Shown here piece by piece: positions 1 through 64,000 of a DNA stretch of 64,000 nt (its first letter is position 1; each line of letters opens with the position of its first letter). The stretch comes from Planotetraspora sp. A-T 1434 (lineage in GTDB: Bacteria; Actinomycetota; Actinomycetes; Streptosporangiales; Streptosporangiaceae): contig NZ_JAOEGB010000011.1 of the NCBI RefSeq assembly GCF_025420585.1, positions 1 to 64,000 on the forward strand, written 5' to 3'. A program made the position numbers and the translations under genes. The notes under the pieces were generated by a model that saw only the letters and a list, made by a program, of their open reading frames with translations, ran no database searches and had not been told where the DNA came from.

Positions 1-4
1 CCCC

Positions 5-973
5 TCAGCGCGGCGAGGGGCTAGGCGGCATGTCGGCCGCTCCGCCGTTGAGCTGTCGCTTGGCTCTGGGGTTGGCCAGGGGGCGGGTGAAGCCGACGAT
101 GTTGCGGCGCGAGCCGTACGTGGTGATTTTGATCGGGCCGCACTTGGTGCAGCGCGCTTCGATGGCCTGGCCTCCTCCGATGACGAGGGCGACGTGCCCG
201 GGCCGGTCGGGGCCGTTGCCTGGGCCCGAGGAGAAGAACGCCAGGTCACCGGGCCGCTCCTGCCCAGACGGGATGCGGATACCGAAGGGCCACTGCTCGA
301 AGGTCGTCCGTGGGATCGTCACGCCCGCCGCCTTGTAGGCCATGTAGACGATGCCCGAGCAGTCGTACCCGTTCGGGCCGGTCCCGCCCCAGATGTACGG
401 CTTGCCGAGCTGCCGGCGGGCGTAGGCGATGATCACCGCGACGAGGTCGCCGGCGATGGTCGGGGTGCCGTACTCGGCGGCCTTGGCGAGCACGCGGTCG
501 ACGTACCATCCGGCGTGGTTGTAGGCGAACAGCGCCTTGCGTACGTCGGAGGCCGCGCCGGAGGCGCACAGATAGGCGGCCGCGGTGGAGATCGCGTCCG
601 CGGGGTCGTAGACGTCGGTATGGCCGTCGCCGTTCCCGTCGACCGCGTGTCCGGCGAAGGTAGCCGGGAGGAACTGCATGGGCCCGCGAGCCCCGGCTGC
701 GTTGGGACCCCGGGAGGCGGGATCGCGGCCGTGGTCGGACTCGACCTTGCCGACGGCCGCCAGCACGGTCCATGACATGCCTGGGCAGGTCTGGGCGGCG
801 TCCATGTACCAGCGCAGGTACGCCGGGGGGATGTCCGCGAGTGCCCGCTCGTTCGGTGTCGCGTCTCCGGCGCCGCCGGCCGGGATGGGAGGCTGGGCGA
901 GGACGAACACGACGATCAGCAACGGGAGCGTGACCGCGGCTACGACGGCGGCTCCTGCCCAGCGCCATCCCAT
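5..973 (-). CDS. Lytic transglycosylase and NlpC/P60 peptidase fusion of a conjugation cluster
   Basis: Predicted membrane-anchored peptidoglycan hydrolase of 322 aa that would open the wall for a conjugation machine. Residues about 8-27 form a hydrophobic N-terminal anchor. Residues about 50-170 are a transglycosylase-like domain with the catalytic-type motif GKVESDHG. Residues about 180-300 are an NlpC/P60 (C40) domain with the nucleophile motif YDCSG and the histidine motif PGHVALVIG. The ATG at 973 is chosen because it overlaps the upstream stop as TGATG, implying translational coupling with the 114-aa gene. An in-frame start at 1111 is possible but its extension is low-complexity Arg-rich sequence. 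It is divergent from the T4SS-like genes starting at 1503, and hydrolases of this design commonly accompany such clusters. Confidence 0.85.
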   Translation of the reverse strand: MGWRWAGAAVVAAVTLPLLIVVFVLAQPPIPAGGAGDATPNERALADIPPAYLRWYMDAAQTCPGMSWTVLAAVGKVESDHGRDPASRGPNAAGARGPMQFLPATFAGHAVDGNGDGHTDVYDPADAISTAAAYLCASGAASDVRKALFAYNHAGWYVDRVLAKAAEYGTPTIAGDLVAVIIAYARRQLGKPYIWGGTGPNGYDCSGIVYMAYKAAGVTIPRTTFEQWPFGIRIPSGQERPGDLAFFSSGPGNGPDRPGHVALVIGGGQAIEARCTKCGPIKITTYGSRRNIVGFTRPLANPRAKRQLNGGAADMPPSPSPR

Positions 974-1317
974 CAGCGGGACAGGATCTCGTCGACGAGC
1001 CACCGGACCAGGTGCGCGGCTGGACCTCCGGTGACGGTTGCCCAGTGCCGCCCGTCGGAGGTGTAGGTCCGAGCCGCCCCTGGGCGGGCGGGCGTACGTT
1101 GCGTGCGGCACCGCACACTGGCCCGAGCGCGGCGCGCCACCTTGCGGGTAGCGGCCTCGGCGTCAAGGGCGATGAGGTACATCGGTCCGGCGGGTGCGCT
1201 TGCCATCTGCCCGGTTCGATACGGCTGCTGCCCGGCTGCGTTGCCCGGATCGCTGACGGTGTGCGCGCATTCCGATACGGGCGAGCCCGCGCTGCGCAAG
1301 CCGTACGACGTCCGCAT
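973..1317 (-). CDS. Small hypothetical protein coupled to the NlpC/P60 gene
   Basis: A 114-aa protein of unknown function. It is kept because its stop codon overlaps the start of the wall hydrolase (TGATG at 971-975) and because a GAGG lies five bases before the ATG at 1317. The C-terminal part (TYTSDGRHWATVTGG, then an amphipathic helix ending VRWLVDEILSR) looks like real protein. The first 45 residues look less convincing, so the true start may be internal. It has no signal peptide or clear membrane segment. From position alone it is probably a small accessory protein of the conjugation cluster. Confidence 0.5.
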   Translation of the reverse strand: MRTSYGLRSAGSPVSECAHTVSDPGNAAGQQPYRTGQMASAPAGPMYLIALDAEAATRKVARRARASVRCRTQRTPARPGAARTYTSDGRHWATVTGGPAAHLVRWLVDEILSR

Positions 1318-1502
1318 GGGTGCCTCATTTCTTCCCGCTTTCGCCGGCGGGGGCAGGACACCGGTGGCCGATTGCATGGCCTGTGACTTGCCCGTGTCGG
1401 CGACCGGCTGATGCAGGAGCTGCGGGTCACGGGGTGTGCAACGCCGGTGCGGCTTGCTGGGAGGCGATCTAAGCGAGCTCGAGAACCTGGGGAGAGACGT
1501 TG

Positions 1503-1806
1503 ATGTGGACGCATGCGCTTCAGGACGCGATCGGCACGGTCGTGCGGTCGTACGACCTGGTGGACAACCCGCCGCCGCGTGCCGCCGGGCCTGCAGCCGA
1601 AAATCGACCTGCTGCTCGGCTGGGGTAAGTGGGCCTGCCTGATCCTGGGCGTGGCCGGGATCCTGATCTGCGCCGGGAAAATGGCGCTCGGGCAGTCCGG
1701 CCGGTCGCACTACGCGGCCGAGGGGGCCTCGGAGCTGCCCAAGGTGCTGCTCGGTGTGTCCCTCGCCACGGTCGCCGTGCCGATCATCACTGCGATCTTC
1801 GGATGA
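1503..1806 (+). pseudogene. Two-helix membrane protein of the T4SS-like cluster, frameshifted
   Basis: The start at 1503 (ATG after GGGGAGAGACGTTG) reads MWTHALQDAIGTVVRSYDLV and then DNPPP. That frame closes in a TAA near 1627. The convincing remainder, VPPGLQPKIDLLLGW followed by two hydrophobic segments, lies in the next frame and ends at 1806. Joining them needs a one-base shift near 1575-1585, inside a run of CCG repeats. The join restores a layout known for small TrbC/pilin-like membrane proteins of actinobacterial SCO6880-type clusters: a soluble helix, the PPGLQ.KID linker, then two TM helices. The stop overlaps the next gene as ATGA. A sequencing error in the CCG run is the main alternative. 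Confidence 0.6.
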
Positions 1807-2522
1807 GCCCCTCCCTGCGGGAGCGCCGGAGGCTGCTCATCTTCCTCGGGGTTACCGCGGTGCTGATCGTGGCAGGGGTGCTGCTGGCCGTGCTGCCTGC
1901 CGCACAGCAATCCTCGCCTGCCGGCAAGCCGACCCCGTCGGCGCATGCTGAGCCCGCCGACGACAGGACGAGGGTGGACCTCGGCGGCTGGCGGTGGGCG
2001 GACTTCCACGGGGTGCGTCTGCCGTACTCCGCCTCCGACGGCCCGCACACCGTGGCTGGGGACCGGGCGTACGGCTTCGCCCGGAGCCCGGCGGGGGCGT
2101 TGCTGGCGGCGCTGCACCTGGGGATGCGGGCCAGCCCGCGGTGGGGGCCGGGGGTGTTCGAGCCGGCCATCGCCGAGCAGTTCACCGGGGCGGACCGGCC
2201 AGCGCTGCTGCAGGCCGTTCGCGCCACCTACGACAGCGTCCGCGCCGTGGCGGGCGTCGCCGAGGGCGCGCCGATCGGCCGGGCGTACGTGGTGGAGGAG
2301 GCGTTCCGCTGGCAGGCCTACGCTCCCGGTCTGGCGATCGTCGACGCGGTCGCGGCAGGGCCCGGCCGCGACGGCGTCACCGTGCGGGTCTCCACCCGGA
2401 TGCAGCTGGTGTGGCGGGACGGCGACTGGCGGATGGTGGCCCCGCCCGGCGGCGACTGGACGCGGTCCTCGGCCCCGGTGACCGACCTGACCGGCTACAC
2501 CCTGTTCCCGGATCGGGGGTGA
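1803..2522 (+). CDS. Membrane-anchored conjugation-cluster protein (VirB8-position)
   Basis: A 239-aa protein starting at an ATG that overlaps the previous stop (ATGA, 1803-1806). A short basic N-terminus (SLRERRR) is followed by one TM helix (about residues 10-30), a Pro/Ala linker, and an extracytoplasmic domain of about 170 residues rich in Trp and Tyr. It is followed after 4 nt by the VirB6-like gene. One TM helix with a periplasm-facing domain at this place in the operon suggests a VirB8-like scaffold role. I recognise the gene order and the general type, not a specific named family, so the function is inferred from context. Confidence 0.65.
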   Translation: MSPSLRERRRLLIFLGVTAVLIVAGVLLAVLPAAQQSSPAGKPTPSAHAEPADDRTRVDLGGWRWADFHGVRLPYSASDGPHTVAGDRAYGFARSPAGALLAALHLGMRASPRWGPGVFEPAIAEQFTGADRPALLQAVRATYDSVRAVAGVAEGAPIGRAYVVEEAFRWQAYAPGLAIVDAVAAGPGRDGVTVRVSTRMQLVWRDGDWRMVAPPGGDWTRSSAPVTDLTGYTLFPDRG

Positions 2523-2526
2523 CAGC

Positions 2527-3924
2527 GTGGACTTCTTCGTGGCCGGCGGGCGGGCGGGGACCGCGTACGCGATCGCACCGTCGCCGCCACCGGGCTGTGC
2601 CGACCTGACCTCCCCGATGTGTGTGGCCGAGACCGTCGCGAACGGCGCGTTGCCGGGCGCCGGAACCCTGACACGGCAGGCGGTCGAGGGCGGCGGCCAG
2701 GCGCTCGGAGACCTCGCCGGTACGGCGGCCAAGGGCGCGGTCCAGTACGGCGTGGACGGCCTGGCGCAGGCGATCCAGTACGCGGTGTCCTGGATCATCA
2801 CCAACACCGTCTCCTGGTGGACGCGCATCGACTCGCCCTGCCTGGTCTCCGACCCCTTGGCCGGATGCAGCGGCCCGTCCGCAGTGGATTCGATCGAGCG
2901 GATCCAGCAGTGGACGTTGCCGTTCGCCGTCGCGGTGGCCGCGCTGTCCCTGCTGGCGGCGGCAGCGAAGATCGCCGTCACCCGCAAGACCACACCCCTG
3001 CTGGATGCCGGCACGGGCATGCTCGTCATCCTCGGCACCGGCAGCCTCGGCGTCCTGCTGCCCGCCCTGCTGCTGAAGGTGGGCGACGAGTGGTCGAGCT
3101 GGGTGCTCAACATGAGCACCGGCGACGTCTCCAAGAAGCTCGTGGCCGTCCTCGGCCTGGCCGGCGCCTCCCCGGGTGTGGTGATCGTGCTCGGCATCGT
3201 CGGCGTTATCATCGCGGCCATCCAGGCCGTCCTTTTGCTGTTCCGCCAGGCCGCGCTCGTCGTACTGGCCGGTGTGCTGCCGCTGGCGGCCGCCGGGTCG
3301 ATGACGCCACTCACCCGTCCCTGGTTTCGGCGGGTGACCGGCTGGATGCTGGCGCTGATCTTCTACAAGCCCGCGGCCGCCATGGTGTACGCGACGGCGT
3401 TCACCATGCTCGGGAACGCCTCCGACGCCCGGGCAATGTTCATGGGCTTCGCGATGGTCGTCTTGTCGATCCTGGCACTGCCCGCGTTGCTGAAGTTCTT
3501 CACCTGGGCGAGCGGCACGGTCAGCGAGTCGGTCTCAGGTGGCGGCCTACTCGGCACGGCCGTCGGGGGAGCGGTCGCGGTCGGCGCCTTCCGCGGCGGC
3601 CGGTCCGGCTCCGGAGGCTTCTTCGGTGCGGGAGGCGCGAGCGCCGTCGACCACGCCCGGTTCATGTCCTCGGCGATTCGACCCCCAGGCGGTGCACGCC
3701 GGGCCTCCGCGGCGGCCGCCGCGCCCGGGAGCCCGCCCTCCGCCGGCGGCCGTACGGCGGGAGCGTCTGCGGCGTCCGGGGCGTCGGCCGCCAAGGCCGC
3801 CGCCGCCGCGGGCCCTGCCACAGCCGCGGCGGGAGTGGTCATCACCGGGCTGGCCACCGGCGCGAAGAAGGCCGGCGACACCGTCTCCTCCTCCGTGGAT
3901 CCGCCGCGACAGGAGCCGGCATGA
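2527..3924 (+). CDS. VirB6/TrbL-like polytopic membrane protein (SCO6881 type)
   Basis: A 465-aa inner-membrane component of a conjugative type IV secretion-like system, starting at GTG 2527, four bases after the previous stop. The N-terminal 90 residues are mainly soluble. Five or six hydrophobic helices follow, between about residues 135 and 340 (for example TLPFAVAVAALSLLAAAAKI and VVIVLGIVGVIIAAIQAVLL). The tail of about 110 residues is low-complexity Gly/Ala/Ser, typical of actinobacterial TrbL/VirB6-like proteins. It is immediately upstream of the SCO6880-like gene, the usual partner. The frame is intact, in contrast to the damaged genes around it. Confidence 0.8.
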   Translation: MDFFVAGGRAGTAYAIAPSPPPGCADLTSPMCVAETVANGALPGAGTLTRQAVEGGGQALGDLAGTAAKGAVQYGVDGLAQAIQYAVSWIITNTVSWWTRIDSPCLVSDPLAGCSGPSAVDSIERIQQWTLPFAVAVAALSLLAAAAKIAVTRKTTPLLDAGTGMLVILGTGSLGVLLPALLLKVGDEWSSWVLNMSTGDVSKKLVAVLGLAGASPGVVIVLGIVGVIIAAIQAVLLLFRQAALVVLAGVLPLAAAGSMTPLTRPWFRRVTGWMLALIFYKPAAAMVYATAFTMLGNASDARAMFMGFAMVVLSILALPALLKFFTWASGTVSESVSGGGLLGTAVGGAVAVGAFRGGRSGSGGFFGAGGASAVDHARFMSSAIRPPGGARRASAAAAAPGSPPSAGGRTAGASAASGASAAKAAAAAGPATAAAGVVITGLATGAKKAGDTVSSSVDPPRQEPA

Positions 3925-3959
3925 CGCGCAGGCCGTCGCGCAGGACGGCCGGGCCGTGA
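3921..3959 (+). other. Twelve-codon ORF bridging the VirB6-like and SCO6880-like genes
   Basis: The sequence MTRRPSRRTAGP followed by a stop. Its ATG overlaps the VirB6-like stop (ATGA at 3921) and its TGA overlaps the GTG start of the SCO6880-like gene (GTGA at 3956). It may be a translational bridge that carries ribosomes across the 32-nt gap. It may also be the original N-terminus of the downstream gene separated by a frameshift, since both parts are basic and Pro/Arg-rich. Confidence 0.4.
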
Positions 3960-5485
3960 CGCAGCCGAGGGAACCGCGCACGTACGGGGGCTGGCGGCGT
4001 CGGCGGAGCATGGGGCTGCTCGGCATGGGCGTCGGCGCCACCTTCGCCGTGCTTGCGGCCGTCGTGACGCTGCTGCTGGCCACCGCGCTGTCCCCGCGCA
4101 TGCTGCTGTATCTGCTGCCGCCTGTCCTCGTGGTGGCGCTGCTTGGCCTGGCGCCAGCCGGCGGCACACCCCTGGCCACGGTGCTGCTCACCCGGTGGCG
4201 CTGGTGGTACGGCACCCGACGCGGCTTCACTCGCTTCCGCTCCGGCTCCCGTTTGGAACTGCCGGGAGTGCTCGCCGCCACCTCGCTGCTGTCGGTCCCA
4301 GACGGGTACGGCAGGCCGTACGGGCTGGTGTGGGACCAGCGGGCCGGGCACCTGACCGCGACGCTGCGGGTCGTGGCCAACTCGCCCTGGCTCGCCGACC
4401 CCGACGACGCCGACACCTGGGTCGCCTGCTGGGGCTCCTGGCTGGCCTCGCTCGGGCACGTGCCCGCGCTGCGCTGGGTTAGCGTCACCGTGCAGACCGC
4501 CCCCGAGCCGGGCGGCCAGCTCGCCGACACCGTCGCCGCGGCGATCGACCCGGCCGCGCCAGCTTCGGCCAGGGCCATCGTGGCTCAGTTGGTCGCGTCC
4601 GCGCCGGCCGCGGCCGCACATGTCGAGACCCGGGTGTCGCTCACGTTCGATCCCACGGCCTCGCCACCGGCGCCGATGACACTGGAACTGGCCGTGGCCG
4701 AGGTGTCCCGTACGTTAGACGGCCTGGAATCAGCGCTCGGCTCCTGCGGCATCACCGTGCTCGGGCGGGCCACCGCGGCGCAGATCGCCGCCGTCGTGCG
4801 CGGCGCCTTCGACCCCGCCGTCCGCGGCGAAGTGAGCCGGGCCCAGGCCGGCGCACGTACGACGGGCTGGGCGGATGCCGTGCCGCTGTCGGCCGAGGAG
4901 CTGCCGGGCTGCTACCGGCACGACAGTGGGGTGTCGGTGTCATGGTGCTGGCAGGAGGCGCCGCGGCAGAACGTGCACTCCGACGTGCTGGCCCGGCTGA
5001 TCGCGCCTGGGCCATACCTGAAGCGGGTGACGCTGCAGTATCGGCCGCTACCGGCTGCGGCCGCCGACCGCGTGCTGGAAAGCGAGGTCACCTCGGCGGC
5101 CTTCCGGCAGGCCTACCGGCATCGCCTCGGCAGGGACGAGACCGCGCGCGACGCCTTCGACCAGGCAAGGGCACGGCAGGCGGCCAGAGAGGAGGCGATG
5201 GGGGCCGGGGTGTGCCTGGTTGGCATGTTCGTGACCGTCACCGTGCTCGACGCCGCCGACCTCCCGCAGGCTGTCGCTGCGACCGAGGCCGCCGCCGAGT
5301 CGTCCAAGATTCGTCTGCGGCTGCTGACCGGATCCCAGGCCGCAGGCTTCGCCACCACCCTGCCCTGCGGCGCCTGCCCACCCCGCCATGGTTCGCCGCT
5401 GATCCTTGCAGCCGGGGCCGGCGCTACTTCCCGCGCTTCGACCGGCTCCTGGACTTGTCGGCGGCCGACTGCGCCCTCTGCTTAA
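3956..5485 (+). CDS. SCO6880-family T4SS-like membrane protein, 3' end replaced
   Basis: PrgI/SCO6880-like partner of VirB4-type ATPases, about 509 aa. Two adjacent TM helices (about residues 25-70) are followed by the YGTRRGFTRFRSGSRLELPG stretch and a large cytoplasmic domain. The GTG at 3956 is chosen for its GTGA overlap. The family-like sequence continues to about base 5370 (GSQAAGFATTLPCG). The remaining residues (Ser/Thr/Arg-rich, to 5485) look like out-of-family readthrough into the antisense of the small gene at 5424-5597. I infer that the true 3' end was lost at a junction near 5370-5420. The cognate ATPase, normally adjacent, is now 3.3 kb away. Confidence 0.7.
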   Translation: MTQPREPRTYGGWRRRRSMGLLGMGVGATFAVLAAVVTLLLATALSPRMLLYLLPPVLVVALLGLAPAGGTPLATVLLTRWRWWYGTRRGFTRFRSGSRLELPGVLAATSLLSVPDGYGRPYGLVWDQRAGHLTATLRVVANSPWLADPDDADTWVACWGSWLASLGHVPALRWVSVTVQTAPEPGGQLADTVAAAIDPAAPASARAIVAQLVASAPAAAAHVETRVSLTFDPTASPPAPMTLELAVAEVSRTLDGLESALGSCGITVLGRATAAQIAAVVRGAFDPAVRGEVSRAQAGARTTGWADAVPLSAEELPGCYRHDSGVSVSWCWQEAPRQNVHSDVLARLIAPGPYLKRVTLQYRPLPAAAADRVLESEVTSAAFRQAYRHRLGRDETARDAFDQARARQAAREEAMGAGVCLVGMFVTVTVLDAADLPQAVAATEAAAESSKIRLRLLTGSQAAGFATTLPCGACPPRHGSPLILAAGAGATSRASTGSWTCRRPTAPSA

Positions 5486-5597
5486 ATCCGCTGGTGGCGG
5501 TCTTGCCGTGCGGGTTCGTGTCGGCGCTGCGCTGAATCCGCCGGGCGTCGTCGGACGTCATCTTCCGGCTCGTGGAGCCGCCGTCGTTCGTGCTCAC
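5424..5597 (-). CDS. Small basic protein with the RAQSAADK motif
   Basis: A 57-aa protein starting at GTG 5597 with an excellent AGGAGG four bases upstream. The sequence contains KMTSDDARRIQRSAD and SGFKQRAQSAADK and has a very basic tail. This matches the short actinobacterial proteins with a seed-maturation/stress-protein-like repeat (RIQSA...FxxRAQSAAD). Function is unknown, though such proteins are often stress-associated. It runs convergently into, and overlaps, the altered 3' end of the SCO6880-like gene. It therefore marks the left boundary of the block that interrupts the conjugation operon. Confidence 0.7.
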   Translation of the reverse strand: MSTNDGGSTSRKMTSDDARRIQRSADTNPHGKTATSGFKQRAQSAADKSRSRSKRGK

Positions 5598-5691
5598 ATG
5601 ACCTCCTGCGGGTCTGCTTCCCGAGGTGATGGGACCGGGTCGCGGCCCACGGCAGTGTCGCGTAGGCGCCGCCGGCGCCGCAGTGGTGTGG

Positions 5692-6062
5692 TCAGCCACA
5701 GCATACGCTGGAGAAACACCCGTCTGAGGCCCAGAGGGCAAGGTCCTGCCGGTCGAGGAGGTGGATCCGAAACTCGGCGGCATTCTCCCGGGCTCCCCGC
5801 GTGAAGGAGCCGTTGGTGACGACCACGGCGACGTCGGCGCCATGAGCGGGCCCCGCCGTTCCGTTCATCTGGTAGACGACGTCGGCTCCGACCTTGGCGC
5901 CGGTGGTGGTGTGTTTGCACTGCGCGACGATGCGATGTCCGCGCTCATCGAGGGCCATGACGCGGCCGCCTTTGTCTCCCTGCCGATCTCGGGGAAACCG
6001 CCCTCGGGGTTCCCGTAGTACTCGCAGTACACGGACGGTTGTGCGGGGGCGCGGGGGATCAC
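5692..6062 (-). pseudogene. Mrr-like restriction endonuclease fragment
   Basis: Minus-strand coding trace whose C-terminal 85 residues clearly resemble the Mrr_cat nuclease fold: GHRIVAQCKHTTTGAKVG (the QxK signature) followed by NGTAGPAHGADVAVVVTNG and a FRIHLLDRQDLALWA end. The N-terminal half of the domain is absent or out of frame. At the expected acidic catalytic position (GDxGADVIA in the family) the sequence reads GDKGGRVMAL, so the aspartate appears to be Arg. No start codon with a ribosome site is visible. It is most likely a dead remnant in the material inserted between the two conjugation genes. Confidence 0.55.
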
Positions 6063-6250
6063 ATGGCGCTCGGCTCGACCCTGGTGGACTTGATCTGGTC
6101 GGGGTGCAGTTCCTCGCCCATGGGGATCTATCCAGGACGCTCGGTCTGTTGGAGAAGGAGATCCTCGGGCGTGAAAAGGGGCGCCCTGGCCAAGGTGACC
6201 GGGTCCATCGCGAACTTGTACTGGACGCGGTGGCCGTCATCAAACCACGG
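6059..6250 (-). pseudogene. Unrecognised coding trace with one internal stop
   Basis: In one minus-strand frame the sequence reads WFDDGHRVQYKFAMDPVTLA and then PLFTPEDLLLQQTERPG, a TAG, and IPMGEELHPDQIKSTRVEPS up to a final stop near 6059. The residue mix looks like genuine protein on both sides of the TAG. I do not recognise the family. It is treated as a degenerate fragment belonging to the same scrap block as the Mrr-like and glycosyltransferase pieces. Confidence 0.3.
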
Positions 6251-6253
6251 GTT

Positions 6254-6595
6254 CTATCTGTACGAGCAGCGCGGCGCCAGGGCATCACTGACGCCGCAGG
6301 TACGTGCGTAGGAGCGGCCGGGTTTCGTCGCCCCGTGCGGACGGGCGACAGCGTCCGCAAAGGCGACGTACGGCGTCGTGGCCCGCCGCACGCCCGGGTT
6401 GCGGGCCGGAGCACCCAGGTTCCGGCCGAGCTTTACCACGTCCATACGCGGAAAGCGCCGCCGTACGAACGCGGCGGTGCCGTCCGTGGAGCCGTTGTCC
6501 ACCAGGATGGCGAGGTCGTCATGGTACGAGAGCGCGCGATCCAGCTCGTCCCGTCGGTTCGTTGTGGCCACCACCACCGTGACTCGTGCCGTCAT
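6254..6595 (-). pseudogene. Truncated family 2 glycosyltransferase (N-terminal part)
   Basis: Starts MTARVTVVVATTNRRDELDR, then ILVDNGSTDGTAAFVRRRFP and GRNLGAPARNPGVRRATTPYVAFAD. These are the nucleotide-binding motifs of a GT2 enzyme. Directly after VAFAD the family requires an acidic DD/DxD stretch and another 150 or more residues. Here the frame changes character (AVARPHGATKPG) and stops at 6254. Only about the first 80 residues of the catalytic domain remain, so it cannot be active. The ATG at 6595 has a weak GGCGGG upstream. Confidence 0.65.
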
Positions 6596-6958
6596 CGCCC
6601 GCCTGCCTCTGTGCCGGAAGTCTCCAATCAGTGACATCCCATCCCCGGTGTCTATCCCAAAGTCACCCTGTATCCCGTCATGGACACGGCCAGCGGTTCC
6701 GCCCGTGTACCGCGGAGCCGTACACGGGCGGAAATCGGGTGGATGTCTGGACGTTGGCGAAACCCATTTCGGGGGCCGGTTCCGTCGCGCTCGGGGATCG
6801 CCGAGCCGCTCCGCTTGGCCGCCGCGCTGATCGACGCCCTGGGCCTCGATCGCATTGGTCGAGGAGGCGCAGGGAGCGGCGTCAGTGCGGGTTGCCGGAT
6901 ATCGCCTTCGCCGAAGGGGCGCCCGGCGGCCGGGCTTGTGCCGGTCGCCGCAGGTTGA
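6596..6958 (+). other. Gene-free stretch
   Basis: Between the glycosyltransferase remnant and the secreted protein gene I see only short ORFs of poor codon character on both strands. A GC-rich segment near 6780-6890 could be old coding sequence but matches nothing I recognise. No clear terminator was found. Confidence 0.4.
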
Positions 6959-7453
6959 TCAAGGCAGCGGCACGTTGACCAGCGACCCCGTGGAGATTGC
7001 GGTGATCTTGATCATTCCCAAATCGGTTTGTCCCGAAACCACGTCGTGTCCGCAGGTGAGAACCGCCTGACCAGGAGTGGTGAAGTCGTGGACCACGTTA
7101 AGCGCGATCGGCACGCCCGAGATATTGCCGTCGTGGTCGACGATACTCTGATCGTTGTCCACGCCTGCCCAGAGCGCGCACCTGACCGTGGTCTTGAGCC
7201 CAGAAGGCAGCGGAAGCCCGATGAACAGCTTAGCGAAGATCGCGTACTTGCCGGCGGGCAAGTTGAGCCGGCCCACATCTACCTGCTGGTTCGCCGCGGT
7301 TGTGAGCCGAAAGCTGTTCTTCCAGCCCGCGATCACGTCGCCCGTGGCGGCGTCGGCCCTACGCGGCAGGAGTACGGTTACCGCCGTTATCAAGAGCAGG
7401 ACACTTAGGAGTAAGGTCAGGCCCAGTCGAGTCTTGCGCGTGATGTCCGTCAT
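6959..7453 (-). CDS. Secreted or membrane-anchored hypothetical protein
   Basis: A 164-aa protein with a classical signal segment: basic MTDITRKTRLG, a hydrophobic LTLLLSVLLLITAVTVLL, then RRADAATG, which could be a signal-peptidase site. The mature part is rich in Val, Thr and Gly and looks beta-structured, with a Cys pair about 40 residues apart (VRCALWAG, LTCGHDVV). It resembles generic actinomycete extracytoplasmic proteins of unknown role. It is transcribed divergently from the LysR gene at 7693, so that regulator may control it. Codon use looks native. Confidence 0.65.
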   Translation of the reverse strand: MTDITRKTRLGLTLLLSVLLLITAVTVLLPRRADAATGDVIAGWKNSFRLTTAANQQVDVGRLNLPAGKYAIFAKLFIGLPLPSGLKTTVRCALWAGVDNDQSIVDHDGNISGVPIALNVVHDFTTPGQAVLTCGHDVVSGQTDLGMIKITAISTGSLVNVPLP

Positions 7454-7692
7454 TTTTCGGTCCCTTCCGGTGACCCTGCGCTGCCGCGAGTCGAAACGGG
7501 CTGCACATGGGCGTTGCCCGCATCACCGCCGTATTACGTAAATTTCTACGCGCATTGACGGAGCGTGACGCTCCCTCGTTCCAATGCGGAATCGGGTCTT
7601 GACAGCGCCGGAGACTTCAACAATGACCGCTGATCGATGTCCCTAATTTGGCATCCTGGATCGGTCCGCCCGGCTCGTCGATAATGTGGCGT

Positions 7693-8607
7693 ATGGACCT
7701 GGATCTCGGGTTGGTCGCCAACTTCTTGGTCCTCGTGGAGGAGATGCACTATGGGCGTGCGGCCATGCGGCTGCACATGAACTCATCTGCGTTGACGAAG
7801 CGCATCCAACGTCTCGAACGACAACTCGGGGTCCCCCTCGTCGAGCGGGACTCTACGGGGGTGCTCGCCGTTACGTCCGCAGGCCGACAGTTCGCGATCG
7901 CCGCCGTACCCTTGATCGCTCAGGCCAACGCCGCGCTCGAGAGTGCCCGGGCCAAACCCGCCCGGTACACGCTGCGGGTCGGTATGCCCGTCGGCGGCGG
8001 CGCGATGCTTGGACACTTCGACATGACCCGCATCGCACGAGAGGTCCGCCGCAGCTTCCCCGAGATCCGGTTGGTGCTTCAGGAAATCCCCTTTCCCGCG
8101 CTGACCCGCTGCCTACCCGAGCATCGGATAGACGTCCTGTGGGACACCGCGCCCGTGCACCATCCCGCCGTGGACTCGTTCCCCCTGCCCATCACCAGCG
8201 CTCGCATCGGCGTGGTCGCCGCCCGTCATCCCCTCGCCGACGCCGGAACGATGAACGTGGAGGACTTCAGCGAGCAACCGATCTTGTACAACCCCGCCGC
8301 CGCCGACGACGAGTGGATGAAACAGTTCTGGCTCGGGGATGTGCGGCCACGCCGCGAGGCGCGCCTGGTCGAGGTCGACGCCGATGACATCACACCCGTC
8401 CTTCGCCAACTCGGCGATGGCACAGCCGTGATGGTCGGCGTCGCGGAGTACGCACCACGCCTGCTGGGCTCTCGCTTGCGGGCGGTGACACTGACTGGCG
8501 CCGCCCCTGTGGTATTCCATGTCGCATGTCGGCGCACCGACCGGCGTGGCGCCGTCCGCGCCCTCTTGGAAGCCTTCCAGGCTGTCGGCCCTCGCCACTT
8601 CCTGTAG
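7693..8607 (+). CDS. LysR-family transcriptional regulator
   Basis: A 304-aa regulator. Residues 1-60 are the winged helix-turn-helix (FLVLVEEMHYGRAAMRLHMN, then ALTKRIQRLERQLGVPLVER). The rest is the periplasmic-binding-protein-like effector domain (VGMPVGGGAMLGHFDMTRIA ... GVVAARHPLAD). No good ribosome site precedes the ATG at 7693, and an in-frame ATG lies at 7684, so the transcript may be leaderless. It is divergent from the secreted protein gene ending at 7453, which is its likely target. It lies inside the segment that separates the SCO6880-like gene from its ATPase, so it probably arrived with that block. Confidence 0.85.
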   Translation: MDLDLGLVANFLVLVEEMHYGRAAMRLHMNSSALTKRIQRLERQLGVPLVERDSTGVLAVTSAGRQFAIAAVPLIAQANAALESARAKPARYTLRVGMPVGGGAMLGHFDMTRIAREVRRSFPEIRLVLQEIPFPALTRCLPEHRIDVLWDTAPVHHPAVDSFPLPITSARIGVVAARHPLADAGTMNVEDFSEQPILYNPAAADDEWMKQFWLGDVRPRREARLVEVDADDITPVLRQLGDGTAVMVGVAEYAPRLLGSRLRAVTLTGAAPVVFHVACRRTDRRGAVRALLEAFQAVGPRHFL

Positions 8608-8766
8608 GCCCCCTGCGATGGCGGTGCGAGCCGCCGCGCAGCCGCGGCGTGGAGAGGATCATTCCTGCATGGCTGGCACGGTTCCGAGCTACGTCACGGC
8701 TCGAACAACCCTCCTGCGGCGTACTGAGGGAGCCGACTGGCCATCGACCGGACGCGGAGGCATGTC

Positions 8767-10387
8767 GTGACCGTGGTGCAGTTTTGTCCTCGCCCCGAAC
8801 TCCTACCGCCAGCGGCCAGTCCCGGCGACCTCGAAGACACGAGAGCCGCGCCGGACGCTCTGGCCTGGGGGAGGAAGCGCCCGGTTGCCCCCGCGCGAGG
8901 CCGGCGCAGGCCGTACGGCGGGCGGGCGGTGCACGTCGCGCCGGGGGTGGAGTATCAGGCGACGACCACGCAGGTGTGCGGGCTGTATCCGTTCGTCGCC
9001 GGCGCGGGCGCCCCGTCTGTCGGCACGCCGATCGGGCGGCATCAGCTGTCCGGTGAGGTCGTCTGCCTGGATCCGCTCACATGGCTGCGCGCCGGGCTGG
9101 TGACCAACCCCGGAGTGTTCGTGCTCGGCCAGCCCGGCACCGGCAAGTCCACCCTCGTCAAGCGCCTGGTCGTCGGGGCGGTCGCGTTCGGCTCGACCGC
9201 GCTGATCCTCGGCGACACCAAACCCGACTACACGCCGCTGGTCGCCCACCTGGGCGGGCAGGTCATCGGCGTCGGGCGGGGGATGGACCGGCTCAATCCG
9301 CTCGACGCCGGACCACTGGCCGCCGCACTGCGGCAGATGAGCGGACCTGAGGCTCAGCGACTGCGCTGGGAAGTGCGCGGCCGCCGCCTGTCGCTGCTGC
9401 TCGCGCTGTGCACACTGATTCGGGAAAGCCGGATTACCAACTTTGAAGAGGTTGTGCTGGGCCGCGCGGTCGACCTGCTGGACGAGCGGCTGCCGCGCGA
9501 GCCGACGGTGCCCGACGTCCTGGCGGTCATCGAGGAAGGGCCCGAGGCGCTTCGCTCGGCCGCCCGGGCCGACACCGACGGGACCTACCGGGGAAAGAAC
9601 ACGGGACCTGGTGTTCACCCTCGACCTGCTGTGCACGGGGTCGCTGGCCGGGGTGTTCGACGGGCCGACCACCCGCCCGCTGGATCCGGCCGCGCCGGCG
9701 GTCGTCATCGACATCTCCCGGATCGGTACGGCCGGCGACAAGCTGCTGAGCGCCGCGATGCTGTCCACCTGGGCGTACTCCTTCGCAATGGTGGACGCCT
9801 GCGCGGCGTTGAGTGAGCTCGGCCTGGGCCCGCGGCGGTCGTGGCTGGGGGTGATGGACGAGTTGTGGCGGGCGCTGCGCGGCGCTCCCGGCCTGGTGGA
9901 GTACGCCGATGCGCTGACCCGGCTGAACCGGGCCAAGGGTATGGCGTCGGTGATGGTGACGCATTCGCTGTCGGACCTGGACGCGCTGACCGCAGAGGAG
10001 GACCGGGCCAAGGCCCGTGGATTCGCCGACCGATCGGCCATCACCGTGCTGGCCGGGCTGCCGCCGCGCGAGCTCGCCAGGGTCAGCGAGGTCACCCCGC
10101 TCACGGGTCCCGAGGCCGAACTGGTCGCCTCCTGGTCGGCGCCGGACTCCTGGCAACCAGGAGCGAAGCACCCCGGCCGAGGCAAGTATCTGATCAAGAC
10201 GGGGGAGCGTCTCGGGATCCCGGTCGAGCTCGCGCTCGTCGAAATCGAGCACCAGCTCTACGACACAGACCCGCGGTTCGACGACGCGGCGGTCAGCCCG
10301 CCCCGAGGACGTCGTACACGCTGGCCGTACGGCGGGGCGGTTCCAGATTGTGGCGGTGTGCAAGGCTCATCGGAGCACCCAGGCTAA
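8767..10387 (+). pseudogene. VirB4-like conjugation ATPase with a central frameshift
   Basis: Cytoplasmic ATPase that would power the T4SS-like machine. It starts at GTG 8767. An N-terminal leader leads to TTTQVCGLYPFVAGAGAP and GTPIGRHQLSGEVVCLDP, then Walker A GQPGTGKSTLVKR and the GDTKPDY motif. Near 9585-9597 (run GGGGAAAG) the reading frame must shift by one base. Family sequence resumes as TRDLVFTLDLLCTGSLAGVF and continues through PAVVIDISRIG, GVMDELWRAL (Walker B region) and MVTHSLSDLDAL to 10387. Both halves are family-like, so together they are nearly full length (about 540 codons). It is either a recent inactivating frameshift or a sequencing error in the G/A run. Confidence 0.75.
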
Positions 10388-10607
10388 CCGGAGCGCCGCG
10401 AGCTCCAGTACCAGGATGATGTAGTGGTCCTCGCTGCCGGTGCCGGTCACGGTGGCACCGCGCCTGGCGTCCTGCGGTCGAGGGCGGACGGCTTGACAGC
10501 GCAGCGCCAGCAATCGGATACTGATCGTGTCGTTTCCTCTGGGGAACGAAAGTGGCGCCGGGAACCCCCCGATGGAATCGGGAGCCCGGCGTTCGCGTTT
10601 TCGCCGC

Positions 10608-11174
10608 TCACATCTCTCCTGCTTCCAGGAAAGTGACGCGCTCCTCCAACAGCGGCCACCATCGGAGCTCCCCGCCTAGCCATCCGGTGACGACTCCGGC
10701 GACGACGTCAGCCGTCCACAGTGCGGCGTCCGAGCTGGCTCGCGCCCAGCTGACCGACATCTCCGCGGCGACCTGGCCGCGTCTGCGAAGGACCGTCAGG
10801 ATCGCCCGGTCGGCGGCATCCTGCTCCCTGCGCGACTCGAAGACCACTGTCTCGACACCGCGCGCCGACAGTTCGGGCAGCAGCCGAAGCAGGCAGTGAC
10901 GCCTGGCGCGTTCCGGACGGCCCGCGGAGGCGTGCAGGCTGACGGCGACCACGGAGGCGAAGTCGATGGACGCCACCGCCTGTGCGATGAGAGATCGGCG
11001 AGGTACCCGTTCCGTCCTCCAGTGAACTGTGGGTGTCTTGCCGTACCGGAGCGTGTCCATCAGCGATCTGACGTGGTCAAGCCCTTCGGAATGGAGGAGA
11101 ACCGCAGCGAGGACGTAGACGCAGTCGTCGTCCGCCCGCACTCGGCAGCTTTCATCGACGAAGGCGAAAAGCAC
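10608..11174 (-). CDS. DUF3800-like hypothetical protein
   Basis: A 188-aa protein beginning MLFAFVDESCRVRADDDCVY. The FVDES opening is the hallmark of DUF3800-type proteins, which have an RNase H-like fold and often occur on mobile elements and near defence genes. Further acidic and basic positions (HWRTERVPRR, FESRREQDAADRA) fit the same fold. The C-terminal WTADVVAGVVTGWLGGELRW would carry the last acidic region. It lies opposite to, and downstream of, the broken ATPase and is probably another insertion in the conjugation cluster. Enzymatic activity of this family is not settled. Confidence 0.6.
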   Translation of the reverse strand: MLFAFVDESCRVRADDDCVYVLAAVLLHSEGLDHVRSLMDTLRYGKTPTVHWRTERVPRRSLIAQAVASIDFASVVAVSLHASAGRPERARRHCLLRLLPELSARGVETVVFESRREQDAADRAILTVLRRRGQVAAEMSVSWARASSDAALWTADVVAGVVTGWLGGELRWWPLLEERVTFLEAGEM

Positions 11175-11425
11175 GGGCCGACCCTACGTCACGATCAGTG
11201 CCCGCAACATTACTTTTCGGCACATCAATGGTGAGCGGCGTCGAGCCGGCTCCTGGATGGGTCATGTTGCCATTCAGTTTCGACCTGTTGCCGTACGTGG
11301 CTCTGCTCGCCGCACGCAGTCGCGGCACCGCTCCGTGTGCGCAAGGCCCTATGGTCACGGGGTGAGCAATGCCTGGTCGTGACGCTCACCGGCATGGATT
11401 TCTCCCAAGGTGCGGAAGGTTGCCG

Positions 11426-11845
11426 GTGAGGCGCGTGCTCGGGCCGTCGGCGCCGGTGATCCCTGGGCCCGCCTTCGGCGCCTGGTTCCTGCTCGGGGTG
11501 TTGTGGAGCCTGGCCGGCCTCGCCGTGATCGTATGGGTGGCGGCCAGGCTTGCCGCCCTCGTCACCGGCGGCGCGGTCGCCTCGCTGTGGACGGGGTTTG
11601 TCGCCGACGTCCTGCACGGCCGTACGGCTCGCGCCTGGCCGGGCACGCTGCTGGCGGCGTTACGGCGGTTGCCGCCACGGCAGCGGGAGGTGGTCGCGCT
11701 GCGCGTCTTTCTCGATCTGGACACCGAGACCGCGGCCAGGACCCTCGGGATCGCTCCCGGAACCGTCACCGCACATCTGTCGCGCGCTGTCGCGACTTTG
11801 CGCGGCGACCTCGCAACAGTCAACAGCCAGGAGGGCGAACGATGA
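11426..11845 (+). CDS. Chimeric ORF: membrane N-terminus (coupling protein-like) fused to sigma-70 region 4
   Basis: A 139-aa ORF with a good GGAAGG six bases before GTG 11426. Residues 1-70 contain two hydrophobic helices (AFGAWFLLGVLWSLAGLAVI, LAALVTGGAVASLW) then HGRTARAWPGT. This resembles the first residues of the VirD4/TraG-like coupling proteins that normally follow the VirB4-like gene. From about residue 75 it is an ECF sigma region 4 (LRRLPPRQREVVALRVFLDL, GIAPGTVTAHLSRAVATLRG). Region 2, needed to bind core polymerase and the -10 element, is absent. I infer a deletion junction near base 11640 that joined two unrelated genes. A genuine membrane-tethered DNA-binding protein is less likely. 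Confidence 0.55.
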   Translation: MRRVLGPSAPVIPGPAFGAWFLLGVLWSLAGLAVIVWVAARLAALVTGGAVASLWTGFVADVLHGRTARAWPGTLLAALRRLPPRQREVVALRVFLDLDTETAARTLGIAPGTVTAHLSRAVATLRGDLATVNSQEGER

Positions 11846-12570
11846 ACGACGATGACGTACTGGGCACGGTGCGCGACGCCATGGCCGGAGTGCACATGCA
11901 CACGCCGGTGCAGAAACTCGTGGCGGCGGGCCGGTCTCGCCGCCGCCGCAGAATCGGGGGCGCGGCGGCCGGCGCCGCATTGGCGACGGGGCTGGCGTTG
12001 ACGCTGGCGATCGACAGCCCCCAGGTGAACGCACCGCCGGTGGTCACCGGCAATCAGGTGCACGTGCATCTGGCCGCCTTCTCCGTCGACACCAACCCCG
12101 ACGGCACGGTGACCGTGAAGATGACCAAGCAGCAGTCGCTGGATCCCGAGGTCATGCAGCGAACGCTGGCCCAGGCCGGCATCCCCGCGCAGATCACGAT
12201 CAACAAGTGGTGCGAGCCGTCGACCGCGTCGCAGGATCTGGGAGCGGACTTCGAGAAGGTCGTCCGGATGGAGAACTCCAACAAGGGCATCCGGCGGGAG
12301 AACTCCGAGGAATCCATCCGAAAGGAAAACTCCAAGGAGGCCATCCGAAAGGAGAAGCAGCCTGACACAACACCCTGGATGGTCATCACGCCATCGGCGA
12401 TGCCCCCGGCGACCAAGCTGATCATCGGGATGAGGACAGCCGACTACCAGCCGGACTCCCCTAGCCGAGTCGCGGTCTCGATGGGCCTGGTGCTCGACGA
12501 TGCCCCGCTGACCTGCACCACGGACGTCCCGAGCGGCCCGGCGCGCGAGCCCAAGCCGTCCAAGTCCTAG
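11842..12570 (+). CDS. Anti-sigma-like membrane protein with nine-residue repeats
   Basis: A 242-aa protein whose ATG overlaps the sigma region 4 stop (ATGA, GGAGGG upstream). The opening MNDDDVLGTVRDAMAGVHMH and a basic RSRRRRR patch before one TM helix (about residues 38-58) fit proteins encoded next to SigE-type ECF factors. These act as anti-sigma factors or surface sensors. The outer domain contains three 9-residue tandem units (RxENSxxxI, about residues 142-168), a highly charged insertion. If the upstream sigma factor is broken, this gene has lost its partner. Confidence 0.6.
   Translation: MNDDDVLGTVRDAMAGVHMHTPVQKLVAAGRSRRRRRIGGAAAGAALATGLALTLAIDSPQVNAPPVVTGNQVHVHLAAFSVDTNPDGTVTVKMTKQQSLDPEVMQRTLAQAGIPAQITINKWCEPSTASQDLGADFEKVVRMENSNKGIRRENSEESIRKENSKEAIRKEKQPDTTPWMVITPSAMPPATKLIIGMRTADYQPDSPSRVAVSMGLVLDDAPLTCTTDVPSGPAREPKPSKS
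12265..12357 (+). repeat. 27-bp in-frame tandem repeat, three units plus a partial
   Basis: Units at 12265-12291, 12292-12318 and 12319-12345, followed by a 12-bp partial. Each encodes a variant of RxENSxxxI. The unit length is a multiple of three, so copy number can change without breaking the frame. Confidence 0.8.
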
Positions 12571-12769
12571 GTCACCGAGAGTCCTCCAGACATTAGGTAG
12601 CCAGGTGACCCCGGACGGTCACCTGGCACCTCTGCTAACGGGCTCGAGGATGACCGCCTACAGCACCGACCGAATGTGCGTCACACGATGGGCTGAAGCT
12701 CGCCTGACTTCGCCCGCCACTGTGGGTTCGAGCTTGAGTGAATACCGTGGGCGCTGTTAGCTTCACCCG

Positions 12770-13825
12770 GTGGACGACATGCCTGCACGGGCGAAGACGA
12801 TCGAGGACTTCGCGGCGGCTCTGCGAGAACTTCGCAAATCTGTCGGCAACCCACCTTTCCGGGAGATGTCTGGCCGCTCGGGAGCGATCTCGCACACGAC
12901 GTTGCACGAAGCCACGAAGGGTAACCGGCTCCCGAGTTGGGAGACCACCGTCGAGTTCGTCAAGGCGTGCGGCGCGGACCCGGCCGCGTACCGCGAACGC
13001 TGGGAGAGGGCGAACCTGGCGGTCAGATCGACGAGCGCCGGAGATCCTTCAATCCGCGCGGACACCTTGGCGGCCCGTCCGCCTAGTGGACTCGCAGCCT
13101 CCGCCACAGGCGCCGCGGAAGGTCGTACCGTGCACATCGCCATCGGGTCGCAAGCGCCACGGTCGGCTGGTGAGACCTCGGCATCTGTGCCTACGCCGCT
13201 GCCACCGCCCGACGAGATCGCGGGCGACGTCCAGCCGGTCCTCCCTGCGCTGGGGGGCCGAGGGCGATTCCGACTGACCCGCCCGGCTGCGGCCGCGCTC
13301 GCAACAGCGGCCGTCGGTGTGGGGACAGCGGTCTTCATCGCGTCCGCCGTCAATCACGGCTCCGAGACCGACGAGCGCAGCCTGAACCCGTCCGGCAGCC
13401 CATCGAAGGCCTCGCTGTCGGCAGCCGGCTGCCCGGTGCGCCCGACCAACCCGCCGTGGGCCCCGCCTGCGCACAAGGGTGATTCGGCAGCGTTCATCGG
13501 GGACATCACGCTACTCGACTGCACGCACGTTGGCCCCGGCCAGACCATGACCAAGGTATGGCGGCTCAAGAACGCTGGGACCGTGCCGTGGAAGGGATAT
13601 TCGTTGCATCGCCTCGACCTCCCGCAGCAACCTGATCAATGCCAGACCATCTCCGACGTACCGATCAAGGACACGCGACCCGGAGAGACTGTCGACATCC
13701 GGACTGACATCACCACGCCAAGGAACCCAGGCTTGTGCTATGTGCGGTTCAAGATGATGGATGGTTCGGGACGGGTCGCGTTCCCCGGAGGCCGGCCGCT
13801 CAACTTCCAGGTCATCGTCAACTGA
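12770..13825 (+). CDS. XRE-type HTH, transmembrane and NBR1-Ig-like protein
   Basis: A 351-aa protein starting at GTG 12770. Residues about 10-75 are a helix-turn-helix of the XRE type common in actinomycetes (LRKSVGNPPFREMSGRSGAI, LHEATKGNRLPSWETTVEFV). A disordered linker follows, then one TM helix (about 172-195). Residues about 236-350 match the Ig-like domain first described in human NBR1: GDITLLDCTHVGPGQTMTKV, then the signature WRLKNAGTVPWKGYSL and a C-terminal NFQVIVN. DNA-binding faces the cytoplasm and the Ig domain faces outside, suggesting a one-component membrane sensor. The neighbouring wall hydrolases could be targets, but that is speculative. Confidence 0.75.
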   Translation: MDDMPARAKTIEDFAAALRELRKSVGNPPFREMSGRSGAISHTTLHEATKGNRLPSWETTVEFVKACGADPAAYRERWERANLAVRSTSAGDPSIRADTLAARPPSGLAASATGAAEGRTVHIAIGSQAPRSAGETSASVPTPLPPPDEIAGDVQPVLPALGGRGRFRLTRPAAAALATAAVGVGTAVFIASAVNHGSETDERSLNPSGSPSKASLSAAGCPVRPTNPPWAPPAHKGDSAAFIGDITLLDCTHVGPGQTMTKVWRLKNAGTVPWKGYSLHRLDLPQQPDQCQTISDVPIKDTRPGETVDIRTDITTPRNPGLCYVRFKMMDGSGRVAFPGGRPLNFQVIVN

Positions 13826-13830
13826 CGCCC

Positions 13831-13861
13831 GTTCCCCGCCGTGCATCACACGGCGGGGAAC
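13831..13861. terminator. Bidirectional terminator between convergent genes
   Basis: Perfect 13-bp inverted repeat (arms 13831-13843 and 13849-13861, 5-nt loop) just after the XRE/NBR1-Ig gene. It faces the convergent gene that stops at 13886. There is no U-run, as is common in high-GC actinomycetes. Confidence 0.75.
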
Positions 13862-13885
13862 CAGGGGCGGACGGTCTCCGGGGGT

Positions 13886-14833
13886 TCAGTTGAGAACGAT
13901 CCCCGTGTAGTAGTACTTGAGGATCCTGAAGTAGCTCCACCCCGCCTTGGCCTTATCGCGGGAGCCGGTCTGCGACATCCAGTCGCCGGTGACCCAATGG
14001 CCGCACGCCGTCGTCGTAGAGCAGTACTGGGCCTTGAATATCTTCCCATTGCGCGTCATCCGGGTGCCCCACGTCGCGTCCACCGCGGCGTTCGTCGCCG
14101 CCGTCGCGGAGCCGGGTTTGTACACCTGGCTGGACGTGTGGTCGGAGACGTCGTAGCACTGGCCGCTCGGCGTCTTGCTCGCCGAGTTCAGCGCCCAGTA
14201 CCAGCCGAAGTTCTTGACGGCGATCGCCCCGGCCCTGAGGGACTCCCTCGGCCAGTACGACGGCCACTCGTTGGGCAGGACATTCTTGATGTAGGTCTTG
14301 AACGGCACCCGGTCCACGCGATTGAGGGATTTCCGGTAGACGAGGATCGTCGTGGGCAGCTTGCTGTGCGTGCCGTCGGTCTTGCACCCGGTCGGCGGTG
14401 CGGAGCTCAGGAACTGGTGCGAGGCGTTCTGGTTCTTGAGGCCGGCCTTGAGGTTGCCTTTGGCGCCGGGCTTGAAGTCCTGGTAGATGCTGCTGCTGTA
14501 GTTGCTGTTGTAGTAGACGCGGACGGTCTTGTTGCTGCGGTTCCAGACGGAGGCGGCGTGGTTCTTGACGCACGTGCCCTTGCCGTTGCCGGGTCCCTTG
14601 AAGTCGAAGCAGGAGGGCTGCTCGGTGCCGTAGTCCCCGACGGATCCGGTGAAGTCGGAGACCGATCCCTGGTTGTTGCTGTTGAAGTAGTAGCAGAACT
14701 CGCCGGTCTCGCACACGCCGTTGCGGGTCGCCGCCGAGGCGGGCGAGGCGGTGGCGAGCACCGCCCCGCCGAGCGCCATCGCGGCGGCCGCCGTGGTGAG
14801 CCGCGAGATCAGCCGTGCGGTTCGTGGAGACAC
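13886..14833 (-). CDS. Secreted I36-domain protein with SpoIID/LytB domain
   Basis: A 315-aa secreted protein. The GTG at 14833 is preferred because AGGAAGG sits five bases upstream; an ATG at 14851 would overlap that site. A signal peptide runs to ATASPASAA. Residues about 40-130 are a peptidase inhibitor I36-like domain (GVCETGEFCYYFNSNNQGSV, PSCFDFKGPGNGKGTC). The second half is a SpoIID/LytB-type domain (VPFKTYIKNVLPNEWPSYWP, SLRAGAIAVKNFGWYWAL), the family that cleaves denuded glycan strands during sporulation. It is first of three clustered wall-active enzymes. Its first half is nearly identical in DNA to that of the next gene. Confidence 0.85.
   Translation of the reverse strand: MSPRTARLISRLTTAAAAMALGGAVLATASPASAATRNGVCETGEFCYYFNSNNQGSVSDFTGSVGDYGTEQPSCFDFKGPGNGKGTCVKNHAASVWNRSNKTVRVYYNSNYSSSIYQDFKPGAKGNLKAGLKNQNASHQFLSSAPPTGCKTDGTHSKLPTTILVYRKSLNRVDRVPFKTYIKNVLPNEWPSYWPRESLRAGAIAVKNFGWYWALNSASKTPSGQCYDVSDHTSSQVYKPGSATAATNAAVDATWGTRMTRNGKIFKAQYCSTTTACGHWVTGDWMSQTGSRDKAKAGWSYFRILKYYYTGIVLN
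14411..14795 (-). repeat. Duplicated I36-domain segment, copy 1
   Basis: About 385 bp that match 15354-15738 with only a handful of differences at a constant offset of 943 bp. The segment covers the signal-peptide end and the whole I36 domain and ends at the shared Asn/His-rich linker. It is a direct duplication. Confidence 0.9.
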
Positions 14834-14867
14834 AGTTGCCTTCCTCTTCATCAGAGGTCGCGGTGCG

Positions 14868-15764
14868 CTAGCGGACGTTGTAGCCCTGGGAGACCCAGAA
14901 CGAGTTCGGGTTCGGGTTGCTCAGGACCGGGTCGCCGACGCTCTTGGCGGCGAGCTTCTGCCGTCCAGGGCGCATCTCGACGTGGGTGTGCGCGGCCCCA
15001 CTGGACGACACCCCGTGCCACGCCTCGTCGGCGATGATCTGGCCGCGCGAGATCTGCTGGCCCACGCGCAGGGAGGACCGCGGAGCGGAGTGCAGGTAGA
15101 TGATCGTCTTGTTCAACGAGGCGTTGTAGATGGCGATCGTGGAGAGCCCCGAGCCGCCGTTGTGCCCGTACGCGACGTAGATGAGCTGACCGCTCACCAG
15201 GGCGTGGACATCCGAGCCGATGCCGCGGGCGATGTCGATGCCCTCATGCCGGCCGCGGGTGCTGGTGTAACCGTCGAAGCCGCAGCTGATGTGGCCGCCG
15301 CCGGTCTTGTACAGCGCGTACGACATGTTGACGCGCGCCGATGACGACGGGCTGAACTGGTGCGAGGCGTTCTGGTTCTTGAGGCTGGGCTTGAGGTTGC
15401 CTTTGGCGCCGGGCTTGAAGTCCTGGTAGATGCTGCCGACGTAGTTGCTGTTGTAGTAGACGCGGACGGTCTTGTTGCTGCGGTTCCAGACGGAGGCGGC
15501 GTGGTTCTTGACGCACGTGCCCTTGCCGTTGCCGGGTCCCTTGAAGTCGAAGCAGGAGGGCTGCTCGGTGCCGTAGTCCCCGACCGATCCGGTGAAGTCG
15601 GACACCGATCCCTGGTTGTTGCTGTTGAAGTAGTAGCAGAACTCGCCGGTCTCGCACACGCCGTTGCGGGTCGCCGCCGAGGCGGGCGAGGCGGTGGCGA
15701 GCACCGCCCCGCCGAGCGCCATCGCGGCGGCCGCCGCGGTGAGGATCTTGTTAAGCGTTCTCAT
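14868..15764 (-). CDS. Secreted I36-domain protein with M23 metallopeptidase domain
   Basis: A 298-aa secreted endopeptidase. The ATG at 15764 has AAGGAG six bases upstream. A signal peptide ends at SPASAA. Residues about 35-125 are the same I36-like Cys-containing domain as in the neighbour. The C-terminal domain is M23 (LytM/lysostaphin-like) with zinc ligands in HEGIDIARG (HxxxD) and AHTHVEM (HxH), plus the conserved GQQISRGQIIADEAWHG region. Predicted to cut peptide cross-links in peptidoglycan. It lies 34 bp upstream of the SpoIID-type gene and likely shares its transcript. An I36-type domain fused to two different hydrolases suggests a targeting or wall-binding role rather than protease inhibition. 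Confidence 0.9.
   Translation of the reverse strand: MRTLNKILTAAAAAMALGGAVLATASPASAATRNGVCETGEFCYYFNSNNQGSVSDFTGSVGDYGTEQPSCFDFKGPGNGKGTCVKNHAASVWNRSNKTVRVYYNSNYVGSIYQDFKPGAKGNLKPSLKNQNASHQFSPSSSARVNMSYALYKTGGGHISCGFDGYTSTRGRHEGIDIARGIGSDVHALVSGQLIYVAYGHNGGSGLSTIAIYNASLNKTIIYLHSAPRSSLRVGQQISRGQIIADEAWHGVSSSGAAHTHVEMRPGRQKLAAKSVGDPVLSNPNPNSFWVSQGYNVR
15354..15738 (-). repeat. Duplicated I36-domain segment, copy 2
   Basis: Partner of 14411-14795. The near-identity stops sharply where the M23 and SpoIID-type domains begin, so only the N-terminal module was copied. Confidence 0.9.
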
Positions 15765-15812
15765 GGTGTTCTCCTTGTGTCTTTGTGTCTGTGCAGCCTG
15801 GGTTTCGGATGG

Positions 15813-16658
15813 TCAGCGGCGCTGGTACTCCTCCCATGTGCGGATGGTCACCTTCGGGCCGTCGTCCGGACCACGGCCGGCGAGCCCGTTCAGACCGAGG
15901 TAGTAGTCACCGATCTGGTGCTGGGCCTGGCTGGACAGGTCGGTGTCGTTGATGGCAGCGGCGTGGATGTGCCACGGCCAGTCGGCTTGATCGGGGCTAC
16001 GCACCCATGCCGCGAAGCCGACACGTCGCAACGCGCGGACGATCGCGGTGCGGGTGGCGGAATTCATCCCCTTGACGGAGATGTCGACGACGCCGCCGCC
16101 GTCGTGGGTGCCCGCGGACGTGGGGTCGCCGCCGGGGTTGTACGAACCCTGCAACAGCACGAGGTTGCGGCCGAGCAGCCGCTTCGCCTCGGCCAGCATG
16201 CTCCGCGTGCGGGTGTTGATGACGCCGCCGTCGGCGGACACCCGGGCACCCGGGCCGATGATGTGGGTGACTCCGAAGCGGCCGGCTCCGAGTCTGGTAA
16301 GCGACGCCTTGCCCGGCAGGCCGTTGGCGGCGAGACCAGTGAGGCCGAGCGACTTCTGGAACTTCGCGAAAGCGACGACCGTTGTGCTGCCGAAGTAGCC
16401 GTCCACCCACTTCGCGTCGAGCAGGTGCCGGTCGCGCAGCGCCTGCTCAACGAGGAGCACACTGGCCTTGGCACCCGGGGTCAGCTTGTCGTCGGACCGC
16501 CGCGGGTCGATCTGGGCCGCCTTGACAGTGGCTTCCATGTTCGCGGTCGGAAGGGCCCTAGCGTCGGCCGCCTGTGCCGCTGACATCCCGGACACTCCGG
16601 TCAAGGAAGCGAGCAGGGCGGCCGCCACGAGGGCAGCGGCGCATGAAGGCAGCTTCAT
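15813..16658 (-). CDS. Secreted peptidoglycan-binding M15-type peptidase
   Basis: A 281-aa protein with a signal peptide (MKLPSCAAALVAAALLASLT ... SAAQA) and AGGAG five bases before the ATG. Residues about 75-115 are a peptidoglycan-binding domain 1-like repeat (YFGSTTVVAFAKFQKSLGL). The C-terminal half has the zinc-peptidase pattern of M15 D,D-carboxypeptidases: GTHDGGGVVDISV (HxxxxxxD) and WPWHIHAA. It is third in the minus-strand group of wall enzymes, only 49 bp from the M23 gene, and may head the operon. No c-di-AMP (ydaO-type) riboswitch is visible upstream, although such genes often have one. Confidence 0.8.
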   Translation of the reverse strand: MKLPSCAAALVAAALLASLTGVSGMSAAQAADARALPTANMEATVKAAQIDPRRSDDKLTPGAKASVLLVEQALRDRHLLDAKWVDGYFGSTTVVAFAKFQKSLGLTGLAANGLPGKASLTRLGAGRFGVTHIIGPGARVSADGGVINTRTRSMLAEAKRLLGRNLVLLQGSYNPGGDPTSAGTHDGGGVVDISVKGMNSATRTAIVRALRRVGFAAWVRSPDQADWPWHIHAAAINDTDLSSQAQHQIGDYYLGLNGLAGRGPDDGPKVTIRTWEEYQRR

Positions 16659-16839
16659 CGTTTCTCCTGGTTCGGACGCTGGGGGGTGATTCCTGCGGCG
16701 GAGTCCACGGTTTCGGATCGCTCACGCTGTCCACAACAAGATCGTGTTGTCAGCCTGTCCGACAGGCTCCCCGTACAGGCGTACGCGCCGCCTGACAGGT
16801 AATCCGATGGCGAGCGAGACGCCGGCCGTGCGCGGCGGA

Positions 16840-17063
16840 CAGGGGTTCCGGAGGGCCATCCCCATCGCGGTCCTCAACCGACTGGAAGGTCGACACCGTA
16901 CGGACGAGTGTCTTGCCGTCGCGCCCGTGAGGGACTCCAGGGCGACATGGCCCGGCACGCCCTCGAACTCGAAGGTCTGCACGGTGTAGTCGGGGGTCGG
17001 TGTGCGCGCGGAAGACCAGGTCGCGCGGCGCGTCGAACTCCGCGTGATGATGATCCGCGGCTG
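16840..17063 (-). pseudogene. Degraded SRPBCC/AHSA1-family gene
   Basis: Minus-strand pieces of one SRPBCC (activator of Hsp90 ATPase-like) protein in different frames. First comes PRIIIT plus EFDAPRDLVFRAHTDP (the family opening). Then, after a deletion of roughly 60 residues, VQTFEFEGVPGHVALESLT. After another shift, GKTLVRTVSTFQSVEDRDG. The order is correct and the frames are not. Both ends are missing. It sits in the 500-bp gap upstream of the ECF gene at 17165, and the rest of that gap has no recognisable gene. Confidence 0.75.
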
Positions 17064-17164
17064 ACCGGGCTCCGCAAGGATTTTGGAGCTGTTTGTAACA
17101 CTTGAGGGTCTCGGCCCACTTCCTTGTGTTGAAGCAATTACCCGGGACGAAGGGGGGCCAGCCG

Positions 17165-17692
17165 GTGACGGATGACTCACAGCGGTTCACCACGATGTAT
17201 GACGAGTGCCGACAGCGGGTCTGGGCCTACGTGGTCAGTCAGGCGGGCAGGCAGATCGCCGACGAGGTGGTGAGCGAGACGTTCGCGATCGCCTGGCGGC
17301 GGTTCGACGACATGCCGGAGCGCGCCCTGCCGTGGCTGCTCGGTGTGGCCCGCAACGTGCTGCGCGACAACATCCGCGCCGAGATCCGGCGCGAGTCGCT
17401 CGCCGGCGAGCTGCGCGCATGGACGGAAGAAGACCACGCCGATCAGGTGGCCGAACGCCTCGCCGTCATGACCGCGCTCGCCTCGTTGAACCAGGACGAA
17501 CGCGAGCTGCTGATCTTGGTGGCGTGGCAGGGGCTCACGCCCCGCGACGCGGCACGCGTCATCGGATGTTCCGCCGCGACCTTCCGAGTGCGGCTCCACC
17601 GGGCCCGCAAACGGCTGGTCGAGGCAATGAAGTCGGTACCGGCGGTCCGCCCCCGAACCCGGGTGCGCAGTCTCAGTGAGGAGTGGTCATGA
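17165..17692 (+). CDS. ECF-type RNA polymerase sigma factor
   Basis: A 175-aa sigma factor starting at GTG 17165 behind a G-rich Shine-Dalgarno. Region 2 spans about residues 5-75 (YDECRQRVWAYVVSQAGRQI, ALPWLLGVARNVLRDNIRAE). Region 4 spans about 105-155 (LNQDERELLILVAWQGLTPR, GCSAATFRVRLHRARKRL). It overlaps the CU044_5270 gene by ATGA, so the two are co-translated. This sigma/CU044_5270 pairing is a repeated actinobacterial arrangement in which the second protein is a membrane partner, probably an anti-sigma-like sensor. Confidence 0.9.
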   Translation: MTDDSQRFTTMYDECRQRVWAYVVSQAGRQIADEVVSETFAIAWRRFDDMPERALPWLLGVARNVLRDNIRAEIRRESLAGELRAWTEEDHADQVAERLAVMTALASLNQDERELLILVAWQGLTPRDAARVIGCSAATFRVRLHRARKRLVEAMKSVPAVRPRTRVRSLSEEWS

Positions 17693-18822
17693 ACCCGATG
17701 AACCAGCTGCGGGCGGCACGCCCGGCCCATCTCGACACCCCGGCCGACGAGCACACCCGGACTGGCGAGCTCTCCTACGCCATGTCTCAGGCCAGGCCGG
17801 TGCGGACCCGCAAGGCCGGCATCGTCAGGCCCGTGTGGGGGCTCGGCCTGGCGGGTGCGGCCGCCGCGACCGCCGTGGCCGTGACGATCACCGCGACCGG
17901 CGGCACGGCACCGGCCCCGAGCTCCCAGACCGTCGCCAAGGACACGCACTCGGTGACGCGGTTGTCGGCCAAGCAGGTCCTTCTCGTCGCGGCCGAGTCG
18001 TCACTCAAAGCCCGGCACGGCGGCGGGGCCTACTGGTACGTGGAGAGCACGCTCGGTAACGCCCAGCAGGTGGGCACCAAGGTGCACTACACGGTGAACA
18101 TGCTGCAAGGCGACCAGAAGTGGATCGCCCGCTCGCCGAAGCAGGAAAGCTGGTGGGTGTCCCAGAACCTCGGGATTAAGCCCGCGCCCGGCTCGGAGGC
18201 CGCCTGGAAGCAGGACGGCTCGCCGACCAAGTGGACGGTAACCATGACCAAGAACGCCGACACCCGGGAACAGCGGGTCGTCGAGGCCAAGGGCGGCAAG
18301 CCCTCCGGCAACGCGATCAACGTGGGCGACAAGGTCGCCGACCTGGCCGGTAAGAACGTCTCGGTGGCCGAGCTCCAGGCTCTGCCCACGACGGCGGCCG
18401 AGCTGAAGGCGTACCTGCTCAAGGGATACGAGGGGCACGGCACCGAGTCCAACGACCCGCAGGATGCCGACTCCTGGCTCTTCCAGGTGACCGCGAGCCT
18501 GTTGAGCGACATGCCCGTCAAGCCCAGCGTCCGGGCCGCGGCCTACCAGGTGCTCGCCGGCCTGGATGGCGTGCGGTCGCTGGGTGAGGTGACCGACACG
18601 CTGGGCCGCACGGGCCAGGGCGTCGCCCGGGCCGAGACGTGGTCCACCGGCAAGTTCGAGCGGCAGCTCATCGTCGACCCGAAGACCGGCGTCCTGCTGA
18701 CGGACCAGTTCGTGGCCGTCGCCCCGACCGGAACCTACGGCTGGGCGAAGCCGGGCACCGTCGTCAACTGGACCTCGATCACCAAGGCCGAGTGGACCAA
18801 CCGGAAGCCGGTCAAGCCGTAA
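17689..18822 (+). CDS. CU044_5270-family membrane protein
   Basis: A 377-aa protein whose ATG at 17689 overlaps the sigma-factor stop, with GAGGAG upstream. Residues 1-45 are cytoplasmic and one TM helix lies at about 52-72 (GLGLAGAAAATAVAVTITAT). The large outer domain contains the family pattern LLVAAESSLKARHGGGAYWY, REQRVVEAKGG and FERQLIVDPKTGVLLTDQ. Family function is not established. The constant linkage to an ECF gene suggests a membrane-bound regulator of that sigma factor. The frame is clean and full length. Confidence 0.85.
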   Translation: MNPMNQLRAARPAHLDTPADEHTRTGELSYAMSQARPVRTRKAGIVRPVWGLGLAGAAAATAVAVTITATGGTAPAPSSQTVAKDTHSVTRLSAKQVLLVAAESSLKARHGGGAYWYVESTLGNAQQVGTKVHYTVNMLQGDQKWIARSPKQESWWVSQNLGIKPAPGSEAAWKQDGSPTKWTVTMTKNADTREQRVVEAKGGKPSGNAINVGDKVADLAGKNVSVAELQALPTTAAELKAYLLKGYEGHGTESNDPQDADSWLFQVTASLLSDMPVKPSVRAAAYQVLAGLDGVRSLGEVTDTLGRTGQGVARAETWSTGKFERQLIVDPKTGVLLTDQFVAVAPTGTYGWAKPGTVVNWTSITKAEWTNRKPVKP

Positions 18823-18946
18823 CGGCCGGCGGTTCCGACGGGGGGCGATCGCGGCCATAGGCCATGGGCCGCGGTCGCCCTTTCGTCATGCCGCCGGGCC
18901 AGCCGGCGCGTGATTGCCCTGGTCGTGGGTGGGTATCCGAGCCCCC

Positions 18947-19180
18947 ATGAGCACCAAGAAACAAGACGAACCGGCCGTGGGTGACGAAGTCACCTGGAAA
19001 AGCCATGGCTCTTCCACCTCGGGGAAGGTCGAAAAGAAGATCACCGAGACGACGGAAGACAGCGGACGCACCGTGAAGGCCTCGCCCGACGACCCTCAGT
19101 TCCGCGTCCGGAGCAGCAAGAGCGGCAAGACCGCCGTACACAAGCCGTCAGCGCTGCACAAGAAGGACCGCCATGACTGA
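18947..19180 (+). CDS. DUF2945 (hypervirulence-associated TUDOR-like) protein
   Basis: A 77-aa protein: MSTKKQDEPAVGDEVTWKSH, then GSSTSGKVEKKITE, RTVKASPDDPQFRVRSSKSG and KTAVHKPSALHK. This is the DUF2945/HVA1 TUDOR-like fold, a small barrel of unknown ligand. In actinobacteria it is regularly next to a DUF3140 gene, and a broken DUF3140 copy follows directly here, overlapping by eight bases. The start at ATG 18947 gives the expected length for the family; the longer in-frame GTG/ATG choices add unrelated residues. Confidence 0.85.
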   Translation: MSTKKQDEPAVGDEVTWKSHGSSTSGKVEKKITETTEDSGRTVKASPDDPQFRVRSSKSGKTAVHKPSALHKKDRHD

Positions 19181-19350
19181 CGACAAGAAGCAGATCGCCG
19201 CCGACCCACCAGGCGGTCAACATGACCGCGGCCGAACTCGATCGCCGGCTCGGCACGCAGGAACCGATCAGCCAGCGGATCACGAGGATTCGTAAAAGTC
19301 GGACGCCGACCTCAACTGCTGACGACGTTGCTGTAATTCGCTGCTGTACG
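19173..19350 (+). pseudogene. Truncated and frameshifted DUF3140 gene
   Basis: Starts MTDDKKQIA in one frame. It continues as HQAVNMTAAELDRRLGTQEP in another, then jumps (the central GQ...GESxGHESG segment of the family is missing) to ISQRITRIRKSR...TADDVAVIR, which matches the family C-terminal region. The remaining C-terminus (GYVHRHL) is gone. At least one frameshift, one internal deletion and a 3' truncation are needed. DUF3140 normally accompanies DUF2945, so this is a pair that has lost one member. Confidence 0.7.
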
Positions 19351-19361
19351 GGAACCAAAAA

Positions 19362-19386
19362 GCCACTTCCGGTGACCGGAAGTGGC
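19362..19386 (-). terminator. Terminator of the tRNA-Arg transcript
   Basis: Perfect 11-bp stem with a 3-nt loop. In the minus-strand sense it is followed by a run of five U residues. It lies 12 bp past the tRNA 3' end, as expected for an intrinsic terminator. Confidence 0.85.
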
Positions 19387-19398
19387 CTTTGAGTTGGG

Positions 19399-19471
19399 CG
19401 CGGCCGAGAGGACTCGAACCCCTAACCTTCTGATCCGTAGTCAGATGCTCTATCCATTGAGCTACGGCCGC
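19399..19471 (-). tRNA. tRNA-Arg (anticodon ACG)
   Basis: A 73-nt cloverleaf on the minus strand. The 7-bp acceptor stem is GCGGCCG/CGGCCGC. The D-arm region reads AGCTCAATGGATAGAGC, and the anticodon stem-loop CTGACTACGGATCAG gives anticodon ACG. The T-loop reads GGTTCGAGTCC. CCA is not encoded. It is followed by an intrinsic terminator. No integrase or duplicated tRNA 3' end was noticed nearby. Confidence 0.95.
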
Positions 19472-19612
19472 CTGGCTGCCTGGCATCACCTGGGGTGCTT
19501 GGCAACGGGTGTAACTCTATCAGACCGTACACCCCTGCTTGAGCCATTACTTTGCCCTCCCACAGGCGAGGGACCTACGAGGGGTCCACCTCCGGCGTGC
19601 CGTACGGCTCGG

Positions 19613-20068
19613 CTACTCCGGGATGAGGAGGGAGAGGGTCTCGGCGACGCAGGCGGGTTTGTCGATGCCTTCGACCTCGATCGTGACGCGCACGTTCGCC
19701 AGCGTCCCGGCAGGGGTGCCCTTCACGTCGACGATCTCGGCGGCCGCGCGGATCCGGGAGCCGACGGGCACCGGACGCGCGAACCGGACCTTGTTCAGTC
19801 CGTAGTTGATCGCCATCTGGAGCCCGTCGACCCGGAACAGCTCGGCCGCGAAGGACGGCAGCAGCGCCAGCGAGAGATACCCGTGCGCGATGGTGCCGCC
19901 GAACGGGCTGTCCTTGGCACGGTCGGGGTCCACGTGGATCCACTGGTGATCGTCCGTCGCGTCGGCGAACAGGTTCACGCGGTCCTGGGTGATCTCCCGC
20001 CAGTCGGTGTGCCCAAGATGTTCCCCCTTGGCTGCTTTCAGCTCGGCAAGGTCATTGAAGATCCGCAT
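19613..20068 (-). CDS. MaoC-family (R)-specific enoyl-CoA hydratase
   Basis: A 151-aa single hot-dog-fold enzyme, the usual length for monodomain MaoC hydratases. The catalytic signature is clear: FADATDDHQWIHVDP (hydratase Asp/His) and SPFGGTIAHGYLSLAL. The C-terminal part ends LSLLIPE. Predicted to hydrate trans-2-enoyl-CoA in fatty-acid turnover, without a dedicated pathway gene next to it. The ATG at 20068 lacks a strong ribosome site. It is divergent from the phytase-like gene at 20167. Confidence 0.9.
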   Translation of the reverse strand: MRIFNDLAELKAAKGEHLGHTDWREITQDRVNLFADATDDHQWIHVDPDRAKDSPFGGTIAHGYLSLALLPSFAAELFRVDGLQMAINYGLNKVRFARPVPVGSRIRAAAEIVDVKGTPAGTLANVRVTIEVEGIDKPACVAETLSLLIPE

Positions 20069-20166
20069 AGCACAGCACCCTAACGCCGGGGACTACTTGT
20101 ACGGCTTCCGCGTCCCGTCGCCTTGCGTTGGAGCCCCCGTAATCCGGCATCTCTAACGTTCGCGAC

Positions 20167-21363
20167 ATGAAACGACTTTCGATCATGCTTGGTGCGGCCG
20201 CCCTCACCCTCGGGCTCGCGACGCCGGCCGCGATGGCCGACCCTGAGCATGGTGGCTACGGCCAGGCCACGCTGACCGGCTTCGCGTCCCTTCCCGCCGA
20301 GACGTTCGTGCCCGGCAGCGAGCCGTCGGGCTCCGCCATCGGGGCGGGCCCGTTCAACGGCATCGCCGCGCCCTTCGCGGGTCAGCCCGTCCAGGGCTTC
20401 AGCGGCATCGTCAACAGGCACGACGGCACCTTCGACGTGCTGTCCGACAACGGCTACGGCGCCAAGGCCAACAGCGCCGACTTCCTGCTCCGCGTCCACC
20501 GGATCAGGCCCGATGTCACGACCGGCAAGGTCGAGGTGGTCGGCGGGTTCAACCTGACCGACCCCGACCACCGCGTGCCGTTCCCGCTCACCAGGGCCGA
20601 CCGGACGCTGACCGGCGCGGACTTCGACGTGGAGTCGATCGTGCGGTCCTTCGACGGCACGTACTGGATCGGCGACGAGTTCGGCCCGTGGCTGCTGCAC
20701 TTCGCGCCGTCCGGGCGCCTCCTCCAGGCTCCGATCGCCCTCGATGGCGTCAAGGCCCCGGAGAACCCGTACCTGAACGGCGGCCAGCCCAACATCCGCA
20801 GCAGCAAAGGCTTCGAGGGCATGGCCCGCTCGGTCGACGGCCGCCACCTCTACCCTCTGCTCGAAGGCACGGTGGACGGCGACACGCCGGGCGACCTGCG
20901 CCTTTACGACTTCGACGTCCGCAAGGGGCAGTACACCGGCGACCGGTGGACCTACCGCCTCGACTCCCCGTCGAACTCCATCGGCGACGCCATCACCGTG
21001 GACAGGCACCGGTTCCTGATCATCGAGCGCGACAACAACCAGGGCGATGCCGCGGCCTTCAAGCGGATCTACCTCGCCGACACCCGTGACCGTGACGGCG
21101 ACGGCGTCATGGACAAGACTCTGGTCGCCGACCTCCTCACCCTCGCGAACCCGAAGGGGCTCGGCGGCTTCGGGCAGACCTTCCGGTTCCCGTTCCAGAC
21201 CATCGAGGACGTGGCACTGCTCGACGACCGGACGCTGGCCGTCGTCAACGACAACAACTTCCCGTTCTCCTCCGGCCGCACTCCGGGCAAGGCGGACAAC
21301 GACGAGTTCATCACCGTACGGCTCTCGCACCGCCTGCACGCGGACCCGCGCGCCTTCCTCTGA
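20167..21363 (+). CDS. Secreted phytase-like esterase-domain protein
   Basis: A 398-aa secreted protein with a signal peptide ending TPAAMADP. The body matches the 'esterase-like activity of phytase' family: GFSGIVNRHDGTFDVLSDNG, DFDVESIVRSFDGTYWIGDE, SKGFEGMARSVDGRHLYPLL, FLIIERDNNQGD and LAVVNDNNFPFS. These are repeated beta-propeller blades. Full length is typical. The substrate is uncertain (phosphoesters), and members are extracellular. The gene stands alone. A long inverted repeat 19 bp after its stop may end the transcript. Confidence 0.9.
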   Translation: MKRLSIMLGAAALTLGLATPAAMADPEHGGYGQATLTGFASLPAETFVPGSEPSGSAIGAGPFNGIAAPFAGQPVQGFSGIVNRHDGTFDVLSDNGYGAKANSADFLLRVHRIRPDVTTGKVEVVGGFNLTDPDHRVPFPLTRADRTLTGADFDVESIVRSFDGTYWIGDEFGPWLLHFAPSGRLLQAPIALDGVKAPENPYLNGGQPNIRSSKGFEGMARSVDGRHLYPLLEGTVDGDTPGDLRLYDFDVRKGQYTGDRWTYRLDSPSNSIGDAITVDRHRFLIIERDNNQGDAAAFKRIYLADTRDRDGDGVMDKTLVADLLTLANPKGLGGFGQTFRFPFQTIEDVALLDDRTLAVVNDNNFPFSSGRTPGKADNDEFITVRLSHRLHADPRAFL

Positions 21364-21381
21364 TCAACGGCGCAGGTCCAT

Positions 21382-21438
21382 CCCCTGGCGTACGGCGAGG
21401 CCTGCGCGGCCGCGACGACTTCGTCCGTACGCCAGGGG
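21382..21438. terminator. Long inverted repeat after the phytase-like gene
   Basis: Perfect 14-bp arms at 21382-21395 and 21425-21438 with a 29-nt GC-rich loop. The position fits a factor-dependent or high-GC intrinsic terminator, although the large loop is unusual and a protein-binding site cannot be excluded. Confidence 0.5.
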
Positions 21439-21615
21439 TGTAAGTAGGTAGGCCGGGATTTAGGCGCACATAGAGGCCGTTTATGTGCGCACTGATTCCG
21501 TCGTTACGGTTACACCTCCATGCACTATGGGTGTTCGCCACGACACTCGGGGCCACGAAGGGGTATCACCTGGTCGCAGGGGTGTATGCGCCATCCACCC
21601 CGCGTGGAGGACCCC

Positions 21616-21738
21616 GTGAGCGAGAAGCCCGACCAGCCCGGCAAGCGTTACCGTCTCCGCGGCCTCATCCTCATCACCGTCGTCGGCATCGCGTCCTGGG
21701 CTCTGATCATCTGGGCGCTCGTCGAGCTCTTCACCTGA
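21616..21738 (+). CDS. 40-aa single-helix membrane protein, RYRLRGL family
   Basis: Starts at GTG 21616 with GGAGG five bases upstream and encodes MSEKPDQPGKRYRLRGLILI, then a helix TVVGIASWALIIWALVELFT. A soluble basic N-terminus and one TM helix make up the whole protein. A paralogue with the same PGxRYRLRGL block and similar helix lies on the minus strand at 50440-50610, which supports both as genes. Function is unknown. The strong ribosome site and conserved block argue against chance. Confidence 0.75.
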   Translation: MSEKPDQPGKRYRLRGLILITVVGIASWALIIWALVELFT

Positions 21739-21805
21739 TCGGAGCCCTGATGGGGCGGCACCGCGCGCCTATGGCGGCACTCCAGCCGCGGAGACGGCCT
21801 GTGTG

Positions 21806-22318
21806 TCAGCCGCGCTGAAGCTTCTGCAGCGTCTGGAGATGGTCCTGGACGACCGGCTTGGAGTCTGTGGCGATCTTCTTGACCTGCGCCGAGGAGCCCT
21901 TGGACAGCTGTTGGGCAATCGCCGCCAGATCTTCCTTATGGTCCGCGATCATCGCGGCGATCCAGGCGCGGTCGAACTCGGCGCCCTGCTTCACGGCGAT
22001 CTGCTTGAGCTCGGCTTGCTGCTTGTCACTGGGTTTGTGCGGCAGCTTCACGCCCAGTTGAAGGGCCACCTGCCGGACGACCTTGTCCAGCTTGGTGTGG
22101 TCGGTCACGAGCCTCGTCCCGAACTCGCGCACCGCCTTCTTGCTGCCCTCCGTTTCGGCGAGCCGTCCTGCGCGGATCTCACCCAGGTTCCCCTGATGGG
22201 TTTGTATGAGAAATGTCCGGTCCTGCTCATTGACGTCGGCAGCCGCGGCGAAGCTGGCCGTCTTGCCCGCCAGCAGAGCCGCCATGACGGCCAGCAGGAC
22301 AATGATCCGTCTGACCAT
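21806..22318 (-). CDS. DUF4142 secreted protein
   Basis: A 170-aa protein. The ATG at 22318 follows GGAGGGTCC. A signal peptide (VRRIIVLLAVMAALLAGKTA) precedes the DUF4142 four-helix domain: DVNEQDRTFLIQTHQGNLGE, VREFGTRLVTDHTKLDKVVR, LGVKLPHKPSDKQQAELKQI and AWIAAMIADHKEDLAAIAQQ. The fold is ferritin-like and family function is unknown, often associated with envelope stress. The gene is monocistronic. Confidence 0.9.
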   Translation of the reverse strand: MVRRIIVLLAVMAALLAGKTASFAAAADVNEQDRTFLIQTHQGNLGEIRAGRLAETEGSKKAVREFGTRLVTDHTKLDKVVRQVALQLGVKLPHKPSDKQQAELKQIAVKQGAEFDRAWIAAMIADHKEDLAAIAQQLSKGSSAQVKKIATDSKPVVQDHLQTLQKLQRG

Positions 22319-22539
22319 GGGACCCTCCGGATCTCTCGCCGGGAGGTCACCGGGACACCGAGACCCAACCCGGACACAGCAGTACATACGCCTCATACCC
22401 CGGGAGGGCCGCATCCCATTCGGACGACCGCAAAGACCAGAACGCCAAGGACCACCGCGAGCCGTACGAAACGGACGCCCCCGTCCTCAGAGCAAGGGCG
22501 GGGGCGGGGGCGGGGCGTTCGCCGAGCAGCCACGACCAC

Positions 22540-23049
22540 TCAGTCATCGATGTGCGGCGCCAGGCGATGATGATCGGTCTTCGCGTGACCCGCGGGCGGC
22601 ACGAACGACGGCCGCTGAGGATTCGGAGCGAGCAGGCTGAACGGCCTGGCCTCGGGTGCCGACGCGGATTCCGATCCGGCTGTGAATTTGGAAGGGGATC
22701 CGGTGGTCGATCCGGCCGGAGATTCGTTTGTTGATCCGCTGTCCGTGGGCGCCGCGGTGATCAGGACATCCTGCGGAGTGGGCTTCTCGGAGAGCTTCAT
22801 CTTCTTGGCGAGGTCGACGCCATAGGCGGCGGCCCAGCCTTCCGGAAGCCCGGCCGGGTCGGTGAACCTGTCGAACTGCGCCATGAAGTCTTCCTGCGCC
22901 GGACCGGCGACGGGCTTCTTCAGGTCCAACTGCCTCGTTGCCGACGGCTTGCCGTTCGTGGCGGCGTTCGGCGCGGGCGGAGTCGGATCAGCCGGCGTGG
23001 CGGGTCCGGCGAGCAGCGCGGCGGCGAGGACTGCGGTACAGGCGAACAT
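22540..23049 (-). CDS. Secreted low-complexity protein, paralogue of 38343-38897
   Basis: A 169-aa protein. The ATG at 23049 is preceded by GGGGGAG. The signal peptide is MFACTAVLAAALLAGPATPA. The mature part is Pro/Ser/Thr-rich with one ordered stretch (EDFMAQFDRFTDPAGLPEGW, AAAYGVDLAKKMKLSEKPTP). A second gene at 38343-38897 shares the signal peptide and about 45 bases of 5' leader including the start site. I know no named family; the pair looks like lineage-specific exported proteins. Confidence 0.65.
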   Translation of the reverse strand: MFACTAVLAAALLAGPATPADPTPPAPNAATNGKPSATRQLDLKKPVAGPAQEDFMAQFDRFTDPAGLPEGWAAAYGVDLAKKMKLSEKPTPQDVLITAAPTDSGSTNESPAGSTTGSPSKFTAGSESASAPEARPFSLLAPNPQRPSFVPPAGHAKTDHHRLAPHIDD

Positions 23050-23286
23050 GAGGCTCCCCCTGAGGTCATGGACGGTACGAGACGACGGTAAGGGGCCCAT
23101 GTCCGGATGATCACGCAGCGTGCGCTCAATGTCAGGTCAAACCTGAGCATCAGCGGCTCCAAGCGCATAGATCGGGACTCCGCGCGGGTGCGCCCGTTAT
23201 AGGGGGCGGCCGATGAGGACGTACCCATGAGACGCACCGATGAGGACGTACCGATGAGGGCGTACCGTCCGGGCTACTGTGAGCGC

Positions 23287-23697
23287 GTGGCGACCACCGG
23301 ATATTCAGGCACCCCACTCGCCAAGAAGATCGGCGTCATGCCGGGCCGGCAGGTGCGGCTCACGCATCGCCCGGACCACTGGGAGATCCCGAACCTCCCC
23401 GAGGGCTCCGTGGTCACGGACGGCGGCACGGAGGGCGCTCACGTCACCGTCGCCTTCTACCGCTCCCACGGTGATCTGGCCTCCGAGGCGCCCGGACTGG
23501 TGAACGGCCTGGCGGATGACGCGATGCTGTGGATCGCGTGGCCCCGTCGCGCCGCCGGGCATGACAGCGACATCACCGAGAACGCGCTGCGTGAGCTCTT
23601 CCTACCGCTTGGCGTCGTGGACGTGAAGGTGGCCGCGCTCGGCGAGGACTGGTCCGGGCTGAAGTTCGTCCGCCGCAAGGAGAACCGGCGTTCCTGA
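23287..23697 (+). CDS. DUF3052 family protein
   Basis: A 136-aa protein starting at GTG 23287. It shows the family pattern TGYSGTPLAKKIGVMPGRQV, VTVAFYRSHGDL, MLWIAWPRRAAG and ENALRELFLPLGVVDVKVAA, ending GLKFVRRKENR. DUF3052 proteins are small cytoplasmic actinobacterial proteins of unknown biochemical role. Full length, and alone in its transcript. Upstream, ATGAGACGCACCGATGAGGACGT-like words occur as a near tandem repeat (23227-23260), which offers other in-frame starts. Confidence 0.9.
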   Translation: MATTGYSGTPLAKKIGVMPGRQVRLTHRPDHWEIPNLPEGSVVTDGGTEGAHVTVAFYRSHGDLASEAPGLVNGLADDAMLWIAWPRRAAGHDSDITENALRELFLPLGVVDVKVAALGEDWSGLKFVRRKENRRS

Positions 23698-23755
23698 GCA
23701 GGCACCTTGATCTCGCTCTTGACGTCCTCCGGGCTGGGTGCAGACTGGGCCGGTG

Positions 23756-24001
23756 GTGAAAACGCTGCGTCCACGGGACTACAACGAGGTCTACTACGTC
23801 GGGTACTTCTTCCGCATGGGCATTCCAATAGTGATGGATCTGACCGAAATGCCCACTGGGGAGGCCAAGCAGCTCGTGGACTTCGCCGCGGGCCTTGTCT
23901 TCGGCCGCGGTGGAGCCATGGATCGACTCGACCACAAGACTTTCCTGCTTCTGCCCCCCGAGGTGGTCGGCCCCACCGACCGCCCCGCTGCCCGGGACTG
24001 A
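23756..24001 (+). CDS. SepF-like small cell-division protein
   Basis: About 81 aa with the core of SepF, the FtsZ membrane anchor: LRPRDYNEVYYVGYFFRMGI, PIVMDLTEMPTGEAKQLVDF and AAGLVFGRGGAMDRLDHKTF, then LLLPPEV. The usual N-terminal amphipathic membrane helix and the linker of true SepF are missing, so the protein is only the C-terminal polymerising domain. Tandem GTGs at 23753 and 23756 and one at 23738 are possible starts. The principal SepF of the cell is expected in the dcw cluster; this is a paralogue of the short type that actinomycetes often carry. Confidence 0.75.
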   Translation: MKTLRPRDYNEVYYVGYFFRMGIPIVMDLTEMPTGEAKQLVDFAAGLVFGRGGAMDRLDHKTFLLLPPEVVGPTDRPAARD

Positions 24002-24322
24002 CGGGCTGTCGCAGCCCCACTGGCGCGCCCGGAGCTGGCCGGGGCGGCTTCGCGGCGTAACCCGGGCGTCCGCCGGAGTCCGACGTGGGTCAGCCCTACC
24101 TGATCTACGGGGATGGCATGGCGCCGAGCACGGAAGAACTTTCCAAGAGGGTTCTTCATCCCAGGAGGGCACGAAACCGCAGGTCTAGGACCCGCAACGT
24201 AAGAGGCGCCAAGGTACGCCGACCGTACGGCACGGCCCCGATGCCGTCGGGCCCGAGCCGGACATCCCCTCTGTTGCGGGCCTTCCCACGGCCCGAGGTA
24301 CACCAAGCCCCGCCGTACGGGG
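24002..24322. other. Gene-free stretch
   Basis: About 320 bp between the SepF-like gene and the small minus-strand gene. Only short ORFs of poor codon character are present, and no hairpin with a U-run was seen. One 25-residue plus-strand stretch near 24085-24160 looks protein-like but is unrecognised. Confidence 0.4.
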
Positions 24323-24550
24323 TCAGAGTTTGTACAGCTTGTTGAATGGCGTCGTGATTCGTTCCTGACGTGATCCGAAATCGACGAGCACGGCGACCTC
24401 ATCTTCTACTCCGATGACGACGCCCAGACCATATCGATCATGGGTCACCCGGTCGTCCACGCTGAACCGCTCGGCAGGCGGGGCGGGGGCCGGGGGTTTG
24501 AAGGGACTTGTGGGCATGTGACGACGTGGCGCGCCGCTAGCTGGCTTCAT
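24323..24550 (-). CDS. 75-aa CarD/Tudor-like small protein
   Basis: The ATG at 24550 has TGGAGGGG directly upstream. The sequence is a basic linker (GAPRRHMPTSPFKPPAPAPP) followed by a compact beta domain: ERFSVDDRVTHDRYGLGVVI, then GVEDEVAVLVDFGSRQERI and TTPFNKLYKL. The VDDRVTHDRYGLGxVIGV pattern resembles the CarD_TRCF/Tudor-like RNA-polymerase- or nucleic-acid-binding barrel. Similar short proteins are common in actinomycetes. A longer in-frame ORF reaches to 24850, but that extension lacks matching character. Confidence 0.75.
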   Translation of the reverse strand: MKPASGAPRRHMPTSPFKPPAPAPPAERFSVDDRVTHDRYGLGVVIGVEDEVAVLVDFGSRQERITTPFNKLYKL

Positions 24551-24939
24551 CCCCTCCAGTATGTGCCGCCTGTGACTACGCTCGCGACAGGGGATTAGGC
24601 AACGCGGCCCAACAGCGGTCCATGGGGTCGGCAACAGGCGCCGGTGAGGGGGGCCCGCGTGGTAGTAGGCGTTCATGGTCATCGACTCAAGGTGCTGCCA
24701 GTGGCGAGTCCGCGCGGTGAGGACGAACTCCAGGCCATGCCTGTCGACCGAGGCGACGGTAACGCATCCTGAACTCACATAGGTTCCACCGCCGAACTGC
24801 GGCCCCGGCCCGATACAAAGATCCGGAATCCTGGGATTCGCTCTGCCCATACGGCACTGAGCTGGACGTGGAGCCGGTTATGAGTGACCGTGGTTGCCCC
24901 CTCGTCACCCCCCTTAATGTCCCGCTAATGGCCGGACGA
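24551..24939. other. Gene-free stretch
   Basis: About 390 bp with no convincing gene. A minus-strand frame (24551-24850) is open and includes VTVASVDRHGLEFVLTARTR, which may be an eroded coding segment. No family was recognised. Confidence 0.35.
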
Positions 24940-25836
24940 TCAGAGGTGTATCGAGTGAGGACGTTGATCGTCACGGCCAGACAGCAGGATCTCTCGCAAG
25001 CTGGTGCGGAGGAGTTCCACAGCATCGTCATCCACTTGAAGTTCGATCTGGAGGATCGGCTCCACATCCAGCGCCTCCGCCGCCTCTTGCGTGAAGTGGA
25101 GTGTCAGACGCCGCGAAGCGAGGTTGCAAGCACTCACTCCACCGTAGGTCGTGGCTTGATCCCGCACGACGCAGTAGGTGTCCATCCCCAGCCTGATCTC
25201 CTGCTCGTCCGCTTCCTCCGTCGACATCATGAACAGCAAGACCGTCCCGGTGCCGTTCGCGTCCTCGGCCATACCGAGCACCACCAGCCCGGGGTCGTCG
25301 TCTCGGCCGATGGTCCGAACCACCATCTCTTTGAGAGGTGGCCAGGACGGGCCGGCCTCCTCCACGGCCGGCGGGAAAGCCGGGATAGATGCTGAGCCAG
25401 GCAAGGGAACCCCTTCGGGCCACCCCGCCCTCATCCATGGCGGGATGAGCTCTGGCTTGCGCGGATACTTGGTCAGCTCCTCCACGTAGGCCGAAGCAGG
25501 TACCTCGATGTCCTGAGCGAAAGGCGGCTCCACATCGAAAGTCGACATCATCGCGTTGTACGACTTCCCCCGCGGCGCGTAATCGAGTCGGCAGACGAAC
25601 CAGGTTCCCTCACCCTGCTGATACTGGGCGAATTTCAACTGATCGAAAGGGCCGTCAAGGCCCTCGACGTGGTGATGCCGCGATGAGCCATCGGCCGTTC
25701 GATAAGTGATGGCAGTCGTGCTGAAGGTTCCGAGCTGGCAGCGATGAACAACGACTTCTCGCCAGCCGTCTGGAGTGGCGGCCTTCACGATCCGTCCAAT
25801 CTCCATGCAGAGGTCGTCTGTCCAGTTGGCTGGCAT
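24940..25836 (-). CDS. Two-domain immunity protein (YezG/DUF600-like plus Imm10-like)
   Basis: A 298-aa cytoplasmic protein starting at ATG 25836. Residues 1-125 resemble YezG/DUF600 immunity proteins (EIGRIVKAATPDGWREVVVH, SYNAMMSTFDVEPPF, YVEELTKYPRKPELIPPWM). Residues about 165-285 resemble Imm10: DPGLVVLGMAEDANGTGTVL, DEQEIRLGMDTYCVVRDQAT, TYGGVSACNLASRRLTLHFT and EAAEALDVEPILQIELQV. These families neutralise polymorphic toxins; here two are fused. No toxin gene is in the window, so it may be an orphan protecting against neighbours' toxins. It lies next to tRNA-Ser, a common integration hotspot. Confidence 0.7.
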   Translation of the reverse strand: MPANWTDDLCMEIGRIVKAATPDGWREVVVHRCQLGTFSTTAITYRTADGSSRHHHVEGLDGPFDQLKFAQYQQGEGTWFVCRLDYAPRGKSYNAMMSTFDVEPPFAQDIEVPASAYVEELTKYPRKPELIPPWMRAGWPEGVPLPGSASIPAFPPAVEEAGPSWPPLKEMVVRTIGRDDDPGLVVLGMAEDANGTGTVLLFMMSTEEADEQEIRLGMDTYCVVRDQATTYGGVSACNLASRRLTLHFTQEAAEALDVEPILQIELQVDDDAVELLRTSLREILLSGRDDQRPHSIHL

Positions 25837-25971
25837 CCTGACGGGCCCTTTCCATCGAGAACGAGGACAGGAGCCTATGAGGCGAACTCCGGTGTGGCTA
25901 CGCCCGATCAAGGGGACGCGCCCTGGCGCGCTGCGCCTTACCAACTGCAACCAGAGGCCCTGTGGAGATCA

Positions 25972-26007
25972 AAAGCCCCCCTCGCCGATGACGACGAGAG
26001 GGGCTTT
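25972..26007 (-). terminator. Terminator of the tRNA-Ser transcript
   Basis: A 13-bp stem with one mismatch and a 10-nt loop, followed on the minus strand by UUUU. It begins just 6 bp past the tRNA-Ser 3' end. Confidence 0.8.
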
Positions 26008-26013
26008 GAAGTG

Positions 26014-26103
26014 CGGAGGCTCGGGGATTTGAACCCCGGATGGGCTTAAGACCCAAACCGCATTAGCAGTGCGGCGCCATAGACCTGACTAGGCGAAGCC
26101 TCC
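26014..26103 (-). tRNA. tRNA-Ser (anticodon GCT)
   Basis: A 90-nt class II tRNA on the minus strand. The acceptor stem is GGAGGCT/AGCCTCC. The anticodon arm contains CTGCTAA (anticodon GCT), followed by a long variable arm and the T-arm GGGTTCAAATCCC with its closing stem. CCA is not encoded. Confidence 0.95.
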
Positions 26104-26343
26104 TGGTTGCCGAGTGGCTCAGCACAGAGTACCGGCGATCGTGCGAGGCGGCAAAGCGGATTCCCAGCCAGGATCGCCGCCCCGGATGAGGACGGCCGAA
26201 GGCCGCTCTCGATGACCATATGCGCAGACCAGACCGGACGACGCAAGCGAGACACGCCGCCGCCCTGGGATCTGATAGTGCACAGCCCTCATCCACAGGC
26301 TGTGGACAAGGGCTGTGTGCAAGGCGTCCGCGCTCGACAAGGC

Positions 26344-26907
26344 TCAGCCCTGCCGCACGGCCTCGCCCTCGAGCTCGATCTTGACCTTCTTGCCGACGAG
26401 GACGCCGCCGGTCTCGAGGGCCTGGTTCCAGGTCAGACCGAAGGCCTCACGGTCGATCTCGGTCTCGGCGGAGAAGCCGAAGAGCTCCTGGCCCCACGGG
26501 TTGGTCGCCGCGCCACCGAACTCGACCTTGAGGGTGGCCTCGTGAGTGACGTCACGGATGGTGAGGTCGCCGACCAGCGTGAACTCGTCGCCGCGGTGGG
26601 CGGCCACGCGGGTGCTGCGGAAGGTGATGTTGGGGAACTGGTCGATGCCGAGGAAGTCGTTGCTCCGGAGGTGCGCGTCGCGGTCGGGAGCGCCGGTCTC
26701 GATGCTGGCGGCCTTGATGACGGCCTCGACGCTGGACTCCAGCGGGTTCTCGGCGATCACGATCTTGCCCTCGAACTCACCGAAGTGGCCTCGAACCTTG
26801 CTCACCATCATGTGCTTGACGACGAAGCCGACCCTCGTGTGAGCCACGTCCAGCGCGAACTCGCCGGCGGCCGGGATCTTGAGGCCTTCCCACTCACGAA
26901 TGCTCAT
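26344..26907 (-). CDS. YceI-family isoprenoid-binding-like protein
   Basis: A 187-aa protein starting at ATG 26907 (GGAGAG upstream). It shows the YceI lipocalin-like barrel: AGEFALDVAHTRVGFVVKHM, VRGHFGEFEGKIVIAENPLE, FPNITFRSTRVA, LVGDLTIRDVTHEATLKVEF and FGFSAETEIDREAFGLTWNQ. No signal peptide is seen, so it is likely cytoplasmic, as in most actinobacterial members. The family binds polyprenoid or fatty acid-like lipids. It is divergent from a MarR gene across 103 bp, an arrangement in which MarR usually controls the YceI gene. Confidence 0.95.
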   Translation of the reverse strand: MSIREWEGLKIPAAGEFALDVAHTRVGFVVKHMMVSKVRGHFGEFEGKIVIAENPLESSVEAVIKAASIETGAPDRDAHLRSNDFLGIDQFPNITFRSTRVAAHRGDEFTLVGDLTIRDVTHEATLKVEFGGAATNPWGQELFGFSAETEIDREAFGLTWNQALETGGVLVGKKVKIELEGEAVRQG

Positions 26908-26952
26908 TGATACTGCTCTCCAGAGGTAGTTGCTTGGTGGATGTCTGCCGCA

Positions 26953-26962
26953 ACAAATTTGT
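26953..26962. promoter_or_regulatory. Palindromic candidate operator between yceI-like and marR-like genes
   Basis: The perfect 10-bp palindrome ACAAATTTGT lies in an unusually AT-rich patch of the 103-bp divergent intergenic region. It is a plausible MarR-family binding site overlapping both promoters. Confidence 0.4.
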
Positions 26963-27010
26963 ACCGGAGAAGTATTCCCCGCGTCAACTATGGTCGCGTA
27001 GACTTTAGAC

Positions 27011-27505
27011 ATGGACCTATTCGACGACCCCCGGCTCACGGCCATGGGCCTGCTTGCCGAGGTCTTTGCCGGCCTAAGGAGCAGGAACAGCCAGGCCTTT
27101 ACCGCCATGGGTCTCTCCGAGGTCGACTTCGAGACCCTCATCCGGCTGGCGCGCTCTCCGGAGCGGAAGCTGCGGATGAGCGACCTGGCCGGCCAGACAT
27201 CGCTCTCCACAAGTGGGATCACCCGTGTCGTCGACCGGCTCGAACGCGAGGGCCTGGTCGAGCGCAGCGCCTGCTCCCAGGACCGCCGCGCGTCCTACGC
27301 CGTCCTCACCGAGGTCGGCGCGGACCGCCTCATAAGGGTGTTGCCCCAGCATCTGAACAACATCGAGGCCTCGTTCACGGGCCTCCTGTCGCCGGAGCAA
27401 CTGGCCGACTTCCTGGCAACCCTCCGCGTCATCCGCGATGTCGTACGGCCCTGCGCCACTGCGGGGGTGGATCCCGTCAGTACAAGCTCAGCCGTACCGG
27501 AGTGA
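27011..27505 (+). CDS. MarR-family transcriptional regulator
   Basis: A 164-aa winged-helix regulator: TAMGLSEVDFETLIRLARSP, then LRMSDLAGQTSLSTSGITRV (recognition helix) and VDRLEREGLVERSACSQDRR, with the wing and the dimerisation helices at both ends. Length and pattern are typical. The ATG at 27011 leaves a short leader. It likely represses the divergent YceI-family gene in response to a lipophilic or phenolic ligand; this is an inference from arrangement. Confidence 0.92.
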   Translation: MDLFDDPRLTAMGLLAEVFAGLRSRNSQAFTAMGLSEVDFETLIRLARSPERKLRMSDLAGQTSLSTSGITRVVDRLEREGLVERSACSQDRRASYAVLTEVGADRLIRVLPQHLNNIEASFTGLLSPEQLADFLATLRVIRDVVRPCATAGVDPVSTSSAVPE

Positions 27506-27731
27506 GGCCCAAGCCGCACCGCGCCCAACCCGGCATGTACGGCGGGCGGAGCGGCAGGCCGTACAGGACAGAGCCGTACGGGGACAGAAGAGCACCTAAC
27601 GGGTGAATATTTGTGGCCTTTGCGGTCACAGTAGACCGGTGAGGCACACAAACCGTCACACAATCGACGTATCTTGATCGAAGTCGAAAGACGCGTCAGT
27701 GGTCGCCCGTCCCCTAGCCCCTGGAGCGCTC

Positions 27732-28718
27732 GTGCGTTTCATCCCCCGCGCACTCGCCATGCTCGGAGCCGCCGCCCTCGCCGTTTCCGTGACTCCGGCT
27801 TGGCCTGCCGCGGCCGGAACCGCGCCGGAGAGCAGACCGAAAAGCGTGCCGGCGAACGCGGTCGCGGTGAAGGTGAAGAAGGTCCTGGACGGGGACACCG
27901 TCGACGTCACGGTCAAGGGCGGGACCGCACGCGTCCGGCTCCTCGACGTGGACGCTCCGGACAAGGGTCAGTGCTGGTTCGAGGACACGTGGGCACGCAC
28001 GTCCGCGCTGCTTCCGGCCGGCAAGACCGCGTACTTCCTGCGCGACAAGGAGTCGCGCGACGCGGACGGCCGATACCTGCTCTACGCGTGGTCGGCCACG
28101 GGCGTGTTCGTCAACGGCAATCTGGCGAGGTACGGCTATGCCCAGGCGGAGGTGTCCTTGCCGGAGCACAGGTACACCGCCCTCTTGCTCGGGCAGCAGG
28201 CCGCGGCTCGGGCCGAGGGCCGCGGGATGTGGTCCGGCCTGTGCTGGGCGGCCGACACCTACGACAAGCGCGGGACGACCGAGATCCCTGGCGCGGTGTC
28301 GCTTCTGACCCCGCAGCCCGTCCCGTCACTGGATCTGGGAAGGAACCTGACGCCGGCCCCGTCGCCGAGTCCGTCGTCAAGCGCATCACCCAGCCCCTCG
28401 CCGAGCCCGGAAGAGACAGACCTCGGCGCCGACCCCAACACCGAGCCGGGCATGGACCCGAGCACCGACCCGCCCGCGGACCCCGGCACAGAGTGGGGAA
28501 CCGACCTCTCTACCGACCCTGAGACCGACCCCGCAACCGACCCGAGTCCCAGCGCGACGCCCAGCCCGAGTCCCACCGCCGGGGATGGGGTGGACCCGAG
28601 GTTCCCGACCTGCGCGGAGGCGAACCGCCACGGTTACGGCAACTATAAGAAGGGTGTCGACGTCGAGTACGGCTGGTACTTCGACCGCGACCACGACGGC
28701 ATCGTCTGCGAGTTCTGA
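27732..28718 (+). CDS. Secreted thermonuclease-like protein with Excalibur domain
   Basis: A 328-aa exported protein. GTG 27732 is preferred (GGAG five bases upstream). A signal peptide is followed by a staphylococcal nuclease domain (residues about 35-180): VKKVLDGDTVDVTVKGGTAR, VRLLDVDAPDKG and RDADGRYLLYAW. The position of the catalytic Glu (RLLGIDTPE in the family) is Asp here. A linker of about 90 residues rich in Pro, Ser, Thr and Asp (TDPxTDP type) leads to a C-terminal Excalibur calcium-binding motif with a DRDHDGIVCE end. Predicted extracellular nuclease. Activity is uncertain because of the Glu-to-Asp change. Confidence 0.85.
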   Translation: MRFIPRALAMLGAAALAVSVTPAWPAAAGTAPESRPKSVPANAVAVKVKKVLDGDTVDVTVKGGTARVRLLDVDAPDKGQCWFEDTWARTSALLPAGKTAYFLRDKESRDADGRYLLYAWSATGVFVNGNLARYGYAQAEVSLPEHRYTALLLGQQAAARAEGRGMWSGLCWAADTYDKRGTTEIPGAVSLLTPQPVPSLDLGRNLTPAPSPSPSSSASPSPSPSPEETDLGADPNTEPGMDPSTDPPADPGTEWGTDLSTDPETDPATDPSPSATPSPSPTAGDGVDPRFPTCAEANRHGYGNYKKGVDVEYGWYFDRDHDGIVCEF

Positions 28719-28763
28719 CCGCGCGGAGAAGCGGCCCGGCCCCCGGTGAGCGGGGGGCAGCGA

Positions 28764-29318
28764 TCAGTTCACCGGCTCCCGCGGAATCGGCTCGCGCGGA
28801 ATCGGCTCGCGCGGAATCGGCTCGCGGGGAATCGGCTCGCGGGGAGTGGAGACCACGAGGTCACCTCGGAGTTTGGCCATTCCGCGCGAGACCGTGCTCT
28901 TGACCGTGCCGACGCTGATGCCGAGCGTCCTGGCGATCTCCGGCTCGGTCATGTCCTCGTAGTAGCGCAGCACGATGGCCGTGCGCTGCCGGGCCGGCAG
29001 CCTGTCGAGTGCCTGCTCCAACTCGTCGTACCGGTGTCTCGGGTCGTGGTTGGTCGCGACCTCGGGAAGCTCCTCGGATGGGTACTCCTCCAGCTTGCGC
29101 CGCCGCCACCACGAGATGTTGATGTTCACCATCGCCCGCCGCACATAGCTGTCGAGCGACGACCGATCCTGGATCCGGTCCCACGCGAGGTAGGTCTTCG
29201 CGAGGGCGGCCTGAAGCAGGTCTTCGGCATCGCAGGGATGCCCGGTCAACTGATAAGCGACCCGCAGAAGGGCCGCTCCACGGGACACGACGTATGTGTG
29301 AAACTCCTCGTGGTTCAC
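28764..29318 (-). CDS. SigE-family ECF sigma factor with REPIP-repeat tail
   Basis: A 184-aa sigma factor from GTG 29318. Region 2 (residues about 5-70) reads FHTYVVSRGAALLRVAYQLT, CDAEDLLQAALAKTYLAWDR and VRRAMVNINISWWRRRKLEE. Region 4 (about 100-155) reads LDRLPARQRTAIVLRYYEDM and GISVGTVKSTVSRGMAKLRG. After region 4 the protein ends in five PRE-PI units (tandem pentapeptide), absent from ordinary family members. No anti-sigma gene is adjacent. It is divergent from the repeat/Cys-rich gene at 29623, which could be in its regulon. Confidence 0.88.
   Translation of the reverse strand: MNHEEFHTYVVSRGAALLRVAYQLTGHPCDAEDLLQAALAKTYLAWDRIQDRSSLDSYVRRAMVNINISWWRRRKLEEYPSEELPEVATNHDPRHRYDELEQALDRLPARQRTAIVLRYYEDMTEPEIARTLGISVGTVKSTVSRGMAKLRGDLVVSTPREPIPREPIPREPIPREPIPREPVN
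28773..28847 (-). repeat. 15-bp tandem repeat, five units, coding
   Basis: Encodes the (REPIP)n tail of the sigma factor. Units differ by one or two bases, mainly GCGCGG versus GCGGGG. Confidence 0.85.
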
Positions 29319-29622
29319 GATCACGCGATCACCAACCTGGCCTGGGAGGCATCTCGTGCCAGAATGGCAGCCTGCCCCCAGAATCCGGCTGAACCGAAAT
29401 CCAGGTTTCGTACAGTCGACGGCAAAAACCCCACAAGCCCGGTAGCGGGACCTCTCCCGAGCTGTCCGTACGGCTCTCGCCGCGTAGGCGCGAGTTTGCT
29501 CCAAAGTGGGAGATAACGCGTTCCACCCGGAGTGGGAATATTGCTCCCGCAGCCCACCGTCAGCCGGATTTCCACCCCTGTCGACAAAGGCCGCATGTGA
29601 GGCTAGACAGATGGGAGGGCCG
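29319..29622. promoter_or_regulatory. Divergent intergenic region (304 bp)
   Basis: It separates the sigma gene from the repeat/Cys-rich gene. Two similar words (GTGGGAGATAA and GTGGGAATATT), each preceded by a purine-rich stretch, occur at about 29505 and 29530. No promoter can be assigned firmly. Confidence 0.35.
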
Positions 29623-30864
29623 ATGCCGTACCGGAGCGCGATGCCAGACCCCAGTGACATGACGAACCCCGGCGCCACGCCGCATTGGACAGCCATGCCA
29701 GGCTCAAGCGCGGAGCCATATCGGACTCCGGTGCCGTACCAGAATGCGACGTCTCACCAAAGTGCGGTGCCACACCAAAATGCGGTGCCGTACCCGAATG
29801 CGGTGCCGCACCAAAATGCGATGCCGCACGAGGGTGCGGAATATCAGAGCCCGGTGCCGTACCAGAGCGCCAGGCCGTACAGGGGTGCGATGCTTTACCG
29901 GAGTGCCATGTCGGACCGGAGTGCGATGCCTGACCGGAATGTTGAGCGAAGGCGCGTGCTCGCGGCGGCGGCCCTCGGTCGCGAGGCCGAGCCCCCACGG
30001 GTCACGGCCGACGACGGCGTGACCCTCGACGCCGTGAGCGGCCAGATTCTCGACGTGAGCCCTCACCTGGTCATCGTCGAGGATGACGAGGGCGAGGAGC
30101 GGCGGCTGGTCATCGCCCCGTGGGCGACCGCCTGGCGCGGCGCCCGCGTCTCCCCCTCCGACCTGCCGCTCGGGGCTCGGGTCGTCATCCGGGCGCTGCG
30201 CTCCGGCACGGTCGTCGACCGCATCTGGGCGGACATCACCCGGATGACCGGGATCATCCTCAGTGTTGACGGCACCCGCGATCTCACGGTCGAACTCGAC
30301 AGCGGCCCCCATCGCGCGAGGCGCTCGGTCGTCATCCCCTACCGGTCGTCCGGCCGGATGCGGGTGCGGCATCCGCAGTTGGAGCCGGGCTACCTCTTCG
30401 ACGCGATCGGCGTCATCGACGGCGGGACCTCGCTCGCGCAGATCACCCCGACCTCCCAGCCGCCTTACCGGGCGAAGGCCGTGCCGCCACCTCCCCCGGC
30501 GTACCGCGGGGTCCAGTCCAAGATCTCCGGCACCGCCGTGTGGGCGGATTTCGAGGAGTACGGCGTCGCCTATCCGATGCTGGAGACCTCCGACACCGGC
30601 TGCGACGACGCGGGCGTCTCGTGCACCGGCCTGCCGTACCTCGCGCTCGGGTCGATGCTCTCCGTCCGCAACGTGTGCGACGGCCGGGCGAACGCGCTGC
30701 CGATCGTCGGCTGCGGCTGCATCGCGGGCCGCTTCTGCGACCGGTGCCTGGAGTGCGGCACTTCCCCGCGCGGGCGGATCGTGGAGCTGTCCGCGTCGGC
30801 ATATGTCGAGCTTGGCGGCGACCTGACCAAGGGCTGTTTCAACGCCCGCGTCGGATTGGGGTGA
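29623..30864 (+). CDS. Repeat-rich N-terminus and cysteine-rich C-terminal domain protein
   Basis: A 413-aa protein starting at ATG 29623 behind GGGAGGG. Residues about 5-95 are degenerate six-residue repeats of the type P-[YH]-x-[NS]-A-[VM], poor in charge and probably disordered. Residues about 110-270 form a beta-rich segment (VSGQILDVSPHLVIVEDDEG, ARVVIRALRSGTVVDRIWAD). The C-terminal 110 residues contain eight or more Cys (TGCDDAGVSCTGLPYL, SVRNVCDGRANALPIVGCGC, IAGRFCDRCLECGTSPRGRI), resembling a disulfide- or metal-stabilised barwin/RlpA-like fold. No signal peptide is evident. It abuts the MauE-like gene without a gap. Function is unknown. Confidence 0.7.
   Translation: MPYRSAMPDPSDMTNPGATPHWTAMPGSSAEPYRTPVPYQNATSHQSAVPHQNAVPYPNAVPHQNAMPHEGAEYQSPVPYQSARPYRGAMLYRSAMSDRSAMPDRNVERRRVLAAAALGREAEPPRVTADDGVTLDAVSGQILDVSPHLVIVEDDEGEERRLVIAPWATAWRGARVSPSDLPLGARVVIRALRSGTVVDRIWADITRMTGIILSVDGTRDLTVELDSGPHRARRSVVIPYRSSGRMRVRHPQLEPGYLFDAIGVIDGGTSLAQITPTSQPPYRAKAVPPPPPAYRGVQSKISGTAVWADFEEYGVAYPMLETSDTGCDDAGVSCTGLPYLALGSMLSVRNVCDGRANALPIVGCGCIAGRFCDRCLECGTSPRGRIVELSASAYVELGGDLTKGCFNARVGLG
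29738..29840 (+). repeat. 18-bp degenerate coding repeats
   Basis: At least five consecutive units encode variants of VPHQNA/VPYPNA. Further, more diverged units extend on both sides (about 29640-29940). Confidence 0.7.
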
Positions 30865-31719
30865 ATGGTGGTGGTCTCGACCATCGCGGTAGCGGTTCTG
30901 CCGATCCTCGTGGTGATGCTGGCCCTTGGCGGCGGCGCCAAGCTGGCCACGGCCGGGAGTGATACCGAGCCCGGCGCGCTCGGGCGGCTCGGGCCCGCCG
31001 TGCTCGTTCCGGACCGGTTCCGGAAGTCTGCCATGATCGCCTGCGCGGCCGGCGAGTTCGCGCTCATCGTCATGTTGCTGTTCTCCGACCACCCGGCAGC
31101 GCGCTGGCTGCCCGTGGCGTTCTTCTCCGTCTCGACGTACGTCCTGTGGGATCTGCACCGCCGCCGGCCGGACGTCGGGTGCGGGTGCTTCGGAGAAGTG
31201 AGCGCGGCCCCGGTGGGGTTACGGTCGATCGGCCGGGTGGTGCTGCTCACGGCCATGGCGGTCGTCGTGGCGCTGGACGGCGTCACCGGCTTCGACGCCC
31301 TGTCCAGCGCCCTATCCACGCCTCTGTCCGGCCGTTCGTGGGAGACGGCGGCCTGGCTCGGCGGGGGCGTCGCCCTGCTGCTGCTCCTCTCCCCGGAGAT
31401 CGAGGAGACCGTGGCGCGTCTGCGCTACCGGGCCCCCTGCGAGCAGCGCCCCCTTCCCGCCGGGCGGGCCCTCTCCCGGCTCCGGGCGAGTACGGCATGG
31501 CGGTCGCATGCGTCGATGCTGGAGTCGGACGAGCCCGCCGACATGTGGCGGGAGCTGTGCTGGCGCTTCTTCGTCTTTCCCGCCCACAACGGCACGGATG
31601 TCGTCTTCGCGGTCTATCTGAGCGGCCGGAGGCCAGCCGTACGAGTCGCGATTGTCAACCCGGACGGACGACCGCTCACCACTCTGCGGGAATCTATGCC
31701 TGTATCGGCTTCACGCTAG
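30865..31719 (+). CDS. MauE/DoxX-like membrane protein with C-terminal soluble domain
   Basis: A 284-aa protein whose ATG directly follows the upstream stop. Four or five TM helices lie within residues 1-180 in the MauE pattern (IAVAVLPILVVMLALGGGAK, GEFALIVMLLFSDHPAAR), with the conserved redox-type motif VGCGCFGE (Cys106, Cys108). MauE-type proteins support disulfide formation or reduced-cofactor delivery for maturation of partner proteins. The upstream Cys-rich protein is an obvious candidate client. The last 100 residues are soluble. The final codons lie inside an 18-bp inverted repeat. Confidence 0.75.
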   Translation: MVVVSTIAVAVLPILVVMLALGGGAKLATAGSDTEPGALGRLGPAVLVPDRFRKSAMIACAAGEFALIVMLLFSDHPAARWLPVAFFSVSTYVLWDLHRRRPDVGCGCFGEVSAAPVGLRSIGRVVLLTAMAVVVALDGVTGFDALSSALSTPLSGRSWETAAWLGGGVALLLLLSPEIEETVARLRYRAPCEQRPLPAGRALSRLRASTAWRSHASMLESDEPADMWRELCWRFFVFPAHNGTDVVFAVYLSGRRPAVRVAIVNPDGRPLTTLRESMPVSASR

Positions 31720-31737
31720 ACAGGCATAGATTCCCGC
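31686..31737. terminator. 18-bp perfect inverted repeat overlapping a stop codon
   Basis: Arms at 31686-31703 and 31720-31737, with a 16-nt loop containing the TAG of the MauE-like gene. It can act as a terminator in either direction between convergent genes. The arms are lower in GC than the surroundings. Confidence 0.65.
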
Positions 31738-31758
31738 ATCGAGCACAGCGGTGTTCAG

Positions 31759-31802
31759 CTCTCTACGGCTCTCTAGCTTCCCCTCTAGAAAGCCGTAGAG
31801 AG
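31759..31802. terminator. Second inverted repeat in the same convergent gap
   Basis: Perfect 12-bp arms at 31759-31770 and 31791-31802 with a 20-nt loop that contains a further TCTAG/CTAGA pair. It faces the ATPase gene ending at 31821. Confidence 0.6.
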
Positions 31803-31820
31803 GTCAATGGGGATGGCCGG

Positions 31821-33002
31821 CTACAGCGGCTGGGCACGCAGGAACCTCCCGAAGTGGGGGACGGTGAACCCGATGACTCCACGCTCCGCGCTGTAGATCA
31901 GGCCTTTCTTGATGAGGCTGTCCCGCGCCGGGGACAGGCTGGACGGCTTGCGGCCGAGCACGTCGGCGACCTCGGCGGTCGGCACCGGGTCGTCGCCGAG
32001 CTGGGCCATCGCGTGCATGTAGTCACGCTCGGCCGGGGTGGCTCGCTCGTATCGGCTGCCGAAGAACCCGACGGCCAACTCCTCCTCGGCCTCGGGCGCC
32101 GACACCTTGATGTCGTCCGCCGTGATGGGGCTCCGGGGAGCGAGATCCCAGGCGACCTTGCCGTACGCCTGGACGAAGTAGGGGTAACCGTCGGCCGCCT
32201 CGTAGAGCGCGTCGAGCGCCTCGGGTGTGAACTCGACGTCCTCCCGCTCGGCCGGGGCGATGAGAGCCAGGTCGGCGGCGTCCCGGTCGAGCCGGTCGAT
32301 CCGGGCGTAGCGGAACAGCCTCTCGGAATAGCTCTTGCTCGCCGAAAGGACACTCGGCAGATGGGGCAGGCCGGCGCCGACCACGATCAGCGGGCCGCCG
32401 GACTGCGAGAGCTCATGGCACGCGGCGCACAGGGCCGAGATGTCCGGTGCCTGCACGTCCTGCATCTCGTCGATGAACAGGGCGATGCCCACGCCGAGGT
32501 CGGTCGCGACACCCGCGGCATCGACGAACAGCTCGGTCAGGTCGATCTCCAGATCGCCCGAGTCGGCCCGGCCGCGCGACGCCGGGACGTCGATGCCGGG
32601 CGACCAGTGGGACGTGCCCTTCGCCGCGGCCGGATCGCGCATCGCGAACGCCTTCAGCACGCCGAGGAACTCCTCGATCCGCTCGGGAGCCCGGTGGCGG
32701 GGGGCGAGCTCCCTTATCGCCATGTGCAGCGAGGCGGCGACCGGCCTTCGGATCGACTGGTCGGGCCGGGCCTCGATCTTCCCGGTGCCCCACAGCCTCT
32801 GCATGGCCATCGACTTGAAGGTGTTGAGCAGGACGGTCTTGCCGACGCCGCGAAGGCCGGTGAGAACCATGCTGCGCTCGGGACGGCCGCGGGCCACCCG
32901 CTCCAGCACGATCTCGAACTGCTGCAACTCGCGATCGCGCCCGGCGAGCTCCGGGGGTCGCTGACCCGCACCGGGGGCGTAGGGATTGCGCACGGGGTCC
33001 AC
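31821..33002 (-). CDS. Orc1/Cdc6-like AAA ATPase with winged-helix C-terminus
   Basis: A 393-aa protein, counted from GTG 33002 (VDPVRNPYAPGAGQRPPELA), the usual start area of these actinobacterial ATPases. Walker A is GLRGVGKTVLLN, Walker B is IALFIDEMQD, and sensor-1 is PLIVVGAGLPHLP. The C-terminal 90 residues form a winged helix (PVPTAEVADVLGRKPSSLSP). The family is widespread in actinomycetes and annotated only as ATP-binding; an MSP/STAND-like or archaeal Orc-like role is suggested. An in-frame ATG at 33323 would add a repeat-containing N-terminus (GPFS)n, which I consider less likely to be translated. Confidence 0.8.
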   Translation of the reverse strand: MDPVRNPYAPGAGQRPPELAGRDRELQQFEIVLERVARGRPERSMVLTGLRGVGKTVLLNTFKSMAMQRLWGTGKIEARPDQSIRRPVAASLHMAIRELAPRHRAPERIEEFLGVLKAFAMRDPAAAKGTSHWSPGIDVPASRGRADSGDLEIDLTELFVDAAGVATDLGVGIALFIDEMQDVQAPDISALCAACHELSQSGGPLIVVGAGLPHLPSVLSASKSYSERLFRYARIDRLDRDAADLALIAPAEREDVEFTPEALDALYEAADGYPYFVQAYGKVAWDLAPRSPITADDIKVSAPEAEEELAVGFFGSRYERATPAERDYMHAMAQLGDDPVPTAEVADVLGRKPSSLSPARDSLIKKGLIYSAERGVIGFTVPHFGRFLRAQPL

Positions 33003-33168
33003 GCTCTCGGACTTTATGACGGGATATAGCGGCCGTCGTAGATTTCCGTAGAAAGCGCTACGGCGTGTCGCTCGCGATCGAAGCGGGACACACCAGGCGG
33101 GGACCGGCGCGTCGGCCGGAGGCCGGGGAGACGGCACCGGCGCGGTCTCACCGGAGGGCCCACCTGAG

Positions 33169-33252
33169 GGCTCACTGAAGGGGCCACTGAAGGGGCCACT
33201 GAAGGGGCCACTGAAGGGGCCACTGAAGGGGCCACTGAAGGGGCCACTGAAG
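33169..33252. repeat. 12-bp tandem repeat, six perfect units plus one imperfect
   Basis: Unit GGGCCACTGAAG at 33181-33252 (six perfect copies), preceded by a one-mismatch copy at 33169-33180. It is open in all frames because 12 is a multiple of three. It lies 170 bp upstream of the ATPase start, in a promoter-proximal position. Confidence 0.9.
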
Positions 33253-33467
33253 GGCTCACCGGAGGGGGCGATCCCGGCGACCGGCGGGCCGCTGAGGGAC
33301 ACTTCAGCCGCGCGCACTGCCATGGCCCACCCCTCACCTGCCGAGACGGGGACCGAACCCCTGTTCGATCCGATGGCCAAGACTGTAGCGCGGCATCGAA
33401 CACGTGCGCGAGCTTTTCGATGAAAAGCTTCAGCCACGCGTCGCGACAGACCCCGCAACCCCGAGCG

Positions 33468-33645
33468 TGATCATGCACAGGTTCACGGCCAAGCTCTTCA
33501 CCTGGCCCGACGCCCAGTGTGATCATGCAATTGCCAGATCACCGAGCATGTACGCGCAGCTAAGGGCGACGTACGGGAATCCATGCATGATCACGAGCGG
33601 GGTGGTGGGAGGCGGTGGCCCTACCCGGGAATCCGTGCATGATCA
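33468..33645. repeat. Four copies of the TGATCATGCA word
   Basis: Copies at 33468-33477 and 33520-33529 (forward) and at 33584-33593 and 33636-33645 (reverse). The last two are embedded in a longer direct repeat of about 28 bp beginning CGGGAATCC. The stretch 33253-33658 carries no other recognisable gene. Confidence 0.8.
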
Positions 33646-33658
33646 CGAGCGGGGGTGG

Positions 33659-34111
33659 TTACCGAGGGGTGTATGCCAGGACCAGGGCCACGATGGCCGC
33701 GATGGCGATCAGGGCGAGATAGGCCAGCACCAGGCGGGTGTCCCGGAGCACGCACTTGCTCCTGGTCAGACCCGCCCGGCGAGCCCGCCAGTAACCCACC
33801 AGGCCAAGGACCGCGAATCCCAGCACCGCCCACGGGCCGAGCAGCCAGGCGAGCAACGCGACCGTGGCGTACACGCACAATTTCAGCGGATCGTACGGCT
33901 GAGCGGCCCCACGCTCGGCGGTGCGGCGCTGATCACCGGCGCTGCCCTGCTCCGCGGCACCGGCGTCCTCACCGGCACTGCCCTGCTCCGCCCCACCGGC
34001 GTCCTCACCGGCACTGCCCTGCTCGGCGGTGCCGGCCTCTTCAGCGGCACGGCGCCGCTGGGCTGCGACAGCCTCCTCGTAGGCGACGCCTCTCGGCGGC
34101 TCCGGCGTCAT
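33659..34111 (-). CDS. Small membrane protein with AEQGSAGEDAG repeats, last gene of the radical SAM operon
   Basis: A 150-aa protein whose ATG overlaps the radical SAM stop (ATGA, 34108-34111). The cytoplasmic N-terminus has three 11-residue repeats (AEQGSAGEDAG type). At least three TM helices follow: LLAWLLGPWAVLGFAVLGLV and LVLAYLALIAIAAIVALVLA among them. A short Cys-containing loop (SKCVLRD) lies between. I recognise no family. Co-translation with the enzyme suggests a membrane anchor or partner for it. Confidence 0.7.
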   Translation of the reverse strand: MTPEPPRGVAYEEAVAAQRRRAAEEAGTAEQGSAGEDAGGAEQGSAGEDAGAAEQGSAGDQRRTAERGAAQPYDPLKLCVYATVALLAWLLGPWAVLGFAVLGLVGYWRARRAGLTRSKCVLRDTRLVLAYLALIAIAAIVALVLAYTPR

Positions 34112-35673
34112 GTGATCTCTACGAGTGGCAGCCGTACCCCGGGGTCGACGGAGGCGACGGCCGACAGGCGCTGCCGGGCGAGGGCGGGCCAGGCCTGCAC
34201 GGCGCAGAAGGGCGCGCATTGATCCTGGTCGGAACGGGTGCCGACGTGGACGCAGCACTGGATCAGCCGCTCTTCCAGCATGGTCGACATGTCCATGAAC
34301 GGCTTGACCGTGATCCGGACCACCCGCTCCCCGAGCAGCCGGCGAAGCCGCCGCTTCCGGCCGGGCAGGGCCGAGGACGCGAGCGTCAGCAGGGTCGACA
34401 GGCCGAGGTCGCAGTTCTCGCAGATGTCCCGCCAGAGCTTGCCGATCTCCGGGTGAGACAGCGATGACTGTTCGGACAGGAGCCCGAGGAGCGATTCCTG
34501 TACGGCGAGGCGCAACTCGCGGGGGATCTCCGTGTCCGCGATCCGGTTGGCGACCAAGCCCAGGTTCTCCTTCAGACGATCGTGCCCGATCAGGGCCGTG
34601 AGCGACCGCCACTGGTCGGCGTCGTCCCGGATCATGTAGCCGACCGAGCAGCAGTGGGGATGCGAGCACGGCAGCGCGGTCAGGTCACGCCAGGTGACGA
34701 GCCCGTCCGTCTGGGGGCCCAGCCGCTTGAGGACGCCCGTGTGCGTCAGCCGGTCCATCGGGTCGATCAGCCCAGAGCGTCCCGAGCCGAACTGCGGCTG
34801 GATCGAGACGCCGCCGACGTAGGGCGTGCCCAGCGCGAGCCGTACGACATCGCCGATCTCGCCGTCGTTGGCACCGAGGGCGCAGGTCATCACCAGCGTC
34901 GTGAAGATCTCCCGCCCGGACAGCCTCTGGATCGCCTGGGCCTTGAACCGCCGCAGGTCACCGCCCCGGTGGTGGCGGGACGCCTCCGCCGACACCCCGT
35001 CGTACTGAAGATAGACCTCGACCCGCTCCCGATGTTCGGTCAGCAGGTCGAGCAGCGCGTCGTCCCTGGCCACGAGGATGCCGTTGGTGTTGATCAGGAT
35101 GCGGGTGACCGGCCGGGCCGCGAGCTCGGCCAGCAGCTCGGGCAGGTCGGGGTGCAGCGTGGGCTCGCCGCCGCTCAGCATGAGCACGTCGAGGCGTCCG
35201 TTCTCGCGAGCGAGCCGCTGGTCCACGCTTGCCAGGATCTCCGCCACCGGCACGACGCCCCGCAGGTCCGGTGAGGACTCGGTGAAGCAGGTCGGGCAGC
35301 GCAGGTTGCAGGTCTCCGCGACGTCCTGGAGCAGGATGCACGTGTGCTGGGTCTGCATCTCGGGCAGGCCACGCAGATACGCCATGGGCACCGGGTCGAA
35401 GTTTCCGGCGACATCCGGAATGTGGGCCTTGGTGGGCGCGGTCCACTCCTCCAAATAGGCGAGGATGTCGGGGTCCTCGTCATAGAGGGTCCGGACCATG
35501 CCATGCGTACGGCAGGCGCGCTCCAGGTAAACCCGTTCGTTCCGGGCGGCGAGCCACCCGGACAGGCGCGGGACGTCCTCAAGCGGACGGTCGGGCTGCT
35601 CGTCGTGGCAGCGCGGGCAGAACGCGTTGACATAGCGGAGGATGCGATCCCCACGCAGCGGCATACCGGTCAC
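34108..35673 (-). CDS. Cysteine-rich radical SAM enzyme, tetraether synthase (Tes/MJ0619)-like
   Basis: A 521-aa protein starting at GTG 35673 (GTGA overlap with the preceding gene). An N-terminal zinc/iron-ribbon-like region carries C19/C22 (FCPRC) and C54/H57 (ACRTHG). The radical SAM motif is CNLRCPTC (C122, C126, C129), preceded by MQTQHTCILLQDVAE. GGEP lies at 168-171, NTNG at about 195, then YLQYDGVS. The C-terminal third has extra Cys: LPCSHPHCC (336-342), ICENC (418-421), CCVHVG (473-476) and QCAPFC (485-490). This order of an N-terminal ribbon, the SAM core and auxiliary-cluster Cys matches the Tes/MJ0619 group that joins lipid tails in archaea. The bacterial substrate is unknown. 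Confidence 0.75.
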   Translation of the reverse strand: MTGMPLRGDRILRYVNAFCPRCHDEQPDRPLEDVPRLSGWLAARNERVYLERACRTHGMVRTLYDEDPDILAYLEEWTAPTKAHIPDVAGNFDPVPMAYLRGLPEMQTQHTCILLQDVAETCNLRCPTCFTESSPDLRGVVPVAEILASVDQRLARENGRLDVLMLSGGEPTLHPDLPELLAELAARPVTRILINTNGILVARDDALLDLLTEHRERVEVYLQYDGVSAEASRHHRGGDLRRFKAQAIQRLSGREIFTTLVMTCALGANDGEIGDVVRLALGTPYVGGVSIQPQFGSGRSGLIDPMDRLTHTGVLKRLGPQTDGLVTWRDLTALPCSHPHCCSVGYMIRDDADQWRSLTALIGHDRLKENLGLVANRIADTEIPRELRLAVQESLLGLLSEQSSLSHPEIGKLWRDICENCDLGLSTLLTLASSALPGRKRRLRRLLGERVVRITVKPFMDMSTMLEERLIQCCVHVGTRSDQDQCAPFCAVQAWPALARQRLSAVASVDPGVRLPLVEIT

Positions 35674-36191
35674 AGTGCACCATCTGTATAGATCGCCGGG
35701 TTGATGCCCGTGCAGAAACCGACGGAGACGATGGACATGAGGGCCCATCCGATCATCAGACCCAGGCCGAGGCCCCTGCTCCACGGCTTGCGGAGCATGA
35801 TCAGCACAGCCCCTCCGCCAAGCGCGGCCGCCGCGAGGATCACCGCCCCGACTCCCATGATGATGTTCTTGCCGCTTCCGACGCTGTCGGCCGCGCTCAG
35901 CGTCGCGATGAACGCCAGCAGGTTCACGACCACGAAGATGGCGATGCCCGCGAACGTCATTCCGACGACGATCCCGGTGGTGTTCCGCGGCGGGGCCGGA
36001 TGTGGGGTCGGCGGCGGCCCCCATCCCTGCGGCCCACCAGCCCCGAACTGCCCCGGAGGCCCCGGCGGGGGCGGCGGGGTCGGCGGAGACTGGGGCGGCC
36101 GACCGTTCGCCGGGAGCTCGGGGGGCTCGCTCTGGGATCCGTTCTGGGGCCCGTTCTGGGGCCCGTTGGGCGGCTCGGGGGGTGTGCTCAT
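35670..36191 (-). CDS. Pro-rich membrane protein in the Lgt/radical SAM operon
   Basis: A 173-aa protein. Its ATG overlaps the Lgt-like stop (ATGA, 36188-36191) and its stop overlaps the radical SAM start. The first 70 residues are Pro/Gly/Asn-rich with repeated NGPQ and PPP runs. Three TM helices follow (GIVVGMTFAGIAIFVVVNLL, IIMGVGAVILAAAALGGGAV, GLMIGWALMSIVSVGF) with a CTGINPAIY end. No enzyme motif is visible. It is probably a membrane partner or anchor of the co-translated enzymes. Confidence 0.75.
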   Translation of the reverse strand: MSTPPEPPNGPQNGPQNGSQSEPPELPANGRPPQSPPTPPPPPGPPGQFGAGGPQGWGPPPTPHPAPPRNTTGIVVGMTFAGIAIFVVVNLLAFIATLSAADSVGSGKNIIMGVGAVILAAAALGGGAVLIMLRKPWSRGLGLGLMIGWALMSIVSVGFCTGINPAIYTDGAL

Positions 36192-37081
36192 GAGATCTCC
36201 TGGCGCGGAGCCGCCGGCGTCCAAGCCGATGGGGCTGCGCTCTCTTCCTCGTGATGGATCCGGCTTTCCGAGCTTCCCGGGCTTTCCGGGCTTTCCGGGG
36301 ATCTGCCCAGCAACCGGTCGTAGAACCCGTGGCGGTAGCCGTACCGCAGCCTGACGGCGACGAGCACGAGACCGGGGATGATGAACCACTGCGGCCGGGT
36401 GAGGTCGAGCCAGACCGTCTCGTTGGCCCGGGTGAACTCGACGGCGAACCGGAACACCGCATAGGCCGCCACGTAAAGCGTGAACAGCTCACCGGGCCGG
36501 CTGACCCGGCCTCGTGCCCACAGCAGCGCCCCGAAGGCGGCGAGCTGGAAGGCGATCTCGTAGAGGAACGAGGGATGCATGGCCTGACCGGTCAGGCATC
36601 CGGGACACTCCGGCACGGACGCGGGCGCGTGGACCCCCCAGGGCAGACTGGTAGGGCGGCCCGGAGCCTCGGTCAGGAAGCACCCGATCCTGCCGACCGC
36701 CATGCCGAGGGCCACGGCAGGGGCGAACAGGTCGCCGGTCTTCTCCCGATATCCGATGAGCCGCTTGGCGATCAGCACACCCGCGTACGCGCCCGTCAGA
36801 CCCCCGAGAATGCTCCGGGAGCCGAACATCCACGCCTCCAGGAGGCTCGGGTTCAACGAGGGATCGAGGTGCTCGGCCCAGCCGGACAGGCGCATCCCCA
36901 TGGCGCCCCCCACCAGCGCGCCGGTCACCGCGACGAGCGACTCCTCCCGCAGCGCGCCTCTGCGCCGGGCCTCCAGGACGAAGACCACGCTCGCGAGGAT
37001 CACCCCGAGACCCACGAAGAAGCCGTGGGCCGGCACCGCCAGCCCACCGATGCGCAGCTCGGGAATCACGATCGACACCAT
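36188..37081 (-). CDS. Lgt-family (prolipoprotein diacylglyceryl transferase-like) paralogue
   Basis: A 297-aa polytopic protein with seven or so TM helices. The Lgt signature region reads GRIGCFLTEAPGRPTSLPWG, followed by AMHPSFLYE and FRFAVEFTRAN. Compared with E. coli Lgt, the Arg of GRxGN and the Arg of the EFFR segment are kept. The His of the FHGG motif appears as Leu (SILGGLTG) and the Asn of GRLGN is Cys. That makes it unlikely to be the housekeeping Lgt. It heads a four-gene operon with 4-nt overlaps that ends with the radical SAM enzyme. A glycerolipid head-group or diacylglyceryl transfer to another acceptor is a reasonable guess. Confidence 0.8.
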   Translation of the reverse strand: MVSIVIPELRIGGLAVPAHGFFVGLGVILASVVFVLEARRRGALREESLVAVTGALVGGAMGMRLSGWAEHLDPSLNPSLLEAWMFGSRSILGGLTGAYAGVLIAKRLIGYREKTGDLFAPAVALGMAVGRIGCFLTEAPGRPTSLPWGVHAPASVPECPGCLTGQAMHPSFLYEIAFQLAAFGALLWARGRVSRPGELFTLYVAAYAVFRFAVEFTRANETVWLDLTRPQWFIIPGLVLVAVRLRYGYRHGFYDRLLGRSPESPESPGSSESRIHHEEESAAPSAWTPAAPRQEIS

Positions 37082-37113
37082 AGCCGCGCCCGCCGACGTT
37101 TCCGATCCCCGTC

Positions 37114-37147
37114 CTGTACGGCTTTCGCTCCTGTACGGCTTTCGCTC
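37114..37147. repeat. 17-bp tandem direct repeat upstream of the Lgt-like gene
   Basis: Two adjacent perfect copies of CTGTACGGCTTTCGCTC, 33 bp before the Lgt-like start codon. They may sit in its 5' leader or promoter. Confidence 0.75.
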
Positions 37148-37298
37148 CCCGAATTCGGCTGATCCCGATGCGCTCAAGCCACAGTGGGCCGCCGGCGGCC
37201 GTCAGGACGAAGCCACCACGGTCGATCCCAGCAGGGCCGTCACCACGGCGGTGACGGAAAGCACCGTCACATTTGCGCGGCGCGGGTACTCTGCGCGT

Positions 37299-38117
37299 AT
37301 GGCTTCCAGATGGAACCCCAGGTCAGCGGTGGTGTTGGTGGCTCTGCTGAGCCTGACGGCCTGCGGGGGGACGAAAGATGCTATATCGCCCCAATCGGCG
37401 CCGCCCGCCACTCCGGCCGTGTTTCCGGTGGAAGCGTCAGCGGCGTCCCCGGGGGCGTCGGTGTCGTCGCCGGATTGGTTTGTCTCACCGGCCGCCACAC
37501 CGCCCGTGGCGAGCACTCCCGCTCCGCCCGCGCCAACTCCCTCGGGGCCGCCGAAGTTCACCGCCGCGATCGGCAGGCTCTCGCGAAGCGAGGTGCCGCA
37601 CTCGTGGCGTCCGGGCTGTCCAGTTGGCCTGAGCGGGCTGCGGAAGATCACGATGACCTACTGGGGTTTCGACGACAAGGCGCACACCGGCGAGTTGGTG
37701 GTGAACGCGGCCGTCGCCCGGGATGTCGTCTCCGTCTTCGGGAAGCTCTACGACTTCCGCTTCCCCATTCGCCGCATGGAACCGGTCGATGTCTACAAGG
37801 GGAGCGACAACGACTCGATCGACGCGGACAACACGTCGGCTTTCAACTGCCGGAACGCCACCGGGTCGAGCAGTTGGTCGGAGCACGCGTACGGCAGGGC
37901 CGTGGACATCAATCCGCGGGAGAATCCGTACGTCTACGCGGACGGGTCCAATGCCCACAGGAACGCCGACGCCTTCGTCGAGCGCCCGCTCAAGAAGCCG
38001 GGCGTGATCAACGAGGGCGACCGGGTGGTGCGGGCCTTCGAGGACATCGGCTGGGGCTGGGGCGGCCTGTGGTCGGGCACGAAGGACTACCAGCACTTCT
38101 CGGCATCGGGACGCTGA
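37299..38117 (+). CDS. M15-family D-Ala-D-Ala carboxypeptidase-like lipoprotein
   Basis: A 272-aa protein. The signal peptide ends in a lipobox (LLSLTACGG), so it is a predicted lipoprotein. A Pro/Ser/Ala linker (residues about 25-95) precedes an M15_4-type domain: the substrate region FRFPIRRMEPVDVYKGSDND, zinc ligands in SWSEHAYGRAVDINPRENP and the last His in KDYQHFSASG. Predicted to act on peptidoglycan stem peptides outside the membrane. It is divergent from the Lgt-like operon across about 217 bp, and a genuine lipoprotein would need the cell's true Lgt. Confidence 0.88.
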   Translation: MASRWNPRSAVVLVALLSLTACGGTKDAISPQSAPPATPAVFPVEASAASPGASVSSPDWFVSPAATPPVASTPAPPAPTPSGPPKFTAAIGRLSRSEVPHSWRPGCPVGLSGLRKITMTYWGFDDKAHTGELVVNAAVARDVVSVFGKLYDFRFPIRRMEPVDVYKGSDNDSIDADNTSAFNCRNATGSSSWSEHAYGRAVDINPRENPYVYADGSNAHRNADAFVERPLKKPGVINEGDRVVRAFEDIGWGWGGLWSGTKDYQHFSASGR

Positions 38118-38228
38118 TCCCCCGCGCTGACTCGCGGAGCGCCTGTCGCACGCGGTCGCACGCGGGCGCGCCGGTCACGGCCAGTCGCACGCAGTCGCGA
38201 TCGGCCCTCGCCGTGCGGGATGGCGCTA

Positions 38229-38260
38229 CGTCGCGCGCAGATGTGAGCCTGCGCGCGACG
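38229..38260. terminator. Terminator-like hairpin
   Basis: Perfect 12-bp arms (38229-38240, 38249-38260) and an 8-nt loop, between the convergent M15 gene and the secreted protein gene ending at 38343. Confidence 0.7.
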
Positions 38261-38342
38261 CGTGGCGTTGGTGGGAGGTAAGGACGTCGCCGTCGGTCCG
38301 GCTTCTGACCGTCCGGCTTCTGACCATCCCAAGAACAACGCC

Positions 38343-38897
38343 TTACTGCCAGTCGTCGTACGGCTTGGCGTGGTGAGCGCGGTGGGATGTCGTCTTCTTG
38401 TGCTTGTGCGGGCGCGCCGGGGGGTAGGCCCAGGCGTCCGCGGCCTCATCCGAGGACTGCTGGCCGGTGACATTCGGCTTCTTGAAGGTCATGCCCTGCG
38501 GCAAGACGGACCCCTGCGGGCCCGTCGTGGCATTGTCACCCTTGAGGGAGACGTCCTGCGGCGCCGAGTCGTCCTCCGTGTCGCCCCGCGACGTCGTGTC
38601 GCCCCGCGGCGCCGAGTCGTCCTGTTGCATCGCGTTGCCCTGCGGCGTCGCGTTGCCCTCCGACGTTGTGCCGGCGCCCTGAGGCCCCTGCCCCATCTTG
38701 GGGCCCTTCGCCTTGAGCAGGTCCATTGCCTTGCCCATGATGAAATCCGGGTCGTCCGGGTGCTTCATCGCCTCCTTCGCGAACTGCTTGCCGGACGAGA
38801 CGGCGGCGTCGTTGCCGGACTTCGGCATTGGGTCAACGGGCAGGGCCGCCGGTCCGGACAGGAGGGCGGCGGCGATTACTGCGGTACATATAGGCAT
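38343..38897 (-). CDS. Secreted low-complexity protein, paralogue of 22540-23049
   Basis: A 184-aa protein from ATG 38897 (GGGGGAATCTC upstream). The signal peptide PICTAVIAAALLSGPAALPV is clearly related to that of 22540-23049, as is the leader DNA. The mature part starts with a helical segment (SSGKQFAKEAMKHPDDPDFI, MGKAMDLLKAKGPK). It then has short repeats of QGN/RGD/EDDSAP type and a His/Lys-rich C-terminus (RPHKHKKTTSHRAHHAKPY). Function is unknown. The basic tail could bind wall polymers. Confidence 0.65.
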   Translation of the reverse strand: MPICTAVIAAALLSGPAALPVDPMPKSGNDAAVSSGKQFAKEAMKHPDDPDFIMGKAMDLLKAKGPKMGQGPQGAGTTSEGNATPQGNAMQQDDSAPRGDTTSRGDTEDDSAPQDVSLKGDNATTGPQGSVLPQGMTFKKPNVTGQQSSDEAADAWAYPPARPHKHKKTTSHRAHHAKPYDDWQ

Positions 38898-39075
38898 GAG
38901 ATTCCCCCGAAGTGGTGGACTGGACAGGAAAGACGGTAAGCGCCACACACCGGCCAATGACGTGCCTAATGATCAGTGTCCGGTCAAAGATGGGCCATAA
39001 CGCCACGAGGTTCGTCGCCGTTTGAAACCCCACCACGCCCCCTGCGCCGTGCCCACGTGACGGCGAGGCAAGTGG

Positions 39076-41421
39076 TCATCGAGGGGCATCGTGGTTGTGG
39101 TGTTCGGTGACCCAGGCCGCGATCTGGGCGCGAGAGGTGAAGCCGAGTTTGGCCATGATGTGCTCGACGTGGCCTTCGGCGGTGCGCTGGGAGATCACGA
39201 GTTCTGCGGCGATCTCCTTGTTCGACCGGCCTTGGGCGACGAGTTCGGCGACCTCGCGTTCCCGCCGGGTCAGCCGCGGCATGGCCGGAGCGGCGGCGGG
39301 GGAGGGCTCGGCGGGGGTGGCGGGCGCCTTACCGAGCGCATAGGCCACGGCCGTGTCGGCGGAGTGCTGGGTGCCCCGCAGGTAAGCGGCCTGGAACGCG
39401 CGGTCTCCGAGAACATCCCGGGCCCGCGACTGGCATTGTTCGCTCCACTGGAGAAAGCGGTTGACCCCGAACAGCCGGGCGCCCATCGGCTCCCACAACT
39501 TGTCGCTCATCCCAAGCAGGACGGCGGCGCGCTCCGCGTGACCGTCCGCCATGGCGACCCAGGCCAGCACCTCCACGCAGACCGGGATGCCGAGCTGATC
39601 GCGAATGGCCCACTTGTGGTGAAGGGCTTGTTTCATGTATTCGTCCGCCCGCCGAATGTCGCCCTGGCTCCATACGGCGATGGCGAAGTCCCACAGCGCC
39701 CAAGCCCGCGCCCAGTGCTCGCCGAGGGCCTCGCAGGCCGCCCTGCTCTGCTCGCAAAGCGCGTGGGCGCGTGACACGTCGCCCAGCAGGCCGGCAACCA
39801 TGCCGAGATTGCCCGACGTCAGCGCGCTGAGGGAGTCGCGGGGAGGACCGGGGCCGTGCAACCTGATGGCCTGCTCGAGATACGCCACCGCCTCCGGCAG
39901 CAGGTTCTGGGACCACTTGACCGTCCCGATCCAGTGGTTCGCGCAGGCGCTGGCAAAGTCGTCCCCCAGAGCGTCGGCGAGAGCGATGCACTCGTCGGCG
40001 ATCGACAGGGTCTCGGTCACCTGGCCCAGGGCGAGCGCCTGGAGACTGTTCACCCAGAGCGCCTTGGCGCGTTCACGACTTGGCCCTCCCTCCACGGACA
40101 GCAACCGGTCCAGCCACTGCCGGCCGTCCCAGCTGGCACGGCCGGTCCAGTACCACCACAGGCCGCCCGCCATCCGCAACCCGGTCTTCGCCTCACCCGG
40201 TTCGGTGAGGCAGAAATCCAGCGCCGCCCACACATCGGGCCGCTCGACCTGGAAACGGTCCAGCCACATCGGCTGGCGCGGTCCGAACCAGTCGGCTTCG
40301 GCCTTCTCGATCAATCGCAGGTAATAGTCGCGGTGGCGACGGCGTAGGGTGACCTCCTCGCCGATTTCCGCCAGCCGTTCACGGCCGTACTGGCGGATCG
40401 TCTCAAGCATGCGGTAGCGGCTGTGCGCGCCTTGGCCCCGTCTGGCCAGGATGGATTTGTTCACCAGGTCGGCCAGGCCCAACATCACGTCTTGGGCCGG
40501 CAGGTCGTCGCCGGCGCATACCTCCTCGGCCGCCTCCAGGTCGATGTCTCCGGCGAACACCGACAGTCTGGCCCACAGCGTTCGCTCCAGGTCTGTGCAC
40601 AGATCGAAGCTCCACTCCACCGCGGCCCGCAACGTCTGATGCCGCGGCGGGGCGTCGCGGCTACCCCGCGACAGCAGGCGATAACGGTTGTCCAGCCGCG
40701 CCAGAACCTGCTCCACCGACAGGCTGCGGAGCCACACCGCCGCCAACTCGATGGCCAAGGGGAGTCCGTCCAGCCGCTGGCACAGTTGAGATACCGCGCT
40801 CGCGTTCTGCGGGTCCAGCGCGAAGCCGCACACCGCGGACGCCCGATCCTCGAACAACACCAACGCCTCGTACCGGCGCCCGGCTGCCTCGCCAGGAGAG
40901 CCATGGTCCGAGGTAGGCAGGGTCAACGGCTGAACCGGCCACACATACTCCCCGGTGAGCCCCAGCGGCTCCCGGCTGGTGGCCAGCACCCGCAACCCCG
41001 GCGCGGCCGCGAGCACGATATTGACCAGATGAGCGCAGGAGTCCAGAAGGTGTTCGCAGTTGTCGAGCAGCAAGAGCGATTCCTGGTCTGCCAGGTAGTC
41101 CGCGAGGGCCTCTTCAGGGTCTCGGGCGGAGAAGGTCTCGGGCAGTCCCAGTGCCGCGCTCACCGCTATGCCAACCAGAGACGGGTCACGAAGCTTGGCG
41201 AGTTCGACGAACCAGACGCCGTCCTTGAAAGTCCGCTTGATCTGGCGTGCCACATGTACGGCCAGGCGAGACTTCCCCACTCCCCCGACACCGGTCAAGG
41301 TCACCAAGCGGGCCTCGGTCAGCAGGCCGCGCACGTCAGCCGCCGCCTGCCGGCGACCGACGAAGGTCGTCAAGTCATGCGGGAGAAGGTCTCTTCTTCT
41401 CTGCTGCGCTACGGCTGTCAC
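39076..41421 (-). CDS. LuxR-type regulator with NB-ARC-like ATPase and TPR-like region
   Basis: About 781 aa from GTG 41421 (GAGGCGATTTCG upstream); an ATG at 41574 would add an unlikely extension. The opening LLPHDLTTFVGRRQAAADVR leads to Walker A TLTGVGGVGKSRLAVH, LLLLDNCEHLLDSC (Walker B), and ATSREPLGLTGEYVWPVQPL. This is followed by helical repeats up to about residue 700. The C-terminal LuxR helix-turn-helix reads LTRREREVAELVAQGRSNKE and ISQRTAEGHVEHIMAKLGF. This is the large ATP-binding regulator type common in actinomycetes. The ligand is unknown and no target operon is adjacent. Confidence 0.9.
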   Translation of the reverse strand: MTAVAQQRRRDLLPHDLTTFVGRRQAAADVRGLLTEARLVTLTGVGGVGKSRLAVHVARQIKRTFKDGVWFVELAKLRDPSLVGIAVSAALGLPETFSARDPEEALADYLADQESLLLLDNCEHLLDSCAHLVNIVLAAAPGLRVLATSREPLGLTGEYVWPVQPLTLPTSDHGSPGEAAGRRYEALVLFEDRASAVCGFALDPQNASAVSQLCQRLDGLPLAIELAAVWLRSLSVEQVLARLDNRYRLLSRGSRDAPPRHQTLRAAVEWSFDLCTDLERTLWARLSVFAGDIDLEAAEEVCAGDDLPAQDVMLGLADLVNKSILARRGQGAHSRYRMLETIRQYGRERLAEIGEEVTLRRRHRDYYLRLIEKAEADWFGPRQPMWLDRFQVERPDVWAALDFCLTEPGEAKTGLRMAGGLWWYWTGRASWDGRQWLDRLLSVEGGPSRERAKALWVNSLQALALGQVTETLSIADECIALADALGDDFASACANHWIGTVKWSQNLLPEAVAYLEQAIRLHGPGPPRDSLSALTSGNLGMVAGLLGDVSRAHALCEQSRAACEALGEHWARAWALWDFAIAVWSQGDIRRADEYMKQALHHKWAIRDQLGIPVCVEVLAWVAMADGHAERAAVLLGMSDKLWEPMGARLFGVNRFLQWSEQCQSRARDVLGDRAFQAAYLRGTQHSADTAVAYALGKAPATPAEPSPAAAPAMPRLTRREREVAELVAQGRSNKEIAAELVISQRTAEGHVEHIMAKLGFTSRAQIAAWVTEHHNHDAPR

Positions 41422-41629
41422 CGAAATCGCCTCGTCCGGCCACGAGCGGATCCGCTGTCCTGTACGTGACGGTCCCGCGTCACGAAGGACTTCTTCTTCA
41501 GAGTCACATCGTACGAAAAGAAGTGTCACGGTTTGGGCATGTACGCCCGCATGGGACCGGGCCCCCAACGACATCGGCCAGGCCCGGCGAGTTCCGGGCC
41601 AGACTGGTCCGGCCTCGTGAAAAAGAACA

Positions 41630-41662
41630 ACGCCCGCTTCCTCAACCGAACGAAGCGGGCGT
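41630..41662. terminator. Orphan intrinsic-terminator-like hairpin
   Basis: Perfect 11-bp stem (41630-41640 and 41652-41662) flanked by GAAAAAGAAC on one side. In the minus-strand sense it is followed by a U-rich run. No annotated gene ends here; the LuxR-type gene begins 209 bp further on. Confidence 0.6.
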
Positions 41663-41704
41663 ATCTGTCCTTGCTATGACATCTCGTGATTCAGCCGCAA
41701 TCGC

Positions 41705-41732
41705 GCGATCTCATGTCGACTTGTGAGATTGC
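41705..41732. promoter_or_regulatory. Imperfect 28-bp palindrome centred on GTCGAC
   Basis: Arms GATCTCA/TGTGAGATT around TGTCGACT, about 16 bp upstream of a ribosome site for a 23-codon ORF. It is a possible regulator-binding site. Confidence 0.4.
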
Positions 41733-41748
41733 TGGGATAGGAGGGGAA

Positions 41749-41820
41749 TGACGAGCGAGGGGTCACACGTTAACGGGCCTACGTGTCCGGCCTCAGGGGG
41801 ATCGCTTACCACTTGGTAAC
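41749..41820 (+). CDS. Possible 23-aa peptide
   Basis: ATG 41749 follows AGGAGGGGA, one of the best ribosome sites in the window. It encodes MTSEGSHVNGPTC then PASGGSLTTW and a TAA. The family is unknown. It could be a leader peptide or a short peptide product. The nearby palindrome and the orphan terminator suggest a small independent transcription unit, but chance cannot be excluded. Confidence 0.35.
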
Positions 41821-41948
41821 GATCGGCCATCGGCCGCATCACGTCGCCCGCTCTCCCGTACGGCCGGCCACTTGCCTGCCGTACGGCACCGCAGGGTGGG
41901 CAATCGGTGAATCGGGCTGGCCAGGCCGCGTACGGAAGGATTGGAGCC

Positions 41949-42824
41949 ATGACGGCGAAGGACGGGGACGGCTGGGCCCTTTGCGACCGCGGGCACCAGC
42001 ACTGGGGGCTCCACGGCGCGGCCGGCCTGCTCGCGGTCCATCACACGCTCGACGGCATGCCGTACGTCTTGATGCAGAAAAGGTCCTGGTGGAGCCATCA
42101 CGGCGGGACATGGGGGCTGCCGGGGGGCGCCCGCGACAGCCACGAGGACGCCGTCGCCGGCGCGCTGCGTGAGGCGATGGAAGAGGCGGCGCTGACCGCC
42201 GACCTCCTCCGGGTGCAGGGGGTCTACATCGACGACCATGGCGGCTGGTCCTTCCACACCGTGATCGCCGAGGCGGAGGGCCTGCTCGACGCCGCCCCCG
42301 CCAACGGGGAGAGCACGGACATGCGCTGGGTCGCGGCCGACGAGGTGACGGCGAAGAAGCTGCACCCCGGGTTCGCCGACTCCTGGCCGAAGATCCGGCT
42401 CGCGCTCAGCCCCCTGGTCGTCGTCCTCGACGTGGCCAACATCATCGGGGCGCGGGCCGAGCACGGTTGGTGGAAGGACCGGGCGGGAGCCGCCAACCGG
42501 CTGCTCAACGACCTCCTGCCGCTCGCGTCGGACGGCCTGCGCGTGGCCCCCGACGGCCTGCCGGAGCTGACACGGTGGTTTCCCCGGATCGTCGTGGTCC
42601 TGGAGGGCGCCGCCGCCCGGGGCGCCGACGAGGGGCCCACCCGGCCCGGCATCACGGCCGTGGTCGCGCCGGGCAGCGGTGACGACGCGATCGTGGACGT
42701 CGTCCGCGACACCAGACCCTGGGAGAAGGTGCTCGTGATCACGGCTGACCGTGAGCTCCGTGAGCGCGTGACCACCCTGGGAGCTCTGGTCACCGGCCCC
42801 CGCTGGCTCCTCAGCCAGCTCTGA
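41949..42824 (+). CDS. Nudix hydrolase fused to a NYN/PIN-like domain
   Basis: A 291-aa protein from ATG 41949 (GGAG upstream). Residues 1-150 are Nudix: the Nudix box runs from GGARDSHEDAV to REAMEEAAL and keeps the G-x5-E-x7-RE-x2-EE pattern. Residues about 158-291 look like a NYN/PIN nuclease-type fold: LVVVLDVANIIGARAEHGWW (acidic DxxN), FPRIVVVLEG, VAPGSGDDAIVDVVRD and KVLVITADRELRERV. The combination suggests processing of a nucleotide or RNA end, but no substrate can be deduced. It is followed by an MFS gene. Confidence 0.82.
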   Translation: MTAKDGDGWALCDRGHQHWGLHGAAGLLAVHHTLDGMPYVLMQKRSWWSHHGGTWGLPGGARDSHEDAVAGALREAMEEAALTADLLRVQGVYIDDHGGWSFHTVIAEAEGLLDAAPANGESTDMRWVAADEVTAKKLHPGFADSWPKIRLALSPLVVVLDVANIIGARAEHGWWKDRAGAANRLLNDLLPLASDGLRVAPDGLPELTRWFPRIVVVLEGAAARGADEGPTRPGITAVVAPGSGDDAIVDVVRDTRPWEKVLVITADRELRERVTTLGALVTGPRWLLSQL

Positions 42825-42883
42825 TGCGGCCCGCGACGGGAAGCCCCTGTCCCGGTCGTCGATCGTTGGGTAGTGTGCGGGGC

Positions 42884-44038
42884 ATGACATGGCGACATTG
42901 ATGCTCACCTGAGTCACGACTCGCGGCCCGGCTCTACGCCTACGCGTTCCTCGAAGACTTCGTGCTGCTGTATCCCGTATACGCGGTGCTGTTCGCGGAG
43001 ACCGGGCTGTCTCCCGGCGAGATCTCGTCCCTGTTCGTGATCTGGTCGATCACCGGGATCGTGCTGGAGGTTCCATCCGGTCTGTGGGCCGATGTCGTCT
43101 CCCGTCGGCGGCTGCTCGCCGTCGCCCCGCTTGTCACCGGTGCGGGATACGCCTTGTGGACATTCGTCCCGTCCTATCCCGCTTTCGCGGCCGGTTTCGT
43201 GCTGTGGGGCGCGGGAAGCGCGCTGCGGTCCGGCACACTCCAGGCGCTGGTCTACGAGGAGCTCGCCCGGGCCGGGGCGGCGGACGGCTACGCCCGGCTC
43301 ATCGGCCGTTCGGGAGCGGTCGGCACGACGGCGGTGATGGCCGCGACCGGCCTGGCCGCGCCGGTGCTCGCCGCCGGCGGATACACGGCGGTCGGAGTCG
43401 CCAGCGTTCTGGTGACCCTGCTGGGATCGGCCGTCGGGTGGTCACTGCCCGAGACCAGAACCCGCCCGGAGGAGCACGCGGAGGACACCTCCTATCTCGG
43501 GGTGCTTCGCGACGGCCTCCGTGAGGTGCGGCAGGCGCCCCTGGTCCGCCGCTCCGTCCTGCTGATCTCGGTCATCTCGGTGGCGGATGCGCTGGAGGAG
43601 TACCTCCCGCTGCTCGCCAAGGCGACCGGGGTGACGACCCCCACGGTGCCGTTGCTCGAATTGCTGGTCACGGCGGGCGTCGCGCTCGGTGGTTGGTTCG
43701 CGGGCCGCGGGTCACGCGTGGTCGCTCCCGCTCTGGCCGTGGCCGCCGTGTGTCTCGCGGCCGGGGCGTCCAGCGGGCGGCCCGCCGGGTTCGTCCTCGT
43801 CGCCGTCGCGTACGGGATCTTCCGATGGGCCGTCGCCGCCGCGGAGGCCCGATTGCAGGAACAGATCGCCGACAGGTCCCGCGCGACCGTCACCTCGATG
43901 GCCGGCCTCGGAGTGGAGGTCGTGGCGATACTCGTCTTCGCCGGTTACGCCGTCGGATCGCTCTGGGCCGGACCATGGTTGATCTTCACCGTGGCGGCCC
44001 TGCCGTACCTGCTGATCGCCTTCGCACTGAGGCGGTGA
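42884..44038 (+). pseudogene. MFS transporter with an in-frame UGA after codon five
   Basis: From ATG 42884 the frame reads MTWRH, TGA, then continues without interruption as CSPESRLAARLYAYAFLEDF, VLLYPVYAVLFAETGLSPGE and a full 12-helix MFS protein (LWADVVSRRRLLAVAPLVTG is the loop 2-3 motif). After the TGA the first usable start is GTG 42962, which has no ribosome site and would remove the start of helix 1. The sequence up to that point is coding-like. I therefore read it as a nonsense mutation, or possible read-through or reinitiation. If translation restarts at 42962 the product has 358 aa. Confidence 0.6.
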
Positions 44039-44076
44039 GGCCGAGGACGCTGAGGCGGTGAGGCGCATCCGGGACA

Positions 44077-44164
44077 GCGCAGGACCAGCGCAGGACCAGC
44101 GCAGGACCAGCGCAGGACCAGCGCAGGACCAGCGCGGGACTGGCGCAGGACTGGCGCGGACTAG
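44077..44164. repeat. 11-bp tandem repeat in the MFS/MBL gap
   Basis: Five perfect copies of GCGCAGGACCA (44077-44131) followed by three diverged copies (GCGCGGGACTG type). The last copy runs into the stop codon of the MBL gene. Confidence 0.9.
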
Positions 44165-45009
44165 CGCGGCGGGCCGGGTGTGGGCCGCTGTTGCTGGGTG
44201 CCCGCTCGCCGTACGGGCAGGTGGTAGGTCTCGCCGCGGGTGATGTAGTGCACGAGGTGCGACAGCCCCGCCCGGCTGATGTGGCGCCGGAAGTCCTCGA
44301 GCCCGGAGCTGAACGCCTCGTAGTCGTCGTAGTGCACCGGGATGGCGGAATCGGGCTTGATCAGGTTGAGCCACTCGGCGCCCTGCATGCCGTCCATCGT
44401 CACGAGCACCCCGAAGATCTTCGTGCCGCCGAGGTGGACGACGCCCACGTCGATGTCGGGGAAGCGCTCCGGGATCTCGGACAGGCACGGATCCATGATC
44501 GTGTCACCGCTGATGTGCATGCGGAGGTTGATCTGGCCGCTGTCGCCGAACTCCAGGACGCTGCCCATGACCGGTGGGAGCAGCATCTGCACCGGGCCCG
44601 GCGCGTGCCGCGCCGGTGTGGCGGTGATCTTCAGCGTGTGATCGCCGTGGCGCAGGTTGTGATCTTCCCAGGTCTCCAGGCCGAGGGCGTTGTGGAACCC
44701 CTGATGCCTGAGCCGCTGGGCGGCGTGCGGTGTGGTGATGATCGGCACGCCCTTGTCCAGGCCGCGCCGGGCGATCCGGTCCCAGTGGTCCCCGTGGATG
44801 TGCGACAGGACCACGGCGTCCACCGGAGGCAACTCGCTGACGTCCATCGCGGGATCGGTGCGGCGCCGGGTGGTGATGCCCCAGCCCAGATAGGCCCGCT
44901 GACCTCGATGGAGGAAGTTCGGATCGGTCAGCAGGGTGAAGCCGTGAGACCTGATGATCATGGTGGCGTTTCCGACGAAGAACACGGTGGCGTCCGCTTG
45001 ATCGCGCAT
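44161..45009 (-). CDS. UlaG-like MBL-fold metal-dependent hydrolase
   Basis: A 282-aa metallo-beta-lactamase-fold enzyme. GGAGGAGGACG precedes ATG 45009. Metal ligands are VLSHIHGDHWDR (HxHxDH), TPARHAPG (His) and HISGDT (Asp), then IPVHYDDYEAF (His). The opening TVFFVGNATMIIRSHGFTLL is typical of the UlaG/L-ascorbate-6-phosphate lactonase-like group. The natural substrate is unknown. It stands alone, convergent with the MFS gene. Confidence 0.9.
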   Translation of the reverse strand: MRDQADATVFFVGNATMIIRSHGFTLLTDPNFLHRGQRAYLGWGITTRRRTDPAMDVSELPPVDAVVLSHIHGDHWDRIARRGLDKGVPIITTPHAAQRLRHQGFHNALGLETWEDHNLRHGDHTLKITATPARHAPGPVQMLLPPVMGSVLEFGDSGQINLRMHISGDTIMDPCLSEIPERFPDIDVGVVHLGGTKIFGVLVTMDGMQGAEWLNLIKPDSAIPVHYDDYEAFSSGLEDFRRHISRAGLSHLVHYITRGETYHLPVRRAGTQQQRPTPGPPR

Positions 45010-45222
45010 GGCGTCCTCCTCCCCTTACCATCAGGCTACGCATAAACGGACAAATCCCCCAGTATTGGGGTGGCCGTCACTCCGCAGGAACGGCGTTGAC
45101 ACGCAGCCGGCAGGCTGCCTATATGCGAACCCGCTAATCCGGCAAGGCCGGCTGACCGGCGATCGCGCCGAACCGGCTCGAGGGGATCGGGTGACCGGCG
45201 ACGGGGTCGCGCAGGTGTGAGG

Positions 45223-46041
45223 TTACGGCTTGCGGCCGACGCCGCAGAACTCGTCGACTTCACGGGTAAGGCCGACGTCGGTGGGGCCCGGCCGCCAGAG
45301 CGGGCACGAGACCACGCCTGGCTCGACGATCTCCAGACCATCGAAGTAGCGGGCGATCTGCTCGGGCTTGCGCAGGGTGTACGGAACCGAGCCGCTCGCG
45401 TTCCAGATGGCGATGGCCTCGTCGAACTCCTTGCCCCGGATGACATTGGTGCCGTCGGCGACCACCAGGTGGCTGCCCGAGGGCAGGCCGTCGAGGAGCC
45501 GGCCGACGATCGAGCGGGCCTCGTCCAAGTCGGTGAGGTGCCCGAGGATGTTCAGCAGCATCAGCGCCACGGGCTTGTTGATGTCCAGCGTGGTCCGGCC
45601 GGCGGCCTCCAGGATCTTCTCCGGCTCCCGCAGGTCGGCGTCGACATATTCGGTGACGCCTTCAGGAGCGCCGACGAGGAGGGCGCGGGCGTGGGCCAGG
45701 ACCACCGGGTCGTTGTCGACGTAGACCACCCGCGACTCCGGGGCCACGCGCTGGGCGACTTCGTGGGTGTTGTTCTGGGTCGGGAGCCCCGTGCCGATGT
45801 CCAGGAACTGGCGGATCCCGGCTTCGCCGGCCAGATACTCGACCGCGCGGGCAAGGAAGCCCCGCGAACTACGGGCGATATCGACGATGTCAGGAAAGAT
45901 GCCGCGAAACTGGTCGCCAATCTCGCGGTCGACCTGGAAGTTGTCCTTCCCACCTAGCCAGTAGTTCCAGATTCGGGGTGAGTGGGACACCGTTGTGTCG
46001 ATGCCGGGGGGCGTGGCAGGGGGCAAGGAGCTGTCGGTCAC
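45223..46041 (-). CDS. DUF574 SAM-dependent methyltransferase
   Basis: A 272-aa protein from GTG 46041 (GAGGAG seven bases upstream). It shows the family pattern TTVSHSPRIWNYWLGGKDNF, RAVEYLAGEAGIRQFLDIGT, GLPTQNNTHEVAQRVAPESR, VVYVDNDPVVLAHARALL and a C-terminal EFCGVGRKP. This family is greatly expanded in actinomycetes and has a Rossmann methyltransferase fold; acceptors are unknown. The gene is monocistronic. Confidence 0.93.
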   Translation of the reverse strand: MTDSSLPPATPPGIDTTVSHSPRIWNYWLGGKDNFQVDREIGDQFRGIFPDIVDIARSSRGFLARAVEYLAGEAGIRQFLDIGTGLPTQNNTHEVAQRVAPESRVVYVDNDPVVLAHARALLVGAPEGVTEYVDADLREPEKILEAAGRTTLDINKPVALMLLNILGHLTDLDEARSIVGRLLDGLPSGSHLVVADGTNVIRGKEFDEAIAIWNASGSVPYTLRKPEQIARYFDGLEIVEPGVVSCPLWRPGPTDVGLTREVDEFCGVGRKP

Positions 46042-46162
46042 TGATGCTCTCCTCAACAGCAGGCATTTCCGATCGAATCACCACAAAGTAGATATCAACG
46101 CCCGCCGCTCACGGCGTTTCCCGAACCTGATCGCGATTCGTGATCTATGGAACCCATTTCAT

Positions 46163-46609
46163 TCACGTGCCGGGCCACGCGAAGCGGTGCGTATGGATCC
46201 CGAAGTAGGTGAACGCCTCGGCGCGGGTGACCCCGGGAACCCGTTTAACGTGGTCGTTGAGCACTGCGAGGAGCTCGGCCGGCTCCTTGCATACCACCTC
46301 CACGAACATGTCGAACGAGCCGGAGGTCAGCACCACGTAGATCACGCCGGGCAGCTCGCTGATCCGGTCGGCGACGGTGTGCACGTCGTCGTCGACGCGC
46401 ACACCGATCAGGGCCATGACCGGCAGGCCCAGCGCCATCGGGTCGGTCACCCCGACGATCTGCACGACGCCCTCGTCCCTTAGCCGTTGCACGCGCTGCC
46501 GTACGGCAGGCGCGGAGAGCCCGGTCGCCTCGGCCAGCGCGGTGTAGGAGATCCGGCCGTCCTGCTGCAGTTCTCGGAGCACGATCCGATCGATCTCGTC
46601 GAGGTTCAT
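46163..46609 (-). CDS. Lrp/AsnC-family regulator
   Basis: A 148-aa protein: LDEIDRIVLRELQQDGRISY, ALAEATGLSAPAVRQRVQRL (recognition helix) and RDEGVVQIVGVTDP. An RAM ligand domain follows (LPVMALIGVRVDDDVHTVAD, SGSFDMFVEVVC). Typical full length. It lies downstream of the aminotransferase on the same strand (157-bp gap) and probably regulates it in response to an amino acid. Confidence 0.93.
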   Translation of the reverse strand: MNLDEIDRIVLRELQQDGRISYTALAEATGLSAPAVRQRVQRLRDEGVVQIVGVTDPMALGLPVMALIGVRVDDDVHTVADRISELPGVIYVVLTSGSFDMFVEVVCKEPAELLAVLNDHVKRVPGVTRAEAFTYFGIHTHRFAWPGT

Positions 46610-46766
46610 CCGCGGACCCCGCTCCCGCCACGGCCGACCGTGCCTCCACCGGGACCGACCGTGCCCACACCAAGACCGAGCGTGGCCCCACTGATGCGGA
46701 CAGTGCTCACACCGGAAGGAACAGTGCCGCCAGGGAGCCGGACCACGCTCCGCGCCGCCGTACGGC

Positions 46767-48122
46767 TCATCCGACGAGGTCCGACACGGCCGCCGCGAAG
46801 ACCTCGTGGTGACGGTCCACGTCGGCCTCGGTGGTGGCGGGGCACATCAGCGCCATGTTGTGGAACGGCGTGAGCAGCACGCCCCGGTTGGCGAGATAGA
46901 CGTGCAGGTAGTCGTCCAGGTCGGGGTCGCCCGCGGCGTTCGACTCTCCACCGTCGCGCGGGGCCGGGTTCGTGAAGCGATACTCCGCCCGCGCCCCGAG
47001 CTGGGTGACCGACCACGGCAGCGCGTGGTCGTCGATGACGGCCTGGACGCCCTTGGTGAAGCGGGTGGCCAGCTCGGTCATTCCGGTGAAGGCGTCGTCG
47101 GTCAGCACGTGCTCCAGGGTGGCCCGCATGGCGGCGACGGAGAGCGCGTTGCCGGCGAGCGTGCCGCCGACGCCGCCCATGTCGATCAGGTCGAGGCCGC
47201 TCATGCCCTCGATCCGAGCCGCCACCTCGGCGGACAGGCCGTACCCGCCGCTGGGGATGCCCCCGCCGATGGCCTTGCCGATCGTGACGATGTCGGGCTC
47301 CAGCCCCCATGCCCCCGTGCAGCCGCCGGGGCCGGCGGAGAACGTGTGGGTCTCGTCGTTGATCAGCAGCGTGCCGTACCTCCTGGTCAGCTCGCGCACG
47401 CCGTCGAGGTAACCGGGCTCCGGGAGCACGATGCCGATGTTGGTGAGGGCGGGCTCCATGAGCACGGCGGCGACGTCGCCGTGGGCCAGCTCGCGCTCGA
47501 GGGACGGCAGGTCGTTGAACTCCACGACGCGCGAGGTCACGGTCGGGTCGACGGGAGCGCCGACGTTGCCCTCACGGGAGACCTGCTCGCCGTCCGGGCC
47601 CACCACGAGGAGGACCTCGTCGACGCTGCCGTGGTAGCAGTAGCTGTTGACGAGGATCTTGGGCCGGCCGGTGATCGCCCGGGCCAGGCGGATGGCCCAC
47701 CGGTTGGCGTCGGTCGCGGTGAGCGAGAAGCTCCAGTACGGCAGGCCGAAGCGGCGGCCGAGCTCAGCGCCGACCCAGGTCGCGTCCTCGGTCGGCATCA
47801 TCACCGTCGCGCCGCCGAGGCGGGCGAACCGCTCGGCCACAGCGTCCACGGTGGCCTGCGGGGAGTGCCCCGCCATGGCTCCGGTGTCGCCCAGGCAGAG
47901 ATCGACGTACTCGTGGCCGTCCACGTCGGTGACCCGCGCGCCGCGCGCCTCCGCCAGGTAGAGCGGGAAGCCGGCGGCGGTCTTGTTCATCCAGGTCATC
48001 GGAACGCCGCCGAACAGGTGGGCCCGCGCCTGCTCGTAGGCGGCGGCCGAGCGCGGGTTGCGCTCCCGGAACGTGCGGCGCTCGCGGTCGAGGAGGTCGG
48101 CGAGATGAGTACGGTCGAACAT
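46767..48122 (-). CDS. Class III PLP-dependent aminotransferase
   Basis: A 451-aa transaminase (glutamate-1-semialdehyde mutase/omega-transaminase-like). The PLP Lys is in IVTIGKAIGGGIPSGGYG. The phosphate/aldimine region reads LLINDETHTFSAGPGG (catalytic Asp variant NDE). The N-terminal part reads GGVPMTWMNKTAAGFPLYLA, VTDVDGHEYVDLCLGDTGAM and FSLTATDANRWAIRLARAIT. Probably uses an amino-acid or amine substrate. Paired with the Lrp gene, which fits an amino-acid catabolic role. Confidence 0.9.
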   Translation of the reverse strand: MFDRTHLADLLDRERRTFRERNPRSAAAYEQARAHLFGGVPMTWMNKTAAGFPLYLAEARGARVTDVDGHEYVDLCLGDTGAMAGHSPQATVDAVAERFARLGGATVMMPTEDATWVGAELGRRFGLPYWSFSLTATDANRWAIRLARAITGRPKILVNSYCYHGSVDEVLLVVGPDGEQVSREGNVGAPVDPTVTSRVVEFNDLPSLERELAHGDVAAVLMEPALTNIGIVLPEPGYLDGVRELTRRYGTLLINDETHTFSAGPGGCTGAWGLEPDIVTIGKAIGGGIPSGGYGLSAEVAARIEGMSGLDLIDMGGVGGTLAGNALSVAAMRATLEHVLTDDAFTGMTELATRFTKGVQAVIDDHALPWSVTQLGARAEYRFTNPAPRDGGESNAAGDPDLDDYLHVYLANRGVLLTPFHNMALMCPATTEADVDRHHEVFAAAVSDLVG

Positions 48123-48414
48123 TGTTCACTGCCTCAGAAAAGATCGCGCAAAACCGTCTTCATGACGGAATCTGAAGTCAACATACACCAGCACGTTCGA
48201 TCCTTCACCCAGGCGTCAGAGAGCGGAGGGCGCGTGGGTGGTGAGGGTGCGTGGGTGGTGGTGCGCCGATGGCCGCACGCCGCGCCTGGACCAGGACCAC
48301 ATGTCCGCACTTCTCGACGCCCGCGAGGCGTACGGCGAACACGCGGCCACCGCGGCACGCTGAGGGAGACTCCGCTGGAGGTCTCCGCGGCCAGTTGGAG
48401 CACGAGCGGCGCGA

Positions 48415-48861
48415 TCAGCCGGACTGCGAGGTGTGGTGGTCGAGGACGCGGGCCAGCAGGCCGACCAGTTGCCGGCGTTCGGCCGCTGACAGCGGGGCGA
48501 GCAGTTCGTCCTGCACCTCGGAAAGCACGGTCTCGAGTTGCTCGAGCCGCCGCCGGCCCGCCGGAGTGATGGTGATGACGTTGCGGCGCCGGTCATCCGG
48601 ATCAGGCGCCCGGACGACCAGGCGCTGATCGACGAGTTCGTTCACCATCGCGACGGTGTCACTGCGGTCGATCCCCGTGCGCTGGCTGACAGCCGCCTGG
48701 CTCGCCGGGCCGTACTCATCGAGCGCGGCGAGGATCGCGAAGTGGTAGCCACGGGCGTCCACGGAGCCCAACCCCTCGGCCACCAGCCGATGCGCGTGCA
48801 GCGAGGTCTTGTTGATCAGCCAGCTGGCCTTCGCGCGCAGGCGGGTGGCCCCTATCTCCAT
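48415..48861 (-). CDS. MarR-family repressor of the adjacent exporter
   Basis: A 148-aa regulator from ATG 48861. The DNA-binding region reads GPASQAAVSQRTGIDRSDTV, AMVNELVDQRLVVRAPDPDD and RRRNVITITPAGRRRL. The dimerisation helix is at the C-terminus (LSAAERRQLVGLLARVLDHH). It is divergent from the DHA2-type MFS gene. A 28-bp perfect palindrome lies between them, 52 bp upstream of this start, and is the obvious operator for both. Likely induced by a drug-like exporter substrate. Confidence 0.93.
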   Translation of the reverse strand: MEIGATRLRAKASWLINKTSLHAHRLVAEGLGSVDARGYHFAILAALDEYGPASQAAVSQRTGIDRSDTVAMVNELVDQRLVVRAPDPDDRRRNVITITPAGRRRLEQLETVLSEVQDELLAPLSAAERRQLVGLLARVLDHHTSQSG

Positions 48862-48912
48862 GGGGGAAAGTCTAGCAATCCATTGGCACGGCCAACGATT
48901 TTCGGTATACCG

Positions 48913-48940
48913 TTGGTCAAGCCAACGTTGGCTTGACCAA
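48913..48940. promoter_or_regulatory. 28-bp perfect palindrome, MarR operator
   Basis: Half-site TTGGTCAAGCCAAC joined to its exact reverse complement. It sits 20 bp before the MFS start codon and 52 bp before the marR start, and would overlap both promoters. A weaker related word (TTGGCACGGCCAA) occurs at about 48881-48893. Confidence 0.85.
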
Positions 48941-48959
48941 TCGATTTCCGAGGATGGCC

Positions 48960-50402
48960 ATGACCACAACAGTCGGCTCCGCCCGGCTCCCCTCCGACCC
49001 CGCCGCTCCCGACCCCCGGCGCTGGTGGGCGCTCACCGCGGTCGCCACGGCTCAGTTGATGATCGGCCTCGATCTCACGATCGTGAACATCGCGCTGCCG
49101 TCGATGCAGAGATCACTGGACCTGTCGGACCCGGACCGCCAGTGGGTGATCACGCTCTTCGCTCTGGGCTACGGGGGCCTGCTGCTCCTGGGCGGCCGCC
49201 TGTCCGACCTCATCGGCCGCAGGCGCAGCCTGATGATCGGGCTGACCGGGTTCGCCCTGGCCTCCGCGCTCGGCGGAGCGGCGGTCACCCCGGCGATGCT
49301 GCTCACCTCCCGCGCCCTCCAGGGCGTCTTCGGTGCCCTGCTCACGCCGTCCGTGCTGGCGACCCTCGCCGCCACCTTCGCCACGCCCGCCGAGCGCGGA
49401 AAGGCGTTCGGCATCTACGGCACCGCCATGGGCAGCTCCTCCGGCCTGGGCGTCATCCTCGGCGGGCTCCTCACCGACTACCTCGACTGGCGCTGGTGCA
49501 TGTACGTGAACCTGCCCATCGCGGTCGCCGCCGGAGCCGGAGTGCTCTACGCCGTCCGTCCCGCCCCCCGCGCGACCGGCGTACGCGTCGACATCGCCGG
49601 CGCGCTGCTCGCCACCGCCGGCCTGATGGCCCTGGTATTCGGCTTCGCCCGAGCCGAACCCGACGGCTGGGGCGCGGCGACCACCGTCGGGCCACTGGCC
49701 GTCGGCGTCCTGGCACTGGTCGCCTTCGTGTGGGTGCAGAGCCGGGTCGCCGGCCCCCTGCTGCCGCTACGCGTGATCCTCGACCGCCGCCGGGGCGGGT
49801 CGTATCTGGCGGTGTTCAGCCTGGCGGTCGGCATGTTCGCCGCGCTGTTCTTCCTCACCTTCTATCTGCAGAATGTGCTCGGCTACTCACCGCTCCGGTC
49901 GGGCCTGGCCTTCTTGCCGCTCACCGCCGGGCTCATGGTCGGCGTGCGGATGGTGAGCCCCCTCCTGATGCGCGCGCCGGTGCGGTCGCTGCTCGTCCCC
50001 GGACTGCTGACCATCGCCTCCGGGCTCGCGCTGCTCGGTCTCATCCGGGTCGACAGCGGCTACTGGCTGCACGTGCTTCCCGTGTTCGCGCTGGTCGGTC
50101 TCGGCACCGGATGGGTGCTGGTCACCGCCAACAGCACCGCCACCCTCGGCGCCGGAGCCGACACCGCCGTGGCCGGCGCCATGGTCATGACCTCGCAGCA
50201 GATCGGCGCGTCCCTCGGCACCGCACTGCTCAGCACGATCGCCGGGACCGCCGCCGCGGACTATCTCCGCACGCATCCCGCGTCGGCCCCTCAGGCGGCC
50301 GTTCACGGCTTCACCGTCGCGAGCCTCGGCGCCGCGGGCTTCCTCTGCCTCGCCGCACTCGCGGTCTTCCTCATCACCGGCCGGGACAACTCCCAGCGTT
50401 AG
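48960..50402 (+). CDS. DHA2-type MFS drug exporter
   Basis: A 480-aa, 14-helix major facilitator of the EmrB/QacA type. ATG 48960 follows CGAGGATGGCC. Motif D1/A-like sequences are present: LTIVNIALPSMQRSLDLSD and GGRLSDLIGRRRSLMIGL. Motif C-like RALQGVFGALLTPSVLATLA follows, then GTAMGSSSGLGVILGGLLTD. Proton-driven export of hydrophobic drugs or dyes is likely. It is controlled by the adjacent MarR-family repressor through the 28-bp palindrome. Confidence 0.95.
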   Translation: MTTTVGSARLPSDPAAPDPRRWWALTAVATAQLMIGLDLTIVNIALPSMQRSLDLSDPDRQWVITLFALGYGGLLLLGGRLSDLIGRRRSLMIGLTGFALASALGGAAVTPAMLLTSRALQGVFGALLTPSVLATLAATFATPAERGKAFGIYGTAMGSSSGLGVILGGLLTDYLDWRWCMYVNLPIAVAAGAGVLYAVRPAPRATGVRVDIAGALLATAGLMALVFGFARAEPDGWGAATTVGPLAVGVLALVAFVWVQSRVAGPLLPLRVILDRRRGGSYLAVFSLAVGMFAALFFLTFYLQNVLGYSPLRSGLAFLPLTAGLMVGVRMVSPLLMRAPVRSLLVPGLLTIASGLALLGLIRVDSGYWLHVLPVFALVGLGTGWVLVTANSTATLGAGADTAVAGAMVMTSQQIGASLGTALLSTIAGTAAADYLRTHPASAPQAAVHGFTVASLGAAGFLCLAALAVFLITGRDNSQR

Positions 50403-50439
50403 CGAGCACCGATGCGTCCTCGCAGGCGTCGCCGCGGTG

Positions 50440-50610
50440 TCACGTCAGCAGCCACAGGGCCAGGCCGATGATCACAGCCCAGCAGAGGATCCCGGTCGCG
50501 GTGATGCCCATGAGGCCGCGGAGCCGGTAGCGCCTGCCGGGCCGGCCGTACGAAAGAAGGACGTCGAAGGGGGGCGAGTCTGACTGCTGAGCGGGCTGTC
50601 GCAGGATCAC
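50440..50610 (-). CDS. 56-aa single-helix membrane protein, RYRLRGL family
   Basis: Encoded from GTG 50610 with GGAG five bases upstream. It has a soluble N-terminus of 25 residues, the block RPGRRYRLRGLMGI, one TM helix (TATGILCWAVIIGLALWLLT) and a stop at 50440. It is homologous to the 40-aa protein at 21616-21738 (shared PGxRYRLRGL, similar helix and end). The function of these tiny membrane proteins is unknown. Conservation between the two copies is the best evidence that both are translated. Confidence 0.75.
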   Translation of the reverse strand: MILRQPAQQSDSPPFDVLLSYGRPGRRYRLRGLMGITATGILCWAVIIGLALWLLT

Positions 50611-50863
50611 GGTCGCTCCAGTGCGGTTCAGATGGAGACCTCTTCGGCGTCGTCTGCTACCCAGAATTGACCATCCATGTCATCACGCGGCGATAGGAAC
50701 TGTACGAGTGTGAGGGTCCGGGTCACCACCCGAGGCCGTCCGCTCCGCTCGCCGGCTCGTCGCGGAATCTTCTCATCGCATCACCGATGAGTTTCCGCGG
50801 GGGCGGACGTTTCATGTGTCGTAACCTCGGTGACCCCCACCGATCAGCCAAGGAGGCCGCATC

Positions 50864-51280
50864 GTGGACTGGACGCTTGAACTCGTGGTCGTGCCCGTTT
50901 CTGACGTGGACCGCGCGAAGACCTTCTACATCGACAACGCCGGATTCACCCTGGAAGTCGACCACAGCGCCGGGGAAGACTTCCGGGTGGTCCAGCTGAC
51001 GCCGCCCGGCTCGGCCTGCTCGATCGCCCTCATGCGCAACATCGCGGCGCCGGGCTCGCTGCAGGGCCTGCACCTGGTCGTCTCCGACATCGACGCGGCG
51101 CGCGCCGAGCTCCTCGGGCGGGGGATCGCCGCCAGCGAGATCTTCCACTTCGGGCCGAACGGCCAGACGCCGGGACCCGACCCGCAGCGCGCGAGCTACA
51201 ACTCGTTCTTGTCCTTCAGCGACCCGGACGGCAACGGCTGGCTGGTCCAGGAGGTCAAGCGCGACGGATCGCCCGCGTGA
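50864..51280 (+). CDS. VOC-family (glyoxalase-like) protein
   Basis: A 138-aa protein from GTG 50864 (GGAGG seven bases upstream). A single vicinal-oxygen-chelate unit pair: LELVVVPVSDVDRAKTFYID, GEDFRVVQLTPPGSACSIAL, LHLVVSDIDAARAELLGRGI and FSDPDGNGWLVQEV. Its stop overlaps the start of the sigma-factor gene (GTGA), so they are co-translated. Small VOC proteins often travel with SigJ-type sigma factors. The specific reaction is unknown. Confidence 0.9.
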   Translation: MDWTLELVVVPVSDVDRAKTFYIDNAGFTLEVDHSAGEDFRVVQLTPPGSACSIALMRNIAAPGSLQGLHLVVSDIDAARAELLGRGIAASEIFHFGPNGQTPGPDPQRASYNSFLSFSDPDGNGWLVQEVKRDGSPA

Positions 51281-52284
51281 TCATGAACTCGACGCGAGAA
51301 AACGCCACGCACATGCCGACCGATGAGATCCACGCCGCTCTGTCCGGCGACGAGTCCGCCTTCGCCGAGCTCACCGAGCGCCACCGGCGTGAGCTGCACG
51401 TCCACTGCTATCGGATGCTCGCCTCGTTCGACGAGGCCGAGGACGCCGTGCAGGAGACGCTCCTGCGGGCCTGGCGGAGCCGCGACAGCTTCGACGGCAG
51501 CTCTCTGTTCCGCGCGTGGCTCTACCGGATCGCCACGAACGTCTGTCTCGACATGCTCCGGCGCACTTCACGTCATCTGACGATGATGCACTCCTTCGCC
51601 GAGGTAACGTGGCTCCAGCCGTACCCCGACCGCCTGCTGGACGAGGTCGCGCCCAGCGACGAGCAGCCGGACGCGGTCGCGGTGGCGCGGGAGACGATCG
51701 AGCTGGCGTTCGTGGCCGCCATGCAGGTCCTTCCGCCGAGGCAGCGGGCGGCCTTCATCGCCCGTGACGTGCTCGGGTGGGCGGCCAGTGAAACCGCGGC
51801 CGCCCTGGACACGAGCGTCGCCGCGGCCAACAGCGCCCTCCAGCGCGCCCGCGCCACCATGCAGAACCACCTGCCGGCGCGCCGCGCCGAATGGCCCGCG
51901 CGGGAGCTGAACGAGGAGGAGCGCACCCTGCTCGGGCGGTTCATCGACGCGCACGAACGGTGTGACGCCGCAGCGGCCGTCGCCATCGCGGCGCAGGACC
52001 TCCGCATCACGATGCCGCCTCACCCCATGTGCTTCGAGGGGCTGGCGATGATCACCCCGCTGCTCGAACGCGCCCTGGGAGAGGACAGGGACGGCGACTG
52101 GCGCCTCCTGCCCACGCAGGCCAACCGGATGCCCACCGCCGCGAGCTACCTGCGCCGGCCCGGCGACTCCGAGTTCCGCGCGTTCAAGTTCGACGTCCTG
52201 CGCGTCGAGAACGGCGTGATCGCCGAGATCACGACCTTCGGCCCGGAGCTGTTCCCGGCGTTCGGCCTCCCGCCGACGCTCTGA
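51277..52284 (+). CDS. SigJ/SigG-like ECF sigma factor with SnoaL-type C-terminal domain
   Basis: A 335-aa protein from GTG 51277. Region 2 reads FAELTERHRRELHVHCYRML, EDAVQETLLRAWRSRDSFDG and FRAWLYRIATNVCLDMLRR. Region 4 reads LPPRQRAAFIARDVLGWAAS and TSVAAANSALQRARATMQ. The extra C-terminal domain of about 120 residues (LLGRFIDAHERCDAAAAVAI, FKFDVLRVENGVIAEITTFG) is SnoaL/NTF2-like, as in ECF41/ECF56-type factors where it controls activity without an anti-sigma factor. Full length. A long hairpin follows the stop codon by 15 bp. Confidence 0.92.
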   Translation: MIMNSTRENATHMPTDEIHAALSGDESAFAELTERHRRELHVHCYRMLASFDEAEDAVQETLLRAWRSRDSFDGSSLFRAWLYRIATNVCLDMLRRTSRHLTMMHSFAEVTWLQPYPDRLLDEVAPSDEQPDAVAVARETIELAFVAAMQVLPPRQRAAFIARDVLGWAASETAAALDTSVAAANSALQRARATMQNHLPARRAEWPARELNEEERTLLGRFIDAHERCDAAAAVAIAAQDLRITMPPHPMCFEGLAMITPLLERALGEDRDGDWRLLPTQANRMPTAASYLRRPGDSEFRAFKFDVLRVENGVIAEITTFGPELFPAFGLPPTL

Positions 52285-52299
52285 GGAGATCCCCGTACG

Positions 52300-52373
52300 G
52301 CACGGGCGTCGCCGAGCTGGGCGGCCTTCCGGCTTCAATCGGAAGGCACAGCCGCCCGGCTCGGCACCCGTGC
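52300..52373 (+). terminator. Long multi-segment hairpin after the sigma-factor gene
   Basis: Four nested helices of seven base pairs each: 52300-52306/52367-52373, 52311-52317/52359-52365, 52319-52325/52351-52357 and about 52325-52331/52340-52346, with small internal loops. Total length is 74 nt. It is more elaborate than the other terminators in the window. Confidence 0.65.
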
Positions 52374-52470
52374 TCGGGGGATCCGCCGGCCGGGCTTGAC
52401 GATCCCACCGAAGGATGATGGGATCCCACGTCAGCGTCGCGGTGCACCCGGCAGAGAGACCGCCGTGGGC

Positions 52471-53010
52471 ATGGAGGCGCCGAATCATGGGACGACCATG
52501 GAAACATCCAACGAGCCGAGCGGCCGCCTCGCGGCGTTCGGCAACCAGCTGATCGAAGTCCACCTCTGGCTCCGCGAGGAGCTCGCCCGGCTCCGTGAGG
52601 CCGTCGACGTCTACCTCGACGGCGGTGGGGACCGGCCCCGGGACCTGCGGGCGCACTGCCTGACCTTCTGCTCGGCGGTCGATCGGCATCACACCGGCGA
52701 AGACGGCGGGGCCTTCCCCGTCCTGGCTGAGCGATTCCCCGAGTTGCGGCCCGTGCTGGAGGAGCTGACACGCGACCATCACATGGTGGCCGACATCCTG
52801 CGCCGGCTGGAACACCTCCTCCGCGATCTGGAGCCCGTCGCGGCCGAGGCGCAACGCGTACGCGCCGAGCTGGACGGCCTGGCCGCCCTGCTGGAGTCGC
52901 ATTTCGTCTACGAAGAGAAACGGATCGTCTCGGCCCTCAATTCGCTGACCGCCCCCGGCTGGGACGCCTCCCGGCCCGGCTTCCTGCTGACCGGCATCAC
53001 CAGCGGCTAG
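52471..53010 (+). CDS. Hemerythrin-like domain protein
   Basis: About 179 aa (ATG 52471; ATG 52498 is an alternative). A four-helix hemerythrin-type domain: GNQLIEVHLWLREELARLRE, LTFCSAVDRHHTGEDGGAFP, FPELRPVLEELTRDHHMVAD and LESHFVYEEKRIVSAL. The His and Glu residues (VHLW, RHHTGED, DHHMV, HFVYEEK) fit a di-iron centre. Predicted oxygen or NO sensor/carrier, cytoplasmic. It ends 3 bp from the convergent WD40 gene. Confidence 0.88.
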   Translation: MEAPNHGTTMETSNEPSGRLAAFGNQLIEVHLWLREELARLREAVDVYLDGGGDRPRDLRAHCLTFCSAVDRHHTGEDGGAFPVLAERFPELRPVLEELTRDHHMVADILRRLEHLLRDLEPVAAEAQRVRAELDGLAALLESHFVYEEKRIVSALNSLTAPGWDASRPGFLLTGITSG

Positions 53011-53013
53011 TGC

Positions 53014-56000
53014 CTACGGGCAGATCTTCTCGTACGGCTCGCCCGGCAGGTACTGATCCCACTCCTGCCTGGTGAGGGGGCGACCGGCGATGGCGCAGAT
53101 CGAGGAGACCGGGTCGCGTGGCGGCCCGACATCCCACAGCCGAGCTCCATTGGTTCCGGTGGTCGCCAGGGTCCTACCGTCAGGGCTGAAAGCCGACGAT
53201 GTGAGGGACCCGGTGAGGGGAGGGCCGACCTGCTTGTAGGTGGCGAGATCCCACAGCCGGACACTGCCATCCTGGCTGCCGCCGGCCAGGCTCTTGCCGT
53301 CCGGGCTGAAGGCGAGCTCCGTGAGGAAGCCGGCGTGGCCGAGGGGAATGCCGATCTGCTTGCGGGTGGCGAGGCTCCACAGCCGCACAGTGCTCTCACC
53401 GGTGAGTCCGCCCTCGCCGCCGTCGGCCGGGGGCCCGCCCTCAGACCTCAAGGCGCCATCCCTCACCTCCCCGGTGGCGAGAGTCGTGCCGTCAGGGCTG
53501 AAGGCCAGCACCTCGACGTCGCCGGTGTGCCGGAAGGGGCCGCCGAGTTGCTCGCGGGTAACGGCGTCCCACAGCCGGACGGTGCCGTCGGCTTCACGGC
53601 CGGCGGCGGCCACGGTCCTGCCGCCCGGGCCGAAGGCCACAAGGTCGGCGAATCTCATGGAGTCACCGGTGAGCGGGCGGCCGATCCGTTTGTGGGTTGG
53701 GATGTCCCACAGCCGGACATCCTGGCCGGCGTCCACAGTGCCGAGGACCTTGCCGTCGGTGGTGAAGCTCATGTCGTAGACGGAGCCCCCGTGCTCGGTA
53801 AGGGCGGTTCCCGCCTGCTCGCGGGTGGCGACATCCCACAACCGAACAACGCCGTCTTGGCCACCGGTCGCCAAGGTCGTGCCGTCACGGCTGAAAGCCA
53901 GCACCGTGACATAGCCGGTCTTTCCACGGAGAGCACCACGCTGCTTGCGGGTGGCGGCGTCCCACAGCCAGACGGTGTCGTCGCCGACTGTGGCGAGGGT
54001 GGTCCGGTCAGGGCTGAAGGCCACCGCGTAGGCCGCGCCGACCTGATCCGTAAGTGGAGTGCCCGCCTGCTTCCCCCCGGCCGCATCCCACAACCGGACG
54101 GTGTCGTCACCGCCGACAGTGGCCAGGGTGGCGCCATCCGGGCTGAAGGCCATCGACCGGACAAAGCTGGGTTGCCCGGTGAGCGGGATGCCGAGCGGTT
54201 CGTGGGTGGCCAGATTCCACAGCCGGACACGGCCATCGTGGTCGGCGGCGGCCAGGGCCGTACGGCTGAGGGCCAGCGCCCTGACGCCGCCCTTGTGGCC
54301 GGCGAGGGGAGGTCCGATCGGTTTGTGGGCGGCCACGTCCCACAGCAGGACGCTGCCGTCGTCGCCACCGGTCGCCAGCGTCCTCCCATCGGGGCTGAAG
54401 CCCACGGCGGTGACGTCCTCCCTGGTGTGGCTCGCCGGGGAAGGGCTGATCCGTTCGTGGGTGGCGAGGTCCCACAGCCCGGTGCCGGGGCCGAATCCGA
54501 AGGTGGCCACGGTCTTGCCGTCCGGACTGAAGGCGACGGCGTCGGTCTCTTCGTCGCCCCTGAAGACGCCGCCGATCTGCTTGTGAGTGGCGAGGTCCCA
54601 CGTTCTTGCGCCATCTTCTCCCGCCGTGGCCAGGGTCCTGCCGTCCGGGCTGAAAGCCACCACGTGAACGGGCCCACTGTGGCCGGTGAGAGGGCTCCCC
54701 ACCTCCTTGTGGCCGGCCCTGTCCCACAGGCGTACGGTCCGGTCGTCACCGACTGTGGCGAGCGTCCCGCCGTCAGGGCTGAAGGCCACGGAGTGGACGG
54801 AGCCGGTATGGCCCGCGAGAGGACTCCCCACCTGCTTGCGGGTGGCCCTGTCCCACAGTCGTACGGTTCCGTCGTGGCCAGTGGTGGCCAAGGTCGCGCC
54901 GTCAGGGCTGAAGGTCACGGACGTGGCGTCGTCCAAGATGCCTCGGATGGGCATCGCCAGAGCGTTCAGCATGGCGTGGCGGGCTTCGTCCGTGGCGGCG
55001 AAGTGCCCCGCGGCGGCGGCCAGTAGCCCGGACACGACGACGTCGGTGCCGGTCAGGCTGATGCTCTGCGCGGCCAGCTGTCGCGACAGAGCGTCTTTGT
55101 GCCGGGCCTCGGCCGTACGCTCCGACCTGACGGCGGCCAGGGACGCGAGCGAAGCTATGAGGGATAGAGCAGTCAAACCGGCCACGCCGATGCGTGCCCA
55201 GCGCCTGCGGCGAGTGGCGGCCTGCTCGGCGCGTTCGGCGGCGTGCTTGGAAGCGGCGAGGAACTCCTCGGCCGTCTCCCCCATGGGTGGGTAACGGCCG
55301 GGGTCGGCATCCCAGCCGGCGCGGGCCTGCCGGACGGCCGTCAGGCGAGCGCCCTGATAGAGGAACGACGGGTCTTCGCCATGATCGCTCCAGTCGCGGG
55401 CGTCGTCGAGGAGCTGGCCGTATACGGCGTGCCCGGCCTGATCCTCGCTCAGCCAGCCGCGTAACCGCGGCCACGCCTGCAGCAGGCAGTCATGGGCGAT
55501 CTCCGCGGTCGTGTCGTTGAGCACGATCAGCCGTCTGGCGGTGAAAGCGTCCAGGACCGCGTCGACGTCATCGGCGTGATCGCCCTGACCGTACAGCTCG
55601 GTTCGGCTCACGCGGCGGCGGGCGAGCTGTCCGTCACGGGAGACCAACGTCATCCGGTGGAAGACGCTTCGGGCGATGACCTGCCGGTCCGGCGGAAGAC
55701 CGTCGTAAACCGTGTCCGCGCTGGTCTGCACGGCGTGCTCGATGCCGCCCCCCAGGCCGTATCCACGGCTGGTCAACCGGTTACCCTCGCGGTTCTCCCA
55801 GGTCAGCAGCATCGCCTGGGACAGCAGAGGCAGCACACCCGCGCCGTAGCCGTCCCGTGAGCCGAGCTCATCCAAAATGGCGTCAGCGAGCCCGGATTCG
55901 AGCTCCAGGCCGGCGGCCGCGGCCGGGCCCGCGATGACGCGGCGCAGCTCGGGCCCGGTCATCGGGCCGACCACGAACTGCCCGTCCTGCAGCGCTTCGG

Positions 56001-57300
56001 CCAATGCCGGATAGCCGGCGCATCGATCGGCCAGGTCACCGCGTACGGCCACGACGATCAGCGCGCGGGGCTGCTGGTCCGGCCCAGTCGGCAGCGTGCC
56101 GGCCGAGGTCAACGCCGAGATGAACGCCTCCCTCTGGCCGGTTTCGCCGGACGTGAAGACCTCCTCGAACTGGTCCACTACCATCACCAGACGCGCCCGA
56201 TCCGGGCTGCCAGAAGCGATCATGGCTTGCCGTACGAGCAGGTGAGTGTCGTGCGGGTGGTCGGCCAGGGCACGCCGGACAGCGACCGGGTCCGCGGCGC
56301 CCAGAGCCGCCAGATGGGTGGCCAACTCGTCCAGCGGCGCCCGGGTCGGGGTGATGAGAAGCCGCGGCCACTGCTCAGATCCCGGCACGGGAAGCAGTCC
56401 GCGAGCCAGGGCGGGCAGCAGCCCCGCGCGTAACAGCGAGGATTTGCCCGCCCCGGAGGCGCCGGTGACCACCACCGTTCCCGGCCCGCTCAGCCGTTCG
56501 GCCAGCTTGCCCACCAGACGCGCGGTCGCCTGCTCCCGCCCGTAGAAGATCGGGGCATGGTCGGCCTCGAACGGCCACAGCCCTCGGTAGGGGCTGCCGC
56601 GCTCCCATCGCGTGACGTCCGCGTCTTCTCGACGGGCCTGCTTGAGGATCGCCAGGTCCTCGCGGATGAGCATCAGCTGAGTCGATTGCTCCCGCATCCG
56701 GTCGCGGTCGTGGCGTTGCTCGGCATCCTGACGATGCAGGGTCTCCTGGATCGCCGAGGCGGCCCGGTCGATGCCGGCGAGCAGGAAGGCGAACTCCGCG
56801 AATTCGGCGCTGAGCGCGGCGAACGCCTGGGCCACCTGTGCCTGCAGGACCCGGTTGCCGCTGTCGATGGCCACTTCCAGGGCGACACCCGCGGCGTCGA
56901 TCTCGCGCAGCATCGCCGCGATCTCCGCCCTGAGGCGCTCGCCGTGGGCGTTGCCGGTGGCGAGCATCTGCCCGATCCGCTCATACAACTCCCGCTCGAC
57001 CTCGTCAGGCCGGGGTTCGCCGGTACGGCGGCGCAGCACGACCAGCGACCCGCTGATCACCTGGCTGAGGATGTTGGTCCCGACTCCGGCCGCCACGCCG
57101 ATGCCTGCCAGGGCTACTTCACCCGGTGGCGCCAATGCCAACGGGGCCAAGGCACCGGCGGAGAGCGCGGCCAGCAGCGCCGGGGGCGTCATCTTCGCCA
57201 TACCGGCCGACGCCTGCCGCGCCACCGCCGCCGCCAGCCCCGCACGGGCCTGCTCCCGCGCAGCGCGGGCTCTCGGCTGTTCGCTATCGGCCGCCATCAA
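53014..57300 (-). CDS. Giant nSTAND NTPase with 14 WD40 repeats
   Basis: A 1428-aa single protein. Residues 1-95 include a hydrophobic hairpin-like region (PPALLAALSAGALAPLALAP, ISGSLVVL). A coiled-coil segment follows (about 100-240). The nSTAND1 NTPase domain begins SPYRGLWPFEADHAPIFYGR, with Walker A TGASGAGKSSLLRAGLL and Walker B RLVMVVDQFEEVFT. One further TM-like helix occurs near residue 735. Fourteen WD40 blades (FSPDGxTLATxGxDGTVRLWD) run from about 790 to 1400, with a PxSxICAIAGRPLTRQEWDQ tail. STAND proteins act as signal-triggered switches, some in defence or conflict. The effector here is unclear. Confidence 0.9.
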   Translation of the reverse strand: MMAADSEQPRARAAREQARAGLAAAVARQASAGMAKMTPPALLAALSAGALAPLALAPPGEVALAGIGVAAGVGTNILSQVISGSLVVLRRRTGEPRPDEVERELYERIGQMLATGNAHGERLRAEIAAMLREIDAAGVALEVAIDSGNRVLQAQVAQAFAALSAEFAEFAFLLAGIDRAASAIQETLHRQDAEQRHDRDRMREQSTQLMLIREDLAILKQARREDADVTRWERGSPYRGLWPFEADHAPIFYGREQATARLVGKLAERLSGPGTVVVTGASGAGKSSLLRAGLLPALARGLLPVPGSEQWPRLLITPTRAPLDELATHLAALGAADPVAVRRALADHPHDTHLLVRQAMIASGSPDRARLVMVVDQFEEVFTSGETGQREAFISALTSAGTLPTGPDQQPRALIVVAVRGDLADRCAGYPALAEALQDGQFVVGPMTGPELRRVIAGPAAAAGLELESGLADAILDELGSRDGYGAGVLPLLSQAMLLTWENREGNRLTSRGYGLGGGIEHAVQTSADTVYDGLPPDRQVIARSVFHRMTLVSRDGQLARRRVSRTELYGQGDHADDVDAVLDAFTARRLIVLNDTTAEIAHDCLLQAWPRLRGWLSEDQAGHAVYGQLLDDARDWSDHGEDPSFLYQGARLTAVRQARAGWDADPGRYPPMGETAEEFLAASKHAAERAEQAATRRRRWARIGVAGLTALSLIASLASLAAVRSERTAEARHKDALSRQLAAQSISLTGTDVVVSGLLAAAAGHFAATDEARHAMLNALAMPIRGILDDATSVTFSPDGATLATTGHDGTVRLWDRATRKQVGSPLAGHTGSVHSVAFSPDGGTLATVGDDRTVRLWDRAGHKEVGSPLTGHSGPVHVVAFSPDGRTLATAGEDGARTWDLATHKQIGGVFRGDEETDAVAFSPDGKTVATFGFGPGTGLWDLATHERISPSPASHTREDVTAVGFSPDGRTLATGGDDGSVLLWDVAAHKPIGPPLAGHKGGVRALALSRTALAAADHDGRVRLWNLATHEPLGIPLTGQPSFVRSMAFSPDGATLATVGGDDTVRLWDAAGGKQAGTPLTDQVGAAYAVAFSPDRTTLATVGDDTVWLWDAATRKQRGALRGKTGYVTVLAFSRDGTTLATGGQDGVVRLWDVATREQAGTALTEHGGSVYDMSFTTDGKVLGTVDAGQDVRLWDIPTHKRIGRPLTGDSMRFADLVAFGPGGRTVAAAGREADGTVRLWDAVTREQLGGPFRHTGDVEVLAFSPDGTTLATGEVRDGALRSEGGPPADGGEGGLTGESTVRLWSLATRKQIGIPLGHAGFLTELAFSPDGKSLAGGSQDGSVRLWDLATYKQVGPPLTGSLTSSAFSPDGRTLATTGTNGARLWDVGPPRDPVSSICAIAGRPLTRQEWDQYLPGEPYEKICP

Positions 57301-57482
57301 AGGTCACCCAACCGGGAGTCCGGACAGTGAAGCTTCCATCGAGCTATCGCTGAAATGCCGGCATGCGCTACCGAGCTATGAGCGTCACCCGGGCGGAGGA
57401 TGCAGGGTGCGTCCCGTCTGGTCCAAACCCCATTTTCCCACCTAGCCTGGGCATATAGAGGTCGAGGGGAGGCCCGGGGGTG

Positions 57483-58709
57483 ATGAAGACAGAGATCGAC
57501 TACGAGGCGATGTTCAACGCCGGCCCAGTTCCGACGCTGCTGCTGACGCCGGACTTCACCATGGTCGCAGCCAACGACGCCTTTCTGGAGGTGACGCAGC
57601 GGACCCGGGCGGAGCTGATCGGCCATTGCGTCTTCACCGCTTTCCCCGACAACCCCGACACCGCCGACGATCCCGAGGCGCAGGGGATCAAGGTTCTGCG
57701 GGATTCGCTGGAACGCGTGCTCGCCACCGGCAAACGGGACACCATGGCGCTGCAAAGGTACGACGTCGAGCCGCCGGGGATGCCCGGCGTGTTCGAGGAA
57801 CGGCACTGGAGCACGGTCAACACCCCGGTCCTCGGGCCGGACGGAAAGGTCAAACTGATCATTCACAGCACCGAGGAGGTCACCGACTTCCTCCAGCAGC
57901 TGAGGTGGTCAAGCCGGCGAGGCGTCACCGGCGCACGGGCGAAGCTCAAGGCGATGGAGAACCACCTCTACGCCCGCAACCGGGAGCTTCAGGACCTCAA
58001 CGAACGGCTCAAGCAGACCCACAGGGAACAAACCCAGACCACATCGGCGCTGCGGGACTCCATCAGGCGGCAGCGGCAGTTCGTCATCGACGCGTCCCAC
58101 GACCTGCGCAACCCGATCGCCGGGCTCCTGACCGAACTCGAGGTCGCACTTTCAGAACCCCACATCGACATGCAGCAGATTCTGCGCAGATTGCTGCGGA
58201 ACGCCGAGCGACTCAACGACATCGTGGCCGATCTCCTCGCCCTGGCCCGCCTGGACACCACGGCGCCCGCCGCCACGGAACTGATCGACCTGGCCCAGCT
58301 CGTCGTGGACGAACTCGAACGCCGCACCGTCAACGCCGCCGTCCACCCGCGACTCGATCAGCACGTGACGGTGTACGCCTCCCGGATCCCCTTGACCCGG
58401 CTCCTGGCCAACCTCCTGGCCAACGCCGAACGGCACACCTCTACGAAGATCGAGATCGTGGTCACCACCGACCCGCCCGAGGCGGTCCTCGAGGTGATCG
58501 ACGACGGGCCCGGCATCGCGCCGGGCGATCGCGAAAGGATCTTCGAACGCCTCTACCGGCTCGACGACGCCCGCCGCCAGGACCCCGGCGGCTCCGGGCT
58601 CGGTCTGTCGATCGCCCGCGAGATCGCCCAGGCCTACGGCGGCCGCCTGTACGCCGCCGATCACCCCACCGGCGCCCGCTTCGTTCTCCGCCTCCCCCTC
58701 GCCGCCTAG
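57483..58709 (+). CDS. PAS-domain histidine kinase, orphan
   Basis: A 408-aa sensor kinase without TM helices. ATG 57483 (GTG 57480 is also possible) follows GGGGAGGCC. A PAS domain lies at residues about 8-130 (PTLLLTPDFTMVAANDAFLE, VFTAFPDNPDTADDPEAQG, STVNTPVLGPDGKVKLIIHS). A coiled linker and the HisKA box RQFVIDASHDLRNPIAGLLT (phospho-His) follow. HATPase is at the C-terminus (LLANLLANAERHTSTKIEIV, DDGPGIAPGDRERIFERLYR, GGSGLGLSIAREIAQAYGG). No response regulator is encoded in the window. Cytoplasmic redox or ligand sensing through PAS is likely. Confidence 0.92.
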   Translation: MKTEIDYEAMFNAGPVPTLLLTPDFTMVAANDAFLEVTQRTRAELIGHCVFTAFPDNPDTADDPEAQGIKVLRDSLERVLATGKRDTMALQRYDVEPPGMPGVFEERHWSTVNTPVLGPDGKVKLIIHSTEEVTDFLQQLRWSSRRGVTGARAKLKAMENHLYARNRELQDLNERLKQTHREQTQTTSALRDSIRRQRQFVIDASHDLRNPIAGLLTELEVALSEPHIDMQQILRRLLRNAERLNDIVADLLALARLDTTAPAATELIDLAQLVVDELERRTVNAAVHPRLDQHVTVYASRIPLTRLLANLLANAERHTSTKIEIVVTTDPPEAVLEVIDDGPGIAPGDRERIFERLYRLDDARRQDPGGSGLGLSIAREIAQAYGGRLYAADHPTGARFVLRLPLAA

Positions 58710-58717
58710 GGACTTCT

Positions 58718-59113
58718 CTATCCCCCCGCGTCTTGGGGGTACCAGCGGAGTTCGACGGTGTTGCCGTCGGGGTCCCGCACGTAGACGGAGGTCGCCGTGC
58801 CACGAGCGCCGAACCGGTCCACGGGCCCTTCGATGACGGTGAAGACGCCGGAGTCGATTACCTCGTGCCAGTCCAGCGGTTCCACGACCAGGCAGATATG
58901 GTCGACGTTCGACTCCCCCCGGGGGCGGCGGACCAGGTCGATGATGGTCTCCGGAGTGACCCTCACCGAGGGAAACGGGGCATCGCCGGCCCGCCACTCG
59001 GCGACGCGTACCGGCTCCAGACCGAGAAGCCCGCAGTAGAACTCCAGTGCGCGCTCGACGTCCCGGACGTTGAGCACCAGGTGATCGAAGGCTTTGACCC
59101 GCATGATGGTCAC
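58718..59113 (-). CDS. VOC-family (glyoxalase/dioxygenase-like) protein
   Basis: A 131-aa protein. GTG 59113 overlaps the upstream stop (GTGA) and has GGAG upstream; ATG 59104 is the alternative. Pattern: FDHLVLNVRDVERALEFYCG, LLGLEPVRVAEWRAGDAPFP, NVDHICLVVEPLDWHEVI and VYVRDPDGNTVELRWYP, with His and Glu metal ligands conserved. Possible antibiotic- or toxin-modifying VOC enzyme; the substrate is unknown. Co-translated with the DUF1801 gene. Confidence 0.9.
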   Translation of the reverse strand: MTIMRVKAFDHLVLNVRDVERALEFYCGLLGLEPVRVAEWRAGDAPFPSVRVTPETIIDLVRRPRGESNVDHICLVVEPLDWHEVIDSGVFTVIEGPVDRFGARGTATSVYVRDPDGNTVELRWYPQDAGG

Positions 59114-59490
59114 CTCGACTCCAGGTCGTAGGCCTGACGCAGCCAGTCGGTGAACAGGGCCTGATCGATGTCGCCCACCTGATGAAGCTTCACGGAAGCC
59201 ATCTGACGGGCACCCGCGGTGAGACGCCCGGACGGGTCGGCGACTTCCTGCCCGTGCCACAGCCCGAACGTGAGGTACGACCGGTACGCCTTGAGCAGGC
59301 AAACGGGGTTCTTTCCCGGCTTGTCGCCGAGGCTCCAGGTCGGATGGCCGTGCCACATCGTGCCGCTGACGCCGGGCAGCGCCGCGTCGATGAGGAGAGA
59401 CAGCTCCTCGCCGATCTCCCGCAATGGGTCGTCGAGTGCGGCCAGGTAGTCGGCGATGCCGGTTTCGCGGACATCGGTGTTGATGCGCAT
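59110..59490 (-). CDS. DUF1801 family protein
   Basis: A 126-aa protein from ATG 59490. It contains YLAALDDPLREIGEELSLLI, MWHGHPTWSLGDKPGKNPV and LTFGLWHGQEVADPSGRLT, the MWHGxPxW core of the DUF1801/YdhG-like fold. The role is unknown. It heads a two-gene unit with the VOC gene and is divergent from the LysR gene at 59635, the likely regulator. Confidence 0.88.
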   Translation of the reverse strand: MRINTDVRETGIADYLAALDDPLREIGEELSLLIDAALPGVSGTMWHGHPTWSLGDKPGKNPVCLLKAYRSYLTFGLWHGQEVADPSGRLTAGARQMASVKLHQVGDIDQALFTDWLRQAYDLESR

Positions 59491-59634
59491 GCGGGTAGCT
59501 CCAAGTGTCCGATAGGGCCGATCGCCGTACTTCCGCGCGACCGGATGACGCTCTCCACGATGCCCCGGACAACAGCGGCCACCAAGCCACGATGGAGCTA
59601 CGATCGTTGACTCGAACTAAACGACGGAGAGTCC

Positions 59635-60546
59635 ATGCTGGAGCGGCACGAGATCGAGATCTTCTTGACTCTCGCCGAGGAGCTGCACTTCGGCCGCACC
59701 GCCGAGCGTCTGAGGGTGACGACCGGGCGGATCAGCCAGGTGATCAAGAAGCTGGAGCGCCGCATCGGCGCTCCACTGTTCGAGCGCACCAGCCGCGTCG
59801 TCCGCCTGACCCCGATCGGACGGCGGCTGGCCGAGGATCTGAGGCCCTTAGCGGCCCAGATGGACGAGGCGGTAAGCAGAGCCATCGACGCCGGCCGCGG
59901 TGTCACCGGACGACTGCGGGTGGCCTTCCTCGGCGAGTGGACGGCGCCGGTGCTGCTCAAGGCCGTCAGCCTGTTCGCCGAGCGCCACCCGGACTGTCAG
60001 GTCGACGTTCACGAAGCGCAGCTCTTCAACTCGCGATCGAGCCTGCTCGACGGCTCCATCGACATCCTCTTCGCCTCGTATCCTTTCGACGGCATGGCCT
60101 GCGGGCCCACCCTGCTGACGGAAGGCCGTGTCCTGGCCGTGGCCGCGGGTCACCCGCTGGCCCGCGAGAAGTCGGTCTCCCTCGAAGTTCTCGCCGGGCA
60201 TCCCGTGGTGCAATACCCCTCGGTGACATCGGCGGAGTTCAAGCGCGACCGCACACCCGGCCACACGCCGTCGGGCCGGCCGGTGCCCAAAGGGCCGGCG
60301 GGCAACACATTCTCCGAGATGCTGTCCCTCGTCGCGCTGGGCAAGGGCGTCCTGCCTGTGGGCGAACACAGCCAGCGGTACTACCCCCGCCCGGACATCG
60401 CGTACGTCCCGATCCACGACGCCCCACCAATCGAACGAGGGCTGGTCTGGCTGGAAACCAATACGACGGCACGTGTGCGCGAGTTCGTCCGCGCCGCGAC
60501 GGACGCCAACCACCGGACGGCCTCGGCCGCGCCGAGTGAGCGGTGA
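59635..60546 (+). CDS. LysR-family transcriptional regulator
   Basis: A 303-aa regulator from ATG 59635 (GGAGAG upstream). The helix-turn-helix region reads IEIFLTLAEELHFGRTAERL, TTGRISQVIKKLERRIGAPL and FERTSRVVRLTPIGRRLAED. The effector domain begins TGRLRVAFLGEWTAPVLLKA. Typical length. It is divergent from the DUF1801/VOC pair across about 145 bp, which are its probable targets. It is not closely related to the other LysR protein at 7693. Confidence 0.93.
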   Translation: MLERHEIEIFLTLAEELHFGRTAERLRVTTGRISQVIKKLERRIGAPLFERTSRVVRLTPIGRRLAEDLRPLAAQMDEAVSRAIDAGRGVTGRLRVAFLGEWTAPVLLKAVSLFAERHPDCQVDVHEAQLFNSRSSLLDGSIDILFASYPFDGMACGPTLLTEGRVLAVAAGHPLAREKSVSLEVLAGHPVVQYPSVTSAEFKRDRTPGHTPSGRPVPKGPAGNTFSEMLSLVALGKGVLPVGEHSQRYYPRPDIAYVPIHDAPPIERGLVWLETNTTARVREFVRAATDANHRTASAAPSER

Positions 60547-60638
60547 CGGGCCGGGAAAGGGGCGGTCATGAGCACGTGTTACGGCGCGGGACCCGGCGGG
60601 ATGACCCCGGATGGCTGCTCCGTCGAGTTCCGGCAAGC

Positions 60639-61376
60639 TCAGGTGACGTCGACGAAGCGGAACGGAGAGAGCACCGACGGAAAGGCGACCAGCCTGGTGC
60701 GCCAGTAACCGTCCTGCGTGGGGACGAACGCCTTGGCGTACCGGCCGGTCGTGGTTGACCTCACGTAGGCGACCAGCTTCCAGGACGAGGCGCGCTGCTT
60801 CTTGAAGTACACGGCGATTTTGGTCTTGGCGAGCGGCTTCGTGCCGTACTTGGCGGTTCCGGTGAGCGTGATGCGACCGCCCTTGGCGACCTCGGCGGGG
60901 CTTGCCGTCAGAGTCAGGGTGCGCCCGACGACCGGGAAGCTGTACCGGAAGACGATGGGCTTGGTGTCGCTGTCCTGACGGGAGACGAGTGCGCGGACCT
61001 CCCAGGTGCCGCCCGGGTCGCTGCTCTTGACCGTGAACTTCCCGGTGAAGGGGACCGTCGCCGGGGGAAGGCCCTCTATCGGCGCGCCCGGCACGCGCTC
61101 CCATTCGACCTCGGCCAGCCGCGTCCCTTTGCCCGGTACGGCGATGACGATGTCGAAGTCGTCGACCGGCTTGGTCCCGGTAGTGGGGTCGCCCCACGCG
61201 GTCACCAGCGATCCCCAGAAGGTGACCTCGCTCTCGCCGTCGGCCGGGACGGCCGCGTCGGCCACGTAGAAGTGCTTCACCCCCTCGTCGGCCGCCCGGG
61301 TGGCACCCGCGGGGATCACAACGAACCCAGCACAAAGCGCCAGCGCCACCCCGAACGCCCTGAGACTTCGGCTCAT
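60639..61376 (-). CDS. Secreted Ig-like beta-domain protein
   Basis: A 245-aa exported protein with a signal peptide (SRSLRAFGVALALCAGFVVI ... GATRAAD). Two or three Ig-like beta-sandwich segments follow: VEWERVPGAPIEGL, TVPFTGKFTVKSSDPGGTWE, and TLTASPAEVAKGGRITLTGT with TKIAVYFKKQRASSWKLVAY. The C-terminal repeats resemble the KGGRITLTGTA...YVRSTTTGRYAKAF domains of actinomycete surface proteins. No enzyme motif is present. Role unknown, and the gene is solitary. Confidence 0.8.
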   Translation of the reverse strand: MSRSLRAFGVALALCAGFVVIPAGATRAADEGVKHFYVADAAVPADGESEVTFWGSLVTAWGDPTTGTKPVDDFDIVIAVPGKGTRLAEVEWERVPGAPIEGLPPATVPFTGKFTVKSSDPGGTWEVRALVSRQDSDTKPIVFRYSFPVVGRTLTLTASPAEVAKGGRITLTGTAKYGTKPLAKTKIAVYFKKQRASSWKLVAYVRSTTTGRYAKAFVPTQDGYWRTRLVAFPSVLSPFRFVDVT

Positions 61377-61689
61377 TGGAACTCCCCCGCAATAGCCCGA
61401 AGATCGAACGACTGGACGAGCGTACTGGCCCTTGATCACTGCTGGTAGTCGAGTACCGAATTCAGGACATGGCGGCGTACGGCTGCGCATGGCTGGAACG
61501 ATCAACGCCGTCCGCACCGAGCGAAAACCGCTGGTTGGACGAGTTCGGATGCCGTACACGAACACCTCGACGGGGGACGGCCGGCCTCGCATCGCCGTCG
61601 CCGAGCGCGAAACCGCGTTCGGCGCCTGCCGGCTCCAGTCGCAGGTGACGCCACACCGGACATGAGGGTGATGGCGCTTGATCAACGAG

Positions 61690-61800
61690 AGCCTGTCATT
61701 TATATGAACTTTGCGATTCCTACGCCCGAATAAATCATATATGTCTGTTCACGCAGCATAAATACGTCATTGTCACAACACACACCTTATCGCGTCCTTA
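61690..61800. promoter_or_regulatory. AT-rich promoter region of the ABC exporter
   Basis: About 110 bp with far more A+T than the rest of the window, including TTTATATGAACTTT, ATAAATCATATATG and CATAAATACG words and an ATATGA/TCATAT inverted pair. It precedes the ABC genes by 75 bp. The stretch 61377-61690 shows no gene. Confidence 0.6.
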
Positions 61801-61875
61801 GTGTGGCTAACTTTTGCACTGCCGGACTGGCCGCCCAACCGGCGACCGGTGCCGGGATGTCGAGGAAGGACGCGG

Positions 61876-62862
61876 ATGCGAAAAACCGACATGCACAGGG
61901 CCCCCGCAGTCCGGGGTCGCGGGATCAGAAAGTCCTTCGGTGATGTGGTCGCACTCGACGGCGTCGACCTCGACGTGGCGAGTGGGCAGGTCCACGGCCT
62001 TGTCGGCCCGAATGGCGCGGGAAAGACGACGCTCCTCGGTCTGCTGTTGGGCCTGGCGGTCGCGGACAGCGGCCGTCTCGAGATCCTGGGTACGCCGGTC
62101 GGGCGGACGCTCGCCGTCCCCGACGGTGTCGCGGGTTTCGTGGACGGGCCCGGGCTCTATCCGTCGCTGACCGCGCGGCAGAACCTCTCGGCCCTGGCCT
62201 CACTGCGCGGGTACGACGCCGGTCGCACCGCAGGTGTCGACACCGTGCTGGAGCAGGTCGGGCTCACCGACGTCGCCGACGACCGTGTCCGGGGGTTCTC
62301 GCTGGGGATGCGCCAGCGGCTCGGGCTGGCCGCCGCGCTGCTCACAAAGCCGCGGCTGCTCGTGCTCGATGAGCCGGCCAACGGTCTGGACCCTGCCGGC
62401 AAGCACCACGTGCACCGCGTCATCACCGGACTCGCCACGGACGGGACCGCGGTGGTCCTCTCCAGCCACCGGATGGACGACCTCGCCGCACTGTGCTCCG
62501 AGGTCACCATCCTCGCTACCGGACGGGTCGTCTTCTCCGGGCCGGTGAGCAAGCTCGCCGCCGAGAGTGGCGAGCTCGACTACCGGCTGCTCACCTCCGA
62601 CCCGGCGGCCGCCCACCGGCTGGCGTCAGAGACGCCCGGGCTCCGCGTCGTGTCCGGCCACGACCCCGGTCAACGGCCGGACGCCAGCGTCGTCGTCCGC
62701 GGGCCGGTGCCGGCCCTCGACGAGCTGGTCGTACGGCTCGTGCGAGCCGGCGTGGCGCTCCGAGAGCTGGGGCCCGTGGTGGCGCCGCTCGAGGCCGCGT
62801 TCCTGGCCCTGACCGGGACCGGCACCATGCCCGCGCGGACCGGCCAGGAGGACCCGCGATGA
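61876..62862 (+). CDS. ABC transporter ATP-binding protein (ABC-2 exporter)
   Basis: A 328-aa protein from ATG 61876 (GAGGAAGGACGCGG upstream). Walker A is GLVGPNGAGKTTLLGLLLGL, Q-loop VAGFVDGPGLYPSLTARQNL, signature FSLGMRQRLGLAAALL, and Walker B RLLVLDEPANGLDP, with the H-loop His in VVLSSHRMDDL. The C-terminal 95 residues form the extension found in DrrA/BcrA-type exporters. Overlaps the permease gene as ATGA. Probably exports or gives resistance to a lipophilic compound, or is part of a bacteriocin-immunity type system. Confidence 0.93.
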   Translation: MRKTDMHRAPAVRGRGIRKSFGDVVALDGVDLDVASGQVHGLVGPNGAGKTTLLGLLLGLAVADSGRLEILGTPVGRTLAVPDGVAGFVDGPGLYPSLTARQNLSALASLRGYDAGRTAGVDTVLEQVGLTDVADDRVRGFSLGMRQRLGLAAALLTKPRLLVLDEPANGLDPAGKHHVHRVITGLATDGTAVVLSSHRMDDLAALCSEVTILATGRVVFSGPVSKLAAESGELDYRLLTSDPAAAHRLASETPGLRVVSGHDPGQRPDASVVVRGPVPALDELVVRLVRAGVALRELGPVVAPLEAAFLALTGTGTMPARTGQEDPR

Positions 62863-64000
62863 CCGCGACCGTCACCCGACCCCGGGCCGGCGCCCGGCCT
62901 GCGCCCGTGCTGCACGGCTATCGGTTCGAGCTGGTCAAGCTGCTCTCCCAGTGGCGGATCCGCCTGCTGCTGCTCGCCTGCTGGATCGCCCCGGCGGCCT
63001 TTGTGGCCGTGGTGAGCCTGCAGAGCTCGCTACCCGCCGACACGGTCTTCGGCCGCTGGATGAATGCGACCGGCTGGGCGGGGTCGCTGGTGGTGCTGGA
63101 CTTCTCGTGCAGCTGGGCGCTCCCGCTGCTGACGGCGCTGGTCGCGGGCGACGTCTTCGCCGTCGAAGACCGGCTTGGCACCTGGCGCCATCTCCTCGTG
63201 GCGGTCCGCTCGCCGAGGCGGATCTTCGTGGCGAAGACCCTTGCCAGCCTCACCGTGATCCTTCTGCTGGTTGCCGGGCTGGCCGCGTCGGGCATCGCCG
63301 GCGGCCTGGCCGCGGTCGGCAACCGACCGCTCGTAGGCCTGGACGGCCATCTCCTCGCCCCGGCGGACGCGGCCGGCACGGTCCTGCTCGCGTGGGCCTG
63401 CGCGTTGGCGCCGACGCTGGCGTTCGCCGCGGTAGGCCTCCTCGGCTCGGTGACCCTTGGCCGCTCTCCGATGGGGCTGCTGATGCCCGCACTGCTCGCC
63501 TTCGCGCTGCAGCTCGCACAGCTGCTCCCGCTGCCGGTGGCCGTACGGCAGGCCCTGCCGAGCCACGCCTTCCTCGCCTGGCGCGGGCTCTTCACCAGCC
63601 CGGCGCAGGCGGGCCCTCTCCTCATCGGCCTCGCGGTGAGCCTCGCGTGGGCGGTCACCGCCACCGCGCTGGCCTACCGCCTGTTCCTGCGCCGCGACTT
63701 CACGGACCTGACATACGACGGATCGGGCCGGCGCGTCCTCGTGGCCGGGGTGCTGCCACTGGCCGGCCTGGTCGCCCTCACCGTCGTAGTTGTCGCCGGC
63801 GCGACGTCGGCTGAGGGCTCGGGGATCGAACGGGCCAAGCTGCAGGACTCGCTCGCCACGGCGTACGCCCACCTCTACCGGCTGCAGGCCCGGGAGCTCC
63901 ATCGCCCCGACGTCACCGAGGGCCGGCTACGGGCCACCGCATCCTGCGACAAGGGCGACTCCCGGGTCCTCGACCAGGGACCGGGCAACGACTGGCGGTG
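62859..64000 (+). CDS. ABC-2 type permease (partial, cut by the window edge)
   Basis: ATG 62859 overlaps the ATPase stop. At least 380 codons are visible and the gene is open at the right edge. A cytoplasmic start (PVLHGYRFELVKLLSQWRIR) is followed by about six TM helices (LLLLACWIAPAAFVAVVSLQ, FSCSWALPLLTALVAGDVFA, ILLLVAGLAASGIAGGLAAV). A larger outer segment begins near residue 320 (GSGIERAKLQDSLATAYAHL). EDRLGTWRHLLVAVRSPRRI is the coupling-helix region. It pairs with the ATPase. Confidence 0.88.
   Translation, partial: MTATVTRPRAGARPAPVLHGYRFELVKLLSQWRIRLLLLACWIAPAAFVAVVSLQSSLPADTVFGRWMNATGWAGSLVVLDFSCSWALPLLTALVAGDVFAVEDRLGTWRHLLVAVRSPRRIFVAKTLASLTVILLLVAGLAASGIAGGLAAVGNRPLVGLDGHLLAPADAAGTVLLAWACALAPTLAFAAVGLLGSVTLGRSPMGLLMPALLAFALQLAQLLPLPVAVRQALPSHAFLAWRGLFTSPAQAGPLLIGLAVSLAWAVTATALAYRLFLRRDFTDLTYDGSGRRVLVAGVLPLAGLVALTVVVVAGATSAEGSGIERAKLQDSLATAYAHLYRLQARELHRPDVTEGRLRATASCDKGDSRVLDQGPGNDWR

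Follow-up and report, generated by a model that had tools for sequence, protein, structure and literature searches.

A conserved Actinomycetota operon pairing a divergent Lgt paralogue with a radical SAM protein of predicted MJ0619/GDGT-MAS fold

We define here a conserved partnership, encoded in a four-gene operon of Actinomycetota, between a paralogue of prolipoprotein diacylglyceryl transferase (Lgt) with a rebuilt active site, termed Lgt2, and a radical SAM (rSAM) enzyme predicted to have the tetraether-synthase fold. Our favored interpretation, to which we assign a probability of about 0.45, is that the operon is a self-contained system for modifying a membrane glycerolipid derived from phosphatidylglycerol (PG), with Lgt2 serving an acceptor other than a lipoprotein. 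Because the rSAM protein is partnered with Lgt2, there are good grounds for a lipid role; we infer that the enzymes draw on a shared substrate pool, with PG as donor and the chemistry directed at the lipid tails. Many soil actinomycetes and mycobacteria carry the gene set, pointing to a membrane modification that is as yet undescribed.

Gene organization and distribution

The operon spans positions 33659-37081 of the window (the whole 64,000-nucleotide stretch of Planotetraspora sp. A-T 1434 DNA that was analyzed), with all four genes on the minus strand. These are lgt2 (36188..37081; 297 aa); the gene of a proline-rich (Pro-rich) membrane protein whose conserved C-terminal hydrophobic motif includes Cys160 (35670..36191; 173 aa); the rSAM gene, which starts with GTG and encodes 521 aa plus stop (34108..35673); and the gene of a small membrane protein with invariant Cys79 and Cys120 (33659..34111; 150 aa). 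As the sequence-only reading had stated, each of the three junctions is a 4-nt overlap of stop and start codons, namely ATGA at 36188-36191, GTGA at 35670-35673 and ATGA at 34108-34111, and the four proteins are presumably translated as a unit. A search for an operon promoter found none, and the one terminator-like site detected is at chance level.

In relatives, with starts chosen by a simple rule and three repeated pairs among the loci, a spacing of -4 was found at 30 of 58 Lgt2-to-Pro-rich, 48 of 59 Pro-rich-to-rSAM and 29 of 39 Lgt2-to-rSAM junctions. It was found at just 7 of 69 junctions between rSAM and small-protein genes, where the rule chooses starts poorly because the N-terminal part of the small protein varies. 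Among the 28 junctions at which the Pro-rich gene precedes lgt2, -4 is absent from the commonest spacings.

Across Actinomycetota, Lgt2 is present at 97 of the 99 rSAM loci read (96 distinct rSAM sequences), and the remaining two loci end at contig ends. Twenty loci were read in the family to which the window belongs; 10 of them repeat the 99-locus set and one is the window itself, and at those lying outside the set Lgt2 was found in 9/9. The operon occurs in 51 of 200 genomes of the window's own order and in 37 of 148 sampled Mycobacterium genomes. All 37 rSAM-positive Mycobacterium genomes, a count not corrected for relatedness, carry Lgt2 on the same contig and at most 0.9 kb away; Lgt2 without rSAM was seen in 3/148 (one genome 70% complete, one fragment with a stop, one copy at a contig end). 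Genome G701 shows an in-frame insertion that leaves the gene unbroken, and G667 is cut by contig ends. Distances of Lgt2 and rSAM are correlated (r 0.73 over 95 loci, with loci L129-L131 left out), and none of 2000 permutations gave a value as high. Of 388 relatives, 80 were retained in the genome scan, all of them Actinomycetota.

Conservation of the gene linkage, on which the sequence-only reading had depended, thus extends across the phylum, with the qualification that the Pro-rich gene may stand before or after lgt2 while the group stays intact. The fourth gene was detected at 69 of the 99 loci; 24 of the 30 loci at which it was not detected are mycobacterial. Within the window's own family, ATPase, DoxX-like and M15 neighbors are frequently syntenic too, as would be expected if unrelated genes had simply been inherited together. 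However, these neighbors were not detected at the loci read outside the family, where the operon core persists; copies of the operon also lie on plasmids, and co-occurrence is complete within one genus. We therefore regard plain inherited synteny as an extremely improbable account, and local synteny as the whole explanation was rejected in view of the linkage across families, the flank survey and the Mycobacterium data. In that survey, the best-recurring flanking cluster reached at most 9 of 37 loci, and none was consistent beyond a family. Three clusters found in more than one bacterial family, of AMP-dependent synthetase type (7/37), MarR-like (5/37) and of glycosyltransferase type (3/37), were not counted in the system because their distance varies and because, judged by sequence, they look like large superfamilies.

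Family and metal sites of the radical SAM protein

The rSAM protein is predicted to have the MJ0619/GDGT-MAS fold over most of its length. It matches Pfam families PF04055 (69.5 bits) and PF23545 (36.5 bits), and PDB 7TOL both by sequence search (E 9e-29) and by profile search (E 1.6e-40). A structure model of low confidence (mean pLDDT 58.9) retrieved 7tom with Foldseek at E 2.2e-19, against 1.3e-6 for the next unrelated entry, and gave a VIA Z score of 22.7 against MJ0619/GDGT-MAS (383 aligned residues, rmsd 4.2), against 14.2 for the next unrelated structure. The overlay on tetraether synthase (Tes) proposed by the sequence-only reading thus does yield the MJ0619 fold as the best match, on this low-confidence model. 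Identity as a peptide maturase, viperin or cofactor-biosynthesis enzyme was considered and rejected: among the models listed, these score at most 44 bits, Foldseek ranks structures of such enzymes far under 7TOL, and the protein did not cluster with peptide-maturase or cofactor families.

Judged from its sequence, the protein is nevertheless not a member of Tes, and the earlier assignment to a Tes/MJ0619-like group stands only in its broader sense, that of grouping with MJ0619/Tes-type proteins and having 7TOL and 7TOM as its nearest solved structures. Its score against the Tes model (NF045702) is 144.9 bits, below the cut-off of 450, and the other 14 of 15 members examined match that model at E <= 0.001. 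The best-scoring curated family is the radical SAM (seleno)protein TrsS (NF045646), at 190.4 bits, likewise below its cut-off of 490; TrsS matches 15/15 members, with a best E of 2.6e-61 versus 5.4e-46 for Tes. In a tree built without three rows that were short or fragmentary, the operon proteins form their own clade on a long branch apart from MJ0619, long branches leaving the placement of MJ0619 and of a Bacteroidota row unsure.

The extra metal sites of the Tes type, which the sequence-only reading had invoked, are retained in part. A rubredoxin-like site is formed by C19, C22, C54 and H57 (35503..35619, minus strand), each present in 98 of 99 rows with one gap; C54 and H57 align with C33 and H36 of MJ0619, and C19 and C22 are taken as the equivalents of C9 and C12, which fell outside the aligned part. 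The CX3CX2C motif of C122, C126 and C129 (35287..35310) is found in 17/17 rows. So are C473, C474 and C490 (34204..34257) together with C341 (34651-34653), which align with C455, C456, C470 and C338 of MJ0619 and are probable ligands of the C-terminal auxiliary cluster. The SAM-loop residues Gln268 and Arg275 are also retained. In contrast to Tes, the N-terminal auxiliary 4Fe-4S ligands C73, C77 and C80 and a histidine, probably His83, occur in 0/17 operon rows of the alignment; they are kept in 23/23 rows of sister-type 'Tes-like' actinobacterial proteins. In the alignment, Lys457 (codon 34303..34305) takes the place of Met439, the labile cluster ligand of MJ0619. It is a lysine in all 17 aligned rows and in 98 of 99 rows of a larger set, with one gap. 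The Tyr459 position is Val in 16 and Ala in 1 of 17.

The sister-type proteins bear on what this fold may be taken to mean. At 19 of their 23 loci they adjoin a DVU_1556-type methyltransferase, a neighbor with which TrsS is associated and which here also resembles arsenite methyltransferases. Because of this pairing, the MJ0619-type fold does not by itself imply a lipid substrate. Bacterial 'Tes homologues' counted as possible makers of membrane-spanning lipids thus fall, within Actinomycetota, into two systems or more: the methyltransferase accompanies one and Lgt2 another, and such counts call for caution. The same data, together with the TrsS scores, would accord with a TrsS-like pathway in which the rSAM protein makes a small molecule containing sulfur, selenium or a metalloid, and Lgt2 links it to diacylglyceryl or is accessory only. 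We found no statement on TrsS function in the sources consulted. This pathway is rather improbable here: the TrsS cut-off is far from reached, and within the flanks examined the methyltransferase occurs at 0/99 operon loci.

Lgt2 and the proposed chemistry

Lgt2 is a divergent Lgt. It matches PF01790 with 115.2 bits (gathering score 24.9) and PDB 5azb both by sequence and by fold, and falls below the cut-off of the equivalog model TIGR00544 (87.8 versus 118.9 bits). In a tree, 19 Lgt2 proteins form one clade (support 100/100) separate from 29 other Lgts, a set of 31 rows minus L254 and L256, which are operon Lgts. It accompanies another Lgt: at least one more PF01790 match was found elsewhere in 19 of 19 operon genomes tested, and a single match in 3/3 operon-free genomes.

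The sequence-only reading had stated that Lgt acts on PG. For Lgt2 the donor side of this statement is upheld solely by the retained residues R143 and R239, which, with G154, are required in Lgt of the E. coli type and kept in 94/97 operon rows (3 gaps); E151, E243 and R246 are likewise kept. The catalytic side differs. According to the excerpts of PMC13251419 used here, Y26, H103 and N146 are needed in E. coli Lgt. At these positions Lgt2 has His19 (codon 37025..37027; H in 94/97 rows, 3 gaps), Leu92 (36806..36808; L in 92, I in 2, gap in 3) and Cys134 (36680..36682; C in 94/97, 3 gaps), all on the minus strand. Among the 29 non-operon Lgts, the Tyr26 position is Y in 22 and H in 4, and the Asn146 position N in 24, D in 4 and C in 1; H103 is also replaced in other actinobacterial Lgts, mostly by W (21/31 rows). 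It could be that Lgt2 is no longer catalytic. Mycobacterium smegmatis has a second Lgt homologue, MSMEG_5408, which is reported to carry both Y26H and N146C and is presumed in the same excerpts to have low Lgt activity (PMC13251419, citing Tschumi 2012). From these two shared changes MSMEG_5408 may belong to the Lgt2 clade, with the reservation that His26 also occurs in 4/29 non-operon Lgts; the operon may thus provide a function for the mycobacterial 'second Lgt'. A CxxC in the Lgt2 head (C159, C162; 32/32 rows of one alignment) was rejected as a family feature, being missing in distant members.

In our favored interpretation, the rSAM protein would lie on the inner side of the membrane, where the pair of small membrane proteins may anchor it, and would admit the acyl tail of a PG-type lipid to an MJ0619-like pocket. 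The 5'-deoxyadenosyl radical would remove a hydrogen, the carbon radical would be kept on the C-terminal 4Fe-4S cluster, and a new C-C or C-S bond would result. Lgt2, with its PG-holding arginines kept and its acceptor and catalytic side rebuilt (His19, Leu92, Cys134), would take the diacylglyceryl unit from PG and pass it to an acceptor that is not an ordinary lipoprotein. As for MJ0619 itself, the available part of PMC9433317 describes crystal density interpreted as two bacterial phosphatidic acid molecules, and formation of a C-S bond between a lipid tail and a sulfur of the C-terminal cluster, the sulfur-bearing lipid building up when SAM is limiting.

Tail coupling by the operon is possible. 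The specific form first proposed is that the rSAM protein is a tetraether-synthase-like coupler making membrane-spanning or macrocyclic glycerolipids, as the MJ0619 fold and the kept C-terminal cysteines would allow. In the portion of PMC9433317 consulted, Met439 and Tyr459 are fully conserved in 1000 archaeal homologues, and yet the MJ0619 variants M439A, Y459F and Y459L stay active, so loss of these side chains need not be disabling. This form is nonetheless quite unlikely, given the absence of the N-terminal cluster site in all 17 rows and the long branch between the operon proteins and MJ0619. Moreover, the open-licence papers listed by the searches report, in title or abstract, no such lipids in these genera; nor do they describe the gene pair, which counts against our favored interpretation as well.

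A further reading, which we consider highly improbable, is that the operon makes a sulfur-bridged (thioether), membrane-spanning lipid. Given the change from labile Met to invariant Lys at the cluster, the rSAM protein may stop at sulfur insertion, which would yield a tail-end thiol. Biotin synthase and lipoyl synthase, which have non-cysteine cluster ligands, offer a comparison for this Lys. Since in native Lgt a thiol attacks the PG glycerol, Lgt2 would then join diacylglyceryl to the tail thiol, using an invariant pair of Cys and His, which stand where Lgt has Asn146 and Tyr26.

The two small membrane proteins

Hydropathy does not bear out the three transmembrane segments assigned earlier to the Pro-rich protein, giving four peaks, of which the last two overlap; the 150-aa protein has two peaks. 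The latter was also described as repeat-containing. A tandem repeat is indeed present (33933-34050), but it sits in the N-terminal part and is unconserved in aligned relatives.

Radical SAM proteins that adjoin small open reading frames are often peptide maturases, and the operon might accordingly modify a protein: the rSAM enzyme would alter a peptide or a cysteine that Lgt2 lipidates, as a second kind of lipoprotein anchoring. Candidate targets would be C79 and C120 of the small protein, which lie in 69/69 rows, as do L122, D124, R126, V128 and Y131 of its motif CxLxD(T/V)R(L/V)VxxY, and Cys160 of the Pro-rich protein (85/87 rows, one gap, one Val). Native Lgt chemistry, a transfer to a cysteine thiol according to the same excerpts of PMC13251419, would fit. 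We nevertheless think this unlikely. The peptide maturases SkfB and SuiB come far behind MJ0619 in the fold search; peptide-maturase models reach at most 44 bits among the 25 NCBIfam models listed; and neither a lipobox nor a signal peptide can be recognized in the sequences of the two small proteins.

Each membrane part of the operon contains a conserved cysteine.

Gene order and linkage of lgt2 and rSAM

The four genes of the operon lie on the minus strand as open reading frames. These encode the Lgt paralogue Lgt2 (lgt2, 36188-37081), a Pro-rich membrane protein (35670-36191), the radical SAM protein, here rSAM (34108-35673, stop included), and a small membrane protein (33659-34111). The sequence-only reading had described all three junctions as 4-nt overlaps, and they are indeed stop/start overlaps of this length, namely ATGA, GTGA and ATGA. 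The genome as a whole comprises 7.78 Mb in 136 contigs.

The gene order was compared at 98 loci outside the window, 80 of them from the named scan (80 of 388 relatives) and 18 others. The order Lgt2-Pro-rich-rSAM is found at 29 of the 98 loci, Lgt2-Pro-rich-rSAM-small at 28, Pro-rich-Lgt2-rSAM-small at 28, and Lgt2-rSAM-small at 10; the remaining 3 each have an order seen once, truncated by a contig end. Of the 98 loci, 96 have Lgt2 (97 of 99 when the window is counted), and both loci that lack it end at contig ends. The 99 loci carry 96 distinct rSAM sequences. In the Streptosporangiaceae, the family of the present strain, Lgt2 is found at all 20 loci read, i.e., the window, 10 repeats of named loci, and 9 additional loci. 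The Pro-rich protein was detected at 87 of the 99 loci and the small protein at 69. Where the former was not detected, each of the three loci inspected has a diverged Pro-rich or hydrophobic protein between lgt2 and rSAM. Two Pro-rich protein matches precede lgt2 at three Nonomuraea loci (L046, L162, L169) and at others of this genus, an apparent tandem duplication.

No flanking gene cluster occurs at more than 9 of the 37 loci compared. The widest are limited to the Streptosporangiaceae or to mycobacteria, and the three found in more than one family appear to represent large superfamilies. The linkage was also assessed in 148 genomes whose genus we take as Mycobacterium in the broad GTDB sense, on the basis of rSAM sequences in G544 and G347 that are identical to those of M. 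wolinskyi and M. rhodesiae, respectively. Lgt2 occurs in 40 of these genomes, and all 37 rSAM-positive genomes have Lgt2 on the same contig, less than 0.9 kb away when the coordinates are compared by eye. The other three genomes have Lgt2 without rSAM: G917 is 70% complete, the G990 copy is a stop-containing fragment, and that of G1034 lies at a contig end. The co-occurrence has a Fisher p of 9e-32, uncorrected for relatedness. Distances between Lgt2 proteins correlate with those between rSAM proteins (r 0.73, n=95; 0 of 2000 permutations), as would also be expected from shared species history alone.

An M15-type peptidase-like gene, so named from its sequence, is divergent from the operon (36702-38117, plus strand); it adjoins the operon at many Streptosporangiaceae loci and was undetected at the loci read outside this family. 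Directly 3′ of the operon, CCGCTCGTGATCATGCA occurs in two exact copies and one near copy (33461-33477, 33584-33600, 33636-33652), with 0.03 copies expected in the window. A tandem repeat with a 12-nt unit (33155-33254; 7.2 copies, 98% matches) encodes an FSGP-type repeat early in an ATPase-like open reading frame (31821-33458). A 36-nt repeat (33933-34050) lies in the gene for the small membrane protein, within the N-terminal part, which is variable: the relatives aligned differ there.

Fold and metal sites of the rSAM protein

The best-scoring curated family for the rSAM protein is TrsS (190.4 bits), below its cut-off of 490, followed by Tes (144.9 bits), below its cut-off of 450; TrsS also precedes Tes by best E-value among 15 members. 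The best solved relative is the archaeal tetraether synthase MJ0619 (7TOL), with an E-value of 8.9e-29 for the single sequence and 1.6e-40 by profile. A structural model was created with AlphaFold2 from 33 close sequences; it is poor, with a mean pLDDT of 58.9. Fold searches with this model place 7tom and 7tol at the top (E 2.2e-19), the next other protein being at 1.3e-6. Comparison with the MJ0619 structure gives a Z-score of 22.7 over 383 residues at 4.2 Å, the next other protein scoring 14.2.

The report on MJ0619 (PMC9433317) describes metal sites at C9/C12/C33/H36 and at C73/C77/C80 plus a histidine, as well as the CX3CX2C motif and a C-terminal cluster with a labile Met439. When 17 operon rSAM proteins are aligned to MJ0619, all 17 keep C33/H36, CX3CX2C, Gln268, Arg275 and the C-terminal cysteines. 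In these 17 rows, the N-terminal cluster ligands are absent throughout. The Met439 position is Lys in all 17, and that of Tyr459 is Val in 16 and Ala in 1. For the operon protein, two 4Fe-4S clusters and one Fe would be expected, compared with three and one in MJ0619. According to the same report, the MJ0619 variants M439A, Y459F and Y459L are still active (PMC9433317), and the changes at these two positions are thus compatible with MJ0619 chemistry; that report assigns no clear role to the other MJ0619 clusters. In the wider set, the rubredoxin site, CX3CX2C, the C-terminal cysteines and Lys457 are found in 97 or 98 of 99 rows, the rest being gaps. In a phylogenetic tree, the operon rSAM proteins form a single clade on a long branch, with support of 100/100.

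Lgt2 and the proposed working of the operon

Pfam classes Lgt2 as an Lgt (115.2 bits), although its score falls below the Lgt equivalog cut-off, and a fold search with its model (pLDDT 73.4) returns 5azb as the sole match under E 0.001. As given in PMC13251419, the residues needed by E. coli Lgt are Y26, H103, R143, N146, G154 and R239; at these positions Lgt2 has His, Leu, Arg, Cys, Gly and Arg, respectively. Each is found in 94 of 97 operon rows, except that Leu occurs in 92 and Ile in 2, with three gaps throughout. Among 29 Lgts from outside the operon, 22 have Tyr and 4 have His at position 26; at position 146, 24 have Asn, 4 Asp and 1 Cys. In a tree of Lgts, 19 operon Lgts form one clade (100/100) apart from these 29. 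A further PF01790 match is present in all 19 operon-bearing genomes tested, and the three operon-free genomes tested have one match each. The second Lgt of M. smegmatis, MSMEG_5408, is described in the same paper as carrying Y26H and N146C, with a presumed low Lgt activity (PMC13251419); on these reported changes, it probably belongs to the Lgt2 clade.

With the gene set, its linkage, the fold and the residue changes established, what we infer concerns the substrate, the order of steps and the product. PG would be the likely lipid substrate, because Lgt2 keeps the residues that hold the PG phosphate. On its acceptor side Lgt2 has been rebuilt, and the acceptor is therefore probably other than an ordinary prolipoprotein. 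The fold of MJ0619 encloses two lipid tails, and its C-terminal cluster takes the tail radical; given this type of fold and cluster, the rSAM enzyme likely works on the same lipid as Lgt2. Conserved cysteines are found in the small protein (C79 and C120, in 69 of 69 rows) and in the Pro-rich protein (C160, in 85 of 87); these two proteins may serve as an anchor for the rSAM protein or as thiol carriers.

Distribution and a sister type of Tes-like proteins

The genome sets searched overlap. With strong matches (orthologues) alone counted, the order set has the rSAM protein in 51 of 200 genomes, the class set in 24 of 394, the phylum set in 10 of 396 and the Mycobacterium set in 37 of 148. These counts include copies in two frames (G067, order set), with an in-frame insertion (G701, phylum), split over two contig ends (G667, phylum) and in two pieces (G975, Mycobacterium). 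In G067 (L049) and G975 (G975:C1:4266432-4267953), the two pieces of the gene overlap, which suggests decay or sequencing error; that of G701 (L129) is open throughout, with about 70 extra residues inserted. Among the matches listed (80 of 388), the closest relatives are Streptosporangiaceae, for example Microtetraspora and Microbispora, with rSAM identities of 89-93%. The genera represented in this list are Microbispora, Microtetraspora, Sphaerimonospora, Planomonospora, Planobispora, Nonomuraea, Thermoactinospora, Nocardia and Antrihabitans, along with mycobacteria. Copies of the operon are also borne on large mycobacterial plasmids, M. avium pS2b (L224) and M. branderi pJCM12687 (L225), near IS110 or IS200/IS605-TnpB elements, and the operon may thus move between hosts.

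Among open-licence full texts, searches on the gene pair, on mycobacterial or actinobacterial tetraethers and Tes-like proteins, and on actinobacterial diabolic acid gave no paper with this operon in its title or abstract. Bacterial 'Tes homologues' are discussed as possible makers of membrane-spanning lipids in PMC8941075 and PMC11868695. Actinobacterial genomes also encode proteins that are more Tes-like, 26-36% identical to the operon rSAM protein. All 23 rows of this sister type, a Bacteroidota row included, keep the N-terminal cluster; the 22 actinobacterial loci inspected, some of them on short contigs, gave no operon-type Lgt. A DVU_1556-type methyltransferase adjoins the sister type at 19 of 23 loci (sister-type loci being L036-L045 and L132-L143) and at none of the 99 operon loci, within the flanks read; one such methyltransferase scores 134.7 bits, the family cut-off being 155. 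The sister type is a distinct system and shows nothing that points to lipids. Because it is accompanied by a methyltransferase, whereas the operon type is accompanied by Lgt2, the 'Tes homologues' considered here comprise at least two systems, and a lipid role for the operon is suggested by the Lgt2 partner, not by the family name of the rSAM protein. Some sister-type loci lie near genes that, by sequence, are thioredoxin-like, CcdA-like or mercuric-reductase-like.
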